Shown here piece by piece: positions 1 through 64,000 of a stretch of 64,000 bases of DNA. The translations under genes and the position numbers were made by a program. Source of the stretch: Geothrix paludis (GTDB lineage Bacteria > Acidobacteriota > Holophagae > Holophagales > Holophagaceae); contig NZ_JAKZLC010000004.1 of NCBI RefSeq assembly GCF_022808815.1, positions 124,001 to 188,000 of the forward strand, in the 5' to 3' direction. How positions within the stretch are numbered: the first letter of the stretch is position 1; each line of letters opens with the position of its first letter. The notes below the pieces were generated by a model. The model was not told the DNA's origin, did no database searches, and was given only the letters and a program-made list of their open reading frames with translations.

Positions 1-590
1 TGGTGCTCGAAGGGGACGAAGTAGAGGAGGGCGCCATCGGGCCCCCGGAGCGGCGCCAGGGTGGCCCCGCCGCAGGGCTTGTCCAACCACTGGCTCTGGA
101 ACAGCACCAGGGGCATCTCCGGGAAGGGGTTCGGGGCGGGGAGCCGCATCTCCGACCATTCGACGCGGGTGAGCCCGGCCGCCTCCTTGGGCAGGTAGCT
201 GGAGCCCCCGTCCTCCAGCGTCCACACCACGGCGCGAGGGCAACGGAATTCCTGCACCAGCACATCGAGGACCACGCTGACCACCTGGCCCCCCTTGGAG
301 GTGGCGGCCAGGATCTCGGACACGTGCTGGAGGACCTGCATCTGATGCGACCGGCGGTTCAGCTTGGCGCGCAGCTCCCGCACCTCGTGCATGGCGACGG
401 TGAACTGCCGCTGGGCCTGCATCAGCTCCGCCAGCAGCTCCGCGCCCTGGGGCCGCGGGGCCTGGCTCGCGGGGGCATGCTTGGGCCCGGAACCCGTGGC
501 CGAGCCGAGGGGCGCGGACTTGCCCCCGGAGTCCGTCCTTGTGGCGGGCGGGGTCGGCTTGGGGCCGGAAGGCGGGGATGAGGAGGGCAT
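1..590 (-). CDS. GAF-domain protein, C-terminus beyond window edge
   Basis: Reading leftwards, this frame stays open to the window edge, so the gene is partial. It starts with a Pro/Ser/Gly-rich stretch, then a likely coiled coil (ELLAELMQAQRQFTVAMHEV) and a region resembling a GAF sensor domain (ILAATSKGGQVVSVVLDVLV, then PRAVVWTLEDGG). I chose the ATG at 590 because GGAG lies just upstream; in-frame ATGs at 611 and 638 would overlap the divergent kinase gene. A GAF module behind a coiled coil usually belongs to a signalling protein such as a histidine kinase or diguanylate cyclase, but the output domain is outside the window. Function is therefore inferred only to the level of cytoplasmic sensing. 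Confidence 0.6.
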   Translation of the reverse strand, partial: MPSSSPPSGPKPTPPATRTDSGGKSAPLGSATGSGPKHAPASQAPRPQGAELLAELMQAQRQFTVAMHEVRELRAKLNRRSHQMQVLQHVSEILAATSKGGQVVSVVLDVLVQEFRCPRAVVWTLEDGGSSYLPKEAAGLTRVEWSEMRLPAPNPFPEMPLVLFQSQWLDKPCGGATLAPLRGPDGALLYFVPFEH

Positions 591-636
591 CGGACTCCAG
601 GATGGCCTCATGGGGCGACACTGCCAAGATGGAGGC

Positions 637-1860
637 ATGGCCCCTCGCGCCCAGACCTTCCCCCTGCAACGGATCATCTTCCTGTCCGTGTCCGTGGTCC
701 TGTGCCTGCAGGTGGGCTGGTGGATCCGCCTGCAGATCCGGGATTCGGGCCGGCTGCTGGAGGTGCGCACCCAGGGCCTGCTGGCGGCCCGGGCCCAGGC
801 CTGGCAGATGGACACCCAGAGGATGCTCGACGTGCTCCACGCCCAGCGCGATCCCGCCTCCCCGGGCGGCGCGGTGGTGGGGCAGCTCCCGGTCATGCCC
901 AGCCTGGCCGAGCGCCGGCAGGCCATCCAGGAGGCCTACCCCCAGGTGGAGCTGGTCCCGCGCCCCATGGCCCCGGACGACCCCCTCCTGCTGGACGGGA
1001 CCGCCTACCTCACGGTGCGCCCGGGCCCTTTCCGGGAGCTGAAGGACCAGCGCTGGCACGCCGTCTTCCGGGCGAGCACCGAGGGCGCATTCATGGTGTT
1101 CGCGGTGCTGTTCGGCTTCGTCCTCCTCTACCGGAAACTCGCGGAAGAACTGGATCTCAAGCTGCGCCAGCGGAACTTCACCTCGGCCGTGACCCACGAG
1201 CTGAAGACGCCCATCGCCTCCCTTCGGGTGTGGACCGAGACCCTCTTCACCCGCGAGCTGGGCCCGGACCAGCGCCAGCGGATCCGCGGTCTCATGGAGA
1301 AGGACCTCGAGCGGCTGAACGAGCTGGTGGGCAACCTGCTGGATGTGGCGCGGGCCGAATCCGGAAGCCTGGTCCTCCACATGGGCCCCCTGGAGCTGGG
1401 GCCCTGGCTCCGGACGGTCTGCGAGGGGATGGACCATCGCCTGGGCCCCGGCGCCCTCGGCCTGACGCTGGAATGCACCCCCGAGGCCCTGTGGGTGGAG
1501 GCGGACCCCAAGGCCCTGGGCACCGTGGTGGAAAACCTGCTGTCCAACGCCTACAAGTACTCGGCCGAGCCCCGGAAGACCACCGTCACCCTCGACGGCG
1601 ACGGCGAGGACGCCCTCATCGTGGTGAGCGATCAGGGCCACGGCATCGCCGCCAAGGACCTGCCCCGGGTCTTCCACCGGTTCTTCCGGGTGGGCGACGA
1701 GATGACCCGGCAGGTGGCGGGCACGGGCCTGGGCCTCTTCCTGGTGAAGGAGATCGTGACCCGCCACGGGGGGGACGTGCGCGTCGCCAGCCGCGGGTCC
1801 GGCTTCGGCTCCGCCTTCACCATCCGCCTGCCCCGGCGGACCGCTCCGGAGGCCGCATGA
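637..1860 (+). CDS. Membrane sensor histidine kinase
   Basis: About 407 residues. TM1 is near residues 12-31, a periplasmic sensing segment of about 115 residues follows, and TM2 is near 150-166. The dimerisation/phosphoacceptor box THELKTP contains His187. The HATPase domain shows an N box (NLLSNAYKY, about 299), DQGHGIA and GTGLGLFLV. No receiver domain is fused and no response regulator lies beside it. The stop overlaps the ATG of the ECF sigma gene (ATGA), so the two are probably translationally coupled. The start is uncertain: the ATG at 637 has GGAGG too close, whereas the in-frame ATG at 610 has AGGA at good spacing. The kinase family is clear; its signal and target are unknown. Confidence 0.88.
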   Translation: MAPRAQTFPLQRIIFLSVSVVLCLQVGWWIRLQIRDSGRLLEVRTQGLLAARAQAWQMDTQRMLDVLHAQRDPASPGGAVVGQLPVMPSLAERRQAIQEAYPQVELVPRPMAPDDPLLLDGTAYLTVRPGPFRELKDQRWHAVFRASTEGAFMVFAVLFGFVLLYRKLAEELDLKLRQRNFTSAVTHELKTPIASLRVWTETLFTRELGPDQRQRIRGLMEKDLERLNELVGNLLDVARAESGSLVLHMGPLELGPWLRTVCEGMDHRLGPGALGLTLECTPEALWVEADPKALGTVVENLLSNAYKYSAEPRKTTVTLDGDGEDALIVVSDQGHGIAAKDLPRVFHRFFRVGDEMTRQVAGTGLGLFLVKEIVTRHGGDVRVASRGSGFGSAFTIRLPRRTAPEAA

Positions 1861-2477
1861 GCCAGATCCCCGCCCCCCCCGAGGCGGCCCTGGTCCTGGC
1901 CGCGGCCGGAGGCGATCCCGAGGCCTTCGAGACCCTCGTGCGCCCGCACCTGGGCATGCTTTTCCGGGTCATCGACCGCATCCTGGGCAACGAGGCCGAG
2001 AGCCAGGACGCCCTGCAGGACGCCCTCCTCACCATCCTCCGGGAACTGCCTGGGTTCCAGGGCGCCAGCAAGTTCAGCACCTGGGCCTACCGCATCTGCG
2101 TGAACCAGGCCCTCATGGCCCGGCGGAAGCGGATCCGGCGCCGGGAGGATGCCATTGAGGATCTGATGCCACGTTTCGCCGACGACGGGCATCACAAGGA
2201 CGTGGACCTGCTCCTCGAATGGAGCGAGGACGCGGAGGCATTGATGAAGGTCGAGCGGGATGAGCTGAAGGCCAGGGTCCGGATGGGCCTGGACCGGCTG
2301 TCCGACGACCAGCGCGCCGTCTTCGTCCTGCGGGACCTCGAGGGCTGGGACACGGACGAGATCAGCCGGCACCTGGGCATCACGCGCGAGCTGGTGCGCC
2401 AGCGGGTCCACCGGGCCCGCCTGGCCCTGCGGGCCCTGCTGCCGGAATTCGCCCCCCGTCTGGCGGAGGACCGATGA
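1857..2477 (+). CDS. ECF-type RNA polymerase sigma factor
   Basis: 206 residues with a sigma-70 region 2 (about 20-90, with the core-binding stretch EAESQDALQDALLTIL and the -10 binding segment around SKFSTWAYRICVNQAL) and a region 4 helix-turn-helix near the C-terminus (LSDDQRAVFVLRDLEGW, then ITRELVRQRVHRAR). Its ATG overlaps the stop of the upstream kinase, and its own stop overlaps the start of the downstream zinc/cupin protein, so the three are likely one coupled operon. It would redirect RNA polymerase to a small regulon when released from the anti-sigma factor. A kinase rather than a second regulator as first gene is unusual for an ECF locus. Confidence 0.93.
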   Translation: MSQIPAPPEAALVLAAAGGDPEAFETLVRPHLGMLFRVIDRILGNEAESQDALQDALLTILRELPGFQGASKFSTWAYRICVNQALMARRKRIRRREDAIEDLMPRFADDGHHKDVDLLLEWSEDAEALMKVERDELKARVRMGLDRLSDDQRAVFVLRDLEGWDTDEISRHLGITRELVRQRVHRARLALRALLPEFAPRLAEDR

Positions 2478-3265
2478 CGCTGCTCATGCCCACCTGCGCG
2501 GAAGTCGTCGACCTGCTCACGGACTACGAGGAGGGGGCACTGGGGCCCTTCGATTGGCTGGGCGTCAAGCTGCACTTGAGTCTCTGCCCGCCCTGCCGGG
2601 CCTTCCTGGACAGCTTCGAGCGCACCCCGGACCTGCTCCGGCGCCTCTGGCCCGAGCCCCCCGCCCCCTCCGCCGAGCGCGCCCTGGATGGCGCCCTGAC
2701 GGCCCTGCGGCAGGGCCGGGTACCCCGCGGTCCCGTGCACCACCCCGAGGAGGTGGCCTGGCAGGCGCTGGAGCCCGGCGGGGACCCCCTCACGGCCCTG
2801 CTGCTGAAGGTGCACCTGGGGCATTGCGACAGCTGCCGGAGCCAGCATCCCGCCAGCGAAGCCATCCCCGCCGCGGGGCCTTCCGGCCGGGACGTCCTCA
2901 GCCTCCTCCGGCCCCACCTGCCCGCGGAGGATCGCTGGCGCTGGACCCGGCGGGGCCTCGGCGGCGCCCAGGTGGCCCGGCTTCTGCAGGATCCGGCCAC
3001 CGGCGCCACGCTGAACCTGGCCCGCATGCCCGGCGGCATGAGCATGCCCCGCCACAGCCATGGAGGGGCCGAGCTGTCCCTGGTCCTGTCCGGCGCCATG
3101 CAGGACGGCCCCGCCCACCTCCGCCCCGGCGACTGGCTAGCCTGCGGCCCCGGCCAGCAGCACGGCCCAAGCACGGAGCCGGGCCTTGAATGCTGGGCCC
3201 TCCTCCGCATCGAGGGCGGCATCCGCTTCACTGGCTGGCGGCGTGTCCTGGGGACCGTGGGCTGA
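2474..3265 (+). CDS. Anti-sigma factor with two zinc-finger-like modules and a ChrR-type cupin
   Basis: 263 residues, overlapping the sigma gene by 4 bp. The N-terminal zf-HC2-like motif has His34, Cys38 and Cys41 with Cys8 upstream, the usual HxxxCxxC zinc site of anti-sigma factors. A second HxxxCxxC occurs at His114, Cys118, Cys121. The C-terminal third is a cupin with likely metal ligands His194, His196, Glu200 and His230, as in ChrR-type anti-sigma factors, which sense singlet oxygen or other oxidants. No membrane segment is seen, so it should be cytoplasmic. It probably holds the adjacent ECF factor inactive. The doubled zinc motif is unusual; see findings. Confidence 0.85.
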   Translation: MTLLMPTCAEVVDLLTDYEEGALGPFDWLGVKLHLSLCPPCRAFLDSFERTPDLLRRLWPEPPAPSAERALDGALTALRQGRVPRGPVHHPEEVAWQALEPGGDPLTALLLKVHLGHCDSCRSQHPASEAIPAAGPSGRDVLSLLRPHLPAEDRWRWTRRGLGGAQVARLLQDPATGATLNLARMPGGMSMPRHSHGGAELSLVLSGAMQDGPAHLRPGDWLACGPGQQHGPSTEPGLECWALLRIEGGIRFTGWRRVLGTVG

Positions 3266-3294
3266 GGTGGTTCTCGTTCCGTAAGGCCAAGGAT

Positions 3295-3401
3295 CTCCAC
3301 GAAGGACACGAAGGAAAGACAAGGGCACGAAGGTGTTGCCCAGGGAAGACCCTACGTGGTCGTTCCCGCGCCCGCAGGGTGTATTCGTGCCCTTCGTGGA
3401 G
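3295..3401. repeat. Imperfect palindromic repeat (CACGAAGG type)
   Basis: An 18-bp arm at 3295-3312 (CTCCACGAAGGACACGAA) is matched with one mismatch by the reverse complement at 3384-3401. The arms are built from repeats of a unit like CACGAAGGA, and a further copy, GGGCACGAAGG, lies between them. It fills the gap between the anti-sigma and EamA genes and shows no coding potential. Three further intergenic hairpins of the same architecture occur in this window. Confidence 0.75.
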
Positions 3402-3453
3402 GCCTTTAAGGGCTGGGTTGGGCCACTGGTTCCGGCCATGATCCAATGGGCCC

Positions 3454-4326
3454 ATGACCGGACCTGCTGATCGGACGAAGGGCGCGGCCCTGGTGGCCCT
3501 GGCGGCGCTGTTGTGGAGCTCCAGCGGCCTCTTCATCAAGGTGCTGCCCCTGGGGGCGCTGCAGATCGCGTTCGCCCGGAGCCTGGTGGCGGCCCTCACC
3601 ATCGCCCTGGTGGTGAAGCTCCGGGGCGGGCGGCCCTTCCCCCGACCCGACGCCCTGGCCCTCGCCTGCGCCCTCTCGTACGCCGGGGTGCTGGTCTGCT
3701 TCGTGGCCGCCACCAAGCTCACCACCGCGGCGAACGCGATCTTCCTCCAGTTCTCCGCTCCCATCTACCTCGTGTTCCTCGAGCCCTTCCTCGCCGGCCG
3801 CCGGGTGGCGGGCCGTGACCTCACGGCGGTGATGGTCTGCGTCGGGGCCATGGCGCTCTTCTTCGTGGGGCGCCTGGAGGCGGGCACCCTATCCGGCAAC
3901 CTCGTCGGCATGGCCGCGGGCCTCTGCCTGGCCCTCTTCTCCCTCACCCTCAAGCTGCAGCGGGAGCGCCGGCCGGAGGCGGACCCCATCAGCTCCATCA
4001 TCCTCGGGAACCTCCTGGTGGCGGCCCTCTGCGCCCCGCCAGCCCTGCGGGATTTCCATCCCTCCGCGGTCCACGCGGGCATCCTGCTCTACCTCGGCGT
4101 CTTCCAGATCGGCGTGGCCTACCTCTTCTTCAACGCCGGCATGAAGCACCTCAGCGCCACCGCCGCCGTGGTGACCGGCACCCTGGAGGCCGTCCTCAAC
4201 CCCATCTGGGTGTTCCTGGGCATCGGGGAACGCCCTTCCGGCTGGGCCCTGCTGGGGGGCGCGATGATCCTCGGCACCATCGCCTGGTACAGCCTGCCGC
4301 CGAACCGCAAACCGGCCCGGGCCTGA
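3454..4326 (+). CDS. EamA/DMT-family transporter
   Basis: 290 residues, about ten hydrophobic segments arranged as two repeats of five, typical of the drug/metabolite exporter superfamily. The EamA signature is visible at the start (LLWSSSGLFIKVLPLGALQI) and in the second half (GVFQIGVAYLFFNAGMKHLS, then TLEAVLNPIWVFLGIGE). It is an inner-membrane permease; the substrate cannot be read from sequence. It lies downstream of repeat DNA and is separated from hydG by about 100 bp, so it is probably not part of the hydrogenase operon. Confidence 0.9.
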   Translation: MTGPADRTKGAALVALAALLWSSSGLFIKVLPLGALQIAFARSLVAALTIALVVKLRGGRPFPRPDALALACALSYAGVLVCFVAATKLTTAANAIFLQFSAPIYLVFLEPFLAGRRVAGRDLTAVMVCVGAMALFFVGRLEAGTLSGNLVGMAAGLCLALFSLTLKLQRERRPEADPISSIILGNLLVAALCAPPALRDFHPSAVHAGILLYLGVFQIGVAYLFFNAGMKHLSATAAVVTGTLEAVLNPIWVFLGIGERPSGWALLGGAMILGTIAWYSLPPNRKPARA

Positions 4327-4368
4327 TCCGGGGCCCGCCTCCGAGTGGAGGAATCCGGGGGTGGCGCA

Positions 4369-4390
4369 AAGATGACTTAAGGGTTATCTT
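4369..4390. promoter_or_regulatory. Palindromic operator candidate upstream of hydG
   Basis: AAGATGAC and GTTATCTT form 8-bp inverted arms with one mismatch around the 6-bp spacer TTAAGG, 34 bp before the hydG ATG. It is a small A+T-rich island in G+C-rich DNA and suits a repressor or activator site for the hydrogenase operon. It does not match the Rex or FNR consensus, so no regulator is assigned. Confidence 0.4.
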
Positions 4391-4423
4391 CTGCCCCAGG
4401 TCTCCCCGGCGGAGGTTCTTTTC

Positions 4424-5821
4424 ATGCGCGGTCCATCCGAAGCCTTCCCCCTGGACGAGGCGTCCCTCCTCGCGGCCCTGGCGAGTGCTCCCGCACCGGA
4501 CGCCCCGCGCATCCGCGAGCTGCTCGCCAAGGCGCGGGAGCTGAAGGGCCTGGACGAAGCCGACCTCCCGGCCCTCATGGCCCTGGAGGACCCGGAGCTG
4601 ACGCAGGAGCTCTTCGCCACGGCCCGCTGGGTGAAGGAGCAGATCTACGGCAGCCGCATCGTGCTGTTCGCCCCGCTCTACGTCTCGAACCTCTGCGGGA
4701 ACGAGTGCCTGTACTGCGCCTTCCGGGCCTCGAATCGCACCCTGCCCCGGCGGGCCCTGGACCAGGCGGAGATCGCCGCCGAAGTGGGCCAGTTGCTGGC
4801 CCAGGGCCACAAGCGGGTGCTCCTGGTGGCGGGCGAGGCCTACCCCGACGATGGGCTCGACTACATCCTGAAGGCCATCCGCACCGTGTACGCCACCCGC
4901 CACGGGGGCGACGCCATCCGCCGGGTGAACGTCAACATCGCGCCCCTGGAGGTGGCGGACTTCCGTCGCCTGAAGGATGAGGGCATCGGCACCTACCAGC
5001 TGTTCCAGGAGACCTACCATCGCGGCACCTACGCCCGGATGCACCCCCGTGGACAGAAGGCCGACTTCGACTGGCGCCTGGGCTGCATGGACCGGGCCAT
5101 GGAGGGCGGCATCGACGACATGGGCCTCGGCGTCCTCTTCGGCCTCCACGACTGGCGCTTCGAGGTGCTGGCGCTGCTGCGCCACGCCCGGCACCTGGAG
5201 GCGCGCTTCGGCTGCGGCCCGCACACCCTCAGCGTGCCGCGCATCGAGCCCGCCGAGGGCTCGGCCACCAGCGCGGCCCCGCCCCACGCCGTCAGCGACG
5301 CGGCCTTCCGCAAGATCGTCGCCATCCTGCGCCTGGCCGTGCCCTACACCGGGCTCATCCTCAGCACCCGGGAGCGGCCCGAGATCCGGCGCGAGGCATT
5401 GGAGCTGGGCATCAGCCAGATCAGCGCCGGCAGCCGCACCAACCCCGGCGGCTACGAGGAGGACGCTCCCGAAGGCGGAGCCCAGTTCTCCCTCGGCGAC
5501 CACCGGAGCCTCGACGAGGTGGTCCGGGAGCTGGCCGGGAGCGGCTTCCTCCCGAGCTTCTGCACCGCCTGCTACCGCCTGGGCCGCACGGGCGCGGACT
5601 TCATGGACCTGGCCAAGCCCGGCCAGATCAAGGCCCACTGCCTGCCCAACGCCCTCGCCACCCTGCAGGAGTACGCAGCGGACCACGCCAGCCCGGCCAC
5701 GCGCGAGGCGGCGGAGCGGCTGCTGGCCGCGACCCTCGGGGACCTGGAGGGCCTGCCGCGGCGCCGGGCCGACGGCCTGGTGGACCGCATCCGGAAGGGG
5801 GAACGCGATGTGTTCTGCTGA
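4424..5821 (+). CDS. hydG: [FeFe]-hydrogenase maturase HydG (radical SAM tyrosine lyase)
   Basis: 465 residues, the usual HydG length. The radical-SAM cluster motif CX3CX2C is Cys91, Cys95, Cys98 (CGNECLYC). The C-terminal auxiliary cluster motif CX2CX22C, which separates HydG from ThiH, is Cys380, Cys383, Cys406. HydG cleaves tyrosine to supply CO and CN ligands on iron for the H-cluster. It opens a run of overlapping maturase genes. GGAGG lies 7 bp upstream of the ATG. Its stop overlaps the hydF start by 14 bp. Assignment is secure from motifs and context. Confidence 0.97.
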   Translation: MRGPSEAFPLDEASLLAALASAPAPDAPRIRELLAKARELKGLDEADLPALMALEDPELTQELFATARWVKEQIYGSRIVLFAPLYVSNLCGNECLYCAFRASNRTLPRRALDQAEIAAEVGQLLAQGHKRVLLVAGEAYPDDGLDYILKAIRTVYATRHGGDAIRRVNVNIAPLEVADFRRLKDEGIGTYQLFQETYHRGTYARMHPRGQKADFDWRLGCMDRAMEGGIDDMGLGVLFGLHDWRFEVLALLRHARHLEARFGCGPHTLSVPRIEPAEGSATSAAPPHAVSDAAFRKIVAILRLAVPYTGLILSTRERPEIRREALELGISQISAGSRTNPGGYEEDAPEGGAQFSLGDHRSLDEVVRELAGSGFLPSFCTACYRLGRTGADFMDLAKPGQIKAHCLPNALATLQEYAADHASPATREAAERLLAATLGDLEGLPRRRADGLVDRIRKGERDVFC

Positions 5822-7040
5822 GCTGCCCTCCGCCCCCCGCGGGCTCCGCCTGCACATCGGGCTCTTCGGCCGGCGCAACGTCGGCAAGTCCTCGCTGCTG
5901 AACGCACTCACCCGCCAAGAGGTGGCTCTCGTCTCGCCCCAGGCCGGCACCACCACCGACCCGGTGGAGAAGCCCATGGAGCTAGTCCCGCTGGGGCCCG
6001 TGCTCTTCGTGGACACGGCGGGGCTGGACGACGAAGGCGACCTGGGCGCCGCCCGCACCGCCCGCTCCCGCGCCGTGCTGGACCGCGTGGACCTGGGCAT
6101 CCTGGTGGCCGAGCAGGGCGCCTGGGGCCCCTTCGAGCGCGGCCTGCTGGCCGAGCTGCGGGCCCGCGGCATCCCCGCGGTGGTGGCCCTGAACAAGGCC
6201 GACCTCGCGCCGGGCGGCGCGCCTCCTGATCCGGACGGGGCCACGGCCGTGGCGGTCTCGGCGGTGACCGGCGAGGGCCTGGAGGCGCTGAGGGCCGCCC
6301 TGCTCGTGGCGGCGCCCGGCGATCCCCCGGCCAGCCAGCACCTCATCGCGGACCTGGTGCCCGCGGGCGAGGTGGCGGTGCTCGTCATGCCCATCGACGC
6401 CTCGGCCCCCAAGGGGCGGCTGATCCTGCCCCAGGTCATGGCCATCCGCGACCTCCTGGACGGCGCGTGCCTCGCGCTGGTGCTCCAGGCCCGGGAGCTG
6501 CCCGTCGCGCTCGCCTGCCTGCGCCGCCCGCCGGCCCTGGTGGTCACCGACTCCCAGGCCTTCCGCGCCGTGGCCGAGGCCGTGCCGGAGACCATCCCCA
6601 TGACCTCCTTCAGCATCCTCCTGAGCCGCCTCCAGGGGGACCTCCCGGCCCAGGCCCGGGGCGCCCTCGCGCTGGATGCGCTGCGCCCGGGCGATCGGGT
6701 GCTGGTGGCCGAGGGCTGCACCCACCATCCCACCGGGGAGGACATCGGCCGCGTGAAGCTGCCCCGCTGGCTGGCGCAGAAGGCGGGCGGCTCCCTGCGC
6801 TTCGACACAGTCCAGGGCCGGGACTTCCCCGGCGACCTGTCGCCCTACCGCCTCGTCGTGCACTGCGGGAACTGCATGGGCAACCGTGGGGAGATGCTGT
6901 CCCGGATCCGCCGCTGCGACGCTGCGGGCGTCCCCATCACCAACTACGGCCTCGCCATCGCGCACAGCCTCGGCATCCTCGAGCGCGCCCTGCGGCCCTT
7001 CCCCGGGATCCTGGAGGCGACCCATGCCTTGCAGCCCTGA
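5808..7040 (+). CDS. hydF: [FeFe]-hydrogenase maturation GTPase HydF
   Basis: 410 residues. The N-terminal GTPase domain has the P-loop GRRNVGKSS (21-29), DTAGLDD as switch II and NKAD as the specificity motif. The C-terminal part holds the iron-sulfur ligands CTH in EGCTHHP and the HCGNC motif, matching HydF's CxH...HCxxC arrangement. HydF is the scaffold on which the 2Fe subcluster is assembled before transfer to HydA. The ATG at 5808 is preceded by GGGGGA and lies inside the hydG 3' end. The hydF stop lies inside the hydE start region, implying coupled translation. Confidence 0.97.
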   Translation: MCSAELPSAPRGLRLHIGLFGRRNVGKSSLLNALTRQEVALVSPQAGTTTDPVEKPMELVPLGPVLFVDTAGLDDEGDLGAARTARSRAVLDRVDLGILVAEQGAWGPFERGLLAELRARGIPAVVALNKADLAPGGAPPDPDGATAVAVSAVTGEGLEALRAALLVAAPGDPPASQHLIADLVPAGEVAVLVMPIDASAPKGRLILPQVMAIRDLLDGACLALVLQARELPVALACLRRPPALVVTDSQAFRAVAEAVPETIPMTSFSILLSRLQGDLPAQARGALALDALRPGDRVLVAEGCTHHPTGEDIGRVKLPRWLAQKAGGSLRFDTVQGRDFPGDLSPYRLVVHCGNCMGNRGEMLSRIRRCDAAGVPITNYGLAIAHSLGILERALRPFPGILEATHALQP

Positions 7041-8124
7041 GTTCCGCCTCGACCACGCGGGCCTGATGGCCTGGCTCCGGGAGGAGGATCCCCGGGAACT
7101 AGAGCGCCTGTGGGCCGAGGCGGACCGGGTCCGCCGCGAGCACGTGGGCGACGCGGTGCACCTCCGCGGCCTCATCGAGGTGTCTAGCCACTGCGTCCGG
7201 AGCTGCCTCTACTGCGGGCTCCGGGCCCAGGAGGAGGACCTGGACCGCTACCGGCTGGAGGCGGACGAGATCCTCGCCTGCGCGCGCCAAGCCGCGGTCC
7301 TGGGCTACAGCACCGTGGTGCTCCAGGGCGGCGAGGATCCCGGCCTCACGCGGGCCTTCATCGCGGAGGTCGTCCAATCCATCAAGCGCCAGACGCATCT
7401 GGCGGTCACCCTGTCCCTCGGAGAACGCGACGACGAGGACCTGCTCGCCTGGCGGGAGGCCGGCGCCGACCGCTACCTGCTCCGCTTCGAGACGGCGGAC
7501 CGCGCGCTCTACCGGCGGGTCCACCCCAGCCTGCCGGGCCGCCTCAGCGACCGCCTGGGCCAGCTCCACCGCCTGCGGGCCATGGGCTACGAGATCGGCT
7601 CCGGCCTGATGATCGGCCTTCCGGGGCAGACCTGGGACACGCTGGCCACTGATCTCCTGCGGTTCCGGGAGCTGGACCTGGACATGATCGGCGTGGGCCC
7701 CTTCCTGCCCAGCCCCCGCACGCCCCTCGGCGGCCCCGGCGCTCTGGCCTTCCTCGCACCCCCGGCAGTGCAGGTTCCCAACGACGGGCCCACCACGCTC
7801 AAGGCCGTGGCCCTGAGCCGGCTGCTCTGCCCCGACGCGAACATCCCCGGCACCACCGCCCTGGCCACGCTGGACCGCGCCCAGGGACGGGAGCTGGCGC
7901 TCCTGCGCGGCGCCAACGTGGTGATGCCCAACGTGACGCCCCCGGCCTTCCGGGCGCGCTATGAGATCTACCCCGGCAAGGCCTGCGTGGGCGAGACGGC
8001 GGAGGCCTGCCGGGACGGCCTTGCGGAGCGTCTCCGTGCGCTCGGACGCTCCATCGCCAGGGGACCAGGAGGGCGCCTTAGCACACTCCGTCAAGAAAGG
8101 ACGTTGTTCGCATCTCATCGTTGA
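7024..8124 (+). CDS. hydE: [FeFe]-hydrogenase maturase HydE (radical SAM)
   Basis: 366 residues. The radical-SAM CX3CX2C motif is Cys57, Cys61, Cys64 (CVRSCLYC), followed by the GGE-type SAM-binding motif LQGGEDP. Conserved HydE features include RFETAD, GLPGQTWDT and PNVTPP near the C-terminus. HydE acts between HydG and HydF in making the 2Fe subcluster with its dithiomethylamine bridge. The start overlaps hydF by 17 bp. BioB and PylB are related families, but position between hydF and a hydrogenase settles the call. The last 30 or so residues are basic and look less conserved. Confidence 0.96.
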   Translation: MPCSPEFRLDHAGLMAWLREEDPRELERLWAEADRVRREHVGDAVHLRGLIEVSSHCVRSCLYCGLRAQEEDLDRYRLEADEILACARQAAVLGYSTVVLQGGEDPGLTRAFIAEVVQSIKRQTHLAVTLSLGERDDEDLLAWREAGADRYLLRFETADRALYRRVHPSLPGRLSDRLGQLHRLRAMGYEIGSGLMIGLPGQTWDTLATDLLRFRELDLDMIGVGPFLPSPRTPLGGPGALAFLAPPAVQVPNDGPTTLKAVALSRLLCPDANIPGTTALATLDRAQGRELALLRGANVVMPNVTPPAFRARYEIYPGKACVGETAEACRDGLAERLRALGRSIARGPGGRLSTLRQERTLFASHR

Positions 8125-8139
8125 CATGAAGGTTGTCAA
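8121..8139. promoter_or_regulatory. Inverted repeat TTGACA-N7-TGTCAA at the hydE/hydB junction
   Basis: Perfect 6-bp arms at 8121-8126 and 8134-8139 overlap the hydE stop codon, at the left end of a 121-bp gap before hydB. This is the only real gap in the hydrogenase locus, so a secondary promoter or operator for the structural genes is possible. TTGACA also matches a -35 box, but no convincing -10 follows. Confidence 0.35.
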
Positions 8140-8213
8140 TGGCCAGACTCCCTGCAGCCGGCGCCTCCGCCTTCAGGATTCCCAGCCTGATCCGCCCGCG
8201 CCTTTGACATCCG

Positions 8214-8233
8214 CCCCGGCCCAGCGGCCGGGG
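8214..8233 (+). promoter_or_regulatory. Hairpin just upstream of the hydB ribosome-binding site
   Basis: CCCCGGCC and GGCCGGGG form an 8-bp perfect stem with a CAGC loop, ending 12 bp before the hydB ATG and next to the GGAG ribosome-binding site. No T-run follows, so it is not a standard terminator. It could stabilise the hydBAC message against processing between maturases and structural genes, or affect hydB translation. Confidence 0.4.
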
Positions 8234-8245
8234 GTAGGAGATTCC

Positions 8246-10441
8246 ATGCCGCAGCCCGTGCATGACTTCTATCAGGCCATGGCCGACCGGGTCGGCCGGA
8301 GCCTCGCCGACCGGGACGCCGAGCACCAGGTCGTGGTGCAGGTCGGATCCGCCACCTGCGAGCACGCGGCCGGCTCCCAGGCCGTGGCGGACGAGCTGGT
8401 CCGCCACATCCGGGCCTCGGGCCGGAAGGACATCCTCCTGCACCGCACCGGCTGCACGGGCCGCTGCTCCCGCGAACCCATCCTCGGCGTCCGGCTCCCC
8501 GGGCGGCTCCCGGTGAAGTACGAGCGGGTGAACCGCGACCTGGTCCACCGCATCTTCACCGAGCACATCCAGGGCGGCACCCCCGTGGCGCAGCATGTGC
8601 TGGACCACGAGGCCGGGCCGTTGCCGGAGCGCGAGCTGCTGTTCTGTGAGGGTTCCCGCTGCCACGGCTCCGGCCCCGGCCCGCGGGAGCGCTTCGCGGC
8701 CATGCTCGCGGAACGCGGCGTCTCCCGGGAGTCCGTCCGGATCGGCGCGGCGAGCTGCTTCGGCGCCTGCGGCCTGGCCTCCGATCATCTGGCCTCCGCC
8801 GGCCCGGCCACCTACGTGCTGGCGCGCCCCGAGAAGGTGCTCTACCGGGTGACCGGGGAGGAGGACCTCGCCGCCATCCTCGACGGCCACCTGATCGGCG
8901 GACAGGTCGTCGAGCGCCTGCGGGCCCAGGAGGAACCCATCGCCCTGGCCTTCATGGAGCGCTACGGCGACGTGGCCTTCTTCAACCGCCAGAGCCGCGT
9001 CGCGCTCCGCAACGCCGGCGTGGTGGACCCGGAGAGCCTCGACGAGTACGTGGACATGGACGGCTTCAAGGCCCTGGCCGACGTGCTCGAGCGCCGCGAC
9101 CCCGACTGGGTGATCGGGGAGCTGACCAAGGCCCGGCTGCGCGGCCGGGGCGGCGGCGGCTATTCCACCGCCGCCAAGTGGACGATGGCACGGAAGCAGG
9201 CCGATGCCACCCGCTTCATCATCTGCAACGGCGACGAGGGCGACCCCGGGGCCTTCATGGACCGCTCCATGCTCGAGAGCGATCCCTTCAACATCGTCGA
9301 GGGCATGATCATCGGCGGCTTCGCCATCGGGGCGCAGAGGGGCTTCTTCTACATCCGCGCCGAGTACCCGCTGGCCATCCGGCGCATCCAGCAAGCCATC
9401 GAGACCTGCCGCGCCCACGGCCTCCTCGGCCGGAACATCATGGATTCCGGCTGGGACTTCGACCTGGAGATCCGGCTCGGTGCGGGCGCCTTCGTCTGCG
9501 GCGAGGAGACCGCCCTCATCCGCTCCATCGAGGGCGAGCGTGGCCAGCCCCGGGTCCGCCCGCCCTACCCCACGGACCGCGGACTCTGGGACCACCCCAC
9601 CGTCATCAACAACGTGGAGACCTTCGCCAACATCTCGGCCATCCTCCGCTACAGCGGCGACTGGTACGCCCGTCTCGGAACGGAGAAGAGCGGCGGAACC
9701 AAGGTCTTCGCCCTGGCCGGGAAGGTGCGCCACACGGGCCTCGTGGAAGTGCCCCTGGGGACGCCCCTCGCGCGGGTGGTGAACGACATCGGGGGCGGCG
9801 TCACCGGCGGAAGAGAGCTCAAGGCCATCCAGACCGGCGGCCCCGCCGGCGGGTTCATCCCGGCTTCCATGCAACACATGGAAGTGGACTTCGAGCCCCT
9901 GCAGAAGGCCGGCTCCATCATGGGCTCCGGCGGGATGATCGTCCTGAGCGAGGACGACTGCATGGTCGATATCGCCAAGTTCTACATCGCCTTCAGCCAG
10001 GACGAGAGCTGCGGCAAGTGCACGCCCTGCCGCGAGGGCACCACGCGCCTCCTGGAGATCCTGGAGCGCATCACCCAGGGCAAGGGGGAGCTCTCGGACC
10101 TGGACAAGCTCGAGCGCCTGGCCCGCCTCTGCCAGCGCACCAGCCTCTGCGGTCTTGGCCGCGCCGCGCCGAACCCCGTGCTGTCCAGCCTCAAACATTT
10201 CCGCGGGGAGTTCCTGGCCCACATCGTGGACAGGCACTGCCCGGCGAAGAAGTGCGTGGCCCTGATCCACTACGAGATCAACCCGGAGAAGTGCGTCGGG
10301 TGCACGATCTGCGCCCGGAACTGCCCCGTGGCGTGCATCGCCGGCACCCGGAAGGAGGCCCACGTCATCGACCAGGCCGCCTGCGTGAAGTGCGGAAACT
10401 GCTTCGACGTCTGCAAGTTCGCCGCGGTCGACCGGGTGTAG
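8246..10441 (+). CDS. hydB: NADH-linked [FeFe]-hydrogenase subunit HydB (NuoF-like)
   Basis: 731 residues, longer than the usual 550-630 because it carries two N-terminal thioredoxin-like ferredoxin domains. The first has Cys38, Cys70, Cys74; the second has a full [2Fe-2S] set Cys134, Cys139, Cys171, Cys175. The NuoF core follows with the glycine-rich NADH/FMN region (RGRGGGGYSTAAKW, NGDEGDPGAFMDR, GAGAFVCGEETALI) and the [4Fe-4S] motif SCGKCTPC. The C-terminus has a CPAKKC zinc-like site and two [4Fe-4S] motifs (CVGCTICARNC and CVKCGNCFDVC). HydB holds the NAD(H) site in the HydABC bifurcating complex. Confidence 0.95.
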   Translation: MPQPVHDFYQAMADRVGRSLADRDAEHQVVVQVGSATCEHAAGSQAVADELVRHIRASGRKDILLHRTGCTGRCSREPILGVRLPGRLPVKYERVNRDLVHRIFTEHIQGGTPVAQHVLDHEAGPLPERELLFCEGSRCHGSGPGPRERFAAMLAERGVSRESVRIGAASCFGACGLASDHLASAGPATYVLARPEKVLYRVTGEEDLAAILDGHLIGGQVVERLRAQEEPIALAFMERYGDVAFFNRQSRVALRNAGVVDPESLDEYVDMDGFKALADVLERRDPDWVIGELTKARLRGRGGGGYSTAAKWTMARKQADATRFIICNGDEGDPGAFMDRSMLESDPFNIVEGMIIGGFAIGAQRGFFYIRAEYPLAIRRIQQAIETCRAHGLLGRNIMDSGWDFDLEIRLGAGAFVCGEETALIRSIEGERGQPRVRPPYPTDRGLWDHPTVINNVETFANISAILRYSGDWYARLGTEKSGGTKVFALAGKVRHTGLVEVPLGTPLARVVNDIGGGVTGGRELKAIQTGGPAGGFIPASMQHMEVDFEPLQKAGSIMGSGGMIVLSEDDCMVDIAKFYIAFSQDESCGKCTPCREGTTRLLEILERITQGKGELSDLDKLERLARLCQRTSLCGLGRAAPNPVLSSLKHFRGEFLAHIVDRHCPAKKCVALIHYEINPEKCVGCTICARNCPVACIAGTRKEAHVIDQAACVKCGNCFDVCKFAAVDRV

Positions 10442-10450
10442 GAGCGTGCC

Positions 10451-12214
10451 ATGTCCCAGATGATCAACCTCACGATCGACGGCGAGACCATCCTGGTCCC
10501 GGCCGGCACCACGGTCATGGACGCGGCGGAGCGGCTCGGCATCCACATCCCGCGCCTCTGCTACCACCCGAACCTCAGCCTCGAAGGCAGCTGCCGCGTC
10601 TGCGTGGTGCAGGTGGAGGGCTTCGACCACTGCCTGGCCTCCTGCGCCACCACGGCCTGGGAGGGCATGGAGGTCCAGACCAACAGTCCGGTCATCCGGC
10701 AAGCCCGGCGCGACATCGTGGAGCTCCTGCTGGACAATCACCCGAAGGACTGCCAGACCTGCGACCGCGACGGCGTCTGCGAGCTGCAGAACCTGGCCTA
10801 CCGGCTGGGCGTGCGGGAGCGCCACTTCGAGGGCCGTCGCAAGCAGTTCCCCGTGGACGACAGCGGCGCCTCGGTCGTGCGGAACGCCGAGAAGTGCATC
10901 CTCTGCGGCCGCTGCATCCGGGTCTGCGATGAGATCCAGGGCGTGGCCAACCTCAGCCAGCACGGCCGCGGCTTCACCACCGTGGTGGGCCCCGCGAACC
11001 TGGCCCCCATGGACGAGAGCGCCTGCATCCAGTGCGGCCAGTGCGTGAGCGTCTGCCCCACAGCCGCCTTCCTGGAGCAGGACCACACCGAGCGGGTCTG
11101 GGAGGCCCTGGGCCATCCCCGCACAGAGAAGCACGTGGTGGCCACCACCGCGCCCGCCATCCGCGCCGCCCTGGGCGAGGCCTTCGGCCTTCCGGTCGGA
11201 ACCCCGGTCACGGGGAAGATGGTGACGGCCCTCCGCCGCATGGGCTTCGATGCCGTCTTCGACGTCAACTTCAGCGCGGACCTCACCGTCATGGAGGAGG
11301 CCCACGAGCTGCTGAAGCGGATGGAAGGCGGCGGCCCCCTGCCCCTGCTCACCTCCTGCAGCCCCGGCTGGGTCAGCTTCCTGGAGAAGTTCTACCCCGA
11401 GCTGATTCCGCACATGTCGAGCTGCAAGAGCCCGATGCAGATGCAGTCCACCCTCATCAAGAGCTACTACGCCCAGCAGAAGGGCCTCGACCCCCAGAAC
11501 ATCTACGTGGTCTCGGTCATGCCCTGCGTGGCCAAGAAGTTCGAGGCGGCCCGGCCCGAGCACACCCTGGACGGCCGCCCCACCACCGATGCCGTCGTCA
11601 CCACGCGCGAGCTGGCCCAGATGATCAAATCCTACGGCATCGACTTCACCCGCCTGCCGGACGGCGAGTTCGACCATCCCCTGGGCACCTCCTCCGGAGC
11701 CGCCGACATCTTCGGGGCCACGGGCGGCGTCATGGAAGCGGCCCTGCGCACGGCGGCCTTCAAGCTCACGGGCCGGAACCTCGGGAACCTCGAGCTGACG
11801 GAGGTGCGCGGCGCCGCTGGCGAGATTCGCGAGGCGTCGGTGACCCTGGCGGGGAGGACCCTCAACGTGGCCGTGGCCAACGGCCTCCAGAACGCCAAGG
11901 TCCTGCTGGACGCGGTGAAGCGGGGCGAGAAGGAGTACCACCTCATAGAGATCATGGCCTGCCCTGGCGGCTGCATCTGCGGCGGCGGCCAGCCCTATCC
12001 CCCGATCGGCAGCTACACCATGAACCGGGACCTGGCGAAGGGCCGCGCCCGGGCCCTCTACGGCATCGACTCAGGCAAGACCCTCCGCTGCAGCCACGAC
12101 AATCCCGACGTGCAGAAGCTCTACGAGGCGCTCCTGGACGAGCCCCTCAGCCCAAAGGCGCACTCCCTGCTCCACACGCACTACACCGCCCGCACCCCCC
12201 GGGGGATCCGATGA
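10451..12214 (+). CDS. hydA: [FeFe]-hydrogenase catalytic subunit HydA
   Basis: 587 residues. The NuoG-like N-terminus carries a [2Fe-2S] set (Cys37, 48, 51, 65), a His-ligated [4Fe-4S] set (His97, Cys101, 104, 110) and two more [4Fe-4S] motifs (CILCGRC and CIQCGQC). The H-cluster domain has L1 TSCSPGW (Cys303), L2 MPCVAKKFE (Cys359) and L3 MACPGGCICGGGQP. Position 304, usually Cys in TSCCP, is Ser. With HydB and HydC it should form a group A3 trimer that couples H2 to both NAD and ferredoxin. GGAG lies 8 bp before the ATG. The stop overlaps hydC (ATGA). Confidence 0.97.
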   Translation: MSQMINLTIDGETILVPAGTTVMDAAERLGIHIPRLCYHPNLSLEGSCRVCVVQVEGFDHCLASCATTAWEGMEVQTNSPVIRQARRDIVELLLDNHPKDCQTCDRDGVCELQNLAYRLGVRERHFEGRRKQFPVDDSGASVVRNAEKCILCGRCIRVCDEIQGVANLSQHGRGFTTVVGPANLAPMDESACIQCGQCVSVCPTAAFLEQDHTERVWEALGHPRTEKHVVATTAPAIRAALGEAFGLPVGTPVTGKMVTALRRMGFDAVFDVNFSADLTVMEEAHELLKRMEGGGPLPLLTSCSPGWVSFLEKFYPELIPHMSSCKSPMQMQSTLIKSYYAQQKGLDPQNIYVVSVMPCVAKKFEAARPEHTLDGRPTTDAVVTTRELAQMIKSYGIDFTRLPDGEFDHPLGTSSGAADIFGATGGVMEAALRTAAFKLTGRNLGNLELTEVRGAAGEIREASVTLAGRTLNVAVANGLQNAKVLLDAVKRGEKEYHLIEIMACPGGCICGGGQPYPPIGSYTMNRDLAKGRARALYGIDSGKTLRCSHDNPDVQKLYEALLDEPLSPKAHSLLHTHYTARTPRGIR

Positions 12215-12765
12215 CCACCTGCCCGCATTGCCCCACCGACAACTGGCCCGAACTGGAGCGGGGCTACCGCGCCATGCTCCCCGGGGACGTCCTCGCGTTC
12301 ATCGACGGAAACCGGGATCGCGAGCACAGCGAAAGCCTGCTCATCGCCACGCTCCACATGGTCCAGGACCACTTCGGCCACCTGGGTCCCGGCCACCTCG
12401 AGGCCGTGGCCCAGCTCATGCAGATCCCCCTGGCCAAGGTCACAGGCGTGGCCACCTTCTACCACTACTTCCGCCTCCAGCCCCGGGGGAGGTACCTTAT
12501 CAACGTCTGCCTCGGCACCGCCTGCTACGTGAAGGGCGCGGAGAAAGTGGCCCAGAAGCTCATGGACGAACTGGGCATCCACTTCGGCGAGACCAGCAAG
12601 GACGGCGTCTTCAGCCTGGAGAGCACCCGCTGTGTGGGCACCTGCGGCCTGGCGCCGGTGGTGATGATCGGCGAGGAGGTCCACGGCCCGCTCACCCCCG
12701 GCCAGGTCCCCGCCCTGCTGGAGACTTACCTCGCCCGCGCCGCCGAGGAGATGGCGAAGGTCTGA
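12211..12765 (+). CDS. hydC: [FeFe]-hydrogenase subunit HydC (NuoE-like)
   Basis: 184 residues with the thioredoxin-like [2Fe-2S] fold of NuoE: ligands in CLGTACYVKG (CX4C) and CVGTCGLAP (CX3C). An extra CPHC motif sits at residues 4-7. The family member next to HydB and HydA is HydC, an electron-transfer subunit of the bifurcating complex. Its start overlaps the hydA stop. It is the last gene of the operon; the convergent MFS gene ends only 4 bp away, with no clear terminator between them. Confidence 0.95.
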   Translation: MTTCPHCPTDNWPELERGYRAMLPGDVLAFIDGNRDREHSESLLIATLHMVQDHFGHLGPGHLEAVAQLMQIPLAKVTGVATFYHYFRLQPRGRYLINVCLGTACYVKGAEKVAQKLMDELGIHFGETSKDGVFSLESTRCVGTCGLAPVVMIGEEVHGPLTPGQVPALLETYLARAAEEMAKV

Positions 12766-12769
12766 AGGG

Positions 12770-13930
12770 TCACAGCCTTCCCGAGGCCCGCATCTCCACG
12801 AACCCGGTGCTCAGCGGCACCAGCAGCACGCCCACCGCCAGGCCCACCACCCCGTGCCATCCCGCCAGGTGGTAGGCGTGGCCGCTGAGGGTGATGCCCG
12901 TGGCTCCGCCCAGGTAATAGAAGAGCACGTAGAAGGCGTTGGCCCGCCCCCGGCCGGCAGCGAGCCTCCGGTTCAGGGCCCCGGCCGCCGAGGCATGGAT
13001 GGTGAAGAAGCCCGCGCAGACCAGGGCCAGGGCGAGGGCCATGGCCCATCCCCGCGGGATGAGCGTCACCGCCAGTCCCGCGCCGAAGACCAGCGATCCC
13101 GCCGCCATGGCCGCGCCGTTGCCGATGCGGTTGCTGAGACGGCCCGCCAGCGGCCCCGCCACCACGCCCACGAGGTAGGAGAGGTAGAGCAGGGTCACGG
13201 CGCGGGTGGACCAGTGGAAGGGCGCCCCGTGGAGGTAGAAGGGCATGTAGTTGAAGACCGAGGAGAACACGAAGAAGCCGCCGCCGCTCACGCAGTAGAG
13301 GCGGAACAGGTCGTGACGGAACAGCACGTCGCGGAAGCGCACGGTCTCCGTGCCATGGGCCGCCCCGCGGTCCTCCCGAGGCAGGCCCGCATGGGCCGCC
13401 AGGGTGGCGGCCAGCAGCAGGATCGCCGCCATGAGGAAGGCCCAGCGCCAATGGGCGGGCGGCAGCACGAAGCCTCCCAGCAGGCGGCCCGATAGCCCAC
13501 CCACCACGGTGGCGGAGACGTACGACCCCATCACCACGTTGAGCCGCTCCGCGGGCATCTCCCGGGCCAGGTAGGCGGCCAGGCAGGTGGTGAGGGCCGG
13601 CACGAAGAGCCCCTGGACGAACCGGGCGGCCACGAGCAGGGGCAGCGTCGGCGCCAGGGCCGACGCCACTCCGGCGGCGGCCACCACCAGGCCCCCCGTG
13701 AGCAGGATGGGCCGGATGGCCATGCGGTCCGCCAGGGCGCCGAAGGGCAGGTTCGCCAGGGCGATGCCCAGCACCACGGCGGACACGGTGAGCGAGGCCG
13801 TGCCCTCGCCCACGCCGAAGGTCTGGCGCAGCACCGGCAGCACCGGCTGGGGGATGTAGACCGTGGTGAACACCGCGCTGACCAGGGCGAAGACCAGCCA
13901 CTGGAGCCTGGAGAACGGGTCGCGGGACAT
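12770..13930 (-). CDS. MFS transporter (YnfM-like)
   Basis: 386 residues with about twelve hydrophobic segments. The MFS loop 2-3 signature is visible in NLPFGALADRMAIRPIL, and the second half has LAGRLSNRIGNG at the equivalent place. Overall it resembles YnfM-type inner-membrane permeases, whose substrates are mostly unknown. It runs against the hydrogenase operon. A TATGCT box lies just upstream of the ATG and mirrors an identical box for the divergent glycerophosphodiesterase. Confidence 0.88.
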   Translation of the reverse strand: MSRDPFSRLQWLVFALVSAVFTTVYIPQPVLPVLRQTFGVGEGTASLTVSAVVLGIALANLPFGALADRMAIRPILLTGGLVVAAAGVASALAPTLPLLVAARFVQGLFVPALTTCLAAYLAREMPAERLNVVMGSYVSATVVGGLSGRLLGGFVLPPAHWRWAFLMAAILLLAATLAAHAGLPREDRGAAHGTETVRFRDVLFRHDLFRLYCVSGGGFFVFSSVFNYMPFYLHGAPFHWSTRAVTLLYLSYLVGVVAGPLAGRLSNRIGNGAAMAAGSLVFGAGLAVTLIPRGWAMALALALVCAGFFTIHASAAGALNRRLAAGRGRANAFYVLFYYLGGATGITLSGHAYHLAGWHGVVGLAVGVLLVPLSTGFVEMRASGRL

Positions 13931-13935
13931 CCTTT

Positions 13936-13989
13936 CAGCATAGCTTCCCCGCTCGGCGGACGGCGGGCTTGCGCGGCTCCGCTATGCTG
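13936..13989. promoter_or_regulatory. Mirrored divergent -10 elements (9-bp inverted repeat)
   Basis: CAGCATAGC at 13936-13944 and its exact reverse complement GCTATGCTG at 13981-13989 lie between two divergent genes. Each contains TATGCT reading towards its own gene, so they look like paired -10 boxes. No good -35 match is visible for either. Confidence 0.4.
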
Positions 13990-14010
13990 GGTCCGTCCCC
14001 TGGAGTCGCC

Positions 14011-14685
14011 ATGGCCGCGCCACGTCCTTCCATCCCCGGCCCCCTCATCCTCGGTCACCGCGGGCTCTCCTCGAAGCACCTGGAGAACTCCATGGAAGCC
14101 TTCCGCGCGGCCCTGGCCGCGGGCATGGACGGCTTCGAGCTGGACGTGCAGCCAACCCGCGACGGCGTCTGCGCCATCCTCCACGATGACGACCTGGCAC
14201 GCACCGCGAACGGCTCGGGAATCCTGCGGAAGATGAGGGCCGCCGAGCTGCCCGCCCTGAAGAACGGCGAGCCCGTGCCCCGCCTGGCGGACGCGCTGGA
14301 GCTGCCCGCCAAGCTCATCAACGTGGAGCTGAAGGGCGAACCCGGCTGGCAGCAGGCCCTGGCCACGGTGGAGGCCGCCGAGGTCCTGGACCGCGTGCTC
14401 TTCAGCAGCTTCGAGCACAGCGAGGTGCTCCAGCTCTGGGCCGCCTGCGAGACCGCCCGCTGCGGCTTCCTGTGGGAGACGGACGAGGCCCTGGACCTCA
14501 CGCCCGAGGAGCTGGCCGACCTGCCGGAGGCCCTCTGGCTGCACCCACCCCTCAAGGCCGTGAAGGCCCAGCCCCGCCTCTGGCAGCCCTACGCCGACCG
14601 CCTGGCGATCTGGGGCATGAAGACACCGGCCGAGGCCAAGGACCTGCCCTTCACCCCCGCCGTGCTCATCGTGGACGGGCTGTAG
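14011..14685 (+). CDS. Glycerophosphodiester phosphodiesterase
   Basis: 224 residues with the GDPD catalytic pattern: HRG (LGHRGLS), then ELDVQPTRDGV and the HDDDL segment, and the downstream acid in NVELKGEPG. It hydrolyses glycerophosphodiesters from phospholipid turnover to glycerol-3-phosphate and an alcohol. No signal peptide is seen, so it acts in the cytoplasm, like UgpQ. The ATG at 14011 has GGAG five bp upstream. The stop nearly meets the convergent kinase gene. Confidence 0.92.
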   Translation: MAAPRPSIPGPLILGHRGLSSKHLENSMEAFRAALAAGMDGFELDVQPTRDGVCAILHDDDLARTANGSGILRKMRAAELPALKNGEPVPRLADALELPAKLINVELKGEPGWQQALATVEAAEVLDRVLFSSFEHSEVLQLWAACETARCGFLWETDEALDLTPEELADLPEALWLHPPLKAVKAQPRLWQPYADRLAIWGMKTPAEAKDLPFTPAVLIVDGL

Positions 14686-14688
14686 CCC

Positions 14689-16485
14689 TCAACCCGCCCG
14701 CTCTGCCCGGGCCAGCGCCTCCCGCACCTTGACCCGGAGCTTCGAGGGCGTGAAGGGTTTCTGGAGGAAGGGCACCTGGGCCTCCAGCACGCCATGGCGC
14801 AGGATGGCATCGTCGGTGTAGCCCGACATGAACAGGACCGCCAGGCCCGGATGGTGCACGAGCACCTGCTCGGAGACCTGGCGCCCGTTCATCCCCGGCA
14901 TGATCACGTCGGTGAGGAGGAGGTGGATGCGGCCCGCGCCCTGGGCGTGCTGGGCGCACAGGGCCAGGGCCTCGTCCCCGTTCCGCGCCTCGAGGACCGT
15001 GTAGCCCGCCTGTCGCAGCACACTCCCCGCCACCTCGCGCACCTGGTCCTCGTCCTCGACCAGCAGGATGGTCTCGCTGCCACCCTCATCAACCGGCAGG
15101 GCGGAGGCCCCGGGGGCGTCCGGGCAGTCCTTCTCGCGGATCTCCGGGAAGTAGATCTTGAAGGTCGAACCCACGCCGACCTCGCTGTAGAGCCAGATGT
15201 GCCCGCGGCTCTGCTTCACGATCCCGAAGACCGTGGCGAGGCCGAGGCCCGTCCCCTTCCCCCGCGCCTTCGTGGTGAAGAAGGGCTCGAAGATGCGCGC
15301 CTGCGTGGCCTTGTCCATGCCCAGCCCCGTGTCGCTGACGGCCACCATGACATGGGGCCCCGGGGCCACGCCCAGATGCTCGGCGGCGTAGGCCCCATCG
15401 AGATCGGCGTTGGCCGTCTCCAGGGTGAGCGTCCCGCCTTCCGGCATGGCGTCCCGCGCATTGATGGCCAGGTTCAGGATCACCTGCTCGACCTGGCTGG
15501 GGTCCGCGAACACCTTCATCAGGCTTTCCGGGCAGCGGATCTTGATCTCGATGTGCTCGCCCAGGAGCCGCCTGAGGATCGGGCTGATGCCCTGCAACAC
15601 CCCGTTGAGGTCCAAGGCCTGGGGAGCCAGGATCTGCTGGCGGCTGAAGGTGAGGAGCTGCCGGGTCAGGCTGGCCGCCCGCTCGGAGGCCTGCCGGATC
15701 GCCTGCAGGTGGGCGTTCCCCGGGTGGCCCATCTCCAGCACCTCGGACGCGCCGAAGATCACGGTCAACAGGTTGTTGAAGTCGTGGGCAATGCCGCCGG
15801 CCAGGCGGCCGACCGCCTCCATCTTCTGGGCCTGGCGGAGCTGCTCCTCGCTGCGCAGCAGCGCCTCGTTCGCCTGCTGGAGCTCCGCCGTGCGCGCCTC
15901 CACCCGAGCCTCGAGGTGGACCTGGAGGTCCCGCAGCTGCCGGTTCGCCTCCTGGATCTCCTGGGCCCGCTGGAAGATCTCCGCCTCCACCTGGGAGGCC
16001 CGGTCCCTCAGTTCATCCGCCAGATGGCCCTGGGCGCGATGGGCCTCCTTGAGCCGGACGAACTCCGTCACGTCCTCCACCCGGTGGAGGATGAACCGCA
16101 CCTCGCCGGCCGGGGACAGGACCGGGGCGTTCAGCGGGCTCCAGTAGCGCCGCTCGAACCCTCCTCCTTCGGAGGACGGTCGCTGGATGTCGTACTTCTG
16201 CACGGCCATCGCGTCGGGCCGTTTGAGGGAGAGGACCCGGTGGAGCGACTCGCGGAGGTTGGCCACGCCGGTGGCGGCCGGATCATCCGGATTGTCCGGG
16301 AACACCTCGAAGATGCCCCGGCCGAGGATGTCCTCCCGTTGGGTCAGGGAGGCCGAGAGGTAGGCGTCGCTGACGCCCACGATCACCAGGCCGGGGTCCA
16401 GGACCAGGTACAGCCCCGGCAACGATTGGAAGAGGAGCCTGAAATCAGGCTCCGGAGGGCCTGGTCTGGCGTCCGCAAGCGGCAT
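14689..16485 (-). CDS. Hybrid histidine kinase (PAS-HK-receiver)
   Basis: 598 residues without membrane segments. A PAS domain occupies about 10-145 (FRLLFQSLPGLYLVLDPGL), a long coiled coil about 145-225, and the kinase core has the H-box GGIAHDFNNLL, N-box NLAINARDAMPEGG and GTGLGLATV. The C-terminal receiver begins at ETILLVEDEDQV with phosphoacceptor Asp in LLLTDVIMPG and Lys in FLQKPFTP. The His-box type is that of NtrB/PAS hybrid kinases. It stands alone, so its partner is unknown. Probably a cytoplasmic redox or metabolite sensor. Confidence 0.92.
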   Translation of the reverse strand: MPLADARPGPPEPDFRLLFQSLPGLYLVLDPGLVIVGVSDAYLSASLTQREDILGRGIFEVFPDNPDDPAATGVANLRESLHRVLSLKRPDAMAVQKYDIQRPSSEGGGFERRYWSPLNAPVLSPAGEVRFILHRVEDVTEFVRLKEAHRAQGHLADELRDRASQVEAEIFQRAQEIQEANRQLRDLQVHLEARVEARTAELQQANEALLRSEEQLRQAQKMEAVGRLAGGIAHDFNNLLTVIFGASEVLEMGHPGNAHLQAIRQASERAASLTRQLLTFSRQQILAPQALDLNGVLQGISPILRRLLGEHIEIKIRCPESLMKVFADPSQVEQVILNLAINARDAMPEGGTLTLETANADLDGAYAAEHLGVAPGPHVMVAVSDTGLGMDKATQARIFEPFFTTKARGKGTGLGLATVFGIVKQSRGHIWLYSEVGVGSTFKIYFPEIREKDCPDAPGASALPVDEGGSETILLVEDEDQVREVAGSVLRQAGYTVLEARNGDEALALCAQHAQGAGRIHLLLTDVIMPGMNGRQVSEQVLVHHPGLAVLFMSGYTDDAILRHGVLEAQVPFLQKPFTPSKLRVKVREALARAERAG

Positions 16486-16582
16486 GTCGCGACCTCCCGC
16501 ATCCTCCGCGGTGTGCGCCAGTATAGTCAGCGCCTCATCACGACTTCCACCCTTGGGGGAGGTCCGCCGGGAAAGGAATCCC

Positions 16583-17851
16583 TCACAGCAACCGCCGCTT
16601 GAGCGCCGCCTGGTCCGCCGCCAGGGGCTCGCAGAGCAGGGGCTTGTCCAGCAGGTCGCTGAGGGACTTGGGCAGCGGGATCTCCCGGCCCAGGGTGGGC
16701 TCCAGGGACTCGCGGAACTTCGCCGGGTGTGCGGTGGCGAGGAAGACGCCCTGCTCGCCTTCGCGCAGCTGGTTCTGCAGGACGCCGCAGGCCACGGCTC
16801 CGTGGGGATCCGCCAGGTAGCCGTCGCGGTCGAGGTCGAGCACGGTCTGCCGCGTCTCTTCGTCCGTGCGGCTGCCCCAGCGCAGGGCCGTGGCCATGGC
16901 GCCGTGGTCGCCCCGGAACAGCGCGTGGATGCGCTCCCAGTTGCTGGGCGCGCCCACGTCCATGGCGTTGGAGAGCGTGGCCACGGAGGGCCGGGGGCGG
17001 TACTCGCCCGTGTCCAGGTAGTCCGGCACCACGCGGTTGGCGTTCGTGGCCACCACGAAGCGGGCGATGGGCGCGCCCGTGGCCTGGGCCAGCAGGCCCG
17101 CGTAGAGGTTGCCGAAGTTGCCGCTGGGCACGGCCACCACCAGCGGGGCGCCGCGTTCCGCCTGGGCCGCAGCCTCGTAGTAGTACAGCAGCTGCGCCAG
17201 GAGGCGGGCGATGTTGATGCTGTTGGCCGATGTCAGCCCTAGGCCGCCGACGAGGTCAGGGTCCTCGAAGGCCCCCTTCACCAGCCGCTGGCAGTCGTCG
17301 AAGGCGCCCTCCACCGCCAGGGCCAGCACGTTGGCGCCGCAGGTGGCGAACTGGCGCTCCTGCAGGGGCGACACGCGGCCCGCGGGATAGAGCACCACGG
17401 CCCGGACGCCCGGCACCCCAAGAAAGGCGCTGGCCACGGCCGCGCCCGTGTCGCCGGAGGTGGCCGTGAGCACGGTGCGCGGCTTCGCGGCGGCATCCAA
17501 GGCCAGCACCCGGGCCAGGAAGCGGGCGCCGAAGTCCTTGAAGGCCAGGGTGGGCCCGTGGAAGAGCTCCAGGGCCGAGAGGCCGGGCCGCACGGGCACC
17601 AGGGGCGCGGGGAAGGTGAAGGCGGCGCGGGCCATGCCCTCCACCTCGGGGCGGGACAGTTCGTCGCTCAGGAGGCGGTGGAGGGTCTCTGCGGATCGCG
17701 TCTGGAAATCCAGCTTCAGCAGATCCACCGCGTCGGCGAAGCGGGGGATCTCGACCGGGGCGAAGAGGCCACCGTCCGGGGCCAGGCCCTGGTGGGCGGC
17801 CTCCAGGAACGTGGCCTGGATGGCAGGATTGCGAGTGCTGGCGAGCTTCAT
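16583..17851 (-). CDS. thrC: Threonine synthase
   Basis: 422 residues, PLP-dependent. The PLP lysine is Lys105 in LAFKDFGARF, and the phosphate-binding loop is seen in PSGNFGNLYAG. The N-terminus NPAIQATFLEA and the GGLFAP stretch are typical of the ThrC family. It converts O-phosphohomoserine to threonine. The ATG overlaps the thrB stop (ATGA), so thrA-thrB-thrC form one coupled operon ending here. About 97 bp separate it from the kinase gene on the same strand downstream. Confidence 0.95.
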   Translation of the reverse strand: MKLASTRNPAIQATFLEAAHQGLAPDGGLFAPVEIPRFADAVDLLKLDFQTRSAETLHRLLSDELSRPEVEGMARAAFTFPAPLVPVRPGLSALELFHGPTLAFKDFGARFLARVLALDAAAKPRTVLTATSGDTGAAVASAFLGVPGVRAVVLYPAGRVSPLQERQFATCGANVLALAVEGAFDDCQRLVKGAFEDPDLVGGLGLTSANSINIARLLAQLLYYYEAAAQAERGAPLVVAVPSGNFGNLYAGLLAQATGAPIARFVVATNANRVVPDYLDTGEYRPRPSVATLSNAMDVGAPSNWERIHALFRGDHGAMATALRWGSRTDEETRQTVLDLDRDGYLADPHGAVACGVLQNQLREGEQGVFLATAHPAKFRESLEPTLGREIPLPKSLSDLLDKPLLCEPLAADQAALKRRLL

Positions 17852-18861
17852 GGCTGGGCCTCGAGGAAGAGGGGGCGGGGCACGGGCGAGAGGAGTCGGG
17901 CGCCCTCCAGATCCAGGGCGCAGATCCAGGTCCGGCTGGCGAGGCCGGCCTGCGCGAAGCCGTGCTGGAGGGCCACCGCCACGGCGCCGGCGTCCGTCTC
18001 GTCGCCGGCCACGGCGAAGATCGACGGACCGGATCCCGACAGGGTGCAGCCCATGGCCCCGGCAGCCAGGGCCCCGTCCTGGGCGGCGCGGAAGCCCGGC
18101 ACCAGGGGGGCGCGGTGGGCCTCCACCAGGGGATCGCGCAGGCAGCGCACCAGGAGGGCCCGATCGCCGGTGTGCAGGGCATGCACGAAGCCCGCGAGGT
18201 TGCCGGCGAAGTCCACCGTATCCACCCAGGCCGGGCGCGCCGGCAGGGCCGCCCGGCTTTGGGCCGTGGGCAGCTGGAACTCCGGGTGGGCCACCACCAG
18301 GAGCAGGTCCGGGGGCCAGGGCAGGCGACGGGCCGCGGGCTTCCCGTCCCGGCCAGGAACGGTCAGCTGGAGGCCGCCCAGCAGGGAGGGGGCCACGTTG
18401 TCCAGGTGGATGCCGCCGCTGGTCGAGCCCTCGGCCCGCCCCGCCAGCTCCAGCAGCTCGGGCACGCCGAGGGGATCGCCACAGAGGGCCTGGAGGGCCG
18501 CCAGGGTGGCCACGATGGAGCTGGCGCTGGAGCCCAGGCCGCTGGCCACGGGGAGGCGCTTCTCCAGGCGCAGGGCGAAGGGGCCGGCCGGGCGGCCCTG
18601 AGCCTTGAGCGCGTCCTGGTAGAGGCCCGCGGCGCGCAGCACGAGGTTGGGACGCGTGTCCCCGGCCAGAGCCGCCGCGAAGGGGCCCTCCAGATGGAAG
18701 GAGGCCTCCGCCGCCGGGGCCGCATGCACGAGGTCGCCCAGGAGGCTGCCATCCAGGGGGGCCAAGGCCCCGCCCAGCAGGTCGAAGCCCGCGGCGAAGT
18801 TGCCGATGCTGGCCGGGGCATAGGCCGTCACGCCGTTCGAACCAAAGCCGGGCTCCGTCAT
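17848..18861 (-). CDS. thrB: Homoserine kinase
   Basis: 337 residues, GHMP kinase family. The ATP-binding glycine/serine-rich loop is [12 protein letters not shown], the N-terminal motif is [17 protein letters not shown], and the third motif is [14 protein letters not shown]. It phosphorylates homoserine. Both ends overlap neighbours by 4 bp (thrA upstream, thrC downstream). Confidence 0.95.
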
Positions 18862-21341
18862 GAGGACCTCCGCCGCGAGGGCCGGGCGCCGCCGGGCACC
18901 AGGCGCAGCACGTCCGCCAGCACACCCGCGGCCGTCACCTCCGCGCCCGCACCATAGCCGCGGATGACCATGGGATGCGGCTGGTAGCGCTCGGTGAGCA
19001 GGGCCAGGGCGTTCTCGCCGCCCTTGATGGCCATGAAGGGATGCTCCCCATCCACGGGCAGCAGCCCCACGCGACAGCCGCTGTCCGAAAGACTGCCCAC
19101 GTAGCGCAGGGTCTTTCCCTCGGCTTTCAGGGCCGCCAGGCGCTCGCGGAAGGGCGCGTCCAGCTCCGGTAGCCGCGCCATGAAGGTGGGGATGTCGCCG
19201 CTGGCGTCGAAGGACGCGGGCAGCAGGCCCTCCACCTGGACATCGGCCAGCTCCAGCTCCATGCCCAGCTCCCGGGCCAGGATGAGGAGCTTGCGGGCCA
19301 CGTCCATGCCGCTGAGGTCGTCCCGGGGATCGGGCTCGGTGAAGCCGCTCTCCTTGGCGGACCGCACGGCCTCCGACAGGGGCACGCCGTCCCCCAGCAG
19401 ACCCAGGATGTACGACATGGACCCGGAGAGGATGCCCTCGGCGCGCAGTACGCGGTCGCCGGTGAGCACCAGGTTCTTCACGGTGTCGATGATGGGCAGG
19501 CCCGCGCCCACGTTGGCCTCGTAGAGGAAGCGCAGGCCGCGCCGCGACGAGCGCTCCCGCAGCTCGCGGTAGAAGGCCTGGGAGGCGCTGTTGGCCTTCT
19601 TGTTGGCGGTGACCACGTGGAAGCCCGCGTCGAAGAGCTCCGGATAGCGGCCCGCCAGCTCGCCGCTGGTGGTGCAGTCCACCAGCACGGAGAGGGCCGG
19701 CGGGCCGTTGCGTACCACCGCCATCAGGCGGTCCAGGTCCATGGGCTCGCCCTGGGCCAGGTCCTCGCGCCAGTGGTCCAGGTCCAGGCCCTTGGCGTCC
19801 AGGCGCATGCGGCGGCTGGTGGCGATGGTGGTCACCCGCAGGTCCAGGCCCTGCGCAGCCAGCTTGGCCTGCTGCCGCTGGATCTGGCCCAGGAGGCTGC
19901 CGCCCACGTTGCCGGCCCCCAGCAGGTGCACGTCCACCACCACCTGGGTCCGGAAGAAGCGGCGGTGGATGTGTGGCAGGGCGCGGGCGCCCTCGGCCTC
20001 CTCCACCACGGCGGAGATGATGCGCTCGCTGGCCCCCTGGGCGATGGCCACCACGTTGCAGCCCACCTCCGCCAGCGCGTCGAAGAAGGTGCCCGCCACG
20101 CCGGCCCGGGTGCGCATGCCGTCGCCCACGATGCTGAGGACGGAGAGGCCGTCACGCAGGTCCAGGGGATCCAGGAAGCCCGCCGCCAGCTCCGCGGGGA
20201 AGGCCTCCTGGATGGCGGCCACGGCGCCAGGCCCGTCCGCCTGGCGCACGGCGAAGCAGATGGACAGCTCGGACGAGCTCTGGGTGATGAGCACCACGGA
20301 GATGCCCTTGCGCGCCAGGGCGCCGAACACGCGGCCCGCGATGCCGGGCACGCCCAGCATGCCCGGGCCCGTGAGGTTTACCACCGACAGCCCCCGCAGG
20401 AAGGAGATGCCCCGCACGCCGCTGGGGGGCGGCGGCACGGCCTCGCGGATCACGGTGCCGGGGTGGGCGGGATCGAAGCTGCTGCATACCCGCACGGGGA
20501 TGCCCCGCTCCCGCACGGGGGGGATGGTCTTGGGATGGAGCACCTTGGCGCCGAAGAAGGAGAGCTCCATGGCCTCCTCGAAGCTGGCCTCCGGCAGGGG
20601 GAAGGCCTCGGGCACCAGCCTGGGATCGGCGCTGTAGAGGCCCACTACGTCGGTCCAGATCTCCAGCAGGTCCGCCTCCAGGGCCGCGGCGGCGAGCGCC
20701 GCGCTGTGATCGGAACCGCCCCGGCCCAGGGACAGGATGCGCCCCTGCTCGTCGCCGCCGAAGAAGCCCGGCAGCACCCACAGGCCGCCCTCCCCCGCCT
20801 TCACCGCGGCGAAGCGGGCCCCGGTCTCCGCCAGGCAGGGCCGGGCCTGGAGGGGGTCGCCCTCCACACGGACGTATTCCACCGGATCCAGGTAGCGGGG
20901 CTCCAGCCCCCGGGCCCTCAGCAGGGCCACGAGGATGGCGCAGGAAGCCCGCTCACCCAGGCTGGAGACCTGCGCCCGCACCGAAGGCGGCCCCTCCTCC
21001 AGCAGGGCCATGCCGTGGAGCAGGCGGCGGCCCAGTGTCTCCAGCTCGTCCAGCTCCGCGCGGAGGCTTGCCGCGCCCGGCCCCAGCTCCCCCGCCAGGG
21101 CTTCCACCACCTCGGCGTGGAGGGCCCGGAAGGTGTCCATGAGGCGGTCCGCCGCGGCGGGGTCCGGCACGCGTCCGTCGTTCACCAGCAGGTTCGTCAC
21201 CCCGGCCATGGCGGAGGCCACGACGCAGACGCGGTGGGTGGTCCGGGCGGCGCCCACCAGGTCCGCCACGGTGCGGAGCCGCGCGGCGCCGGCGACGCTG
21301 GTGCCGCCGAATTTCATGACGCGGATGGGAGTGGGCTGCAT
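18858..21341 (-). CDS. thrA: Bifunctional aspartate kinase / homoserine dehydrogenase
   Basis: 827 residues, the length of ThrA. The N-terminal aspartokinase starts with KFGGTSVA (10-17) and ends in ACT-like regulatory repeats ([20 protein letters not shown] and [20 protein letters not shown]). The homoserine dehydrogenase part starts near [15 protein letters not shown] and has [10 protein letters not shown] and NVGAGLPII. It commits aspartate to homoserine and threonine and is normally feedback-inhibited by threonine. GGAG precedes the ATG by 6 bp. A hairpin terminator and a Thr-rich leader frame lie upstream; see those entries. Confidence 0.96.
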
Positions 21342-21351
21342 GGGGGGCTCC

Positions 21352-21379
21352 GTCGGATCAAAACAGTCGGATCAAAACA
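21352..21379. repeat. Perfect 14-bp tandem duplication before thrA
   Basis: GTCGGATCAAAACA occurs twice without spacer (21352-21365, 21366-21379). It lies between the attenuator hairpin and the thrA start and overlaps the terminator's A-run (U-run in RNA). It probably arose by slippage or local duplication. Confidence 0.85.
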
Positions 21380-21404
21380 GAAAGCCCCGCGGGGTGCGCG
21401 GGGC
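21374..21404 (-). terminator. Intrinsic terminator / attenuator before thrA
   Basis: Read on the minus strand, GCCCCGCG, loop CACCC and CGCGGGGC form a perfect 8-bp G+C stem followed by TTTCTGTTTT. It sits about 22 bp after the leader-frame stop and about 33 bp before the thrA ATG, exactly where an attenuator belongs. Alternative pairing would be needed for control; CGCGG in the last leader codons could pair with CCGCG of the terminator's 5' arm. Confidence 0.8.
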
Positions 21405-21426
21405 CGAATCTGAAGGAAGGGTCAGG

Positions 21427-21573
21427 TCAGGCGCCGCGGTGGTCCGGGTGCGTAATGGTACCGTTGGTGGTGGTCATAAAGCTGGACATGCCGGTGCCCA
21501 TCGCGCCCAGGCGCGCGGCGCCCATCGCGGAGATCCGCGAGGCACTCAGGAGCTGTTCAGACACTCGAACCAT
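21427..21573 (-). CDS. thrL: Putative threonine operon leader peptide (thrL-like)
   Basis: A short frame ending FMTTTNGTITHPDHRGA lies directly upstream of a terminator and thrA. It holds a Thr-Thr-Thr-Asn-Gly-Thr-Ile-Thr run, i.e. clustered codons for threonine and isoleucine, the control amino acids of the E. coli thrL leader. The start is uncertain: 48 residues from the ATG at 21573, or 20 residues from 21489 (MSSFMTTT). The 21573 start lies where transcription would begin from the promoter proposed here, implying leaderless translation. Ribosome stalling at these codons when charged tRNA-Thr or tRNA-Ile is scarce would favour read-through into thrABC. The role is inferred from content and position. 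Confidence 0.7.
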   Translation of the reverse strand: MVRVSEQLLSASRISAMGAARLGAMGTGMSSFMTTTNGTITHPDHRGA

Positions 21574-21580
21574 GTCCGAC

Positions 21581-21608
21581 ATCATCCGGGAAGATGGTGG
21601 AAAGTCAA
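21581..21608 (-). promoter_or_regulatory. Candidate promoter for the thr leader and operon
   Basis: On the minus strand TTGACT (21608-21603), a 16-bp spacer and GATGAT (21586-21581) resemble sigma-70 -35 and -10 boxes. Initiation about 7 bp downstream would fall at or next to the ATG at 21573. The -35 overlaps the stop codon of the upstream transporter gene. Confidence 0.45.
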
Positions 21609-22879
21609 TCAAATTGCTTCACACGACGGCCCAGGGCCACGCTGCTGCCCAGCCACAATCCTGAGCAGCCCACCGCGGCCAGGCCCACGGGGATGGCCAG
21701 GGCCGCGAAGGCCGTGGGGGCCCAGACCCCCAGCAGGTCGCCGCCGCGGTAGATGAAGGTGTCGATGAAGGGCTTCGACTTGTAGCGCTCCTCGGGGCCC
21801 AGCGGGATGTAGAGGATCTCCCGGGCCGGGCGGTCCACAGCGTAGTGGAGGCCCCGGCGCAGCACCTGGAACAGGGCCATGACGCCGAAGGTGGGCCAGG
21901 CCCACAGGGCGCCGAAACCCGCCAGGCTCAGCACCGGCAGGATGGACAGCACCACCGGGACGCCCAGGGCCGTGATGAGGCGGCCCGTGAAGAACACCTG
22001 GGTGACCAGGGTGAGGACGTTCACCCAGAGGTCGATGCGGGCGAAGGCCGCCGTGCGCGCCGCCGTGCCGTGGAAGGTGCGCTCGACGATGGCGCCCTGC
22101 TGCAGGTAGAGGAAGGTGCTGGTGATGGTGAAGAGCAGGATGTAGGCGCAGATGAGCTGGAGGTAGCGGGAGGTGGCGATGAGGCGCAGGCCCGCCAGCA
22201 GGCCCGGCCCCGGTTCCCGCGCTCCGTGGGCCACGTCGCCCAGGGCGAAGATCGCCGCCAGGCGCTTCACGCACTGCACGGCCAGTTCCAGCGTCAGCGC
22301 GGAGAGCAGCAGGAGGGAGAGAGGATCCACCTTCACCTGGAGGCCGCCCAGGGCGGCCCCCTTCGTGAGGGCCCCCGTCACCGCCGCGCCGGCGATGGCC
22401 CCCAGGCTCCCGCCCATGGCGATGAACCCGAAGAGCCGCTTGCCCTGGGGCTCGGACCACACGTCGGACATGAGGCCCCAGAACACGGACACCACGAAGA
22501 GGTTGAAGACGCTGAGCCAGATGTAGAAGGCGTAGCCCAGCGCCGCGCCGCCGTGGCCCGGCAGCAGGCGGAAGGCCAGGAAGAAGGCCACCATGTTCAA
22601 GGCGAAGAAGCGGTAGGCCCAGGGGATGAAGCGCCGCCGCGGCAGCTTCGACACCAGGGCGGCGAAGGCCGGGTTCGCCAGGGCCATGGCCAGCAGGGTG
22701 CCCGTCATGAGCCAGGGCAGCTTGTCCGCGCCCCGGGCGATGCCCATGGCCTCGCGCACGGGCCGCAGCAGGTAGTAGCCGAAGAGCAGCAGGAAGAAGT
22801 ACAGGGCGGACCAGGCCAGGGCCGGGGCCTCGCCCTCCTCCAGCATCACGAGGCGACGGAGCAGGCGGGCGGGCGTCAT
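21605..22879 (-). CDS. MFS-fold transporter, NTP/NDP exchange-like
   Basis: 424 residues, about twelve hydrophobic segments. The start (YFFLLLFGYYLLRPVREAMG, then GADKLPWLMTGT) is typical of the bacterial branch related to ADP/ATP translocases, often annotated as NTP/NDP exchange or MFS transporter. Further landmarks are FWGLMSDVWSEPQGKRLFGF and RPAREILYIPLGPEERYKSK. In free-living bacteria these proteins have no proven substrate. Its 3' end overlaps the putative thr promoter. It is divergent from the epimerase-like gene. Confidence 0.8.
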   Translation of the reverse strand: MTPARLLRRLVMLEEGEAPALAWSALYFFLLLFGYYLLRPVREAMGIARGADKLPWLMTGTLLAMALANPAFAALVSKLPRRRFIPWAYRFFALNMVAFFLAFRLLPGHGGAALGYAFYIWLSVFNLFVVSVFWGLMSDVWSEPQGKRLFGFIAMGGSLGAIAGAAVTGALTKGAALGGLQVKVDPLSLLLLSALTLELAVQCVKRLAAIFALGDVAHGAREPGPGLLAGLRLIATSRYLQLICAYILLFTITSTFLYLQQGAIVERTFHGTAARTAAFARIDLWVNVLTLVTQVFFTGRLITALGVPVVLSILPVLSLAGFGALWAWPTFGVMALFQVLRRGLHYAVDRPAREILYIPLGPEERYKSKPFIDTFIYRGGDLLGVWAPTAFAALAIPVGLAAVGCSGLWLGSSVALGRRVKQFD

Positions 22880-22897
22880 GGGACTCCGGAAAAGATG

Positions 22898-22925
22898 TTG
22901 CGGATGCGAATGGGAGGAGTATATA
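22898..22925 (+). promoter_or_regulatory. Sigma-70-like promoter of the epimerase-like gene
   Basis: TTGCGG (22898-22903), a 16-bp spacer and TATATA (22920-22925) lie about 45 bp before the ATG at 22971. The same TTGCGG with 16-bp spacing precedes the polysaccharide deacetylase gene. GGAGG precedes this ATG. Confidence 0.6.
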
Positions 22926-22970
22926 TCGATTCACGATGCATCAGCCCCAACCCGATCGCCGGAGGTTCCT

Positions 22971-24098
22971 ATGACCGTCTCCCGCCGCGAGTTCCTCCAG
23001 TGGTCAGCCGCCGCCTCGGCCCTGGCGGCCACGGGATGCCGCCTGTCCACCACGCCCGCCAAGGCCGCGCCCAAGCGCATCCTCATTCTCGGCGGCACGG
23101 GCTTCCTGGGCCCCGCCACCATCGAGATCGCCCAGAGCCGCGGTCACCACGTGACCATGTTCAACCGCGGGAAGACGCGCCCCGACCTCTTCCCCGGTGT
23201 GGAGAAGCTGCACGGCGATCGCGACCCGAAGAAGGGCGAGGGCCTGAAGGCCCTGGAGACGGGCACCTGGGACGCCGTCATCGACAACAGTGCCTACTAC
23301 CCGCGCATGGTGGCCGCCTCCGCCGGCATGCTGGCGCCTCGCGTGAAGCAGTACCTGATCATCTCCAGCATCAGCGCCTACAAGGAACCCAACCCCGAGA
23401 ACGGCACCGAGGACGCGCCCCTGGCGACCCTGGCCGATCCCGCCGTCGAGGAGATGGGGAAGGAATACCAGAACTACGGCGGCCTCAAGGCCCTCTGCGA
23501 GCAGGCGGCCCAGAAGGCCCTGCCCGGCCGCACGGCGGTGATCCGGCCCGGCTACATCGTGGGCCCCGATGATCCCTCGGGCCGCTTCACCTACTGGCCC
23601 GTGCGCTTCGACAGGGGCGGCGAGCTCGCCGTGCCCGGCGGCGCGTCCGATCCGGTGCAGATCATCGATGTCCGCGACCTGGCGGCCTGGCTGGTGCATC
23701 TGGTGGAGCAGGGCACCGTGGGCACCTTCAATGCCTGCGGCCCCGACAAGCGCCTGGCCTGGGGCAGCCTCGTGGAAGCCTTCCAGAAGGCCGGGAACGC
23801 GAACGCCAAGCCGGTCTGGATTCCCACGGAGTTCATGGCCAAGCAGAAGGACATCGAGTTCCCCATCTGGGCCCCCTACGCGGGCGAGACCAAGGGCTTC
23901 CACACCTGGCGCAACGACCGCGCCGTGAAGGCCGGCCTGCGCTTCCGCCCCGCCCTCGAGACCGTGAAGGACACCCTGGCCTGGTACAAGACGCAGGAGA
24001 AGGTGGAGAAGGGCCGCACCAAGCTCGCCGGCCCCAGTGCCGAAGCCGAGGCCAAGCTCATCGCAGCCTGGCGTGCGGCATCCAAGCTCAAGGGCTGA
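22971..24098 (+). CDS. Tat-exported NAD-dependent epimerase/dehydratase-like protein
   Basis: 375 residues. The N-terminus has a twin-arginine motif SRREFLQ (4-10) and a hydrophobic stretch ending in ATGC (Cys23), which could also be a lipobox. A Rossmann fold of the extended SDR type follows, with GGTGFLG (41-47) as the nucleotide-binding loop. The usual YxxxK pair is seen in YGGLKALCEQA. Such proteins carry bound NAD(P) out through Tat, probably acting on a sugar or similar substrate in the periplasm. Substrate unknown. Confidence 0.85.
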   Translation: MTVSRREFLQWSAAASALAATGCRLSTTPAKAAPKRILILGGTGFLGPATIEIAQSRGHHVTMFNRGKTRPDLFPGVEKLHGDRDPKKGEGLKALETGTWDAVIDNSAYYPRMVAASAGMLAPRVKQYLIISSISAYKEPNPENGTEDAPLATLADPAVEEMGKEYQNYGGLKALCEQAAQKALPGRTAVIRPGYIVGPDDPSGRFTYWPVRFDRGGELAVPGGASDPVQIIDVRDLAAWLVHLVEQGTVGTFNACGPDKRLAWGSLVEAFQKAGNANAKPVWIPTEFMAKQKDIEFPIWAPYAGETKGFHTWRNDRAVKAGLRFRPALETVKDTLAWYKTQEKVEKGRTKLAGPSAEAEAKLIAAWRAASKLKG

Positions 24099-24172
24099 CC
24101 GGATCCGCCCCTCCGTGGATGCAGGCCCCATGCGACAATGGCCTCCATCCACGGCGAGCGACAAGGATCCCC

Positions 24173-24739
24173 ATGACCTCCCAGCCCGATAAAGCGCCCA
24201 AGAAGGACAAGCCGAAGAAGCAGACGCCGGAGCAGCGCCAGGAGCTCATGCGCTACAACCGCATGATGTACGGCCCCACGGCGAAGGAGATGAAGCCCGC
24301 CGCGAAGAAGGTCAACTTCGGGGCGGCCTACCTGGATCACCCGAAGTTCCAGAGCCTGATGACCGCCTTCAAGCGGGGCACGGCCTTCAAGTTCGAGGTC
24401 ACGGACAAGGGCAAGACCTACACCATCGCCACGGATGGGACGGACATCCTGTTCAACGGGAAGACCATCTTCTATTCCCGCCCCATGAACAAGTACGAGG
24501 ACCACCTGCTCCTCGACCGCGTCTCCATGACCCAGTACCAGACGACGGATGCGCTCATCCACCTGGCCTTCGCCGTGCTGCGCAGCCTTCCGGAGCTCGC
24601 CGGGCATTCGCTGGTGTACATGGAGCATCAGTTCTACTACGGCGCGGAGCCCCTGGAGGACGGCGTGGCCCAGCAGGGACCCAACCTCCTGCTCGGTTCC
24701 TATCGGCACAGCAAGGTCCAGGAAAAGACCCGGGGCTAG
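24173..24739 (+). CDS. Conserved hypothetical protein
   Basis: 188 residues, not recognised. The first 20 or so residues are Lys/Pro-rich and probably disordered (KAPKKDKPKKQTPEQRQEL). The rest alternates charged and aromatic residues (FKFEVTDKGKTYTIATDGT, RPMNKYEDHLLLDR) and looks like a soluble alpha/beta domain. No signal peptide, membrane segment or metal motif is visible. AAGGA precedes the ATG. It converges on the CBS-domain gene with a 16-bp gap. Confidence 0.75.
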   Translation: MTSQPDKAPKKDKPKKQTPEQRQELMRYNRMMYGPTAKEMKPAAKKVNFGAAYLDHPKFQSLMTAFKRGTAFKFEVTDKGKTYTIATDGTDILFNGKTIFYSRPMNKYEDHLLLDRVSMTQYQTTDALIHLAFAVLRSLPELAGHSLVYMEHQFYYGAEPLEDGVAQQGPNLLLGSYRHSKVQEKTRG

Positions 24740-24755
24740 GCACAGGCCGGACGGG

Positions 24756-25184
24756 TCAGTTCTGGATGTAGTGCACCAGCTGCTCGATGGTGAACTGCTG
24801 GTCGGAGATGGTCTCCTTCACCAGGTCGCCGATGGAGAGGATGCCCAGCACCTCGTTGTGCTCCGAAAGGACCGGCAGGTGGCGGATGTGCTTGCCCGTC
24901 ATGAGGGCCATGCACTCCTCCACGGTCTCGCCCAGGGTCACGCAGCTCACCCGCTCGCTCATGATCTCTCGCACGAGGGTGTCCTTCGAGGACTTGCCCT
25001 TGAGGATGATCTTCCGCGCGTAGTCCCGCTCCGAGAAGATCCCCACCAGGCGGCCCCCCTCCAGCACCAGCAGGGCGCCGATGTCGTGCTGGGCCAGCAG
25101 GGTCAGCGCCGTGAACACCGTGTCGTCGGGGCCTACCGAAACCAAGGGCTTCTTGCCTTGGATCAACTGGGCGAGTGGTCGCAT
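24756..25184 (-). CDS. CBS-domain pair protein
   Basis: 142 residues made of two CBS motifs (about 8-60 and 75-130): VFTALTLLAQHDIGALLVLE with GIFSERDYARK, then VEECMALMTGKHIRHLPVLS with GILSIGDLVK. Stand-alone CBS pairs bind adenine nucleotides and act as cytoplasmic energy sensors; their targets are rarely known. The ATG at 25184 has GGGGAGG at good spacing. An upstream in-frame extension to 25307 lacks such a site. Confidence 0.9.
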   Translation of the reverse strand: MRPLAQLIQGKKPLVSVGPDDTVFTALTLLAQHDIGALLVLEGGRLVGIFSERDYARKIILKGKSSKDTLVREIMSERVSCVTLGETVEECMALMTGKHIRHLPVLSEHNEVLGILSIGDLVKETISDQQFTIEQLVHYIQN

Positions 25185-25390
25185 GCGTGCCTCCCCGGCG
25201 CCGGGCTGGATGGAATGGATGGCCCTGACTATACGGCCAAGGGCGGCCCAGTGGGACCCTCCGGTTCCGGGAATTCGTGATCCATGGCGTGGATTTCCCC
25301 GGGGCAACGCATTTATGATGCATGGGTCAGCTTTTTGAAAGCCTGCCCGGACCTGCGCTCAGGGCCGCGGAATGCCTCGAAGGATCGCCC

Positions 25391-26932
25391 ATGTCCCTGC
25401 CCAGGAAACTCAAGGATCACGCCGCCCGCCAAGCCGAAGCCACGGAGCCCCACCCGGAGGCGGCCCGGAAGCAGGTTGCCCAGGGCAAGCTCCTGGCGCG
25501 GGAGCGCATCACGGCCATCCTCGATCCCGATTCCTTCCACGAGTACGACCTCTTCGTGGAGCACAAGTGCTCCGACTTCGGCATGGCGAAGAAGCAGCTG
25601 CCCGGGGACGGCGTCATCACCGGAACGGGCACCATCGCGGGCCACCCGGTGGCCATCTACGCCCAGGACTTCACCGTGGCCGGGGGCAGCCTGGGCCTGG
25701 CCCACGCCCGCAAGATCACCAAGATCATGGACCATGCCATCAAGCTGGGCATCCCGCTGATCGGCATCAACGATTCCGGCGGGGCCCGCATCCAGGAGGG
25801 GGTGAACTCCCTGGCGGGCTACGGCGAGATCTTCTACCGCAACACCCTGGCCTCGGGGGTCATCCCCCAGATCTCCATCATCCTGGGCCCCTGCGCGGGC
25901 GGGGCGGTGTATTCCCCGGCCCTCACGGACTTCGTCTTCGTGGTGGACAAGATCTCCAAGATGTTCATCACCGGGCCCGAGGTCATCAAGACCGTGCTGG
26001 GCGAGGAGATCTCCATGGAGGACCTGGGCGGCGCCCGAGTGCAGTCCGAGATCTCGGGCAACGCCCATTTCTATGCCGAAAGCGAGGCCACCTGCTTCGA
26101 GCAGGTGAAGCGCCTCGTCACCTTCATCCCCTGGAACAACCGCAAGAAGGCCGATCCCTTCAACACCAGCCCCTCCCGCACCGAGGAGGACCTCGAGCGC
26201 ATCATCCCCTCCGAGGCCCACCGGCCCTACGATGTGCGCGACGTCCTGCGGGCCGTCTGCGACGGCTCGGACTTCATGGAGGTCCAGGCCCTCTGGGCCG
26301 CCAACATCGTGGTGGGCTTCGCCCGCATGAACGGCCGCACCGTGGGCATGGTGGCCAACCAGCCCGCCGTGCTGGCCGGCGTCCTCGATGTGGACAGCTC
26401 GGACAAGGCCGCGCGGTTCATCCGCTTCTGCGACGCCTTCAACATCCCCCTGGTGACCTTCGTGGACCTGCCGGGCTACCTGCCGGGCGTGGATCAGGAA
26501 CATGCGGGCGTCATCCGCCACGGCGCCAAGCTGCTCTACGCCTACAGCGAGGCCACGGTTCCCAAGATCACGGTCATCCTGCGCAAGGCCTACGGCGGCG
26601 GCTACATCGCCATGTGCTCCCGCCACCTGGGCGCCGACTTCGTCTTCGCCTGGCCCTGCGCGGAGATCGCCGTCATGGGCCCCGAGGGCGCCGCCAACAT
26701 CATCTTCAAGGGCGAGATCGCTGCCGCCGCCGATCCCGAGGCCTTCCGGAAGCAGAAGGTCCAGGAATACACCGAGAAGTTCGCCAGCCCCTACGTCGCC
26801 GCGGCCAATGGCCACGTGGATGCGGTCATCGCCCCCCGGCAGACCCGCGACTTCCTGCTCCACGCGCTGGAGATCTCCGAGCAGAAGGCCGAGCCCCGGC
26901 CCGCCCGGAAGCACGGCGTGCCGCCCTTCTGA
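25391..26932 (+). CDS. Acyl-CoA carboxylase carboxyltransferase subunit (propionyl/methylmalonyl-CoA type)
   Basis: 513 residues in the crotonase-like carboxyltransferase fold, with both halves present. N-half landmarks are GINDSGGARIQEGVNSLAGY and GPCAGGAVYSPALTDF; C-half landmarks are FVDLPGYLPGVDQEHAGVIR and LRKAYGGGYIAMCSR. The family transfers carboxyl groups between biotin and propionyl- or acetyl-CoA, or serves as the alpha subunit of methylmalonyl-CoA decarboxylase. The next gene is a biotin carrier, but no biotin carboxylase is nearby. That gap leaves the decarboxylase reading open. Start chosen at 25391 (AAGGA upstream) rather than 25322. Confidence 0.93.
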   Translation: MSLPRKLKDHAARQAEATEPHPEAARKQVAQGKLLARERITAILDPDSFHEYDLFVEHKCSDFGMAKKQLPGDGVITGTGTIAGHPVAIYAQDFTVAGGSLGLAHARKITKIMDHAIKLGIPLIGINDSGGARIQEGVNSLAGYGEIFYRNTLASGVIPQISIILGPCAGGAVYSPALTDFVFVVDKISKMFITGPEVIKTVLGEEISMEDLGGARVQSEISGNAHFYAESEATCFEQVKRLVTFIPWNNRKKADPFNTSPSRTEEDLERIIPSEAHRPYDVRDVLRAVCDGSDFMEVQALWAANIVVGFARMNGRTVGMVANQPAVLAGVLDVDSSDKAARFIRFCDAFNIPLVTFVDLPGYLPGVDQEHAGVIRHGAKLLYAYSEATVPKITVILRKAYGGGYIAMCSRHLGADFVFAWPCAEIAVMGPEGAANIIFKGEIAAAADPEAFRKQKVQEYTEKFASPYVAAANGHVDAVIAPRQTRDFLLHALEISEQKAEPRPARKHGVPPF

Positions 26933-26969
26933 TGCGGCGCTCCGACCTCCCATCGATCCGCGAGGCATC

Positions 26970-27317
26970 ATGACCCACTCAGCGACCCACCCAGCGCCCC
27001 ATCCATCCAAGCCGGTCCGGCAGTCCATCGCCCTCGACGGCACCGTGTACGAAACCACCCTCACGAGGAAGTACGCTCAGCGGAAGCCCTTCGTGCCAAA
27101 GGATCCCAGCCGGCTGACAGCCATCATCCCGGGCCTCATCCTCGACCTCCTCGTGAAGCCCGGCGACCCGGTGCGCAGCGGCCAGAGCCTGCTGGTGCTC
27201 GAAGCCATGAAGATGCAGAACCACATCGCCGCCCACGACGCGGGGACCATCAAGGCCATCCACGTGGCCCCGGGCGACACGGTTGCCAAGGGACAGCTGC
27301 TGCTGGAATTCCAGTAG
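26970..27317 (+). CDS. Biotin carboxyl carrier protein
   Basis: 115 residues. The biotinyl domain fills the C-terminal 70, with the biotinylation site EAMKMQN. The N-terminal 45 residues (His/Pro-rich, then TRKYAQRKPFVPKDP) form a linker. It lies 37 bp after the carboxyltransferase gene and should swing the carboxyl group for it. Confidence 0.93.
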   Translation: MTHSATHPAPHPSKPVRQSIALDGTVYETTLTRKYAQRKPFVPKDPSRLTAIIPGLILDLLVKPGDPVRSGQSLLVLEAMKMQNHIAAHDAGTIKAIHVAPGDTVAKGQLLLEFQ

Positions 27318-27346
27318 GCGGCCCCGGAGCGCGGCTGTCGGCCGGC

Positions 27347-27374
27347 TTGCGGAATATACACAAACTTGTATACT
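27347..27374 (+). promoter_or_regulatory. Promoter with palindromic operator before the deacetylase gene
   Basis: TTGCGG (27347-27352), a 16-bp spacer and TATACT (27369-27374) make a good sigma-70-like promoter. TATACA (27355-27360) and TGTATA (27367-27372) form perfect inverted arms around CAAACT, overlapping spacer and -10, a typical repressor position. Confidence 0.6.
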
Positions 27375-27396
27375 TCGAGCCTTCCCCGAGGTTCCC

Positions 27397-28332
27397 ATGC
27401 GCCCCTCCTGCTCCTTCCGCGTCTTTGGCCTGGCCTTGGCCCTGACGCCTGCGGCCATGGCCCAGACCGTGGCCTTCACGTTCGACGACGGTCCCAAGCT
27501 GGAAGCCACGCCCCGCCTGAACCCTGCCCAGCGCAACGCGGCGCTGCTCGCGGCCCTGAAACAGCACCAGGTGCAGGCGACCCTCTTCGTGACCCTGGGC
27601 AACGGGGCGGACCGGCCCGAGGGCTTGGCCCTGGCTCGGGCCTGGGGCGAGGCGGGCCACCTGATCGGCAACCACACCGTCACCCACCTGGATCTCGACG
27701 CCGCCGCCACCACCCTGGCCAGCTACGAAGGCGAAATCCAGGCCTGCGACCAGGTGATCCGGACCCTGCCGGGCTACCGTCCATGGTTCCGCTTCACCTT
27801 TCTCCGGGAAGGCAACACGCCCGAGAAGCGGGACGGCCTGCGGACCTTCCTCCAGGCCACCGGCTACCGCAATGCCTACGTGAGCCTCGACACCTCCGAC
27901 TGGCGCCTGGATGAGGCCATGCGCAAGCAGCTGGCCCGGCACCCCGACGCGGACCTCGCCCCCTTCCGGACCGCGTACCTGGCCCACCTGCGGCAGCGGT
28001 CCGAAGCCTACCGCGACCTCTCGCGGAAGCTGTTCGGCCGGGACATCCCCCAGGTGATGCTGCTGCACCACAACCTGATCAACGCCCTCTTCCTGGGAGA
28101 CGCCCTGCAACAGTTCAAGGCCATGGGCTGGACCTTCGTGTCCCCCGAGACCGCCTTTCAGGATTTCATCTACACCCTGACGCCCCAGCGCCCGGCCCCC
28201 GGCCAGAGCCTGCTGCTCTCGGCCGCCCGCAGCCTGGGCTACCGGCCCGAGGGCTGGGAGCGGTTGGTGGACGACGGCGAGGCCGACATCCAGGCCCTGG
28301 TGAAGCAGGGTGTGCTGCCCGCCGCGCCTTGA
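27397..28332 (+). CDS. Polysaccharide deacetylase (secreted)
   Basis: 311 residues with a signal peptide (cleavage likely after AAMAQ, about residue 23). The NodB-homology motifs are TFDDGP (Asp30, Asp31) and the zinc-binding NHTVTH (His93, His97). It should remove N-acetyl groups from a cell-wall or surface polysaccharide in the periplasm. A His pair near LLHHNL in the second half fits the last catalytic motif. The promoter-operator upstream suggests its own control. Confidence 0.9.
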
Positions 28333-28459
28333 TCGCCCGCGGGGTGACTCCGGCCTTCGGGACTTACACAGTGTCAATGCCCCTGGGCTTGTGACGCCGA
28401 TTTCTTGTGGATTTCTCGGCCCCCTGGTTACCCTTCGTCCTTACCAATTGGAGGCTCCC

Positions 28460-29452
28460 ATGGCCGTCAACCTCAAGGGACGCAGCTTTCTCACGCTGAT
28501 GGACTTCACCCCCTTGGAGGTGCGCTACCTCCTCGACCTCTCGCGGGACCTGAAGGCCAAGAAGCGCATGGGCCTCCATGGCGAGGCGCTGAAGGGCAAG
28601 AACATCGTGCTGCTCTTCGAGAAGACCAGCACCCGCACCCGCTGCGCCTTCGAGGTCGGCGCGCTCGAGGAAGGCGCCCACGTCACCTTCCTGGACAGCG
28701 CCAGCTCCCAGGTGGGCAAGAAGGAATCCATCGAGGACAGCGCCAAGGTGCTGGGCCGCTTCTACGACGGCATCGAGTACCGCGGCTACAAGCAGGAAGT
28801 CGTGGAGGCCCTGGCCAAGCACAGCGGCGTGCCCGTGTGGAACGGCCTGACCGACACGGACCACCCCACCCAGATCCTGGCGGACTTCCTCACCATCGAG
28901 GAGCACGTGGCCAAGCCTCTGAACAAGGTGAAGCTGGTGTTTTGCGGCGACATCCGCAACAACATGAGCTACGCCCTGATGTACGGCGCCGCCAAGACCG
29001 GCATGCACATGGTGGCCCTGGGGCCGAAGGACCTCGCCCCCGATCCCGCCGTGCTGGCCGCCGCCCGCAAGGCCGCCGAGGAGACCGGCGCCACCATCGA
29101 AGTCACCGATGACGTCACCGCCGCCGTCAAGGGCGCCGATGTGCTCTACACCGATGTCTGGGCCAGCATGGGCGAGGAGGACCAGATCCCCCAGCGCGTG
29201 AAGCTCCTCACGCCCTTCAAGGTCACGATGGAGATGGTGCAGAAGACCGGTAACCCGGACGTGAAGTTCCTTCACTGCCTGCCCGCCTTCCACGACTTCG
29301 AGACCAAGCTGGCCAAGGAGCAGAAGGCCCTGGGCCACGACATCCGCGAGGTGACCGACGAGGTCTTCCGGTCCCGCCACAGCGTCGTCTTCGACGAAGC
29401 CGAGAACCGCATGCACACCATCAAGGCCGTCATGGTGGCGACCATCGGGTAG
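28460..29452 (+). CDS. argF: Ornithine carbamoyltransferase
   Basis: 330 residues. Carbamoyl-phosphate binding motif STRTR (57-61), HPTQ in [10 protein letters not shown], and the ornithine-side HCLPAF motif are all present. It makes citrulline from ornithine and carbamoyl phosphate. The N-terminus ([20 protein letters not shown]) is close to the ArgF/ArgI/ArcB group, so a catabolic role cannot be excluded, but no arginine deiminase or carbamate kinase gene is near. GGAGG precedes the ATG. A long palindromic repeat follows the stop. Confidence 0.94.
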
Positions 29453-29480
29453 GGGACGGCCCAGCCCCATCCGTTGCTTC

Positions 29481-29543
29481 ACCGCAGAGAACGCAGAGAG
29501 CGCAGAGGATGTTTTTCTCCGCGTTCTCTGCGTTCTCTGCGGT
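29481..29543. repeat. Long hairpin repeat (CGCAGAGA type)
   Basis: Two 27-bp arms (29481-29507 and 29517-29543) pair with two mismatches around a T-rich loop. Each arm consists of about three tandem copies of a 9-bp unit like CGCAGAGAA. It lies between the carbamoyltransferase gene and a secreted-protein gene. It could terminate transcription in either direction, but its internal periodicity places it with the other long hairpins of this window. Confidence 0.85.
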
Positions 29544-29612
29544 TGGCGTTTGCAGGTGTTGCCACGGATCACCCGGTGCTATGGTGGGACCACCCATTCC
29601 ACGGAGGTCCCC

Positions 29613-30110
29613 ATGCGCGCAGCCCGGCTGTTCATCGTCCCTGTACTCGCGGCCCTGTCCCTGGCGGCCCAAGAGCCTTCCCTCTCCGGCGCCTGGACCC
29701 AGACCAAGGCCGATGACATCGCCGCCGCCATCGACGCCACCGTGAAGGAGATGGCCTTCTACAAGCGGCCCATCGCCCGCGGGCGGCTCAGGAAGCTGAA
29801 CCCCGCCTATCGGAAGGTCACCATCACCATCACCGACAAGGGGGTGGCCGTGAAACTGGACGACCGGGCCCCCATCCTCATGCCCGCCGGCGGCAAGGCC
29901 GCGCCCTGGACCCGCGAGGACGGCGAGAAGTTCATGGTGGCCGCCCAGGTGGGCAAGGACCAGCTCGTCCAGACCTTCAAGAATGAGGACGGCGAGCGCA
30001 CCAACCTCTTCAAGTTGAGCCCCGACGGCAAGGCGCTGACCCTCACCGCCACGGTGAAGAGCCCCCAGCTGCCGAAGCCGCTGACGTACTCGATCAGCTT
30101 CGGGCGATAA
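29613..30110 (+). CDS. Secreted hypothetical protein, lipocalin-like
   Basis: 165 residues with a signal peptide (VPVLAALSLAAQ). The mature start SLSGAWTQTKADD, followed by alternating strands and late strands such as FKLSPDGKALTLTATV, suggests a small lipocalin-like beta-barrel. No catalytic motif is visible. Probably periplasmic; function unknown. GGAGG lies 5 bp before the ATG. Confidence 0.75.
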   Translation: MRAARLFIVPVLAALSLAAQEPSLSGAWTQTKADDIAAAIDATVKEMAFYKRPIARGRLRKLNPAYRKVTITITDKGVAVKLDDRAPILMPAGGKAAPWTREDGEKFMVAAQVGKDQLVQTFKNEDGERTNLFKLSPDGKALTLTATVKSPQLPKPLTYSISFGR

Positions 30111-30221
30111 ACATCGGTGAGTTTCGGCTAATCCATTGTTAGGGCTCCTCCGAGGATGCCGATCAACCAAATGCACGAAGAATTCTGGAAGCGAACCTGA
30201 GAACGCCCATCAGGAGTGACC

Positions 30222-30659
30222 ATGAAACGAAGTATTTCGTATGCCGTAATCTTCGTCGGACTCTTCTTGGGTTGCGCGACTACGCCCGTTGCAGTTCCGA
30301 ATGCTCGGCCGATCGAGGCAAATCGAATCTTGGAATTCAAGGCACCCACAGAAGAGCGATCAGCTCATATCGTAGTGATTCGAGACGAAGGATTCGGCGG
30401 CAGTGGTTGCTTCTATGCAGTCCATATAAATGGGGTACTTGCTGCCCGAATGGCGGTAGCGGAGCGTGTGGATCTTTTCGTGCCTCCGGGAGAAATTCTG
30501 TTCCGAGTCGGCAGAGATCCGTTAGGTCGCGGCCTTTGTGCGGTCGGCAGCGATAATTGGACACAGCGAGAATCGGTACTAAAGGCTGGTGAAACCAAGT
30601 TCTACCGGCTATCCATTGATGCAAATGGGAAATGCGATATTTTCAGAACAGACCAATAA
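30222..30659 (+). CDS. Small lipoprotein in lower-G+C DNA
   Basis: 145 residues with a lipobox (LFLGCATTP), so probably anchored in the envelope. The mature part has strand-rich segments (HIVVIRDEGFGGSGCFYAVH, ERVDLFVPPGEILFRVG) like small beta-sandwich lipoproteins of the DUF2846 kind, though I cannot confirm the family. AGGAG precedes the ATG at 30222. Codon use is visibly less G+C-rich than in neighbours, with many A/T third positions, suggesting recent acquisition. Confidence 0.75.
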   Translation: MKRSISYAVIFVGLFLGCATTPVAVPNARPIEANRILEFKAPTEERSAHIVVIRDEGFGGSGCFYAVHINGVLAARMAVAERVDLFVPPGEILFRVGRDPLGRGLCAVGSDNWTQRESVLKAGETKFYRLSIDANGKCDIFRTDQ

Positions 30660-30960
30660 ACCCTTTCTTCGCCTTAAGCTCGCCTAGCCTTCCGCTCCGC
30701 TCGGGCCCGGTCAGCATTGCGTTCCGCTCTCCCAACTTTTCGCTTCCTCGATTCCGTTCAGCGCATCAGTACGGGCGGGTTGGATTCGCTTCATTCGTCA
30801 ACCATGCGATCACCTCGTCATCGTGATGGCACTCAATTCTCCTTTGCCGGCGCCGTGAATAGCTCCAGGTCACCCGAGCCACCAACCCATCCTATTTCAG
30901 GCGGTAGAATCCCACCTGGCAGGTCAGTTCAGGGACTCAACAGTTCTGGGAGGCAGTCCC
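30660..30960. other. Gene-free lower-G+C spacer
   Basis: About 300 bp between two small lipoprotein genes. Composition resembles the preceding atypical gene rather than the G+C-rich surroundings. Short open frames exist but none has a ribosome-binding site or protein-like composition. I see no transposase, clear terminal repeats or tRNA-like sequence. It may be the right half of an acquired segment beginning near 30120. Confidence 0.5.
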
Positions 30961-31374
30961 ATGAAGCACCCTGTACAGTTCCTCGCACTCTCCATGGCCG
31001 TGTTTCTGGCCTCGTGTCATCCGTCACCTGTCTCTCAACCATTCCCCAGCGACGCGAACGCCAAGATCGTCCTTGATTTCCTTAACGCCTACGGCCGCCG
31101 GGATCTCGATGGGATGATGCGGTGCCTGACCGAGGACGCCGTCTTCCAGGGGTCCGGCGGGACCCTTGCGAAGCCGCAGATCCGGGCCTTCTTCCAGAAC
31201 ACCTTCCGCAAGCACCCCGGCCTCCGCGTGGAGGTCGGGACGCTGACGGTGGTCCAGGGCACGATCCAGGCCCGGGTCAAGGTCCAGACCGACGCCATCT
31301 GGTCTGACACCTGGATCTTCGAGATGCGGGACCACAGGATCCACGCCTATTCGCTCGCCTCGGGGAAGCGCTAG
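30961..31374 (+). CDS. Lipoprotein with SnoaL/NTF2-like domain
   Basis: 137 residues. The signal sequence ends in FLASC (lipobox). The mature domain fits a SnoaL-like or NTF2-like cone fold: VLDFLNAYGRRDLDGMMRCL, then EDAVFQGSGG and a final strand (DTWIFEMRDHRIHAYSL). Family members are diverse, so no reaction is assigned. GGGAGG precedes the ATG, and normal high G+C resumes here. Confidence 0.8.
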   Translation: MKHPVQFLALSMAVFLASCHPSPVSQPFPSDANAKIVLDFLNAYGRRDLDGMMRCLTEDAVFQGSGGTLAKPQIRAFFQNTFRKHPGLRVEVGTLTVVQGTIQARVKVQTDAIWSDTWIFEMRDHRIHAYSLASGKR

Positions 31375-31420
31375 GCCGGCGCGGCCGGGCAGAGTCCAAG
31401 CCGGAGGCCGAAGGGGGTCC

Positions 31421-32877
31421 ATGGACGCGATGACCGAGGGGGACCGGGAACTCCGGGAGCGCCGCTGGGCCCTCCTGGCCCTCACGAGCGTGGGGGCCTT
31501 CATGACACCCCTGGACGGCTCCATCGTGTCGGTGGCGCTCCCCCGGATGGGCCCTCTGCTGAACCTCAGCTTCGCGGCCTCGCTGTGGGTGCAGGCCGCC
31601 TATCTGCTCACCATCGCCGTGCTGCTCATCCCGGTGGGACGCCTGGCGGACCAGCGCGGCCGCGTGCCCTTCTACCTGGCCGGCACGGTCTGCTTCACCC
31701 TGGGCTCGCTCATGGCCGCCCTCAGCCGCAACGACGCGGCGCTGATCCTCGCGAGGATCGTCCAGGGCGCGGGAGGCGCCCTCCTGTCGGCCACCTCCGC
31801 GGCCATCGTCACCGCGGCGTTCCCCCCCGAGGAGCGCGGCCGCGCCCTGGGCCTCAACGTGATGGCCGTCTACCTCGGCCTCAGCGTGGGGCCGCCCCTC
31901 GGCGGCTTCCTCGTGGATCGCTTCGGCTGGCCTTGGATCTTCCTGGTGAACCTGCCCATCGGCGCCGTGGTCTTCCTGTGGGGCTGGCGCCTCCTGCCGC
32001 GGGGCGCCGTCCATCCCCCGCATCACGCCGCAGCGCCGCTGGATGTGGCGGGGGCGGCCCTGCTGGCCGTGGCCCTGGCCGGGCTGCTGGTGCCGCTCAC
32101 CTTCGCGGCGGAATGGGGCTGGCACGGCCTCCGCACCTGGGGCCTGTGGGCCTCGCGCTGCTGGCCATGGCCGCCTTCATCCGCCGGGAGCAGGGGGCTC
32201 CGACCCCCTTGGTGGACCTGGGTCTCCTGCGGCGGAACCGGCTCTTCGCGGCGGCCAACCTCGCCGCGCTGCTCAACTACATGGCCCTCTACGCCATCGC
32301 CATCCTCACCGCCGTCGAGCTGCAACTGGTGCAGGGACGCTCCGCCCGGTCGGCGGGCTGGATCATGCTGGGGCAGCCCCTCATGCAGGCCGTCCTGAGC
32401 CCCGTGGCCGGGCGTCTCAGCGACCGCTTCGGCTCCCGGCTCCTGAGCACCCTGGGCATGCTGCTCACGGCCCTGGGCATGGGTCTGCTCGCCCTCCTGG
32501 GGCGGCGCCCGGAGGTCTTCCCCATCGTCGCGGCCCTGGCCGTGGTGGGTGTGGGGCTGGCGGCCTTCAGCGCGCCGAACACCAGCGCCATCATGGGCAG
32601 CGTGGGCCGGGACCAGCTGGGCATGGCCAGCGCCTTCGTGAGCACCATGCGGGTGACGGGGCAGGCCCTCAGCGTCGCCATCCTCGGCGGCATCGCCGCC
32701 AGCCACCTGGGCCCCGGCGGTTGGCGGCTGCTGCTGCGCGCGGGCGGATCCCCGGAGGCGGCGGCCGCCTTCGCCTCGGGCTATGCCGCGGCCATGGCCA
32801 CGGGAGCGGGGCTGGCGCTCCTGGGGGCCTGGGCCTCCCTGGTCCGCGGACCGCACGCCGGAACCCGGGGGGCCTGA
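31421..32877 (+). pseudogene. DHA2-type MFS exporter broken by a frameshift
   Basis: The first part reads as an EmrB/QacA-type exporter (LDGSIVSVALP, GRLADQRGRVPFYLAG, RIVQGAGGALLSATSAAIV). Near 32141-32150 the reading frame shifts by one base: after GLRTWGL the protein continues as VGLALLAMAAFIRRE only in the next frame. Inserting one G in GGCCTGTGGG would restore an exporter of about 485 residues ending at 32877. Both halves keep exporter-like sequence, so the lesion is recent or a sequencing error. Left as read, the first frame ends at 32398 with aberrant residues. Confidence 0.85.
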
Positions 32878-32893
32878 ATCCAGGCGGCAGGGC

Positions 32894-34240
32894 TCACTTG
32901 GTCAGCGTGACCGCGTCCAGCTCCCGTCCTTCCGCGTCGAGCTGCCGCAGCTTCAGCCGGCGGCCATCCACGCCCAGCACCGTGAAGGAATGTCGGTCGG
33001 AGACGAAGGCGCGGGTCCAGGGCTGCCAGCTGGTTCGGACATCTGTCTGCCAGCGATCGTAGAGCTCGGCCCCGCCGGCGCCGGTGACGATGTGGATGAC
33101 GCCCTTGGCCCGAGTGATCGTCGTCCCGTCGAAGGCCTCGTCGACGATGAAGGTGCCCTCCACTGGTTTTCCCCGGGGTCCCAACTTCGTGGGCATGAAG
33201 CGGAGGGGGGCCGTGCGCTGGTAGTTGTGGACGTGGCCGGCCAGCACCAGGTCCACGCCGTATTTCTCGAGGAGGGGGCTGATGGGGCGCATCCACTGGT
33301 CATCCATGTGGCTGCGGGAGCTCTGGAACAGGGGGTGGTGGAGCGCCACGATCCGCCAGGTGGCATGCTGCGCGGCTTTCAGGTCCTCCTCGAGCCACGC
33401 CTTCATCCCGGGGGCCATCCAGTCCACGTAGGCGTTGGAATCCAGGACCGTCCAGTGGACCTTGCCGTAGTCGAAGCTGTAGCTGGCCATGCGGGGAAAG
33501 GCCGGGCCCGCGGCGGCCACCACCGCGTCATGCACGCCTCTGACCGCCGGCGCCGCACCGGGCTCTCCGGCCTTGAGGCCGGGGCCATTCAGCGGCAGGG
33601 ACCAGTAGGCGAAGTAGGCCAGGGTGTCGGGCCAGCGCTGGAGGTCCCAGGGCACGTCGTGGTTGCCCGGCACGCCCAGGAAGGGCACTCGGCGCATCAG
33701 CGGCACCGCCTCGCTGTTGTAGACCGGGAAGAAGTGGGCACGGTATTCCGAGGCCCGCCCTCGGCCGTAGACCAGGTCGCCGGTGAGGAAGACCGCGTCG
33801 GGATTCTGGGCCGCCACGGCCTGCGCGAGGGCCCCCTGTTCCCTAGACCCGTCCGCCGCATCCCCGAACACCACCACCCGATGGGCGCCCGGCTTGCGCA
33901 CCTGCGCCTGAGCCTCGAACACCACCGCGCCATCCCGCTTCACCCGGTAGGGCACGCGGGCCCCCGGTGGCAGGTCCCTCAGGGTGGCCTGGTAGATGCG
34001 ATGGGCCGGCAGGGGCGGCGCGCCCAGCCGCCGGAAGGCGGGCACCTGGGGCTTCCAGCGGCCGCCAACCTTCACCTCCACGCGCCAGGCGGCGTCGCGG
34101 TCCTCCGTCTGCCACAGCAGGTCCAGCCGGTCCGCGGCGGCCGCCTTCGGGGCATCGCCCAGCTGCAGGTAGGGCTGCACCAGGAAGGCCCCCTGGGCCC
34201 GGAGGAGCGAGGCGAGCAGGAGGAGGACCGGGAGGCGCAT
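32894..34240 (-). CDS. Secreted metallophosphatase, purple acid phosphatase-like
   Basis: 448 residues with a signal peptide (LPVLLLLASLLRAQG). An N-terminal fibronectin-like domain (about 20-115) precedes the calcineurin-like phosphoesterase core, with metal motifs GDAADG, GDLVYG, GNHD, LHHPL and GHVHNYQRT in order. This layout is that of bacterial purple acid phosphatases. It acts outside the cytoplasm, likely on phosphate esters. It converges on the exporter remnant. Confidence 0.9.
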   Translation of the reverse strand: MRLPVLLLLASLLRAQGAFLVQPYLQLGDAPKAAAADRLDLLWQTEDRDAAWRVEVKVGGRWKPQVPAFRRLGAPPLPAHRIYQATLRDLPPGARVPYRVKRDGAVVFEAQAQVRKPGAHRVVVFGDAADGSREQGALAQAVAAQNPDAVFLTGDLVYGRGRASEYRAHFFPVYNSEAVPLMRRVPFLGVPGNHDVPWDLQRWPDTLAYFAYWSLPLNGPGLKAGEPGAAPAVRGVHDAVVAAAGPAFPRMASYSFDYGKVHWTVLDSNAYVDWMAPGMKAWLEEDLKAAQHATWRIVALHHPLFQSSRSHMDDQWMRPISPLLEKYGVDLVLAGHVHNYQRTAPLRFMPTKLGPRGKPVEGTFIVDEAFDGTTITRAKGVIHIVTGAGGAELYDRWQTDVRTSWQPWTRAFVSDRHSFTVLGVDGRRLKLRQLDAEGRELDAVTLTK

Positions 34241-34363
34241 CCTCCCAGGGTAGGAGGTCCCGGGAGAAGGCTCCAGGCGATCCGGGCCTTGCCTGCGCCC
34301 GGGAAGGCCTTATGTTCCAAACGCCGGCCGTCCTCGCCTGGCTGTCCCGCCACTGGAGGTCGT

Positions 34364-35113
34364 ATGCCCAAGCCCCTGGCGTCCCTCGTCCCGAGCATCG
34401 AGAAGCGGGAATGCACGTGGACCGAGCTGCAGGAGCGGCTCGCGCGCTCCCATCAGAGGCGGATCCTGCCCACCATCACCATCTCCAGGGAGTTCGGCTG
34501 CCAGGGCTACCCTCTGGCCCTCCACCTGAAGACCCTCCTCGACGAGGTGACGGGCCTGCCCTGGACCATCTTCGACAAGGCGCTGGTGGATCAGGTGGCC
34601 TCCGACGAAAAGCTCTCCCGGGAGCTCCTAGCCCACCTCGGGAACGAGAGCCATGCCCAGGACGTCCTCCGGACCCACTTCGGCTTCCTCACCCACGACG
34701 ACGCCTACGCCAAGGTGGTGCAGCACCTGGTCCCCATCGCCATGGCCGGAGGCGCCATCATCGTCGGCCGGGGCGGGGCCGTCGTCTGCCAGGACCTGAA
34801 GAACTGCTTCCATTTCCGCCTGGTGGGCAGTTTCGATTTCCGCGTCCGGTCCATCGCGCGGCGCCTCGAGATGCCCATGGAGGACGCCGAGGAGGTGGTC
34901 CGGATCCAGTCCAAGCTCCGGGAGAAGTTCATCAGCGAATGCCTGCACACGGACATCACCTCCTTCCACTGGTACGACGCCGTCTTCAACAACGGACGGC
35001 AGCGGGTGGAAAGCATCGCCCAGGCCTGCCTCCGCCTCGTCGAGTGCGGCTGGCCCGACCTGAAGGGCGGCTACAAGGCCGGCCCCGCCCACCCGACCCT
35101 GGTCGGCTCCTGA
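34364..35113 (+). CDS. Cytidylate kinase-like protein
   Basis: 249 residues. The kinase-like fold is indicated by ITISREFGCQGYPLALHL, where a P-loop would lie, and GGAIIVGRGGAVV in the middle, as in the cytidylate kinase-like family (PF13189). Lengths and motifs differ from true Cmk, and the substrate of this family is unproven. GGAGG precedes the ATG. A strong bidirectional hairpin lies after the stop. Confidence 0.85.
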   Translation: MPKPLASLVPSIEKRECTWTELQERLARSHQRRILPTITISREFGCQGYPLALHLKTLLDEVTGLPWTIFDKALVDQVASDEKLSRELLAHLGNESHAQDVLRTHFGFLTHDDAYAKVVQHLVPIAMAGGAIIVGRGGAVVCQDLKNCFHFRLVGSFDFRVRSIARRLEMPMEDAEEVVRIQSKLREKFISECLHTDITSFHWYDAVFNNGRQRVESIAQACLRLVECGWPDLKGGYKAGPAHPTLVGS

Positions 35114-35144
35114 ACCCGCGGAAGCGGCTCTCCCCCGAAAATGG

Positions 35145-35169
35145 AACCGGGCGCCGTCGGCGCCCGGTT
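35145..35169. terminator. Bidirectional terminator hairpin
   Basis: AACCGGGCGCC, loop GTC and GGCGCCCGGTT form a perfect 11-bp stem between two convergent genes. On the minus strand it is followed by CCATTTT, so it should end the nuoEF transcript. On the plus strand there is no T-run. Confidence 0.75.
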
Positions 35170-35191
35170 CTGCGGGATGGAAGGACGACGG

Positions 35192-36562
<1,371 letters not shown>

Positions 36563-36576
36563 GTCTGTGTCTCCGC

Positions 36577-37152
36577 TCAGTGGGCCCAAGGCCGATAATC
36601 ACCGCGCTTGCAGGCTTCCATCACTTCGATGAGCTTCTTTTCGTCCACGAACTCGTCGTAGACGTCGTGGTTCACCTGCACGCAGGGGCCGCTGCCGCAG
36701 CCGGCGAGGCACTCGACCTCCTCCACGCTCCACATCCCGTCGGCGCTGGGGCCCTGGCCGGGCTTCACGCCGGTCTTCTCGCAGACCTTCTCCAGCAGCT
36801 GGGCGGCGCCACGCAGGGCGCAGCTGATGTTGGTGCAGACCTGGAGGTGGAACTTACCCACCGGGGCCTTCTGGTACATCGTGTAGAAGGTGGCGACGCC
36901 GAAGACATGACCCTCGGGGATGCCGATGGCCTTGGCCACGGCCTTCATGGCCGAGAGGCTCACGAAGCCGAACTCGCGCTGGGCGATGTGCAGCGCCGGC
37001 AGCGTGGCCGCGAGCTTGTCCGGGAACTTGACCATGAGGGCCTGGATCTCCGCCAGGGCCTCGGGGCTGAACTCCTTCCGATCGGATTCCGGCAGCCGCT
37101 GGCCCGGGGCCATGGGCTCGTTCGAGGTCTCGGGAGGCAGAGGATGGTTCAT
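36577..37152 (-). CDS. nuoE: NADH-quinone oxidoreductase subunit E
   Basis: 191 residues with the thioredoxin-like [2Fe-2S] ligands in CTNISCALRG (CX4C) and CLAGCGSGP (CX3C), and the helical N-domain motif VFGVATFYTMY. It passes electrons from nuoF in complex I. The start at 37152 gives a Pro-rich leader of about 30 residues and has only a weak ribosome-binding site. It lies 94 bp downstream of yceI on the same strand. Confidence 0.94.
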   Translation of the reverse strand: MNHPLPPETSNEPMAPGQRLPESDRKEFSPEALAEIQALMVKFPDKLAATLPALHIAQREFGFVSLSAMKAVAKAIGIPEGHVFGVATFYTMYQKAPVGKFHLQVCTNISCALRGAAQLLEKVCEKTGVKPGQGPSADGMWSVEEVECLAGCGSGPCVQVNHDVYDEFVDEKKLIEVMEACKRGDYRPWAH

Positions 37153-37195
37153 GGGCGCGCTCGCATGAACGGCCAGTTTAGCCCAAAGACGCTGG

Positions 37196-37223
37196 GGGGC
37201 ACCGGGGTAAACCCCTGTGCCCC
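37196..37223. terminator. Hairpin between yceI and nuoE
   Basis: GGGGCACCGGGGT and ACCCCTGTGCCCC form 13-bp arms with one mismatch and a very short loop. It lies 24 bp after the yceI stop. There is no good T-run, so termination is uncertain; it may partly insulate nuoEF from yceI. Confidence 0.45.
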
Positions 37224-37246
37224 CCATCACGAAACGGGACGTCTGG

Positions 37247-37840
37247 TTACTTCTGGGCGGCCGGAGCGACCTTGCCGGCCTCGGCGTTCAGGCTGACGGC
37301 CACGGTCTCGCCGATGACGCCGGGGAAGGTCTTGATGCCGTACTCATTGCGGTTGAGGCTGAGGGCGCCGTCGATGAAGCCCGCCACCACGCTGCCGGGC
37401 GCCATGCCGGGCTGGGTTCCCGCGTTGGTGATGGGGAAGGTGATGCGCCTGGTGACGCCGTGCAGGGTGAAGTCGCCGGTGATCTCCAGCTTGCCCTTGG
37501 CCACTTCCTTCACGGAGGTGCTCTTGAAGGTGATGGTGGGGAACTTCGCCACGTCGAAGAAGTCGGGGGACTTCAGGTGCTTGTCCCGGGCCTCGTTGTC
37601 CGTGGTCAGGCTGGTCGCGTCGATGGTGACGGCCACGCTGGACTTGCTGATGTCGGCGGTGTCGACCTGGATGGTGCCTTCGAACTTCGTGAAGCGGCCG
37701 CTGACCTTGGCGAGCAGGTGGCTGACCTTGAAGCTCACCTCGCTGTGGACGGGGTCGATCTTGTAGGTGTCCTGGCCGGCCAGGGCGGGCACGGTCGCCA
37801 GGGCGAGGGTGGCGAGCAGGGAGCGGAAGGGGTGTCGCAT
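37247..37840 (-). CDS. YceI-family periplasmic protein
   Basis: 197 residues with a signal peptide (LLATLALATVPALAG). The YceI lipocalin-like barrel is recognised from YKIDPVHSEVSFKVSHL, the FEGTIQVD strand, SPDFFDVAKFPTITFKS and FTLHGVTRRITFPI. These proteins bind isoprenoid-like lipids such as polyprenyl chains. GGAGG precedes the ATG at 37840. It is divergent from a marR gene, a frequent arrangement implying control by it. Confidence 0.93.
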   Translation of the reverse strand: MRHPFRSLLATLALATVPALAGQDTYKIDPVHSEVSFKVSHLLAKVSGRFTKFEGTIQVDTADISKSSVAVTIDATSLTTDNEARDKHLKSPDFFDVAKFPTITFKSTSVKEVAKGKLEITGDFTLHGVTRRITFPITNAGTQPGMAPGSVVAGFIDGALSLNRNEYGIKTFPGVIGETVAVSLNAEAGKVAPAAQK

Positions 37841-37856
37841 GGAGCCTCCAAAGATT

Positions 37857-37910
37857 AGGTGTTTCACCATGCAATTCAGTCTAGGCATTTCCAATGAAGT
37901 TGCAACACCT
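37857..37910. promoter_or_regulatory. Divergent yceI/marR control region
   Basis: AGGTGTT (37857-37863) and AACACCT (37904-37910) are exact inverted arms, with TGCAA and TTGCA just inside them. TTGCAA at 37900-37905 is self-complementary; towards yceI it is followed after 16 bp by TAGACT (37883-37878), a plausible promoter. This A+T-rich stretch is the likely MarR operator. Confidence 0.5.
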
Positions 37911-37955
37911 TTTTTGAGAAAATCATGTCAATCTTGTACCAGCCGGAGCAGGACC

Positions 37956-38444
37956 ATGCACATCCAGGAAGAACTCCAGATCACCAAGCCCCTCGAACCG
38001 GGCCACGAGGTGGCCCTGGCGATCCTCCTGACCCGGGAGTATGTCGCGCGGCTCTTCGACCAGGCGCTCTATGAGCCGGAGGATCTCTCCGACCAGCAGT
38101 TCAACGTCCTGCGCATCCTCAAGGGCGGCGGGAAGGACGGCTACCTGGTGAAGGACATCCGCTGCCGGATGATCTACCGGTTCGCGGACGTGCCGCGCCT
38201 CGTGAACCGCCTGGAGGCCCGGGGCCTGGTGAAGCGCTGCGAGAACCCGGCCGACCGGCGGGGCAGCCGGGTCCAGATCACGGCCAAGGGCCTGGCCCTG
38301 GAGGCCCGGATGCACGACCGCCACCAGGCCCTCAGCCAGCAGGTGGACCGCTGCCTCTCCGTGGAGGAGCGCACCCAACTCCTGGCCATGCTGGAGCGCC
38401 TGCGGGACGACTACCGGGCCCAGCTGGAAGCGCTGGGGAAGTAG
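37956..38444 (+). CDS. MarR-family transcriptional regulator
   Basis: 162 residues with a central winged helix-turn-helix: LSDQQFNVLRILKGG, then VKDIRCRMIYRFADVPRLVN as recognition region and the wing NPADRRGSRVQITAKG. The C-terminal helices (LSQQVDRCLSVEERTQLLAM) form the dimer. It is divergent from yceI and likely represses both. Ligand unknown. GGAG lies 7 bp upstream. Confidence 0.92.
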   Translation: MHIQEELQITKPLEPGHEVALAILLTREYVARLFDQALYEPEDLSDQQFNVLRILKGGGKDGYLVKDIRCRMIYRFADVPRLVNRLEARGLVKRCENPADRRGSRVQITAKGLALEARMHDRHQALSQQVDRCLSVEERTQLLAMLERLRDDYRAQLEALGK

Positions 38445-38501
38445 TCAAGCGGCCGCGCACTACCGCTGCAGGCGTTCAACAGGGAAGAACAGAGCTCATC
38501 T

Positions 38502-38564
38502 ACCACCAAGACACCAAGAACCGCAAAAGCACTTGGCCCTGGCTTTTCTTGGTGCCTTGGTGGT
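38502..38564. repeat. Long hairpin repeat (ACCAAG type)
   Basis: The arm at 38502-38530 begins ACCACCAAGACACCAAGAA and pairs with 38542-38564 (GCTTTTCTTGGTGCCTTGGTGGT) with one mismatch and a 4-nt bulge. The arms consist of repeated CACCAAGA-like units. It is followed on the plus strand by a T-rich stretch, so it may also terminate marR. It belongs with the other periodic hairpins in this window. Confidence 0.8.
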
Positions 38565-38596
38565 GATTCTTTAGTTCTTGAAGGCAGGTTCCGATC

Positions 38597-38758
38597 AGCG
38601 GTCGAGCTCGCCTGCGATGACGCTCACTCGGCGCTCCGCGCCTCGCCCTCCGGGCGGTGCCTGCGGCACCGTGGGACTCGCTGCGCTCGTCCTCATGGCG
38701 CTTGTGCCGTTACAGGCTGTGGTTTCTTAGCGATCGAGCTCGCCTGCGATGACGTTCA
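38597..38758. repeat. Duplicated nuoD 3' end flanking a 100-bp insert
   Basis: The 30 bp at 38597-38626 repeats the nuoD end at 38729-38758 with two differences. Both copies can be read on the minus strand as VIAGELDR plus a stop (TGA in the outer copy, TAA in nuoD). The roughly 100 bp between them hold short G+C-rich inverted stretches such as GGTGCCTGCGGCACC. See findings. Confidence 0.8.
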
Positions 38759-39932
38759 TAGCGCCGAGGACGGCGACGGCGTCGGCGATCAGGCAGCCCT
38801 TCACCTGCTCCTCGAAGCTGCTGAAGATGGGCAGGCAGGGAGGACGGACCCGGATGCGATAGGGGTTCTTGCCGCCATCGCTCACGATGTAGAAGCCCAG
38901 CTCGCCGTTGGCGGCTTCGGTGGCGCTGTAGACCTCGCCCACTGGCATGTCGATGCCGTGCATGATGAGCTTGAAGTGGTGGATGAGGCTCTCCATCCGC
39001 GTGTAGACCTTCTCCTTGGGCGGGAGGGCCACCTTGTAGTCGTCCACGATGACGGGCCCGGGCTCGAGGCGGTCCAGCACCTGGCGGATGATGCGCAGGC
39101 TCTGCCGCATCTCCTCGATGCGCACCAGGTAGCGGTCGAACACGTCGCCGGTGGTGCCCACGGGGATGTCGAAGTCATAGGTCTCGTAGCCCAGGTAGGG
39201 CTGGGCCTTGCGGAGGTCCTGGGGCACGCCGGCGGCGCGCAGGCAGGGGCCCGTGTAGCCGCTGTTCACGGCGTCCTCGGGGCTGATGGCGCCGATACCC
39301 TTGGTGCGGTCGTACCAGATGGGATTGTGGGTCAGCAGGCGCTCGCACTCGTCCACGGCCGCCTCGCACTCCACCAGGAAGCGTTCGGTCAGGGGCACGA
39401 ACTCCGGGGGAATGTCGCGGAAGAGGCCGCCGATGCGGGTGAAGCTGGTGTGCAGGCGCTGGCCCGCCGCCATCTCGAAGAGGTCGTAGACGGTCTCGCG
39501 CTGCTTGAAGAGGTAGAGGAAGGCGGTGAAGGCGCCGATGTCCACGGCGTTCACGCCCACGCAGACGATGTGGTCGGCGATGCGGGCCAGCTCGGAGACC
39601 AGCACGCGGATCTGCTGGGCCCGCTTGGGGATCTCGATGCCAAGCAGCTTCTCCACGGCGCAGGCGTAGCCCACGTTGTTCATGATGGAGCTGCAGTAGT
39701 TCAGACGGTCGGTGAGCGGGATGAACTGCTGGTAGCTAAGACTCTCGCCCAGCTTCTCCACGCCGCGGTGCAGGTAGCCCATCTCCGGGGTGGCGCGGAT
39801 GATGGTCTCGCCTTCGAGCTCGAGGACGATGCGCAGGGTGCCGTGCGTGGTGGGGTGCGAGGGCCCGAAGTTGACGATCATGTGATCGCCGTCGAGCTGC
39901 TGTCGGGAGAGGGCGATGGAATCCATGGTCAT
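38727..39932 (-). CDS. nuoD: NADH-quinone oxidoreductase subunit D
   Basis: 401 residues. The 49-kDa family is clear from NFGPSHPTTHGTLRIVLELE, GYLHRGVEKL, the QRLHTSFTRIGG stretch and the C-terminal DAVAVLGAMNVIAGELDR. It helps form the quinone site of complex I. Start at 39932 or 39926, sharing a GAGGA site. It follows nuoC by 7 bp. The 3' end is partly duplicated downstream. Confidence 0.95.
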   Translation of the reverse strand: MTMDSIALSRQQLDGDHMIVNFGPSHPTTHGTLRIVLELEGETIIRATPEMGYLHRGVEKLGESLSYQQFIPLTDRLNYCSSIMNNVGYACAVEKLLGIEIPKRAQQIRVLVSELARIADHIVCVGVNAVDIGAFTAFLYLFKQRETVYDLFEMAAGQRLHTSFTRIGGLFRDIPPEFVPLTERFLVECEAAVDECERLLTHNPIWYDRTKGIGAISPEDAVNSGYTGPCLRAAGVPQDLRKAQPYLGYETYDFDIPVGTTGDVFDRYLVRIEEMRQSLRIIRQVLDRLEPGPVIVDDYKVALPPKEKVYTRMESLIHHFKLIMHGIDMPVGEVYSATEAANGELGFYIVSDGGKNPYRIRVRPPCLPIFSSFEEQVKGCLIADAVAVLGAMNVIAGELDR

Positions 39933-39939
39933 AGCGTCC

Positions 39940-40434
39940 TCAGCCCCGGGTCCGTTCGCCGTTGTTGTAGGGAGCGGTGCAGCCTTCCATGCAGAAGGGA
40001 TCGCCGCCATCCAGGGGGAAGTCCTTCCGAAGGGCGTGCCCCTGGAAGTCATCCCAGGTGAGCAGGCGCTTCAGGTTGGGGTGGCCTTCGAAGCGGATGC
40101 CGAAGAGGTCGAAGACCTCGCGCTCGAACCAGTCGGCGGTCTTGAAGCGGCCGGTCAGGGTGGGCATGGTCTCGCCGTCGGCCACGGGCACCTTCACCCG
40201 CAGGCGCTCCTGGCTCGCGAGGTTGAGCCAGTGGTAGACCACGTCGAACCTCTCCTCACGCTCCGGCCAATCTACCGCCGTGATGTCCACGAGGAGTTGG
40301 AAGCCCTCGCGGTGGAGCAGGTCCACCAGGGCGAGGAGGTTCCCCTTCGCCACCACGATGGTCTGGTCGCCCCGGAAGTCGTGGCGGTCGGTGATGGCGC
40401 CCGGCAGCTGTGCGTCGATGTGCTCGATGATCAT
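39940..40434 (-). CDS. nuoC: NADH-quinone oxidoreductase subunit C
   Basis: 164 residues, separate from nuoD (not fused). The 30-kDa subunit motif is seen in DWFEREVFDLFGIRFEGHPN followed by LLTWDDFQGHALRKDFPL. It belongs to the peripheral arm of complex I. Confidence 0.95.
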   Translation of the reverse strand: MIIEHIDAQLPGAITDRHDFRGDQTIVVAKGNLLALVDLLHREGFQLLVDITAVDWPEREERFDVVYHWLNLASQERLRVKVPVADGETMPTLTGRFKTADWFEREVFDLFGIRFEGHPNLKRLLTWDDFQGHALRKDFPLDGGDPFCMEGCTAPYNNGERTRG

Positions 40435-40446
40435 GGTCCATCCCGC

Positions 40447-41055
40447 CTAGAAGATCGTGCCCGCGCCGTGCTCGGCCGCGTCCAGCAGCATCTCGCGGAT
40501 GGTCTGCTGGCCCGTGAGGCCCTTTTCCGCCTGGAGCGCGTCCTGCCGGGCCAGGCTCTCGTAGAACCGCGCGATGTGGTCCTTGCGCATGGAGAGGGAT
40601 TCCTTCTCGATCTTCTCCTGCAGCTTCATCACGCCGTAGAGCATGCTCTCGGGCCGGGGCGGGCAGCCGGGGACGTAGACGTCCACGGGAATCACCCGGT
40701 CCACGCCCTGGAGGGTGGCGTAGGTGCGGTACATGCCGCCGGAGCTGGCGCAGACGCCGAAGGAGATCACCCACTTGGGCTCGGCCATCTGGGCGTAGAT
40801 GGTGCGCAACACGGGCGCCATCTTGTTGGTGACGGTGCCCAGGATCATCATCATGTCGCTCTGGCGCGGGCTGAAGCGCATGGCCTCGGCGCCGAAGCGG
40901 CTCATGTCGTACTTGGACGCCTGCATGCTCATGAACTCGATGGCGCAGCAGGCGGTGCCGAAGGGCATGGGCCAGAGGCTGTTCTTGCGGCCCCAGTTGA
41001 CCACCGCGTCCAGGCGGGTGGTCACCACCGCGTCGTTGATGTTCATCTCGGCCAT
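40447..41055 (-). CDS. nuoB: NADH-quinone oxidoreductase subunit B
   Basis: 202 residues. Ligands of the terminal [4Fe-4S] cluster N2 are seen in GTACCAIEF, in FGVCASSGGMY and in VPGCPPRPE. It passes electrons to quinone. The start at 41055 comes 2 bp after the nuoA stop. The C-terminal 35 residues extend beyond the core fold. Confidence 0.95.
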   Translation of the reverse strand: MAEMNINDAVVTTRLDAVVNWGRKNSLWPMPFGTACCAIEFMSMQASKYDMSRFGAEAMRFSPRQSDMMMILGTVTNKMAPVLRTIYAQMAEPKWVISFGVCASSGGMYRTYATLQGVDRVIPVDVYVPGCPPRPESMLYGVMKLQEKIEKESLSMRKDHIARFYESLARQDALQAEKGLTGQQTIREMLLDAAEHGAGTIF

Positions 41056-41057
41056 GG

Positions 41058-41438
41058 TCAGTGCTCCCACTCGAAGGCGCCCTTGCCCCAGGCGTAGATG
41101 AAGCCCACGAGCAGGGTGGCCATGAAGCTCAGCATGGCCGCGAAGGTCCACAGGGCCTGTTTGAAGGTCACGGCCCAGGGCAGGAGGAAGGCGGCTTCCA
41201 CGTCGAACAGGATGAACAGCATGGCCGTGAGGTAGAACCGCACGGAATACTTGTGCCGCGCCCCGGGCTGCTGGATGGGCACGCCGCACTCGTAGGGGCG
41301 CAGCTTGGCCTCCTGCGGGTTGCGGGGCTTGAGCAGCGCCAGCGCCTTGCCGGAGAGGAACAAGATCGCGACGGCCGTCACGGCGGCGACCAGCAGCAGG
41401 ATCAGGACCGGCAGGAAGGGCGATACGGGTTGGGCCAT
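41058..41438 (-). CDS. nuoA: NADH-quinone oxidoreductase subunit A
   Basis: 126 residues with three membrane helices and the conserved loop YECGVPIQQPGARHKYSVRF, then FDVEAAFLLPW. It is the first gene of the nuoABCD run and borders a divergent acyl carrier protein gene across a 139-bp gap that should hold both promoters. Confidence 0.95.
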   Translation of the reverse strand: MAQPVSPFLPVLILLLVAAVTAVAILFLSGKALALLKPRNPQEAKLRPYECGVPIQQPGARHKYSVRFYLTAMLFILFDVEAAFLLPWAVTFKQALWTFAAMLSFMATLLVGFIYAWGKGAFEWEH

Positions 41439-41577
41439 GGCGCTCTCGGGCGGAGGGTTCCGCGAGAATCCAGCTTAGCGCCCTTTGCGGATCCCGAAAC
41501 CGTGCCAATATCACAACCCCACCGGGCCCCCGGGTTGAGGATAGAATCACCACTTCCACTGATCTGCCGGGATTGTC

Positions 41578-41835
41578 ATGAGCGACCTCAAGCTGCGCGT
41601 CAAAGAGATGATCATCGAGCGCCTGAAGCTTGAGGGCCTGACCCCGGACCAGATCGAGGACCAGGCCCCCCTCTTCGGAGAAGGGCTGGGGCTCGACTCC
41701 ATCGACGCCCTGGAACTCGTGCTGGGCATCGAGCAGGTGTTCGGCGTGAAGATCGAGGACGAGGCCGCGGGCATGCGGGCGTTCAAGTCCGTCCAGGCCC
41801 TCACGGACTTCATCGCCGAGCACGCCAAGGCCTGA
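41578..41835 (+). CDS. Acyl carrier protein
   Basis: 85 residues, with the phosphopantetheine site Ser in GLDSIDALELV. It heads a short set of fatty-acid/polyketide-like genes: hotdog dehydratase, ketosynthase, Cys-less ketosynthase homologue. This suggests a dedicated carrier rather than the housekeeping AcpP, though that is inference. TAGAAT at 41542-41547 may be its -10. Confidence 0.93.
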   Translation: MSDLKLRVKEMIIERLKLEGLTPDQIEDQAPLFGEGLGLDSIDALELVLGIEQVFGVKIEDEAAGMRAFKSVQALTDFIAEHAKA

Positions 41836-41845
41836 CGTCCCGCCC

Positions 41846-42250
41846 ATGGACATCCTGGCCCACCTCCCGCACCGCGCGCCCCTGCTCCTCGTGGACCGGC
41901 TGCTGGAGCGGGAGCCAGGCTTGCGGGTGGTGGCCGAAAAGCTCATCACGGCCAGCGAACCCTACCTCCAGGATCATCCCGACGGGCGCGCCCAGGTCCC
42001 CGGCCCCCTGCTGCTCGAGATGCTGGCCCAGGCCGGCGGCTTCCTGGAGGCCGGGACCCTCCACGGGGCGTCCATTTTCCTGGCGGGCGTGCGGGACGCC
42101 CGGTTCCTTGCCCCGGCCCTTCCCGGGGACCGGCTGCGCCTGGAGGTGGCCGCGGAGGGCGCCTTCGCCGGACTGATGCGCCTGCAGGGCACGGCGAGCT
42201 GCGAAGGGCGCGACCTCTGCACGGCGACCCTTCTGGTGAAGCGCCTATGA
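41846..42250 (+). CDS. FabZ/FabA-like hotdog dehydratase
   Basis: 134 residues. The FabZ-type start LPHRAPLLLVDR holds the catalytic His, and PGPLLLEMLAQAGG supplies the acidic residue on the hotdog helix. It should dehydrate a 3-hydroxyacyl chain on the neighbouring carrier. It starts 10 bp after the ACP stop and overlaps the ketosynthase by 4 bp. Confidence 0.88.
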   Translation: MDILAHLPHRAPLLLVDRLLEREPGLRVVAEKLITASEPYLQDHPDGRAQVPGPLLLEMLAQAGGFLEAGTLHGASIFLAGVRDARFLAPALPGDRLRLEVAAEGAFAGLMRLQGTASCEGRDLCTATLLVKRL

Positions 42251-43425
42251 ACCGCGTGGTGGTCACAGGCCTGGGCATCGTGAGTTCGCTGGCGCTGGAC
42301 CGCGAAGGCACCTGGTCCGCCATGCTCGCCGGAGGGGACGGCCTGGGGGCCCTCTCCCGCCTGGACCTGCCGGCGGAACCGGCCCAGATCGCGGGCCAGG
42401 TGGCCCTGAAACCCCTCCGGCACCAGACCCTCTGCGAGGTCGCCGCACTGCGAGCCCTGGCGGAGGCGCTTGGCGGCTTCCAGCCCGGTGGCGACCCGGC
42501 CCGCATCGGCGTCTTCCAGGGGGCGGGCACCAGCGGCCTGCCCGTGGCCGAGACCTACCTGAACGACCGGCTGGCCGGGTGTCGCGGTCGGGCCGCGGAG
42601 TCCGCCTACCAGAGCCCCTGCACCGTCACGGATGCCCTCGCCCGGGGGCTCGGCGCCGAAGGCCCCCGCGCCACCGTCATGAACGCGTGCTCTTCGAGCC
42701 TGCTGGCCCTGGGCCAGGCCTGGGAGCGCCTGGCCGCTGGCGAGCTGGACCTGGCCGTGGCCGGCGGCGCCGAGGGTCTCTGCCGCACCACCTACGCCGG
42801 GTTCTCCAGCCTCAAGGCCGTGGATGCCCAGAAATGCCGCCCCTTCAGCCGGGACCGGGCAGGTCTCAACCTGGGCGAGGGCGCCGTGCAGATCCTGCTG
42901 GAACCCCTGGACCGGGCCCTGGCCCGGGGCGCCACCATCTACGCCGAAGTGCTGGGCTACGGCGCCAGCATGGACGCCCACCACGCCACGGCGCCCCATC
43001 CCGAAGGCGAGGGCGCCGCCCGGGCCATGGCCATGGCCCTCCGCACGGGCCGGCTGGATCCCGCCGAGGTGGACCTCGTTTCCGCCCACGGCACAGCCAC
43101 CCCCGCCAACGACGGCGCCGAGTGCCTGGCCATCCGCCGGGCCCTGGGCGCGGCCGCCGACGCCGTGTCCATCACCAGCACCAAGAGCCAGTTCGGCCAC
43201 ACCCTGGGCGCCGCCGGAGCCTTCGGGGCCGCCGCCACCATCCTGGCCCTGCGCGATCAGGTGGTGAGCCCCACCCTGCGACTGGAGGACCCGGACCCGA
43301 CCTGCGACCTGGACTGCACGCCCCTGGTGGCGAAGCAGCGCCGGATCCGCGCGGCGCTGGTGAATGCCTTCGCCTTCGGCGGCAACAACGTGAGCCTGCT
43401 GCTGGCCCGCTGGGGTGGCGCATGA
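42247..43425 (+). CDS. Beta-ketoacyl-ACP synthase (active KS)
   Basis: 392 residues, FabF-like thiolase fold. The catalytic triad is complete: Cys148 in NACSSS, His281 in SAHGTATPAND, and Lys313/His318 in KSQFGHTLGAAG. It condenses malonyl-ACP with an acyl chain. It is coupled to the dehydratase upstream. A second KS homologue lacking the Cys lies 319 bp downstream, behind a palindromic insert. Confidence 0.92.
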   Translation: MNRVVVTGLGIVSSLALDREGTWSAMLAGGDGLGALSRLDLPAEPAQIAGQVALKPLRHQTLCEVAALRALAEALGGFQPGGDPARIGVFQGAGTSGLPVAETYLNDRLAGCRGRAAESAYQSPCTVTDALARGLGAEGPRATVMNACSSSLLALGQAWERLAAGELDLAVAGGAEGLCRTTYAGFSSLKAVDAQKCRPFSRDRAGLNLGEGAVQILLEPLDRALARGATIYAEVLGYGASMDAHHATAPHPEGEGAARAMAMALRTGRLDPAEVDLVSAHGTATPANDGAECLAIRRALGAAADAVSITSTKSQFGHTLGAAGAFGAAATILALRDQVVSPTLRLEDPDPTCDLDCTPLVAKQRRIRAALVNAFAFGGNNVSLLLARWGGA

Positions 43426-43483
43426 CACACGCAAGCGGTTCAGCCCGATTCTTTTCTTGCTGCACGGCCTCTGCGCCAGAAAA

Positions 43484-43710
43484 GCGGAACACAGAAGACA
43501 CGGAATTCCACGGAAGACACGGAAGGGGCTGTGTCGCTCGTCGCGCGGGCCCGCCGAAGGCGGCTTCCGGCGCAGCCGGAAGTGATCCCGGGGGCGCCTG
43601 GACCGCGTCCCAAAGCGCGGCGCTGGCGCCCCCGGGATACAGCCCGCGCTTTCGGAGTGGACGCCCCGTGCCTTTTCCCGTGTCTTCCAGCTTTCTTCCG
43701 TGGCTTCCGC
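43484..43710. repeat. Nested palindromic element between two ketosynthase genes
   Basis: Outer imperfect arms at 43484-43529 and 43670-43710 contain repeated ACACGGAA and CCACGGAAG units. Inside lie a perfect hairpin CTTCCGGC/GCCGGAAG (43564-43582) and a 14-bp perfect inverted repeat ATCCCGGGGGCGCC/GGCGCCCCCGGGAT (43585-43598 and 43625-43638). No gene fits here. The spacer 43426-43744 holds nothing else. It may be a non-autonomous mobile element. Confidence 0.75.
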
Positions 43711-43744
43711 GACCAGCTCTTTCCCGCTTTGAATGCGAATCACC

Positions 43745-44833
43745 ATGAGCCACCCAGCCGATCTCGTCATCACGGGCCTCGGCCTGGTGCTCCCCTGTGG
43801 AGATGGCGTCGAAGCCGCCCGGGCCAACCTTGCGTCCGGCACACCCTGCTTCTCGGATCTGCCCGAGTCCCTAGGCGCCGGCCGGGGCGCGGCCTGCGCC
43901 GCGTTCAACCCGGCTGGCATCATCCCGCCCATGCAGCTGCGGCGCCTGGATCGCGTCTCGCGCTTTGCGTGGGTCGCGGCGCATCAGGCTTTCGGGGACG
44001 CGGGCCTGGATCCGAAACCGGTGGGCGACCGCATCGCCGTGGCCGTGGGCACCATGACCGGCGGCAGCGAGGCCAGCGAGGCCTTCATGCGGCCCTACCT
44101 CCAGCGGGGGCCCGACGGGGCCTCGCCCCTGCTCTTCCCCAACACCGTGGCCAATGCCGCCAGCGGCCACCTGGCCCTGGCCTTTGGCCTGAAGGGCCCC
44201 AGCGCCACCTTCGTGGACCGGGAGAGCGCCGCCCTCGCGGCCCTGGAGCAGGCGGCCCGCTGGCTGCGCGCCGGCCTGGCGGATGCCGCGCTGGTCCTGG
44301 GAGCAGATGGCCTCTTCCCCCTGCTCCTCGACATCTGCTGCGGCGCCCGCCTGCTGGCCCGCCACGGCCATCCCGAGATCGGCTCCGGCCGGGGCTTCCT
44401 GCCGGGCGAAGGGGCCCAGGCCTTCCTGCTGGAGCGGCGCGACCGGGCCGAGGCCCGGGGCGCCCGCCCCCGGGCCGTCCTGCGGGCCCTGGCCTCGCGA
44501 TCCACGCCGGGGGACGGGATCGAGGCCCGGGCCCGCGCCTTGGCCGAGGCATCGACACAGGCCCTCGGTGAGGCCGCTCCGACGCGCTGGATCGGCGGCA
44601 GCAACGGCCTGGGCCGGCTCGACGACCTCGAGGCCCGCCTGGCCGCCGCCCATCCGGACTGGCCCGCGGCCCGCTTCCCCAAGGCCCTCTGGGGCGAGTT
44701 CGGCGGCTCCGGCGGCCAGCTGCTGGCGGCGGCCCTGCTGGAGCCTGCGGACCGCGCCCTCGTCACCGCCCCCGCCAGTTCGGGCGCCCAGTTCGCGGCG
44801 CTGCTCGAAGGCGTTAGGCTGGAACGACGATGA
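43745..44833 (+). CDS. Ketosynthase homologue without catalytic Cys (chain-length-factor-like)
   Basis: 362 residues, thiolase fold similar to the preceding KS. At the Cys position it has Glu160 (GPSATFVDRES against GPRATVMNACS), and the SAHGTAT histidine motif is missing, with GGSNGLGRLDD in that region. This is how chain-length factors of type II polyketide and aryl polyene systems differ from their KS partner; those usually have Gln there. It may pair with the upstream KS. The start at 43745 has no strong ribosome-binding site. Its end overlaps the SPOR gene (ATGA). Confidence 0.8.
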   Translation: MSHPADLVITGLGLVLPCGDGVEAARANLASGTPCFSDLPESLGAGRGAACAAFNPAGIIPPMQLRRLDRVSRFAWVAAHQAFGDAGLDPKPVGDRIAVAVGTMTGGSEASEAFMRPYLQRGPDGASPLLFPNTVANAASGHLALAFGLKGPSATFVDRESAALAALEQAARWLRAGLADAALVLGADGLFPLLLDICCGARLLARHGHPEIGSGRGFLPGEGAQAFLLERRDRAEARGARPRAVLRALASRSTPGDGIEARARALAEASTQALGEAAPTRWIGGSNGLGRLDDLEARLAAAHPDWPAARFPKALWGEFGGSGGQLLAAALLEPADRALVTAPASSGAQFAALLEGVRLERR

Positions 44834-45360
44834 CCCAGCGCGACCAGATCAGCATCGGCAGCCAATCCATCCTCTGGGTGGCGGGTGTGGGCGTGGGCCT
44901 GGTCACCCTGGCCTTCGTCCTGGGTGTGCAGGTTGGCAAGCAGGGCGCCGCCCTGCGCCGCCCCGCCCAGAAAGGCGTGGAGGAGGAGCTCAGAGACCTT
45001 CCCGAGCCGCTGGTGGATCAGCTCAAGATCTTCGAGGGCGACAGTCCGGACAAGTTCGTGGCGGCCCCGCGGGTGGACGCCACGGCTCCCAAGCCGGAGC
45101 CCAAGGCTGAGCCCAGGTCCGAGGCCGCGCCAAGCGCGAGCGGCGCCTGGACCCTCCAGCTCGTGTCCACCTCCGATGCGGCCGAGGCCAAGCGTGTAGC
45201 CGACAAGGCCAAGGCCGCTGGCTTCGCCACCACCACCCTCAAGGACAAGGGCCATCTGAAGGTGCGCCTCGCCAAATCGGCGGACCGCGCCGCCATCGAC
45301 AAGACCGCCGAGAAGCTCAAGAAGGCGGGCTTCAAGCCCTTCGCGGTGAAGGCGGAGTAG
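44830..45360 (+). CDS. SPOR-domain membrane protein
   Basis: 176 residues. One membrane segment near 14-35, a Pro/Lys-rich linker, then a SPOR domain at about 105-176 (WTLQLVSTSDAAEAKRVADK and later HLKVRLAKSADRAAI). SPOR domains bind denuded glycan strands of peptidoglycan at division sites. Translational overlap with the ketosynthase homologue may be incidental. Confidence 0.88.
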   Translation: MTQRDQISIGSQSILWVAGVGVGLVTLAFVLGVQVGKQGAALRRPAQKGVEEELRDLPEPLVDQLKIFEGDSPDKFVAAPRVDATAPKPEPKAEPRSEAAPSASGAWTLQLVSTSDAAEAKRVADKAKAAGFATTTLKDKGHLKVRLAKSADRAAIDKTAEKLKKAGFKPFAVKAE

Positions 45361-45379
45361 CCCCTCACAGCTTGGGCCC

Positions 45380-46840
45380 TCAGGGTTTGGGATAGACCCG
45401 GATCCCCACCCATTTTTTAAGGATCACCTTGCCCGGCGCGAAGCCGCGGGGCTTGCTGATGTCGGCGATGCGGGCGAGATGGACCTCCACCTTGCCGCCG
45501 TCCCGGGCCTTGCTGTGGTAGGCGGCCAGCTCGGCGGCGCGCTCCAGCACGTGACGCGGCAGTTCGCTCAGCTTGTCGGGATTGCGGATGACCACGTGGC
45601 TGCCGGGCACGCTGGCCACGTGCAGCCAGAAGTCCGTGTTGTCGGCCACCTTGAAGGTGAGCTGGTCATTCTCCGCATCGCCCTTGCCGATGAGCACCTC
45701 GAAGCCGTCCACCATGACGCTGCGGAAGGCAGTGCCCTTGCCATCCTTGCGTTTCACCTCCGCTCCGCCCATCCGCTTCGTCCCCTTGCCCTTCGCCGAA
45801 TCTTTCGCGTTCCCCTTCGCACCCAGTTGTCGCGCGAGGGGCGGCTCCGGCGCAAGTCCCGCGGCCTCGGCTTCCAACCGCTTCGCCCAGGCGGCCCGCT
45901 CGCGGGCCAACTCCGCCTCCAGTTCCCGCACCCGCGCCAAACCCCGCTCCGCCTTCTTGGCCGCGGCGAACCAGGCTTGGGCAGCGTCTTCGGCGAGGCG
46001 TCCTTCCGGCAGAGACACGCGCGTCCCGTCCAGCAGCACGGCCTCGCCCGTGGCCCCCTTGAGGCGGTAGAGCTCTGCCGCCAGGCGCTGGGCCTGGACC
46101 TTGAGGGGCAACACGGCCTCGTGCTTCGCCCGGTCCCGGGCCAGGGCCTGGGCCAGGCGGTCCATGCGCGCGACCTCCGCCAGGCGCTTCCGCTCCGCCG
46201 CGGCCTTCGCGGGAGCCAGAATCAGCGCCTCGGCACGTCCCTCGGACCAGGCGTGATGCCGCTCCAGCAGGCCCCCATCGCCCTCCAGGACCTCGGGGAT
46301 CTCCCCCGCCAGGGCCCGTTCCAGGTCCGCGCCCCAGCGCTCCCGCCAGCGACGGAGCGGGGGCGGATCCTCGGAGGGCGCCGGCGCCGCAGCGGGGAAG
46401 GGCGAGCCAAGCCCCAAGCGGGGGATCTGGGTGTCCAGGCCGTCCGCCCGGATGCCGGCCCGGCCGGGGATGGCCTGGAAGGCCAGGCGCACGGTCTCCA
46501 GGCGGCCCGTGATGGCTCGTCGTTGGAAGACGAGGCCCAGCCAGCGTTCCCGGGGATCCCCCTCCACGGCCTTCAGCCTCGCCCCCTGGAGCCAGGGGCC
46601 CCAGAGCTTCCCGCTGTCCTTCGGGGCCTCGGCCTGAAGGCGCGCCCAAGCGGGATGGCCCGTGTCCAGCAGCCAGAGTTCGGGCCTGGGCTGGAGCAGC
46701 AGCACCCAGCCCTCGGCGGCCTTCCGGCCCGCCCAGCGCAGGCCCAGGGCCCGGTTCGAGGCCCAGACGGCCTCGACGGGGAGCTCGCTCCGTTCCCGGA
46801 GCCAGGTCCGGCCCAGGGCCAGGATCAGGGGTGCATCCAC
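45380..46840 (-). CDS. NFACT-family protein (RqcH/Rqc2-like)
   Basis: 486 residues from a GTG at 46840 preceded by AGGTGAG. The C-terminal NFACT-R domain is clear (GFEVLIGKGDAENDQLTF, NTDFWLHVASVPGSHVVIRN). The middle is a long coiled coil, and a basic Gly/Lys-rich linker (GAKGNAKDSAKGKGTKR) lies between. Family members bind tRNA and stalled 50S subunits and add C-terminal Ala tails. The N-terminal domain is poorly conserved: where RqcH has Asp-Arg, this protein shows ERWLGLVF. Tailing activity is therefore uncertain. Confidence 0.85.
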   Translation of the reverse strand: MDAPLILALGRTWLRERSELPVEAVWASNRALGLRWAGRKAAEGWVLLLQPRPELWLLDTGHPAWARLQAEAPKDSGKLWGPWLQGARLKAVEGDPRERWLGLVFQRRAITGRLETVRLAFQAIPGRAGIRADGLDTQIPRLGLGSPFPAAAPAPSEDPPPLRRWRERWGADLERALAGEIPEVLEGDGGLLERHHAWSEGRAEALILAPAKAAAERKRLAEVARMDRLAQALARDRAKHEAVLPLKVQAQRLAAELYRLKGATGEAVLLDGTRVSLPEGRLAEDAAQAWFAAAKKAERGLARVRELEAELARERAAWAKRLEAEAAGLAPEPPLARQLGAKGNAKDSAKGKGTKRMGGAEVKRKDGKGTAFRSVMVDGFEVLIGKGDAENDQLTFKVADNTDFWLHVASVPGSHVVIRNPDKLSELPRHVLERAAELAAYHSKARDGGKVEVHLARIADISKPRGFAPGKVILKKWVGIRVYPKP

Positions 46841-46981
46841 GGACTCACCTTTCTCTGTTCTTTCCACCCGACGGTGGCCATCATGGGGCAGCCTCCCCCT
46901 CCAGCATCCCATGCCTGGCCCCCGGGAAGGTCCCTACCTCCGCCCTCATCCGGCTTTCCCCCACCACCTGACGCTGGACCC

Positions 46982-48439
46982 ATGACGATTGCCGCTGCCA
47001 AGGCCACCAAGACCCTCCAGGTGCTCCTGGTGGACGACAATCCCATCCAGCTGAGCCTCCTGCATCACCTTTTCCAGCGGCACGGACACACCACCCTGGA
47101 AGCCAAGAACGGCGCCGAGGCCCTCATCGTCCTCGCCACCGAATGCCCGGACGTGGTGGTGAGCGACTGCGTCATGCCCCTGCTGGATGGCTACCAGCTC
47201 TGCCGCCTGCTGAAGGACGACCGGGCCACGCGCAACCTGCCCGTGCTCCTGCTGACGGCCCAGGGCGTGGGTCTGGCGCGCTTCTGGGCCAAGACCTGCG
47301 GCGCGGACCGCTTCCTCGTGAAGGGGCGGGACCTCGACCATGTGGTGGAGGCGGCCACCTCCCTGGTGGAGCAGACCGACCGGCTGCGGCCCCTTCCCGG
47401 CACCCCCCGGCTCGCCCAGGAGAACTTCGGCGTGGACGCCATCCAGCGCCGCCTGGCCATGGCCCTGGAGCAGCGCGTGGTGGAGACGGCGCTGCGCGAC
47501 TCCATCTCCCGCCTCTACACCGTGGAGCACGACACGCTGCGGCTCATCCGCGGGTTCATCGAGATCCTCCAGGAGCTCGTGCTGCCCGGGGCCATCCTCG
47601 TCTCCTACATGGGCGAAGAGGGCACGGTCTGCCACGGCGCCCACGGCACGTCGGCCAGCGAGGAGGACCGCCGGGCCCTCGAGACCGCCCTCCTACAGCT
47701 CTCGCCCTCCGGGGTCCCGGCCGAGTGCCGCTGGCACCCCGTGGATGACGGGGACGAGCGCCGCCGCACCCTCCGGGACCCGGTGATGCGCGTGATGCCC
47801 GCCCTCATGCCCGGCTACCCGGCCGTGGGCGCCCTGGGCTTCTTCGCCGAGCGCCGCTCCGTCGAGGAGTACGAGCGGCTGTTCGAGATCGCCAACGAGG
47901 AGCTGGGCCGCCTCCTCACCCTGGAGGACTCCCGCCTCCGCCTCTACCACCAGGCCATCCGCGACCCGCTGACGGGCCTGTTCAACCGGCGCCACATCCT
48001 CGACATGCTCAAGATCGAGGTGGATCAGTGCGGCCGCTTCGGACAGAGCCTGTCCGTGATGCTCATCGATCTGGACCACTTCAAGGCCGTGAACGACCGC
48101 TTCGGACACGCCACGGGCGACCAGGTGCTCAGCGTCATGGCCCAGCGCATGTCCTTCGCCCTGCGCAAGGTGGACCAGCTGGGCCGTATCGGCGGCGAGG
48201 AGTTCCTGGCCTATGGGCCCCAGACCGAGCTGGAGGGCATCCGCGCCCTGGCGGAACGGCTCCGCGAGCAGGTGGTCCTCGAGCCCCTGCCGGGCCTTCC
48301 CAAGAACGACCGCGTGACGTTGAGCGTCGGCCTGGCCACCTGGGAGGGTCCCGCGGACAGCCTGGAGCGCCTGCTGGCCCGGGCCGACAAGGCCCTGTAC
48401 AGGGCCAAGGCCGAGGGCCGGGACCGCGTCATCGGCTGA
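46982..48439 (+). CDS. Receiver-diguanylate cyclase response regulator
   Basis: 485 residues. An N-terminal receiver (phosphoacceptor Asp62 in VVSDCVMPLLDG), a central region of about 200 residues without clear motif, and a GGDEF domain with active-site GGEEF (404-408). The inhibitory I-site RxxD is present as RKVD (395-398). It should make cyclic di-GMP on phosphorylation, with product inhibition. No partner kinase is adjacent. Confidence 0.93.
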   Translation: MTIAAAKATKTLQVLLVDDNPIQLSLLHHLFQRHGHTTLEAKNGAEALIVLATECPDVVVSDCVMPLLDGYQLCRLLKDDRATRNLPVLLLTAQGVGLARFWAKTCGADRFLVKGRDLDHVVEAATSLVEQTDRLRPLPGTPRLAQENFGVDAIQRRLAMALEQRVVETALRDSISRLYTVEHDTLRLIRGFIEILQELVLPGAILVSYMGEEGTVCHGAHGTSASEEDRRALETALLQLSPSGVPAECRWHPVDDGDERRRTLRDPVMRVMPALMPGYPAVGALGFFAERRSVEEYERLFEIANEELGRLLTLEDSRLRLYHQAIRDPLTGLFNRRHILDMLKIEVDQCGRFGQSLSVMLIDLDHFKAVNDRFGHATGDQVLSVMAQRMSFALRKVDQLGRIGGEEFLAYGPQTELEGIRALAERLREQVVLEPLPGLPKNDRVTLSVGLATWEGPADSLERLLARADKALYRAKAEGRDRVIG

Positions 48440-48492
48440 CCTGCCGGGAAGATCGGGCCGCTTGACAGGGCCGGAACCGCCATTCCATGATT

Positions 48493-48510
48493 CCATACGC
48501 TTCCGTATGG
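48493..48510 (+). promoter_or_regulatory. Hairpin overlapping the ribosome-binding site
   Basis: CCATACG, loop CTTC and CGTATGG make a perfect 7-bp stem. Its 3' arm runs into the GGAG of TATGGAGATCTC, directly before the ATG at 48518, so folding would hide part of the ribosome-binding site. Confidence 0.5.
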
Positions 48511-48517
48511 AGATCTC

Positions 48518-50239
48518 ATGGCCGAGCTTCCGCAGGATCAGTCCGCCTCACCGGATCTCACCGAGCGGGTGGCCCGCCTGGAGGCCCAGGTGGCCTGGCT
48601 CCTCCAGCGCCAGCAGGCGCCCGCGCCTCCGCCCGCCGCGCCCAGGCCCCGCAAGGTGCCCGCCGCCGCGCCCCGGAAGCCGATTTCCCCGGTGGTCTGG
48701 ATCGCCGGCGCGGCGGCTTCCCTCTTCCTCGTGGGGGCCACGTTCTTCTTCCACTGGGCCATCCAGCAGGGGTGGCTCGGGGCCGAGCTGCGCTTCGCCC
48801 TTGGGCTGCTGGTCGGCGCCGCCATCGCTGGCACCGCGGGGAGACTCATCCTCGGCGAGGGGCGCCGCCTGGGTGTGGCCCTGCTCCTGGCGGGCCTGGG
48901 TACCTTGCAGTTCACCTTCCGGGCCGGGGCCATGGCCTACCACTTCTACCCCGCCACCCTGGGCCTGGTGGCCGCGGCCCTGGTCACGCTGGTGGCCGGC
49001 GGCCTGGCGGCCCGGGGCCGCAGCGGCGGCGCCCTGACCGTGGCCCTGGTCTCCGGCCTCGCCGCGCCGCTGGTCTTCAGCCAGGGCGGGCACCACGAGG
49101 TGGCCCTGGCGGTCTACCTGGCCGTGCTCATGGCCGCGGCGCTGGCGGTGCCCTACCTCGCCAAGGCCGGGGAGGCCTGGCACGGCGCCCGCTGGACGGC
49201 GCTCATCGGCACCTGGCTCCTGCTGCTCCCCGCCTGCACCGAGGTGCTGAAGGCCGATGCCCCAGCGCTGGCGGGCCTGCTGGCCCTCCATCTGGCCCTG
49301 GCCGGAGGCTGGGCCTGGCTGCCGGGACGGGAGGAGAAGCCGGGCACGCCGACCGTGCTCTGGCTGGTCGCCTCGATCCTGGCCACCACGTACGGCGGCC
49401 TGGTGTGGAAGCGTCTGGACCTCGCGCCCGAGGCCTTCGCCGCGCCGGTGCTCATCCTCGCCGCCCTGAACCTGGCCCTCGTGAAGCCACTGCGCCGGCG
49501 CCTGGGCGGGCGCCAGGCGGACTGGGGGCTGCTGGCCTTGGCGGCGGGGCATCTAGCCCTGGCGGTGCCCGTGGCCCTGGCCTGGCGCTGGGTGGGCCCA
49601 CTCTGGGGCGTCTTCGCCCTGGGTCTGGCCTGGGCCTCCCGGAAGGCCGAGGAGGGCGAGTTCGCGCAGGAGGCCACCGCCCTGCGCTGGCTGGCAGCGG
49701 GGATGGCGCTGCTCACCACCTTCCGCTGGGCGTTCCACGGGCTGGACAGCCTGTTCTTCCATGGCAGCGGATCGGTGCCCTTCCTCCATGCCGCCTTCGT
49801 CGAAGGCGCCCTGGCCTCCGCCGCCTGGTTCCTGCTCACGCGGCGCGGCGGCCCCCTGGGCTTGGTCTCGTTCCTCGCTCTGGAGGTGACGGCCAACGTG
49901 ACCCTGGCCTTCGAGGCGGCCCGGCTGGTGCAGTGGCTCCAGACCCCCGCCCCGGCCGCCTGGGGGCCCTCCCGCGCCGCCTCCATCGCCATGACGCTGG
50001 TGTGGGCCCTGTCCGGTGCCTGGCAGTGGATGCGCGGCCTGGGCCAGCGCGACACGGCCCGCCGCGCCCTCCTCGCCGCCGGCTACGCCTGGATGGGGAT
50101 CGCCAGCTTCAAGCTCATCGTGTCGGATCTCGACCGCGCCGACACCCCCCTGCGCGCCCTGGCCTTCCTGGGGGTGGGCGCCATCGGCATGGCGGCCGCC
50201 ATCCTCGCCCACCGGCACCATCCCGAGGGGAACGCATGA
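48518..50239 (+). CDS. DUF2339 polytopic membrane protein
   Basis: 573 residues. A short N-terminal coiled coil (LTERVARLEAQVAWLLQRQQ) and Pro/Ala linker precede about 14-16 membrane helices, the DUF2339 layout. Function of the family is unknown. The next gene, overlapping by 4 bp, resembles DUF3999, the usual companion in other bacteria, suggesting a joint envelope role. Confidence 0.85.
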   Translation: MAELPQDQSASPDLTERVARLEAQVAWLLQRQQAPAPPPAAPRPRKVPAAAPRKPISPVVWIAGAAASLFLVGATFFFHWAIQQGWLGAELRFALGLLVGAAIAGTAGRLILGEGRRLGVALLLAGLGTLQFTFRAGAMAYHFYPATLGLVAAALVTLVAGGLAARGRSGGALTVALVSGLAAPLVFSQGGHHEVALAVYLAVLMAAALAVPYLAKAGEAWHGARWTALIGTWLLLLPACTEVLKADAPALAGLLALHLALAGGWAWLPGREEKPGTPTVLWLVASILATTYGGLVWKRLDLAPEAFAAPVLILAALNLALVKPLRRRLGGRQADWGLLALAAGHLALAVPVALAWRWVGPLWGVFALGLAWASRKAEEGEFAQEATALRWLAAGMALLTTFRWAFHGLDSLFFHGSGSVPFLHAAFVEGALASAAWFLLTRRGGPLGLVSFLALEVTANVTLAFEAARLVQWLQTPAPAAWGPSRAASIAMTLVWALSGAWQWMRGLGQRDTARRALLAAGYAWMGIASFKLIVSDLDRADTPLRALAFLGVGAIGMAAAILAHRHHPEGNA

Positions 50240-51492
50240 CCTCCATCCGACGAATCGCTCCCCTGGGCCTCCTCCTGCTCGGCCTCGCCTGCGCCCGCGA
50301 GGACGCCGCAGCCCTGCGCCAGCGGCCCATCCCGGCGCCGGCCGCCAGCGGGTGGGCGCGCCTGCCCCTGGACGCGGATGCCCAGCGCCAGTTGAAGGGC
50401 GCCTGGATCGGCGATGCGGAGGGGCGGAGCGTCCCCTTCCTGGAGGCCCGCGAAGGTCTCTGGGAATCCCGCACCCTGGCCCTGGACCACCTGCTGACCG
50501 GGCGGGACGCCGAAGGCCGCCCCACGGCCGAATTCTCGCTGAAGCTCCCTGATGGTTGGCGGGTGGGCGAGCGGGAGACGCTGGAGCTCGACTTCGACCT
50601 CGACGGACATGCCCCCTGGGTGGCCCAGGTGAGGGCCGAGCGGCGACGCGAGGACGAGGGCGACGGCGGCGCCTTCATCGCCTACGATGCGCCCGTCGCC
50701 ACGCACCTCTACGACCTGTCGCCCTCGGGCCACCGGCAGACGCTCCACCTCCCCTGGGACGGCCAGCGCTATCGCCTGGCGCTGGTGGCCACGCAGGGGG
50801 AAGCCCCGCGCATCCGCGGCCTCTCGGTGCGGGCGGAGACCCGGCCCGAAGCCCTGGAAGCGGAGCTGGCCCTCGAGGGCGCCCTCGCCCCGGAGCCGGG
50901 CCGGCCGCGAACCTGGCGGCTGACGCTGCCCGACACGGAGCGCATCGTGGGGCTCGACCTGGTGCTGGCGCCGCCGGCCGCGCCCCTCGCGCCGGACGTC
51001 CGGGTGGGAGAGCATGCCGAGACGGAGCGGCCCGGGATGGCGCAGACGATGGCGCAGACCTGGACCGGCACCGACCTCGTCTGGAACCTCCCGGCCCTGG
51101 GCACGCGCTCCAGCCGCATCGCCCTCGCGCCGACGCTGGCGAAGACGGTCACCCTGACCCTGCCCGACGGCGCCACGCCCCAGCAGGTGCGGGCCCTGGT
51201 GCGGCGGCAGACCCTGATCTTCCCCGTGGAGGCGGGACAGGCCTACGTCCTCCACCTGGGGGGCGCGGCCAAGCCCGCCCCCGGCAGCCTGGGCGCCCTG
51301 CCCTCCCTGCAGGTCCTGACCGCCGCCGCCCCCCTGACCCTCGGCGCCAGCGAGCCCGATCCCCAGGGCCTTCCCCGCCGGGTCGGCGCTGACGAGCGCG
51401 CCCGGCCCTGGATGCCCTGGGTGGCGGGGGTCGCGGTGCTGGTCCTGGCGGCCGTCGCCTGGAAGCTGCTGAAGGAGAGCCCCGCCGCATGA
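50236..51492 (+). CDS. DUF3999-like exported protein
   Basis: 418 residues. N-terminal signal with lipobox-like LLLGLACARED, a large beta-rich extracytoplasmic domain, and a C-terminal membrane helix (VAGVAVLVLAAVAWKLL). This matches the DUF3999 layout, and the gene overlaps the DUF2339 gene. Role unknown; perhaps an envelope complex with it. Confidence 0.75.
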   Translation: MTSIRRIAPLGLLLLGLACAREDAAALRQRPIPAPAASGWARLPLDADAQRQLKGAWIGDAEGRSVPFLEAREGLWESRTLALDHLLTGRDAEGRPTAEFSLKLPDGWRVGERETLELDFDLDGHAPWVAQVRAERRREDEGDGGAFIAYDAPVATHLYDLSPSGHRQTLHLPWDGQRYRLALVATQGEAPRIRGLSVRAETRPEALEAELALEGALAPEPGRPRTWRLTLPDTERIVGLDLVLAPPAAPLAPDVRVGEHAETERPGMAQTMAQTWTGTDLVWNLPALGTRSSRIALAPTLAKTVTLTLPDGATPQQVRALVRRQTLIFPVEAGQAYVLHLGGAAKPAPGSLGALPSLQVLTAAAPLTLGASEPDPQGLPRRVGADERARPWMPWVAGVAVLVLAAVAWKLLKESPAA

Positions 51493-52253
51493 CGCTCCGC
51501 GCCCTCCTGCCCGCGGCCCTCGCGCTGGCGGGGTTCGCGTGCCGCTCGCCCCTGGCCGACCTGCGGCCGGAACCCGGCGGGCCGGCGCTGGCCCTGGCGG
51601 TCCACGTCGAAGACCACAGCCGGAAGCTCGCCCGCCTGAAAGAGCCCGACGGAGAGGCCGACACGCCCGAGTCGCGCAGGGCCGCCCTCGAAGCCCAGCG
51701 CGCGGCCTTCGAGGCCGACCTGCGCGCCGAGGCCGCGGCCCGGAGCCTGCGCCTGGATCCTGCCTCGGACCTGCGCCTGGACCTGACCATCACCAGCCTG
51801 GGCGAGGTGCGGACCAAGTACATCGCCTGGGGCATCGCCAGCGGCGTGGGATGGGGCGTGGGGGTGGGCGTGCTGGCCCACGACCCGCGGCTGGCCGTGG
51901 GCCTCGGGGCCTACGAGCTGCTCGAGGAGAGCGCCTTCTGGATCGGCGGCTCGGTGCTCATGGGCCGCTGGTCCAGCCCCGCGGTGGTGGAGGCGAAGCT
52001 CCTCCGCGCCGACGCCGGGAAGCCGCTCTGGGAGGAGACCTACTACGTGCTGTGGGCCCGCCGGGAGCTGGGGGCCCTGGCCCCGGCCGAGCAGGCGAAG
52101 CGGGAGCGCCAGCTCCAGGCCTCCCTCCGCAAGATCGAAGGGAAGCTCTTCCACGACCTCGAGGCCATTCCCGGCTTTCCCCGCCCCGTCAGCCCTCCGC
52201 GGCCCCGGGAGTCGCCGGCCGCAGCTGCACCAGCGCCACCGCCCCCAGGATGA
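51489..52253 (+). CDS. Hypothetical lipoprotein
   Basis: 254 residues. Signal sequence ends in LAGFACRS (probable lipobox). The body has a charged stretch, a Gly-rich segment (GIASGVGWGVGVGVLAHD) and a Pro/Ala-rich tail. Not recognised. It overlaps the upstream gene by 4 bp and therefore seems part of the DUF2339-DUF3999 operon. Its last 65 bp overlap the convergent EamA gene. Confidence 0.7.
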   Translation: MTLRALLPAALALAGFACRSPLADLRPEPGGPALALAVHVEDHSRKLARLKEPDGEADTPESRRAALEAQRAAFEADLRAEAAARSLRLDPASDLRLDLTITSLGEVRTKYIAWGIASGVGWGVGVGVLAHDPRLAVGLGAYELLEESAFWIGGSVLMGRWSSPAVVEAKLLRADAGKPLWEETYYVLWARRELGALAPAEQAKRERQLQASLRKIEGKLFHDLEAIPGFPRPVSPPRPRESPAAAAPAPPPPG

Positions 52254-53058
52254 TCGCCATGCCCAGGACCTGGCGCCGGCCGAAGGGCTCATGGAGGATG
52301 AGGCTCCCCAGCAGCACCGCCACCACCGGGTTCAGGTAGGCATAGGTGCCCATCTTCGCCGGCGGCCAGGCCTTGGCTAGGTAGACGTAGGCGGAGAAGG
52401 CCAGCATGGAGCCGAACAGGGCCAGGTAGACGGCGGCCCCCACGGCCTTGTGGGTGAGCGGTCCCCGCAGGAACCCGCCGGTGAGGGGCGCCACCGTGAG
52501 CCCGATGACCGCGGCGGTGGCCATCTGGATGCCCACGTTGGTGAGCAGCCCGCCGCCGTGGACGAAGTGCTTGCCGTGCAGCGTGCCCCAGGACCAGATG
52601 ATGGGCGCCGCCACCAGGGCCGCCAACCCGCCCGCGTGAACGCGCGTGCCGCCCGAAGGCCACACCAGTACGCAGACACCGGCCAGCCCCAGCAGGAGCC
52701 CCATCCAGCCCTTGGGGCCCAGCGGCTGCTTCGCCATGGAGAAGACCGCCAGCCACAGGGGCACCAGGGCCGCCAGCACCGCCGCCAGGCCCGAGGAGAC
52801 GTGCAGCTCGGCCCAGGAGACCAGCGCGTTGGAGCCTCCCAGCAGCAGGGCCCCCACGATCATGAGGTGGCCCACTTCCCGGGCCGGGGGCCAGGGCTCC
52901 CGCCGCAGCCGCCCCACCGCCAGGGCCAGCACCGACGCGAGGGAGAAGCGCGCCGCCACCAGACCATAGGGCGTGAAGGACTCCAGGCCCAGCGCGATGG
53001 CGAAGTAGGTGGAGCCCCACACCACGGCCACGGTGAGGTAGGCGAGCCAGGCGAGCAT
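52189..53058 (-). CDS. EamA/DMT-family transporter
   Basis: 289 residues with about ten hydrophobic segments; EamA signatures VVWGSTYFAIALGLESFTPY and, near the end, TYAYLNPVVAVLLGSLILHE. It is an inner-membrane exporter, substrate unknown. The ATG at 53058 overlaps the stop of the small monooxygenase-like gene (TGATG), so the AsnC regulator, that gene and this one form an operon. Amino-acid export under AsnC control is a reasonable guess. Confidence 0.9.
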   Translation of the reverse strand: MLAWLAYLTVAVVWGSTYFAIALGLESFTPYGLVAARFSLASVLALAVGRLRREPWPPAREVGHLMIVGALLLGGSNALVSWAELHVSSGLAAVLAALVPLWLAVFSMAKQPLGPKGWMGLLLGLAGVCVLVWPSGGTRVHAGGLAALVAAPIIWSWGTLHGKHFVHGGGLLTNVGIQMATAAVIGLTVAPLTGGFLRGPLTHKAVGAAVYLALFGSMLAFSAYVYLAKAWPPAKMGTYAYLNPVVAVLLGSLILHEPFGRRQVLGMAIILGAVALVQLRPATPGAAEG

Positions 53059-53384
53059 CAGGGCGTGCCCATGCCCGCTTCGCGCTCCACGCGGCAGACC
53101 CGCAGGTGGAAGGATCCGTACCACCGCTCCCGGCCCAGGCGCTGGGCCACGGCATGCTCGGCATGCGCCTTCCACGCGGCGATGGAGGCCTCGTCCTTCC
53201 AGTAGGACACGGTGATGCCGAAGCCCTCGGCATCCCGGGCGCTCTCCACGCCGAGGAAGCCGGGCTGCGCGCGGGCCAGTTCCACCATGCGGTCGGCCAT
53301 GGCCCCGTAGCCCTGGTCCCCCGGGGTGCGCTGGCTGCTGAAGATGACGGCGAGGTAGGGCGGCTCGGGGGTTCGCGCGATCAC
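53058..53384 (-). CDS. Antibiotic biosynthesis monooxygenase (ABM) domain protein
   Basis: 108 residues of the dimeric alpha/beta-barrel fold: YLAVIFSSQRTPGDQGY, AQPGFLGVESARDAEGFGIT and the YWKDEASIAAWKAHAEH stretch are typical. Members include quinone and haem monooxygenases, but many have no known substrate. It overlaps both neighbours and sits in the AsnC-led operon. Confidence 0.88.
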   Translation of the reverse strand: MIARTPEPPYLAVIFSSQRTPGDQGYGAMADRMVELARAQPGFLGVESARDAEGFGITVSYWKDEASIAAWKAHAEHAVAQRLGRERWYGSFHLRVCRVEREAGMGTP

Positions 53385-53887
53385 TTCTTGGCCTTCTTCC
53401 CCGCGGTGTCGCCCGCCGGGAAGGGACTGGGACCGGCCTTCTCCCAGTGGGTCTCCAGCACGATGGTGGTGCGCGTGGTCACCATGGGACCCAGCGCGCG
53501 GATGCGGCGCAGGCGCTCGGCGATGCCCGCCGGCGTGTCCGCCACGACCTTCAGCATGAGGGCGTCCTCGCCGGCCACCGTGTGGGCCTCCAGGATGTCC
53601 GGCTCATCCTCCAGCGCCTTGATGAAGCGCTGCTCGATGGCCTCGTTGTTGTCCTTGTAGCGCACCGCCACGAAGGCCACGTTGGGCTTGTTCACGGCCG
53701 CCGGCGCCACGCGGGCGGCGTAACCCGCCAGGATGCCGTCGGCTTCCAGGCGCTTCACGCGGTCGATGATGGTGGGGCGGCTCACGCCGAGCCGCTCCGC
53801 CAGTTCCGCGTGGCTCATGCGGCCTTCCTGCTGGAGCAGGGCCACCAGGCGCCGGTTCAGATCGTCTTCCATCAACGTCTTCGCCAT
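53381..53887 (-). CDS. Lrp/AsnC-family regulator
   Basis: 168 residues. N-terminal helix-turn-helix (SHAELAERLGVSRPTIIDRV), then the ligand-binding RAM domain (PNVAFVAVRYK to TRTTIVLETH). A Lys-rich tail follows. It probably senses an amino acid and controls the small downstream genes. GGAG precedes the ATG. A Fur-like palindrome lies in the divergent upstream region. Confidence 0.92.
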   Translation of the reverse strand: MAKTLMEDDLNRRLVALLQQEGRMSHAELAERLGVSRPTIIDRVKRLEADGILAGYAARVAPAAVNKPNVAFVAVRYKDNNEAIEQRFIKALEDEPDILEAHTVAGEDALMLKVVADTPAGIAERLRRIRALGPMVTTRTTIVLETHWEKAGPSPFPAGDTAGKKAKK

Positions 53888-53910
53888 GCTGGACTCCGGA
53901 AATGGGGTTG

Positions 53911-53922
53911 ATGAGAATCATT
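53911..53922. promoter_or_regulatory. Fur-box-like palindrome
   Basis: ATGAGAATCATT differs at one position from ATGATAATCATT, the centre of the classical Fur box. It lies between the divergent AsnC and kdsA genes. Chance occurrence is possible but less likely in DNA of such high G+C. Confidence 0.4.
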
Positions 53923-53987
53923 GAACACTGTGCTAGAAGGTTCGGCAATACGGATGACAACCCGTAAATGGCCCAGGTCGAGGTAAA

Positions 53988-54836
53988 ATGCAGGCAGAGG
54001 TGCACATGGACTTCGCCCGACCCTTCACCGGCCAGAGCTTCTTCCTGATCGCGGGGCCCTGCGTCATCGAAAGCCGGGAGCATGCCCACCTGATGGCGTC
54101 GAGCCTGAGGGACCTGGCGGAGGCCCGGGGCATCCCCTTCATCTACAAGTCCAGCTTCGACAAGGCCAACCGCACCAGCCGGGACAGCCATCGGGGGCCG
54201 GGCATGGAGGAGGGCCTGGACATCCTGGCGGAGATCCGCAGCCGCTACGGCGTGCCCGTGCTCACGGACGTCCACGAGAGCAGCCAGTGCGGCCCCGCGG
54301 CCCAGGCCGTGGACGTGCTCCAGATCCCCGCCTTCCTCTGCCGCCAGACGGACCTGCTCCTGGCCGCCGCGGCCACGGGCCGCACCGTGAACCTGAAGAA
54401 GGGCCAGTTCCTCGCCCCCTGGGACCTCCAGCACGGCGTGGAGAAGTTGCAGTCCGTGCCCGGCCACGGCCCCGTGTGGGTGACCGAGCGCGGCTCCAGC
54501 TTCGGCTACGGCAACCTGGTGGTGGACTTCCAGAGCTTCCCGCACCTGCGCAAGACCGGCTGTCCCGTGATCTTCGACGCCACCCACAGCGTGCAGAAGC
54601 CTGGCGCCCTGGGCAAAGCCACCGGCGGCGCGCGGGAGATGATCCCCACCCTGGCCCGGGCCGCGGCCACGGCGGTGGACGGCTTTTTCTTCGAGGTGCA
54701 CGACTGCCCGGAGAAGGCCTTCAGCGATGGCCCGAACGCCATGCGCCTGGAGCAGTTCGGCGCCCTGCTCGATGAGCTGCTGGTCCTGTGGAGGGCTGGC
54801 CGCGCCGCGGCGCAGCTCGATCCCGCCGGCAAGTGA
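53988..54836 (+). CDS. kdsA: 3-deoxy-8-phosphooctulonate synthase
   Basis: 282 residues. KdsA signatures include AGPCVIESRE, YKSSFDKANRTS, GRTVNLKKGQFLAPWD and FDATHSVQKPG. Cys25 in AGPC marks the metal-dependent class, in contrast to the Asn of E. coli KdsA. It condenses arabinose-5-phosphate with phosphoenolpyruvate for lipopolysaccharide core, implying an outer membrane. Start could be 53988 or 54006; both have GAGG. Confidence 0.95.
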   Translation: MQAEVHMDFARPFTGQSFFLIAGPCVIESREHAHLMASSLRDLAEARGIPFIYKSSFDKANRTSRDSHRGPGMEEGLDILAEIRSRYGVPVLTDVHESSQCGPAAQAVDVLQIPAFLCRQTDLLLAAAATGRTVNLKKGQFLAPWDLQHGVEKLQSVPGHGPVWVTERGSSFGYGNLVVDFQSFPHLRKTGCPVIFDATHSVQKPGALGKATGGAREMIPTLARAAATAVDGFFFEVHDCPEKAFSDGPNAMRLEQFGALLDELLVLWRAGRAAAQLDPAGK

Positions 54837-54844
54837 GGGTCGCG

Positions 54845-55393
54845 ATGCCGGAGGCGATCAAGGCCGGGCGCGCCCTGGAGCTGCGTCCTCTGTGCCTGCG
54901 CGACGCGCGCCCCTTGTTCGCGCTCGTGGACGCCAACCGGGACCGCCTGCGCCACTGGCTTCCCTGGCCCGACGACAACCGCAGCGTGCAGGATTCCCGC
55001 GCCTACATCCTGAGGGTGCGGGCTCAGGCGCGCGCGGGCACGGCCCTGCCCTTCGGCCTCTGGTGGAAGGATGACCTGGTGGGCGTGGCGGGTTTCGTGT
55101 GGCTCGATCCGGCCAATCGCAGCGGAGGCATCGGCTACTGGCTGGCCCGGGAGGCCGAGGGCCACGGCCTGATGACCGCCGCCGTGTCGGCCCTGGCCCG
55201 CCACGGCTTCTACACCCTCAAGCTCAACCGCGTGGAGATCCGGGCCGGCGTCCGCAACCGCCGCAGTCGCGCCATTCCCGAGCGCCTGGGCTTCCGCCAC
55301 GAAGGCACCCTGCGCCAGGCCGAACGCCTCGTGGGCCGCTACGTGGATCATGCGGTGTACGGGATGCTGGCTGAGGAATGGCAGACCCGATAA
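54845..55393 (+). CDS. GNAT acetyltransferase (RimJ/RimL type)
   Basis: 182 residues. GNAT features: LELRPLCLRDARPLFALVDA at the start, GGIGYWLAREAEGHGLMTAA as the acetyl-CoA region, and NRVEIRAGVRNRRSRAIPER. It resembles ribosomal-protein serine acetyltransferases, but related enzymes act on other amines. It starts 9 bp after kdsA. Confidence 0.9.
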   Translation: MPEAIKAGRALELRPLCLRDARPLFALVDANRDRLRHWLPWPDDNRSVQDSRAYILRVRAQARAGTALPFGLWWKDDLVGVAGFVWLDPANRSGGIGYWLAREAEGHGLMTAAVSALARHGFYTLKLNRVEIRAGVRNRRSRAIPERLGFRHEGTLRQAERLVGRYVDHAVYGMLAEEWQTR

Positions 55394-55433
55394 GAGTGCC
55401 TAACCCGCCTGCGCCCCTGGCAGTAACCGGGAC

Positions 55434-55883
55434 ATGCGCCGCTGGATCCCTCTCCTCATCCTTTCCGCCCTCCCGCTGGAGGCCCAGACGGCCATGGTGT
55501 CGGTGATCCGCCAACCCAAAGCCACCGCCGCGGAATTCACCGTTCCCATCACCGACCTCCAGGTGCGGGACCAGGGCGATTTTGCGCACTTCCACCTGGG
55601 CGTCGGCCTCGGGGCCCGGCACTGGGACGACGGCGACACCAGCCTGCGGTTCGTCATGGACGCCAACGCCACCGCCAACGCGGTCTTCGTGGGATTCGGC
55701 GCCATCGTGGAGGTCCCGCCCGGCGAGGGCGCCTTCCTCGGCCCCCGACTCCGCGTGGGCTGGGCCTTCCACCCGGCCTGGGCCCTCAGCCTCGAAGGCG
55801 AGCACCTGGAGCGACCCTTCACCGACGGGATCACGCCCCGCCGGCGGAGCGCCCTGGGGCTGGCCCTCACCGCCCGATTTTGA
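55434..55883 (+). CDS. Small outer-membrane beta-barrel-like protein
   Basis: 149 residues with a signal peptide (LLILSALPLEAQ). Alternating amphipathic strands (FHLGVGLGARHWDDGD, LRVGWAFHPAWALSLEGEHL) and a terminal Phe (LALTARF) suggest a small outer-membrane barrel. Function not assigned. Confidence 0.7.
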   Translation: MRRWIPLLILSALPLEAQTAMVSVIRQPKATAAEFTVPITDLQVRDQGDFAHFHLGVGLGARHWDDGDTSLRFVMDANATANAVFVGFGAIVEVPPGEGAFLGPRLRVGWAFHPAWALSLEGEHLERPFTDGITPRRRSALGLALTARF

Positions 55884-55898
55884 ATTCCGGCCCGGCCT

Positions 55899-57071
55899 TC
55901 AGCGGAGCCGGAAAGGCATCGTCAGGCGGAACCGGGCATACTGCGGCACCCCGTTGAGTTTGGCCGGCTCGAACCGCCAGGCCAGAGCGTAGCCGATGGC
56001 GGTGAACAGCAGGGGCACCGGCCCTTCCCGCGCCTCGGCCCGGACGGGCTCGCCCTGCGGATCGATGATCAGGTCCAGCACCACCGTGCCCTGCACGCGG
56101 GCCAGCTTCGCCGCGGTCGGGTACGGCGGCGCGGGCGGCTGGCGCTTCACGCGGATCTGGCTGAAGTCGAAGTCCACCACGCCCCCGGCCTTTTGCGCGG
56201 GCGCGGCGGAGGCGGGAGCGGGTGTCGATGGTTTCGCGGCCGCCTTGACCTCCCGGATCGGGGCCGGAGGCGCCAGGACCTCGTCCAGGCCCTGCCTGAG
56301 CACACCGGCGACCAGGTCCTGGAGGCCAGCATCGCCCTTCTGCCCAATCACCCGGTTGAAGAAGGCGATGTGGGGCGGTTTTCCGGGCTCGTTCTCGGCC
56401 AGGTCCCGGTCCTCCCAGAGCGAGCAACGCGCTCGGACCTGGCAGATGGCCAGGCCCTCCGCCCGGACGACCTGGATCTGCAGCCCAAGGTGGAAGGCGT
56501 CCTGCGGTCCCGCTTCCAAGGGCGCCACCCGGGTCAGGCCACTATGGTCCAAGAAGCGCCCGAGCTCAGCCTCCAGGCGGTCGGTCTCGAGGACGGCCGG
56601 TCCTTCCGTCGAGTTCTGCGCCACCTCCACCACCACCTTGGATGGCGGCGCCGAGGGGTGGGCCGCGCCTGGCGCGGCGCCGAGATGGAAGGGCACCCGC
56701 AGGTCACATTGCACCCGTGCGGGTGTCCCGTCGACGAGGACGGGCTGGAAGGTCCAGGCCTGGAGGTAGGCCGCCGCGGCCTCGCGAAGCAGCCTGGGGC
56801 CCTCCAGGGCCTCGGCCCGCTCCACCCATCCGGAGCGCGAGATGGTCAGCCGCAGCAGAACCTCACCCTCCAGGTTCGAGAAGCGGGCCAGGGGAGGGTA
56901 CGGGGGCGAACCGGCCCGTTTCCGGACCACGAGACGCTGGAAGTCATAGGGCACCGGGTCCGTGGTCGCGGCGGGAGGCGCCGTCAGGGTGCCCGGGCCC
57001 GCCGGCGCAGGCTGGGCCAGGGCCGGGAGGAAGGGGCTGAGACAGACCAGGAGACCGGCGGCGGAGCGCAT
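55899..57071 (-). CDS. Exported protein with two TonB C-terminal-like domains
   Basis: 390 residues with a signal peptide (LLVCLSPFLPALAQ). TonB_C-like domains occupy about 50-130 (PPYPPLARFSNLEGEVLLRL, WTFQPVLVDGTP) and 305-390 (PPYPTAAKLARVQGTVVLDL, WRFEPAKLNGVP). The middle (about 150-280) is unassigned and is followed by a Pro/Ala linker. There is no ordinary TonB membrane anchor with ExbBD contact motif, so this is not a standard energy transducer. Confidence 0.8.
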   Translation of the reverse strand: MRSAAGLLVCLSPFLPALAQPAPAGPGTLTAPPAATTDPVPYDFQRLVVRKRAGSPPYPPLARFSNLEGEVLLRLTISRSGWVERAEALEGPRLLREAAAAYLQAWTFQPVLVDGTPARVQCDLRVPFHLGAAPGAAHPSAPPSKVVVEVAQNSTEGPAVLETDRLEAELGRFLDHSGLTRVAPLEAGPQDAFHLGLQIQVVRAEGLAICQVRARCSLWEDRDLAENEPGKPPHIAFFNRVIGQKGDAGLQDLVAGVLRQGLDEVLAPPAPIREVKAAAKPSTPAPASAAPAQKAGGVVDFDFSQIRVKRQPPAPPYPTAAKLARVQGTVVLDLIIDPQGEPVRAEAREGPVPLLFTAIGYALAWRFEPAKLNGVPQYARFRLTMPFRLR

Positions 57072-57117
57072 GGGAACCTCGGGAACGTCGGGCCAGGATA
57101 GGAGGCTCGGCGGAGGC

Positions 57118-57978
57118 CTACTCCACGCCCGCCGCGTAGGTGAGGTTCAGCAGGGCCATGGCCCGCGTGACCTTGCCCACACTGTTCTTCGTGGTGTCCG
57201 TGTAGAGGATGCCGCGGCGGTCCAGGGCCTCGTAGTCGAAGTTGCCGTCGCCGCTGAGGTCGAAGCAGAGGGCGCCGTCCTTGATCCAGTCCGTGCGGAT
57301 CTGGTAGCCGGGGGCCGGCACGGCGCTCACGATGACGTCGGCCATGCGGACGAAGCCCTCGAGGTGGGTCGGGTTGGTGGCGGCATGGCAGAGGATGGGC
57401 GTGCCCTTGAGGTTGGCCACCATGGCCGTGAGGGGACGGCCGATGCGCAGGCTGTCGTTGATGACGAGCACGGTCTTACCGGCCATCCAGCCGTCGCCAA
57501 AGCCGCGCTTGAGGGTCTTCACGATGGCCCGGGCGGTGCAGGGCGTCATGCAGCGGTGTTGGGAACCGTCATCCAGGCGCTTCCGGTACTTGGTGAGGAA
57601 GCCGATGTTGATGGCGTGCAGGCCCTCGATGTCCTTGCCGGGGTCCACCAGGTCCATCACCTCGTCATCCTTGATCTCGGGGTAGCGCAGGGGATAGAAG
57701 ATGAACACGCCGTGGGTCTTGTCGTCCTGGTTCAGGCGGGCGAGGAGCTTCACGAGCTGCATGCCGTTTTCCACCCGCAGGTCCGCCGCGTTGATGCCCA
57801 GGTCCTCGCAATCCTTCATGAGCCAGCGCTGGTAGGTGACGCTGCCAGGGTCGCTGCTGCCGAGGATCACGCCGAGGCCCGGGGAGAACCCGAGCTTCTT
57901 CACGTTCGAGCGCACCAGGTCCAGGTAGTGCCGGGCGGTCTCCTGGCAGTCGAGCTTCCCCGTGAGCGTGGTGGGCAT
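57118..57978 (-). CDS. MTD1-like methylenetetrahydrofolate dehydrogenase (FolD family)
   Basis: 286 residues from the ATG at 57978, with GAGG upstream. FolD-family folds are clear (GLHAINIG, MTPCTARAIVKTLK, LVINDSLRIGRPLTAMVANL). Cyclohydrolase residues are changed: the catalytic Lys position after Tyr49 is Leu53, the Gln of VQLPL is Phe94, and the Asp of KDVDG is Glu118. The same pattern occurs in yeast MTD1, an NAD-dependent enzyme with dehydrogenase activity only. It should oxidise methylene-THF to methenyl-THF. I avoid calling it folD. Confidence 0.85.
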   Translation of the reverse strand: MPTTLTGKLDCQETARHYLDLVRSNVKKLGFSPGLGVILGSSDPGSVTYQRWLMKDCEDLGINAADLRVENGMQLVKLLARLNQDDKTHGVFIFYPLRYPEIKDDEVMDLVDPGKDIEGLHAINIGFLTKYRKRLDDGSQHRCMTPCTARAIVKTLKRGFGDGWMAGKTVLVINDSLRIGRPLTAMVANLKGTPILCHAATNPTHLEGFVRMADVIVSAVPAPGYQIRTDWIKDGALCFDLSGDGNFDYEALDRRGILYTDTTKNSVGKVTRAMALLNLTYAAGVE

Positions 57979-58036
57979 GCGGCACCTCAACCCCTAGTTT
58001 AACAATCCGGCGGGCCAACCACCCTATCCTGGTCCC

Positions 58037-59572
58037 ATGCGCGCCTCCCGACCCGACCCCGGTGAACTCCAGCGGCGGCTGCGCGCCGCCTACCCCGATG
58101 CCCGCTGCGCCCTGGACCACCGTGACCCCTACCAGCTGGTGGTGGCCACCATCCTCAGCGCCCAGTGCACGGACGCCCGGGTGAACCTCACCACGCCGGC
58201 CCTCTTCGCCCGCTACCCCGATGCGGCCAGCCTCGCGGCGGCGCGCACTGAGGAGCTGGAGGGCCTCATCAAGTCCACGGGCTTCTTCCGCAACAAGGCG
58301 AAGAACCTCATCGGACTCGGACAGGCGCTGATGGCGAAACATGGCGGCCGCGTGCCTTCGGATCCGGCCGAGCTGGGCGCCCTGCCCGGCGTGGGCCAGA
58401 AGACCGCCAACGTCGTCCTGGCCAACGCCTTCGGCGTGCCCGCCCTGGCCGTGGACACCCACATCTTCCGCGTGGCGCGCCGCCTGGGCCTGTCGAAGGC
58501 CGCCACGCCCGAGAAGGTGGAGGCGGACCTCTGCCGCCTCTTCCCCCGGGAGGACTGGATTGAGCTGCACCACCAGCTCATCTTCCACGGCCGCCGCACC
58601 TGCGATGCCCGCCGCCCGGACTGCGCCGCCTGCCCCCTGCTGGACCTCTGCCCCACGGGGCTGGGGCAGATGAAGGATCCGCACCTGGGGGTGAGGCTGA
58701 CGGTAGATCCTGGGCCGAGCGCGCTGCGCCCTGCGGTGCCCCTGCCCCGATCAGGAGGCGCCAGGCAGGATCATCAGGCTCTGCCTGAAGAGCCTGCGGG
58801 GGCCCGGGGGGACATCGCGAGCGACGCGAGCAGGCGGTCCCCCCGGAGCATGTCTGGCCCCCAGCGCATCGTCAGTCTGGTGCCCTCGGTGACGGAGCTG
58901 CTGGTCCAGTGGGGCCTGGCGGCGCGGCTGGCGGGGCGCACGCGGTACTGCATCGAGCCGAGGTGGATCCGCAACACAGTGCCGGCCGTGGGCGGCACCA
59001 AGAACCCGGATCTGGACCGCATCCGCGATCTGGCGCCGGACCTGGTGATCCTCGAGCGGGACGAGAACCCGAAGGAGGTCGCGGATGCCCTCACGACCCT
59101 GGGCATCCCCTGGATGGCCCTGGAGATCCGGACCGTGAAGGACTGCGTGCGCGCCCTGCGCCAACTGGGGGAGCGCCTCGGCGCCGTCGAGGCCGCCGAG
59201 GCCCGCGCCTCGGCGCTGGAGGCCACGCTGAAGGGACGCCGCCGCAAGGGCCCCCGCACCCTGGCCCTCATCTGGAAGGATCCCTGGATGAGCGCTGGGC
59301 CCGACACCTACGTGGGCGATCTCCTTCGGTCGGGGGGCCTGGCGCCCGTCGGTCCGGACCGCTATCCGACGCTGACCGACGACGATCTGGAGGCCCTCGC
59401 GCCCGAGCTGATCCTCCTCCCCACCGAGCCCTACCGCTTCAACCGCCGCCATCAGGCCGAGCTGCAGCGGCGCTTCCCGGGAGCGGAGGTGCGCGTGGTG
59501 GATGGCCAGGCCCTCACCTGGTACCTCAGCCGGACGGAGCAGGGCCTCGACCTGGTGCGGAGCTTCCGATAG
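58037..59572 (+). CDS. nth: Endonuclease III fused to a helical-backbone metal receptor domain
   Basis: 511 residues read as one frame. Residues 1-210 are a complete endonuclease III: helix-hairpin-helix LPGVGQKTANVVL with Lys122, catalytic Asp140 in AVDTHIF, and the [4Fe-4S] ligands Cys189, 196, 199, 205. Residues 211-271 form a low-complexity linker encoded over a palindrome. From Met272 a BtuF-like metal/cobalamin-receptor domain begins (RIVSLVPSVTELLVQWGL), without signal peptide. An ATG at 58850 could start the second domain alone but has its GGAG only 1 bp away. Confidence 0.85.
   Translation: MRASRPDPGELQRRLRAAYPDARCALDHRDPYQLVVATILSAQCTDARVNLTTPALFARYPDAASLAAARTEELEGLIKSTGFFRNKAKNLIGLGQALMAKHGGRVPSDPAELGALPGVGQKTANVVLANAFGVPALAVDTHIFRVARRLGLSKAATPEKVEADLCRLFPREDWIELHHQLIFHGRRTCDARRPDCAACPLLDLCPTGLGQMKDPHLGVRLTVDPGPSALRPAVPLPRSGGARQDHQALPEEPAGARGDIASDASRRSPRSMSGPQRIVSLVPSVTELLVQWGLAARLAGRTRYCIEPRWIRNTVPAVGGTKNPDLDRIRDLAPDLVILERDENPKEVADALTTLGIPWMALEIRTVKDCVRALRQLGERLGAVEAAEARASALEATLKGRRRKGPRTLALIWKDPWMSAGPDTYVGDLLRSGGLAPVGPDRYPTLTDDDLEALAPELILLPTEPYRFNRRHQAELQRRFPGAEVRVVDGQALTWYLSRTEQGLDLVRSFR
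58805..58845. repeat. Inverted repeat in the Nth-receptor linker
   Basis: CGGGGGGAC (58805-58813) and GTCCCCCCG (58837-58845) are perfect 9-bp arms around 23 bp containing GCGAGCGACGCGAGC. It lies in frame inside the linker of the fused gene. Confidence 0.75.
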
Positions 59573-59604
59573 GGTGGTGGGCAATCCCCGCCGAGAGGTG
59601 TCCC

Positions 59605-60378
59605 GTGTCGCGTCCTCCGCTGTGCAGCCTTCTCCTGACCCTCTCCAGCCTCTCCCTGGGCGCCCAGGGCGTGTTCAACAACGCCAACAGCCCCAGCGAC
59701 CCCACCTGCCCGAGGATCATGCAGGAGAAGACGGAGCTGAACCACAAGAGCCAGTACGGCCGCAACGGGGCGGACGCCTCCGCGGTCCGCTACTCGCAGC
59801 GGGGGGATCAGTTCTTCCCTCCGGCGGAGCGGAAGGATGTCTCCGCCTTCGCCGCCTACGACGAGAAGAACAGGGGCGTCTCCATCGCCAGCCTCAAGGG
59901 CAAGGTGGTGCTGGTCGGCCTCTGGAGCAAGAACTGCGACCCCTCCGCCAAGATGCTCCAGGAATTCGCCAGCCTCTATCCCAAGAAAGGCCAGTACGGC
60001 TTCGAGATCCTGGCGGTCAACTTCGATGAGAACCAGCAGGACAGCGGCATCGAGGGCGGGTGGCGGGCCATCAACAAGTTCATGAACCGGAACCGTCAGT
60101 TCTTTGAGAGCAGCCACATGCCCGTCTTCACGCCGGGCCTCGGCAAGGAGGGTCCCTCCAACTTCATGGACATGGTCTACTCCGTACCCGTGCTGTTCGT
60201 GGTGGACCGCCAAGGGAAGCTGGCCGAGCTGCACATCGGCTACCAGGACGGCTTCGTGGGCCAGGCCGTGATGCGGGCCCTGCGGGAGCGGGTCGCCCCC
60301 CCGACTCCGACTCCGGCCCCAGCCCCGGCTCCAGCGACGGCCCCACCGGCGGAACCGGGTAAGCCCGCCCAGCCTTGA
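59605..60378 (+). CDS. Secreted thioredoxin-fold protein lacking CxxC
   Basis: 257 residues from a GTG at 59605 with GAGAGG upstream. Signal peptide (LLLTLSSLSLGAQG). A TlpA/AhpC-like core is seen in SLKGKVVLVGLWSKNCDPSA and FEILAVNFDENQQ, ending in VPVLFVVDRQGKLAELHIGY. The active-site motif is NCDPS, with a single Cys. The C-terminus is Pro/Ala-rich. It is probably periplasmic and not a standard disulfide reductase. Confidence 0.8.
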   Translation: MSRPPLCSLLLTLSSLSLGAQGVFNNANSPSDPTCPRIMQEKTELNHKSQYGRNGADASAVRYSQRGDQFFPPAERKDVSAFAAYDEKNRGVSIASLKGKVVLVGLWSKNCDPSAKMLQEFASLYPKKGQYGFEILAVNFDENQQDSGIEGGWRAINKFMNRNRQFFESSHMPVFTPGLGKEGPSNFMDMVYSVPVLFVVDRQGKLAELHIGYQDGFVGQAVMRALRERVAPPTPTPAPAPAPATAPPAEPGKPAQP

Positions 60379-60394
60379 CCTCGTGAATCGAGGT
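60378..60394 (+). terminator. Weak hairpin after the thioredoxin-fold gene
   Basis: ACCTCG, loop TGAAT and CGAGGT follow the stop codon directly and are trailed by ATTCTGT. A 6-bp stem with a poor T-run; termination is uncertain. Confidence 0.3.
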
Positions 60395-60432
60395 ATTCTG
60401 TCCGGCGAGCCTGACCGCCCGCCGGAGGATCC

Positions 60433-61497
60433 ATGCCGCTACCCCTGATCTCCCTGATGATGGCCCTGCCCGCGCTCCAGGCACCCGCGCCAGTGGCCAC
60501 GCCCATGCCCGCGCCGGTGCCCGGGCCCCAGGCCGTGCTGGAGGCCGCCCGGGTGAAGGCCAAGTCCGTGATGGAGGCCCGCGCCGCCTTCATGAAGGCC
60601 GGCGGCAACACCAAGGACTTCCGTGGCGACTGCGCGAAGGAACTGGCGGACCTGGACGCGCGCCTGGCCGTCGAAAAGGCCCCCGAGCTGCGCCAGGCCC
60701 TGCTGGTGAGCAAGCTGTTCCACCTGCAGCTGGCCAAGGCCGAGCCCACCCCCGCCCTCCTGGCCCAGGTGAAGCAGGAGGTCCCACCCACGGCGGCCGC
60801 CTGGACCCTGGACCCCGGCCTGCTCACCGCCCGCGCCGAGGCCGATCCCAAGGGCTGGAACGCCTACGTGGCCGAGGCCCGCGCGAAGCACGCCGACGCC
60901 GAGCTGCGCCGCACCCTGCTGTTCGAGCACTTCTGGGAGCGCCTGGACGCCAAGGACGAGGCCGCCTGGAAACCCGCCTACGAGACCTTGCAGAAGGACT
61001 TCGCCGGCAGCCGCCAGGCCAAGCAGGCCCAGGGCATCCTCGAGGGCGAGCTGAAGACGGGCCTGGGGCGCCCGGCGCCGGCCTTCAGCCTCAAGGCCCT
61101 GGGCGATCCGAAAACCACCTACACACTGGACACCTTCAAGGGCAAGTACGTGCTCATCGACTTCTGGGCCACCTGGTGCCCGCCCTGCCGCGCGGAGATG
61201 CCCTCCATGCACGCCGCCTGGGCCAGGTTCAAGACGAAGCCCTTCGAGATCCTCTCGCTCTCCTTCGACCGCCGCGTGGAGCACATCGCGCCCTTCCGGA
61301 AGCAGGCCGCCACGCCCATGCCCTGGAAGCACGCCTTCATCGAGGGCGGCTTCCAGAACCCCGTGGCCGACGCCTACGGCGTGAAGGGCATCCCCAAGCC
61401 CCTGCTCATCGGCCCCGACGGCAAGATTGTCGCCAGCGGCGCCCAGCTCCGCGGCGAGAACCTGGAGAAGACACTGGAATCCTTCCTGGGGAAGTGA
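60433..61497 (+). CDS. TlpA-family thiol-disulfide oxidoreductase
   Basis: 354 residues. A hydrophobic N-terminus (LPLISLMMALPALQA) suggests export. An Ala/Lys-rich helical region (about 35-205) precedes the thioredoxin domain with WCPPC in LIDFWATWCPPCRAEMPSMH and the cis-Pro in VKGIPKPLLI. It should reduce periplasmic disulfides, possibly receiving electrons from the DsbD encoded nearby. Confidence 0.9.
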   Translation: MPLPLISLMMALPALQAPAPVATPMPAPVPGPQAVLEAARVKAKSVMEARAAFMKAGGNTKDFRGDCAKELADLDARLAVEKAPELRQALLVSKLFHLQLAKAEPTPALLAQVKQEVPPTAAAWTLDPGLLTARAEADPKGWNAYVAEARAKHADAELRRTLLFEHFWERLDAKDEAAWKPAYETLQKDFAGSRQAKQAQGILEGELKTGLGRPAPAFSLKALGDPKTTYTLDTFKGKYVLIDFWATWCPPCRAEMPSMHAAWARFKTKPFEILSLSFDRRVEHIAPFRKQAATPMPWKHAFIEGGFQNPVADAYGVKGIPKPLLIGPDGKIVASGAQLRGENLEKTLESFLGK

Positions 61498-61588
61498 GGG
61501 CGGCGGTCAACCCCGCTTGGGGATTTGCACATTGATGATCCCTGGGTTATGTTCCCTGCATCTGGAGGTCCAGAGCCCGGGGGATCCC

Positions 61589-62182
61589 ATGGCCACGCCT
61601 TCGCCAGCCCGCACCGCCGCCGTATCGGGCGGGGCGCTCATCCTGCTCCTGGCCCTCCCGCTCCACGGGCAGGAACCGGCCCTGAGGCCCGACTGGGAGG
61701 GGTTCGTCGGACTCTCCCTCGTCTGGGCGGACTACAAGCCCGCCTTCCCTGTCGCCGGGGCGCCGGATTCCCGCACCACGGCCGGCTTCGCGCTGTACGG
61801 AGGGGGACGCTGGCGCCGGACCTGGGGGTTCGAGGTGGACCAGACCTACTACGGAGACTTCACGGTGATCGCCGGTGGGGTTCCGGAGGACCGGGACGTC
61901 GGCACCACCAGCCTCACGGGGATGGCCTGGCTTCCCCTCGGCTCCGCGTCTGCCTACGCCCGCGCCGGCGTGGCCTACTGGACCGCCACCCGGGGCGAGG
62001 GCTACGTCTTCCTGACGGATTCGGGTGAGACCACCACCTCGGGCTTCACCCCCCACCTCGGCGTCGGCGTCGAGGTGCCGCTCGGGAGGCAGTGGCTCCT
62101 GCGCCTGGACGGGAGCCTGTTCCCCCGGGTGCTGTCCCATCGCCTCGTCCGCGTGAGCGCGGGCGCGGCCTGGCGCTTCTAG
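61589..62182 (+). CDS. Outer-membrane beta-barrel-like protein
   Basis: 197 residues with a signal sequence (GGALILLLALPLHGQ). Repeated amphipathic strands (WEGFVGLSLVWADYKP, TTAGFALYGGGRWRRTWGFE) and a C-terminal Phe (AGAAWRF) are typical of OmpA/OmpW-like barrels. No function assigned. It converges on the DsbD gene. Confidence 0.75.
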   Translation: MATPSPARTAAVSGGALILLLALPLHGQEPALRPDWEGFVGLSLVWADYKPAFPVAGAPDSRTTAGFALYGGGRWRRTWGFEVDQTYYGDFTVIAGGVPEDRDVGTTSLTGMAWLPLGSASAYARAGVAYWTATRGEGYVFLTDSGETTTSGFTPHLGVGVEVPLGRQWLLRLDGSLFPRVLSHRLVRVSAGAAWRF

Positions 62183-62198
62183 GCGAGGCCGCCGTCCC

Positions 62199-63944
<1,746 letters not shown>

Positions 63945-64000
63945 GGACACTCCAGGCGTGCCGTGGGGCACCCTCCATGATCCCCTGGGCGGACCGCCCT

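Follow-up and report, generated by a model that had tools for sequence, protein, structure and literature searches.

What does a block of four genes encoding an acyl carrier protein (ACP), a dehydratase (DH), an intact ketosynthase (KS1) and a second ketosynthase homologue lacking the active-site cysteine (KS2) make in Geothrix paludis? The block lies in the window analysed here, a 64,000-nucleotide stretch of contig G000:C4 from a 3.4 Mb, Geothrix-like genome of the Holophagaceae. It occupies the plus strand, divergent from nuoA, in the order ACP, FabZ-like DH, KS1, KS2 and a SPOR-domain gene, followed by a convergent NFACT-R gene:

41058–41438, minus strand: nuoA, divergent neighbour and family-wide marker of the locus
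41578–41835, plus strand: acyl carrier protein, 85 aa, attachment Ser41 (GLDSID), PRK09184-type
41846–42250, plus strand: hotdog 3-hydroxyacyl-ACP dehydratase, 134 aa, FabZ-type His9 and Glu58
42247–43425, plus strand: ketosynthase KS1, 392 aa, Cys148/His281/Lys313/His318 intact
43426–43732, no strand assigned: dispersed repeat element separating KS1 from KS2, with copies elsewhere in the genome, outside the pathway
43745–44833, plus strand: KS2, Cys-less ketosynthase homologue and proposed chain-length factor, 362 aa, Glu160 and Glu318
44830–45360, plus strand: SPOR-domain protein, 176 aa, ATGA overlap with KS2, pathway role doubtful
45380–46912, minus strand: NFACT-R domain protein, convergent neighbour

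The reading frames, Pfam matches and residues confirmed what the preliminary description had recognized as an ACP (GLDSID), a hotdog dehydratase and an intact ketosynthase (Cys148/His281/His318). In Pfam, the ACP matched PP-binding (41.7 bits) and the DH was FabA-like (49 bits), with the N and C domains of ketoacyl-synt found in KS1 and the N domain in KS2. The ACP also scored above the NCBIfam cut-off of NF006617/PRK09184 (71.4 versus 70), and among the matches listed KS1, KS2 and the DH stayed under every NCBIfam cut-off; the best sequence match of KS1 was PDB 9s5h. Alignment bore out that KS2 has Glu160 in place of the cysteine and no HGT motif, with IGGSNG replacing AHGTA, WGE (Glu318) replacing the second FGH and the Lys313 equivalent retained. 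The KS2 frame is open from 43733 too, and the numbering of Glu160 refers to the start at 43745.

The DH and KS1 genes share an ATGA overlap. A dispersed repeat of around 300 bp parts KS1 from KS2 here, whereas in close relatives the two genes overlap by 4 nt (ATGA), which is the commonest KS1–KS2 junction; the distance at locus L109 is an artefact of match order. Given its own ATGA overlap with KS2, the SPOR gene (44830–45360) is probably co-transcribed as a continuation of the operon, and because it lies apart from KS2 in locus L074 it is probably a passenger.

We collected KS2 relatives from 42 Holophagaceae loci (59–93% identity) and 38 more distant loci; identity to named Geothrix relatives was about 78–93%. 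Next to nuoA, 40 of the 42 Holophagaceae loci carry the set of ACP, DH, KS1 and KS2, the remaining two ending at contig ends, and wherever all four genes are present (40 of 40 loci) their order is the same. KS1 was paired with KS2 in 78 of the 80 loci, and the other two either lack upstream sequence or have the KS1 match at a contig end. This co-occurrence leaves standing the preliminary reading of an intact KS with a Cys-less partner, which its lack would have refuted. A profile search across 297 Acidobacteriota genomes returned KS2 relatives above a strict threshold in 28 of them, among which were the sampled genus members and two further Holophagaceae genera, and nothing above it in four other Holophagaceae genera; the absences from G003 and G027 within the genus are only apparent, with KS1 ending at the contig end and KS2 off the contig. 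Measured against close relatives, dN/dS was about 0.15–0.22 for KS1 and 0.18–0.31 for KS2, and purifying selection acts on all genes of the block. KS2 of every Holophagaceae member examined retains Glu160 and Glu318, and 24 columns are invariant across an alignment of 45 sequences. Judged by its conservation, the four-gene block is no chance array. At the divergent loci L065 and L074, regulator-, DinB-like and TonB-dependent-receptor-like genes, as read from the sequence, lie between nuoA and the ACP gene; their products look unrelated and we rejected them as extra pathway members.

An AlphaFold2 model of the single KS2 chain (pLDDT of 92) has a complete KAS fold, and a fold search with this model returned Z scores of 45.3 to FabF and 43.9 to an ishigamide KS/CLF chain over 352–357 aligned residues, tied values that score ketosynthases and chain-length factors (CLFs) alike. 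In the aligned proteins, the residue at the position of the catalytic cysteine differs between groups: Holophagaceae have Glu, other Acidobacteriota have Asp or Glu, Geobacteraceae have Phe, and of two Streptomyces CLFs one has Gln and the other His. Glu takes the place of the second His in Holophagaceae and other Acidobacteriota as well as in the highly reducing CLF of Streptomyces. The earlier statement that the Cys-less partner usually has Gln therefore holds for the aromatic Streptomyces CLF but not for aryl polyene (APE) systems, as ApeC of E. coli has Arg. Because the cysteine position varies freely among CLFs, the Glu of KS2 is less unusual than the preliminary description held; being lineage-specific at a site that varies across CLFs, it is no sign of decay. 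On this sequence evidence KS2 is a constrained, separate lineage and not a FabF pseudogene, and tree and pairing support its earlier reading as the Cys-less partner (chain-length factor) of KS1, with which it would form a KS–CLF heterodimer.

In a first joint tree, KS1 grouped with ApeO of E. coli, Cupriavidus and Acinetobacter (97/87) and the Geothrix FabF with that of E. coli (100/99), and KS2 proteins from Holophagaceae clustered with those from Geobacteraceae and other Acidobacteriota. A second tree also included ApeO and ApeR of sibling Holophagaceae; in it ApeO was a clade by itself (100/100) and KS1 shifted to a place beside Geobacteraceae and acidobacterial KS1, with moderate support (86/84). 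The side of the tree holding ApeO and KS1 stood apart from FabF, FabB and ApeR, also with moderate support (89/83), and Streptomyces KSα, represented by one highly reducing reference, grouped with myxobacterial and FCPU426 ketosynthases (100/99), apart from KS1. Because the added Holophagaceae ApeO moved KS1, we do not claim that KS1 belongs to ApeO, and an AU test did not reject a grouping of the two (p = 0.316). By these trees KS1 is neither FabF nor FabB and belongs with the KS–CLF part of the family; closest to it are either ApeO or the KS1 proteins of Geobacteraceae and other Acidobacteriota. The Holophagaceae, Geobacteraceae and other acidobacterial pairs thus appear to make up a KS–CLF group near ApeO, and not surely inside it.

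The Geobacteraceae KS–CLF clusters (L076–L096), which are APE-like, share with the Geothrix module the adjacency of KS1 and KS2 and the same KS–CLF tree group. The cluster of Geobacter L079 starts with a B12-radical SAM protein, a lipid A-type acyltransferase, an ACP, a malonyltransferase-like (MCAT-like) protein, a thioesterase and a second radical SAM protein, and continues with a ketoreductase (KR), KS1, KS2, DH, LolA, LolB-like and MMPL proteins. Matches to E. coli APE proteins were found for its ACP, KR, thioesterase, KS, DH and MMPL, and the module's proteins are 52% (ACP), 35% (DH), 38% (KS1) and 35% (KS2) identical to their counterparts in it. The differences are that the Geobacter cluster adds the KR, MCAT-like, thioesterase, lipid A-type acyltransferase, LolA/LolB-like and MMPL genes, and that its KS2 has Phe, not Glu. 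Highly reducing type II PKSs (ishigamide-like; Streptomyces sp. NBC_01296 plasmid) likewise combine a KS and CLF with their own ACP, and their CLF bears VGE at the second-His position, resembling the pattern in KS2, but their KSα lies apart from KS1 and the module is without their cluster KR or PPTase. Aromatic type II PKSs (actinorhodin type; Streptomyces sp. NBC_00158 plasmid) have the KS–CLF principle in common with the module and differ in the Gln of the CLF, a cluster aromatase/cyclase and a minimal set without dehydratase; no aromatase/cyclase is present in the module block.

No KR, acyltransferase, thioesterase or exporter lies alongside the four genes at the Holophagaceae locus, in agreement with their earlier description as a minimal set, and the pathway genes missing at the module were sought in its own genome by individual searches. 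The only KS-type genes there are FabF, KS1 and KS2 (E ≤ 0.001). Fatty-acid synthesis (FAS) has its own ACP adjoining FabF (C1:315610 and 315930), both stronger matches than those of the module, and a main FabZ at C1:237279 (120.4 bits versus 48.5 for the module DH); with these separate ACP, FabF and FabZ genes in the genome, we rejected the module as the primary FAS. A single AcpS-family match was the only phosphopantetheinyl transferase found, and SDR reductases are many, the KR-like ones all being unlinked to the module. No APE cluster was found elsewhere in the genome. A single MMPL gene on C6 was rejected as an APE transport module, as it stands alone between DnaC-like and methyltransferase-like genes, and a thioesterase match at C2:58996 was rejected as a pathway partner, being 28% identical and unlinked.

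Our favoured reading, which we hold to be reasonably likely, is that the four genes together encode the chain-elongating core of a dedicated type II synthase of acyl chains, in which a KS–CLF pair with its own ACP borrows steps from FAS to build a polyene-type chain. AcpS would activate the dedicated ACP and FabD of FAS would load malonyl, with KS1 carrying out transfer and decarboxylative condensation within the KS–CLF heterodimer. KS2, predicted to be catalytically dead, would shape that half of the acyl tunnel by which the chain length is set. A FAS-type FabG would reduce and the dedicated FabZ-like DH dehydrate the intermediate, and since the set has no enoyl reductase, double bonds would stay through repeated cycles to give a polyene-type or otherwise unsaturated chain, destined for a lipid or pigment of the envelope. 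We infer the heterodimer, the borrowed KR and FabD, the polyene chemistry and the envelope destination. Pigment in E. coli requires most core APE genes (PMC8253772), so that a four-gene set must borrow functions. The preliminary interpretation, a minimal acyl-chain pathway borrowing ketoreductase and malonyl transfer from fatty-acid synthesis, is partly supported. The block holds no KR, and no thioesterase, acyltransferase or exporter for release or destination of the chain, which counts against the main reading, and a FabI-like enzyme in the cell could saturate the chain, which counts against its polyene part.

The module could instead be a reduced APE system that kept the equivalents of apeE, apeP, apeO and apeC, lost or scattered the rest and makes an aryl polyene pigment. 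The APE clusters of E. coli CFT073, Xenorhabdus and Acinetobacter share with it a dedicated ACP of family PRK09184, a FabZ-like DH, an intact KS with a Cys-less CLF and a FAS-like type II organization, and three of the four genes match E. coli APE parts directly: the ACP is 52% identical to the carrier protein C_RS05630, KS1 37% to ApeO and the DH 32% over 72 aa to C_RS05575. The first tree and the AU test also accommodate KS1 with ApeO. The module is, however, without ApeR, KR, ammonia lyase/ligase, thioesterase, acyltransferase, LolA, MMPL and DUF3261 genes, and in the window no ammonia lyase or ligase for aryl starter supply lies in the interval from nuoA to the NFACT gene. Sibling Holophagaceae genera do carry true APE clusters (L188, L189 and L190), with ApeR 56–58% and KR 52–57% identical to E. 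coli, and L188 and L190 include ammonia lyase and/or ligase; ApeO from two of the three groups with proteobacterial ApeO and not with KS1, which falls outside the ApeO clade of APE clusters once Holophagaceae ApeO is included. ApeC is about half a KS, with only the first thiolase half mostly retained (PMC8358021), unlike KS2, which keeps both halves. Finally, genome G160 carries an APE cluster and the module at separate sites, which argues that the module is a separate system and not a mere APE-cluster remnant. We regard the reduced APE system as unlikely.

A specialized fatty acid of fixed length, saturated or 3-hydroxylated, for lipid A, an ornithine-type lipid or a long-chain lipid would draw enoyl reduction from the FabI of FAS. 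This reading is unlikely. The FabI-like gene is encoded (L141:2180–2959), and a module found near-universally across the genus, at a single core-genome site, fits a housekeeping lipid, but the dedicated DH and ApeO-related KS–CLF suggest unsaturated chains and no lipid acyltransferase is linked in Holophagaceae. An anaerobic unsaturated-fatty-acid branch, with a FabN/FabO-like isomerizing dehydratase and a ketosynthase in this anaerobe, could account for a DH that adjoins a KS in a genome whose only FabA/FabZ-family proteins are the main FabZ and the module DH. It would leave the Cys-less KS2 and the second ACP without a role, KS1 lies outside FabF and FabB, and the complete sibling genome G143 is without the module, and we consider this branch very improbable. 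Least probable of all is that KS2 is a decaying FabF duplicate in a block without joint function, the doubt that the preliminary description had itself raised. KS2 has lost the Cys and both His, and here it is split from KS1 by an inserted repeat, but purifying selection, the conserved Glu residues, the invariant columns, the pairing with KS1 and the separate clade of KS2 refute decay as far as sequence allows.

With the dedicated type II synthase as our preferred reading, the module most likely represents a separate version of APE-related machinery that makes a special acyl chain, probably a polyunsaturated one. The parts and the principle are already known. In a limited literature search we found no description of the minimal composition, the one-site core-genome conservation or the KS–CLF group common with Geobacteraceae, and nothing relevant on a described Geothrix polyketide or pigment; no pigment phenotype of Geothrix was found in the literature searched. 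We tentatively suggest, as a possibility only, that the Holophagaceae, acidobacterial and Geobacteraceae pairs constitute a KS–CLF class of their own, and that the four-gene Holophagaceae core works with FAS to give iron-reducing bacteria an undescribed, family-wide product, either a polyene-type lipid or a redox-active compound. Of the conserved KS–CLF acyl-chain systems compared here, the module would be the smallest. It sits at a single core-genome position in a genus of soils and sediments and not in a mobile pigment cluster, and it shows the KS–CLF principle at work in Acidobacteriota and Geobacteraceae beyond the known aryl polyene and polyketide systems. The module would also offer a testable way towards a Geothrix lipid.

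Among the other Acidobacteriota, a thioesterase gene and genes for two membrane proteins come after the KS1–KS2 pair at L089, L097 and L102; by their sequences the two membrane proteins look like exosortase-type proteins.

Translational coupling of KS2, the proposed chain-length factor (CLF), is lost in the window through a repeat at 43426-43732. In most relatives the KS1/KS2 junction is a 4-nt ATGA overlap, unlike the repeat-split pair here. The repeat has two more near-complete copies (85-86%) and around 17 partial ones elsewhere in the genome, and related elements likewise fill the KS1-KS2 gap at two other loci, L040 and L042.

Features of the window, of its own genome (L141) and of relatives' loci (other L-numbers)
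Window 43426-43732: dispersed repeat, KS1-KS2 gap
L097:6800-10758: KS-CLF pair with following genes, other Acidobacteriota
L102:6780-10760: the same
L089:120-4072: the same
L153:10703-11683: KS2-like gene (L153/L154, 316-326 aa)
L154:10475-11425: the same
L079:689-6030: Geobacter aryl polyene (APE)-like cluster
L141 (G000:C5:56500-76400): further acyl cluster, own genome

The three KS-CLF pairs from other Acidobacteriota are followed by a thioesterase and two exosortase-like membrane proteins, with smc nearby and, in L097 and L102, a dCMP deaminase-like gene. The L153/L154 gene, from another family of the same class, sits after a tatD-like gene with no ketosynthase beside it.

The Geobacter cluster encodes two radical SAM proteins, one of them B12-binding, and no evident ammonia lyase, which together suggest a non-aryl or differently made starter. 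APE clusters of sibling Holophagaceae genera (L188, L189 and L190; genomes G143, G160 and G316) encode ApeR and KR with >50% identity to their E. coli CFT073 counterparts; the G143 cluster also encloses an ACP-KS-CLF trio encoded on the other strand. L141 contains two KASIII-like proteins, two small ACPs, one AMP-ligase-like protein and SDRs, adjoining sugar-nucleotide and glycosyltransferase-like genes.
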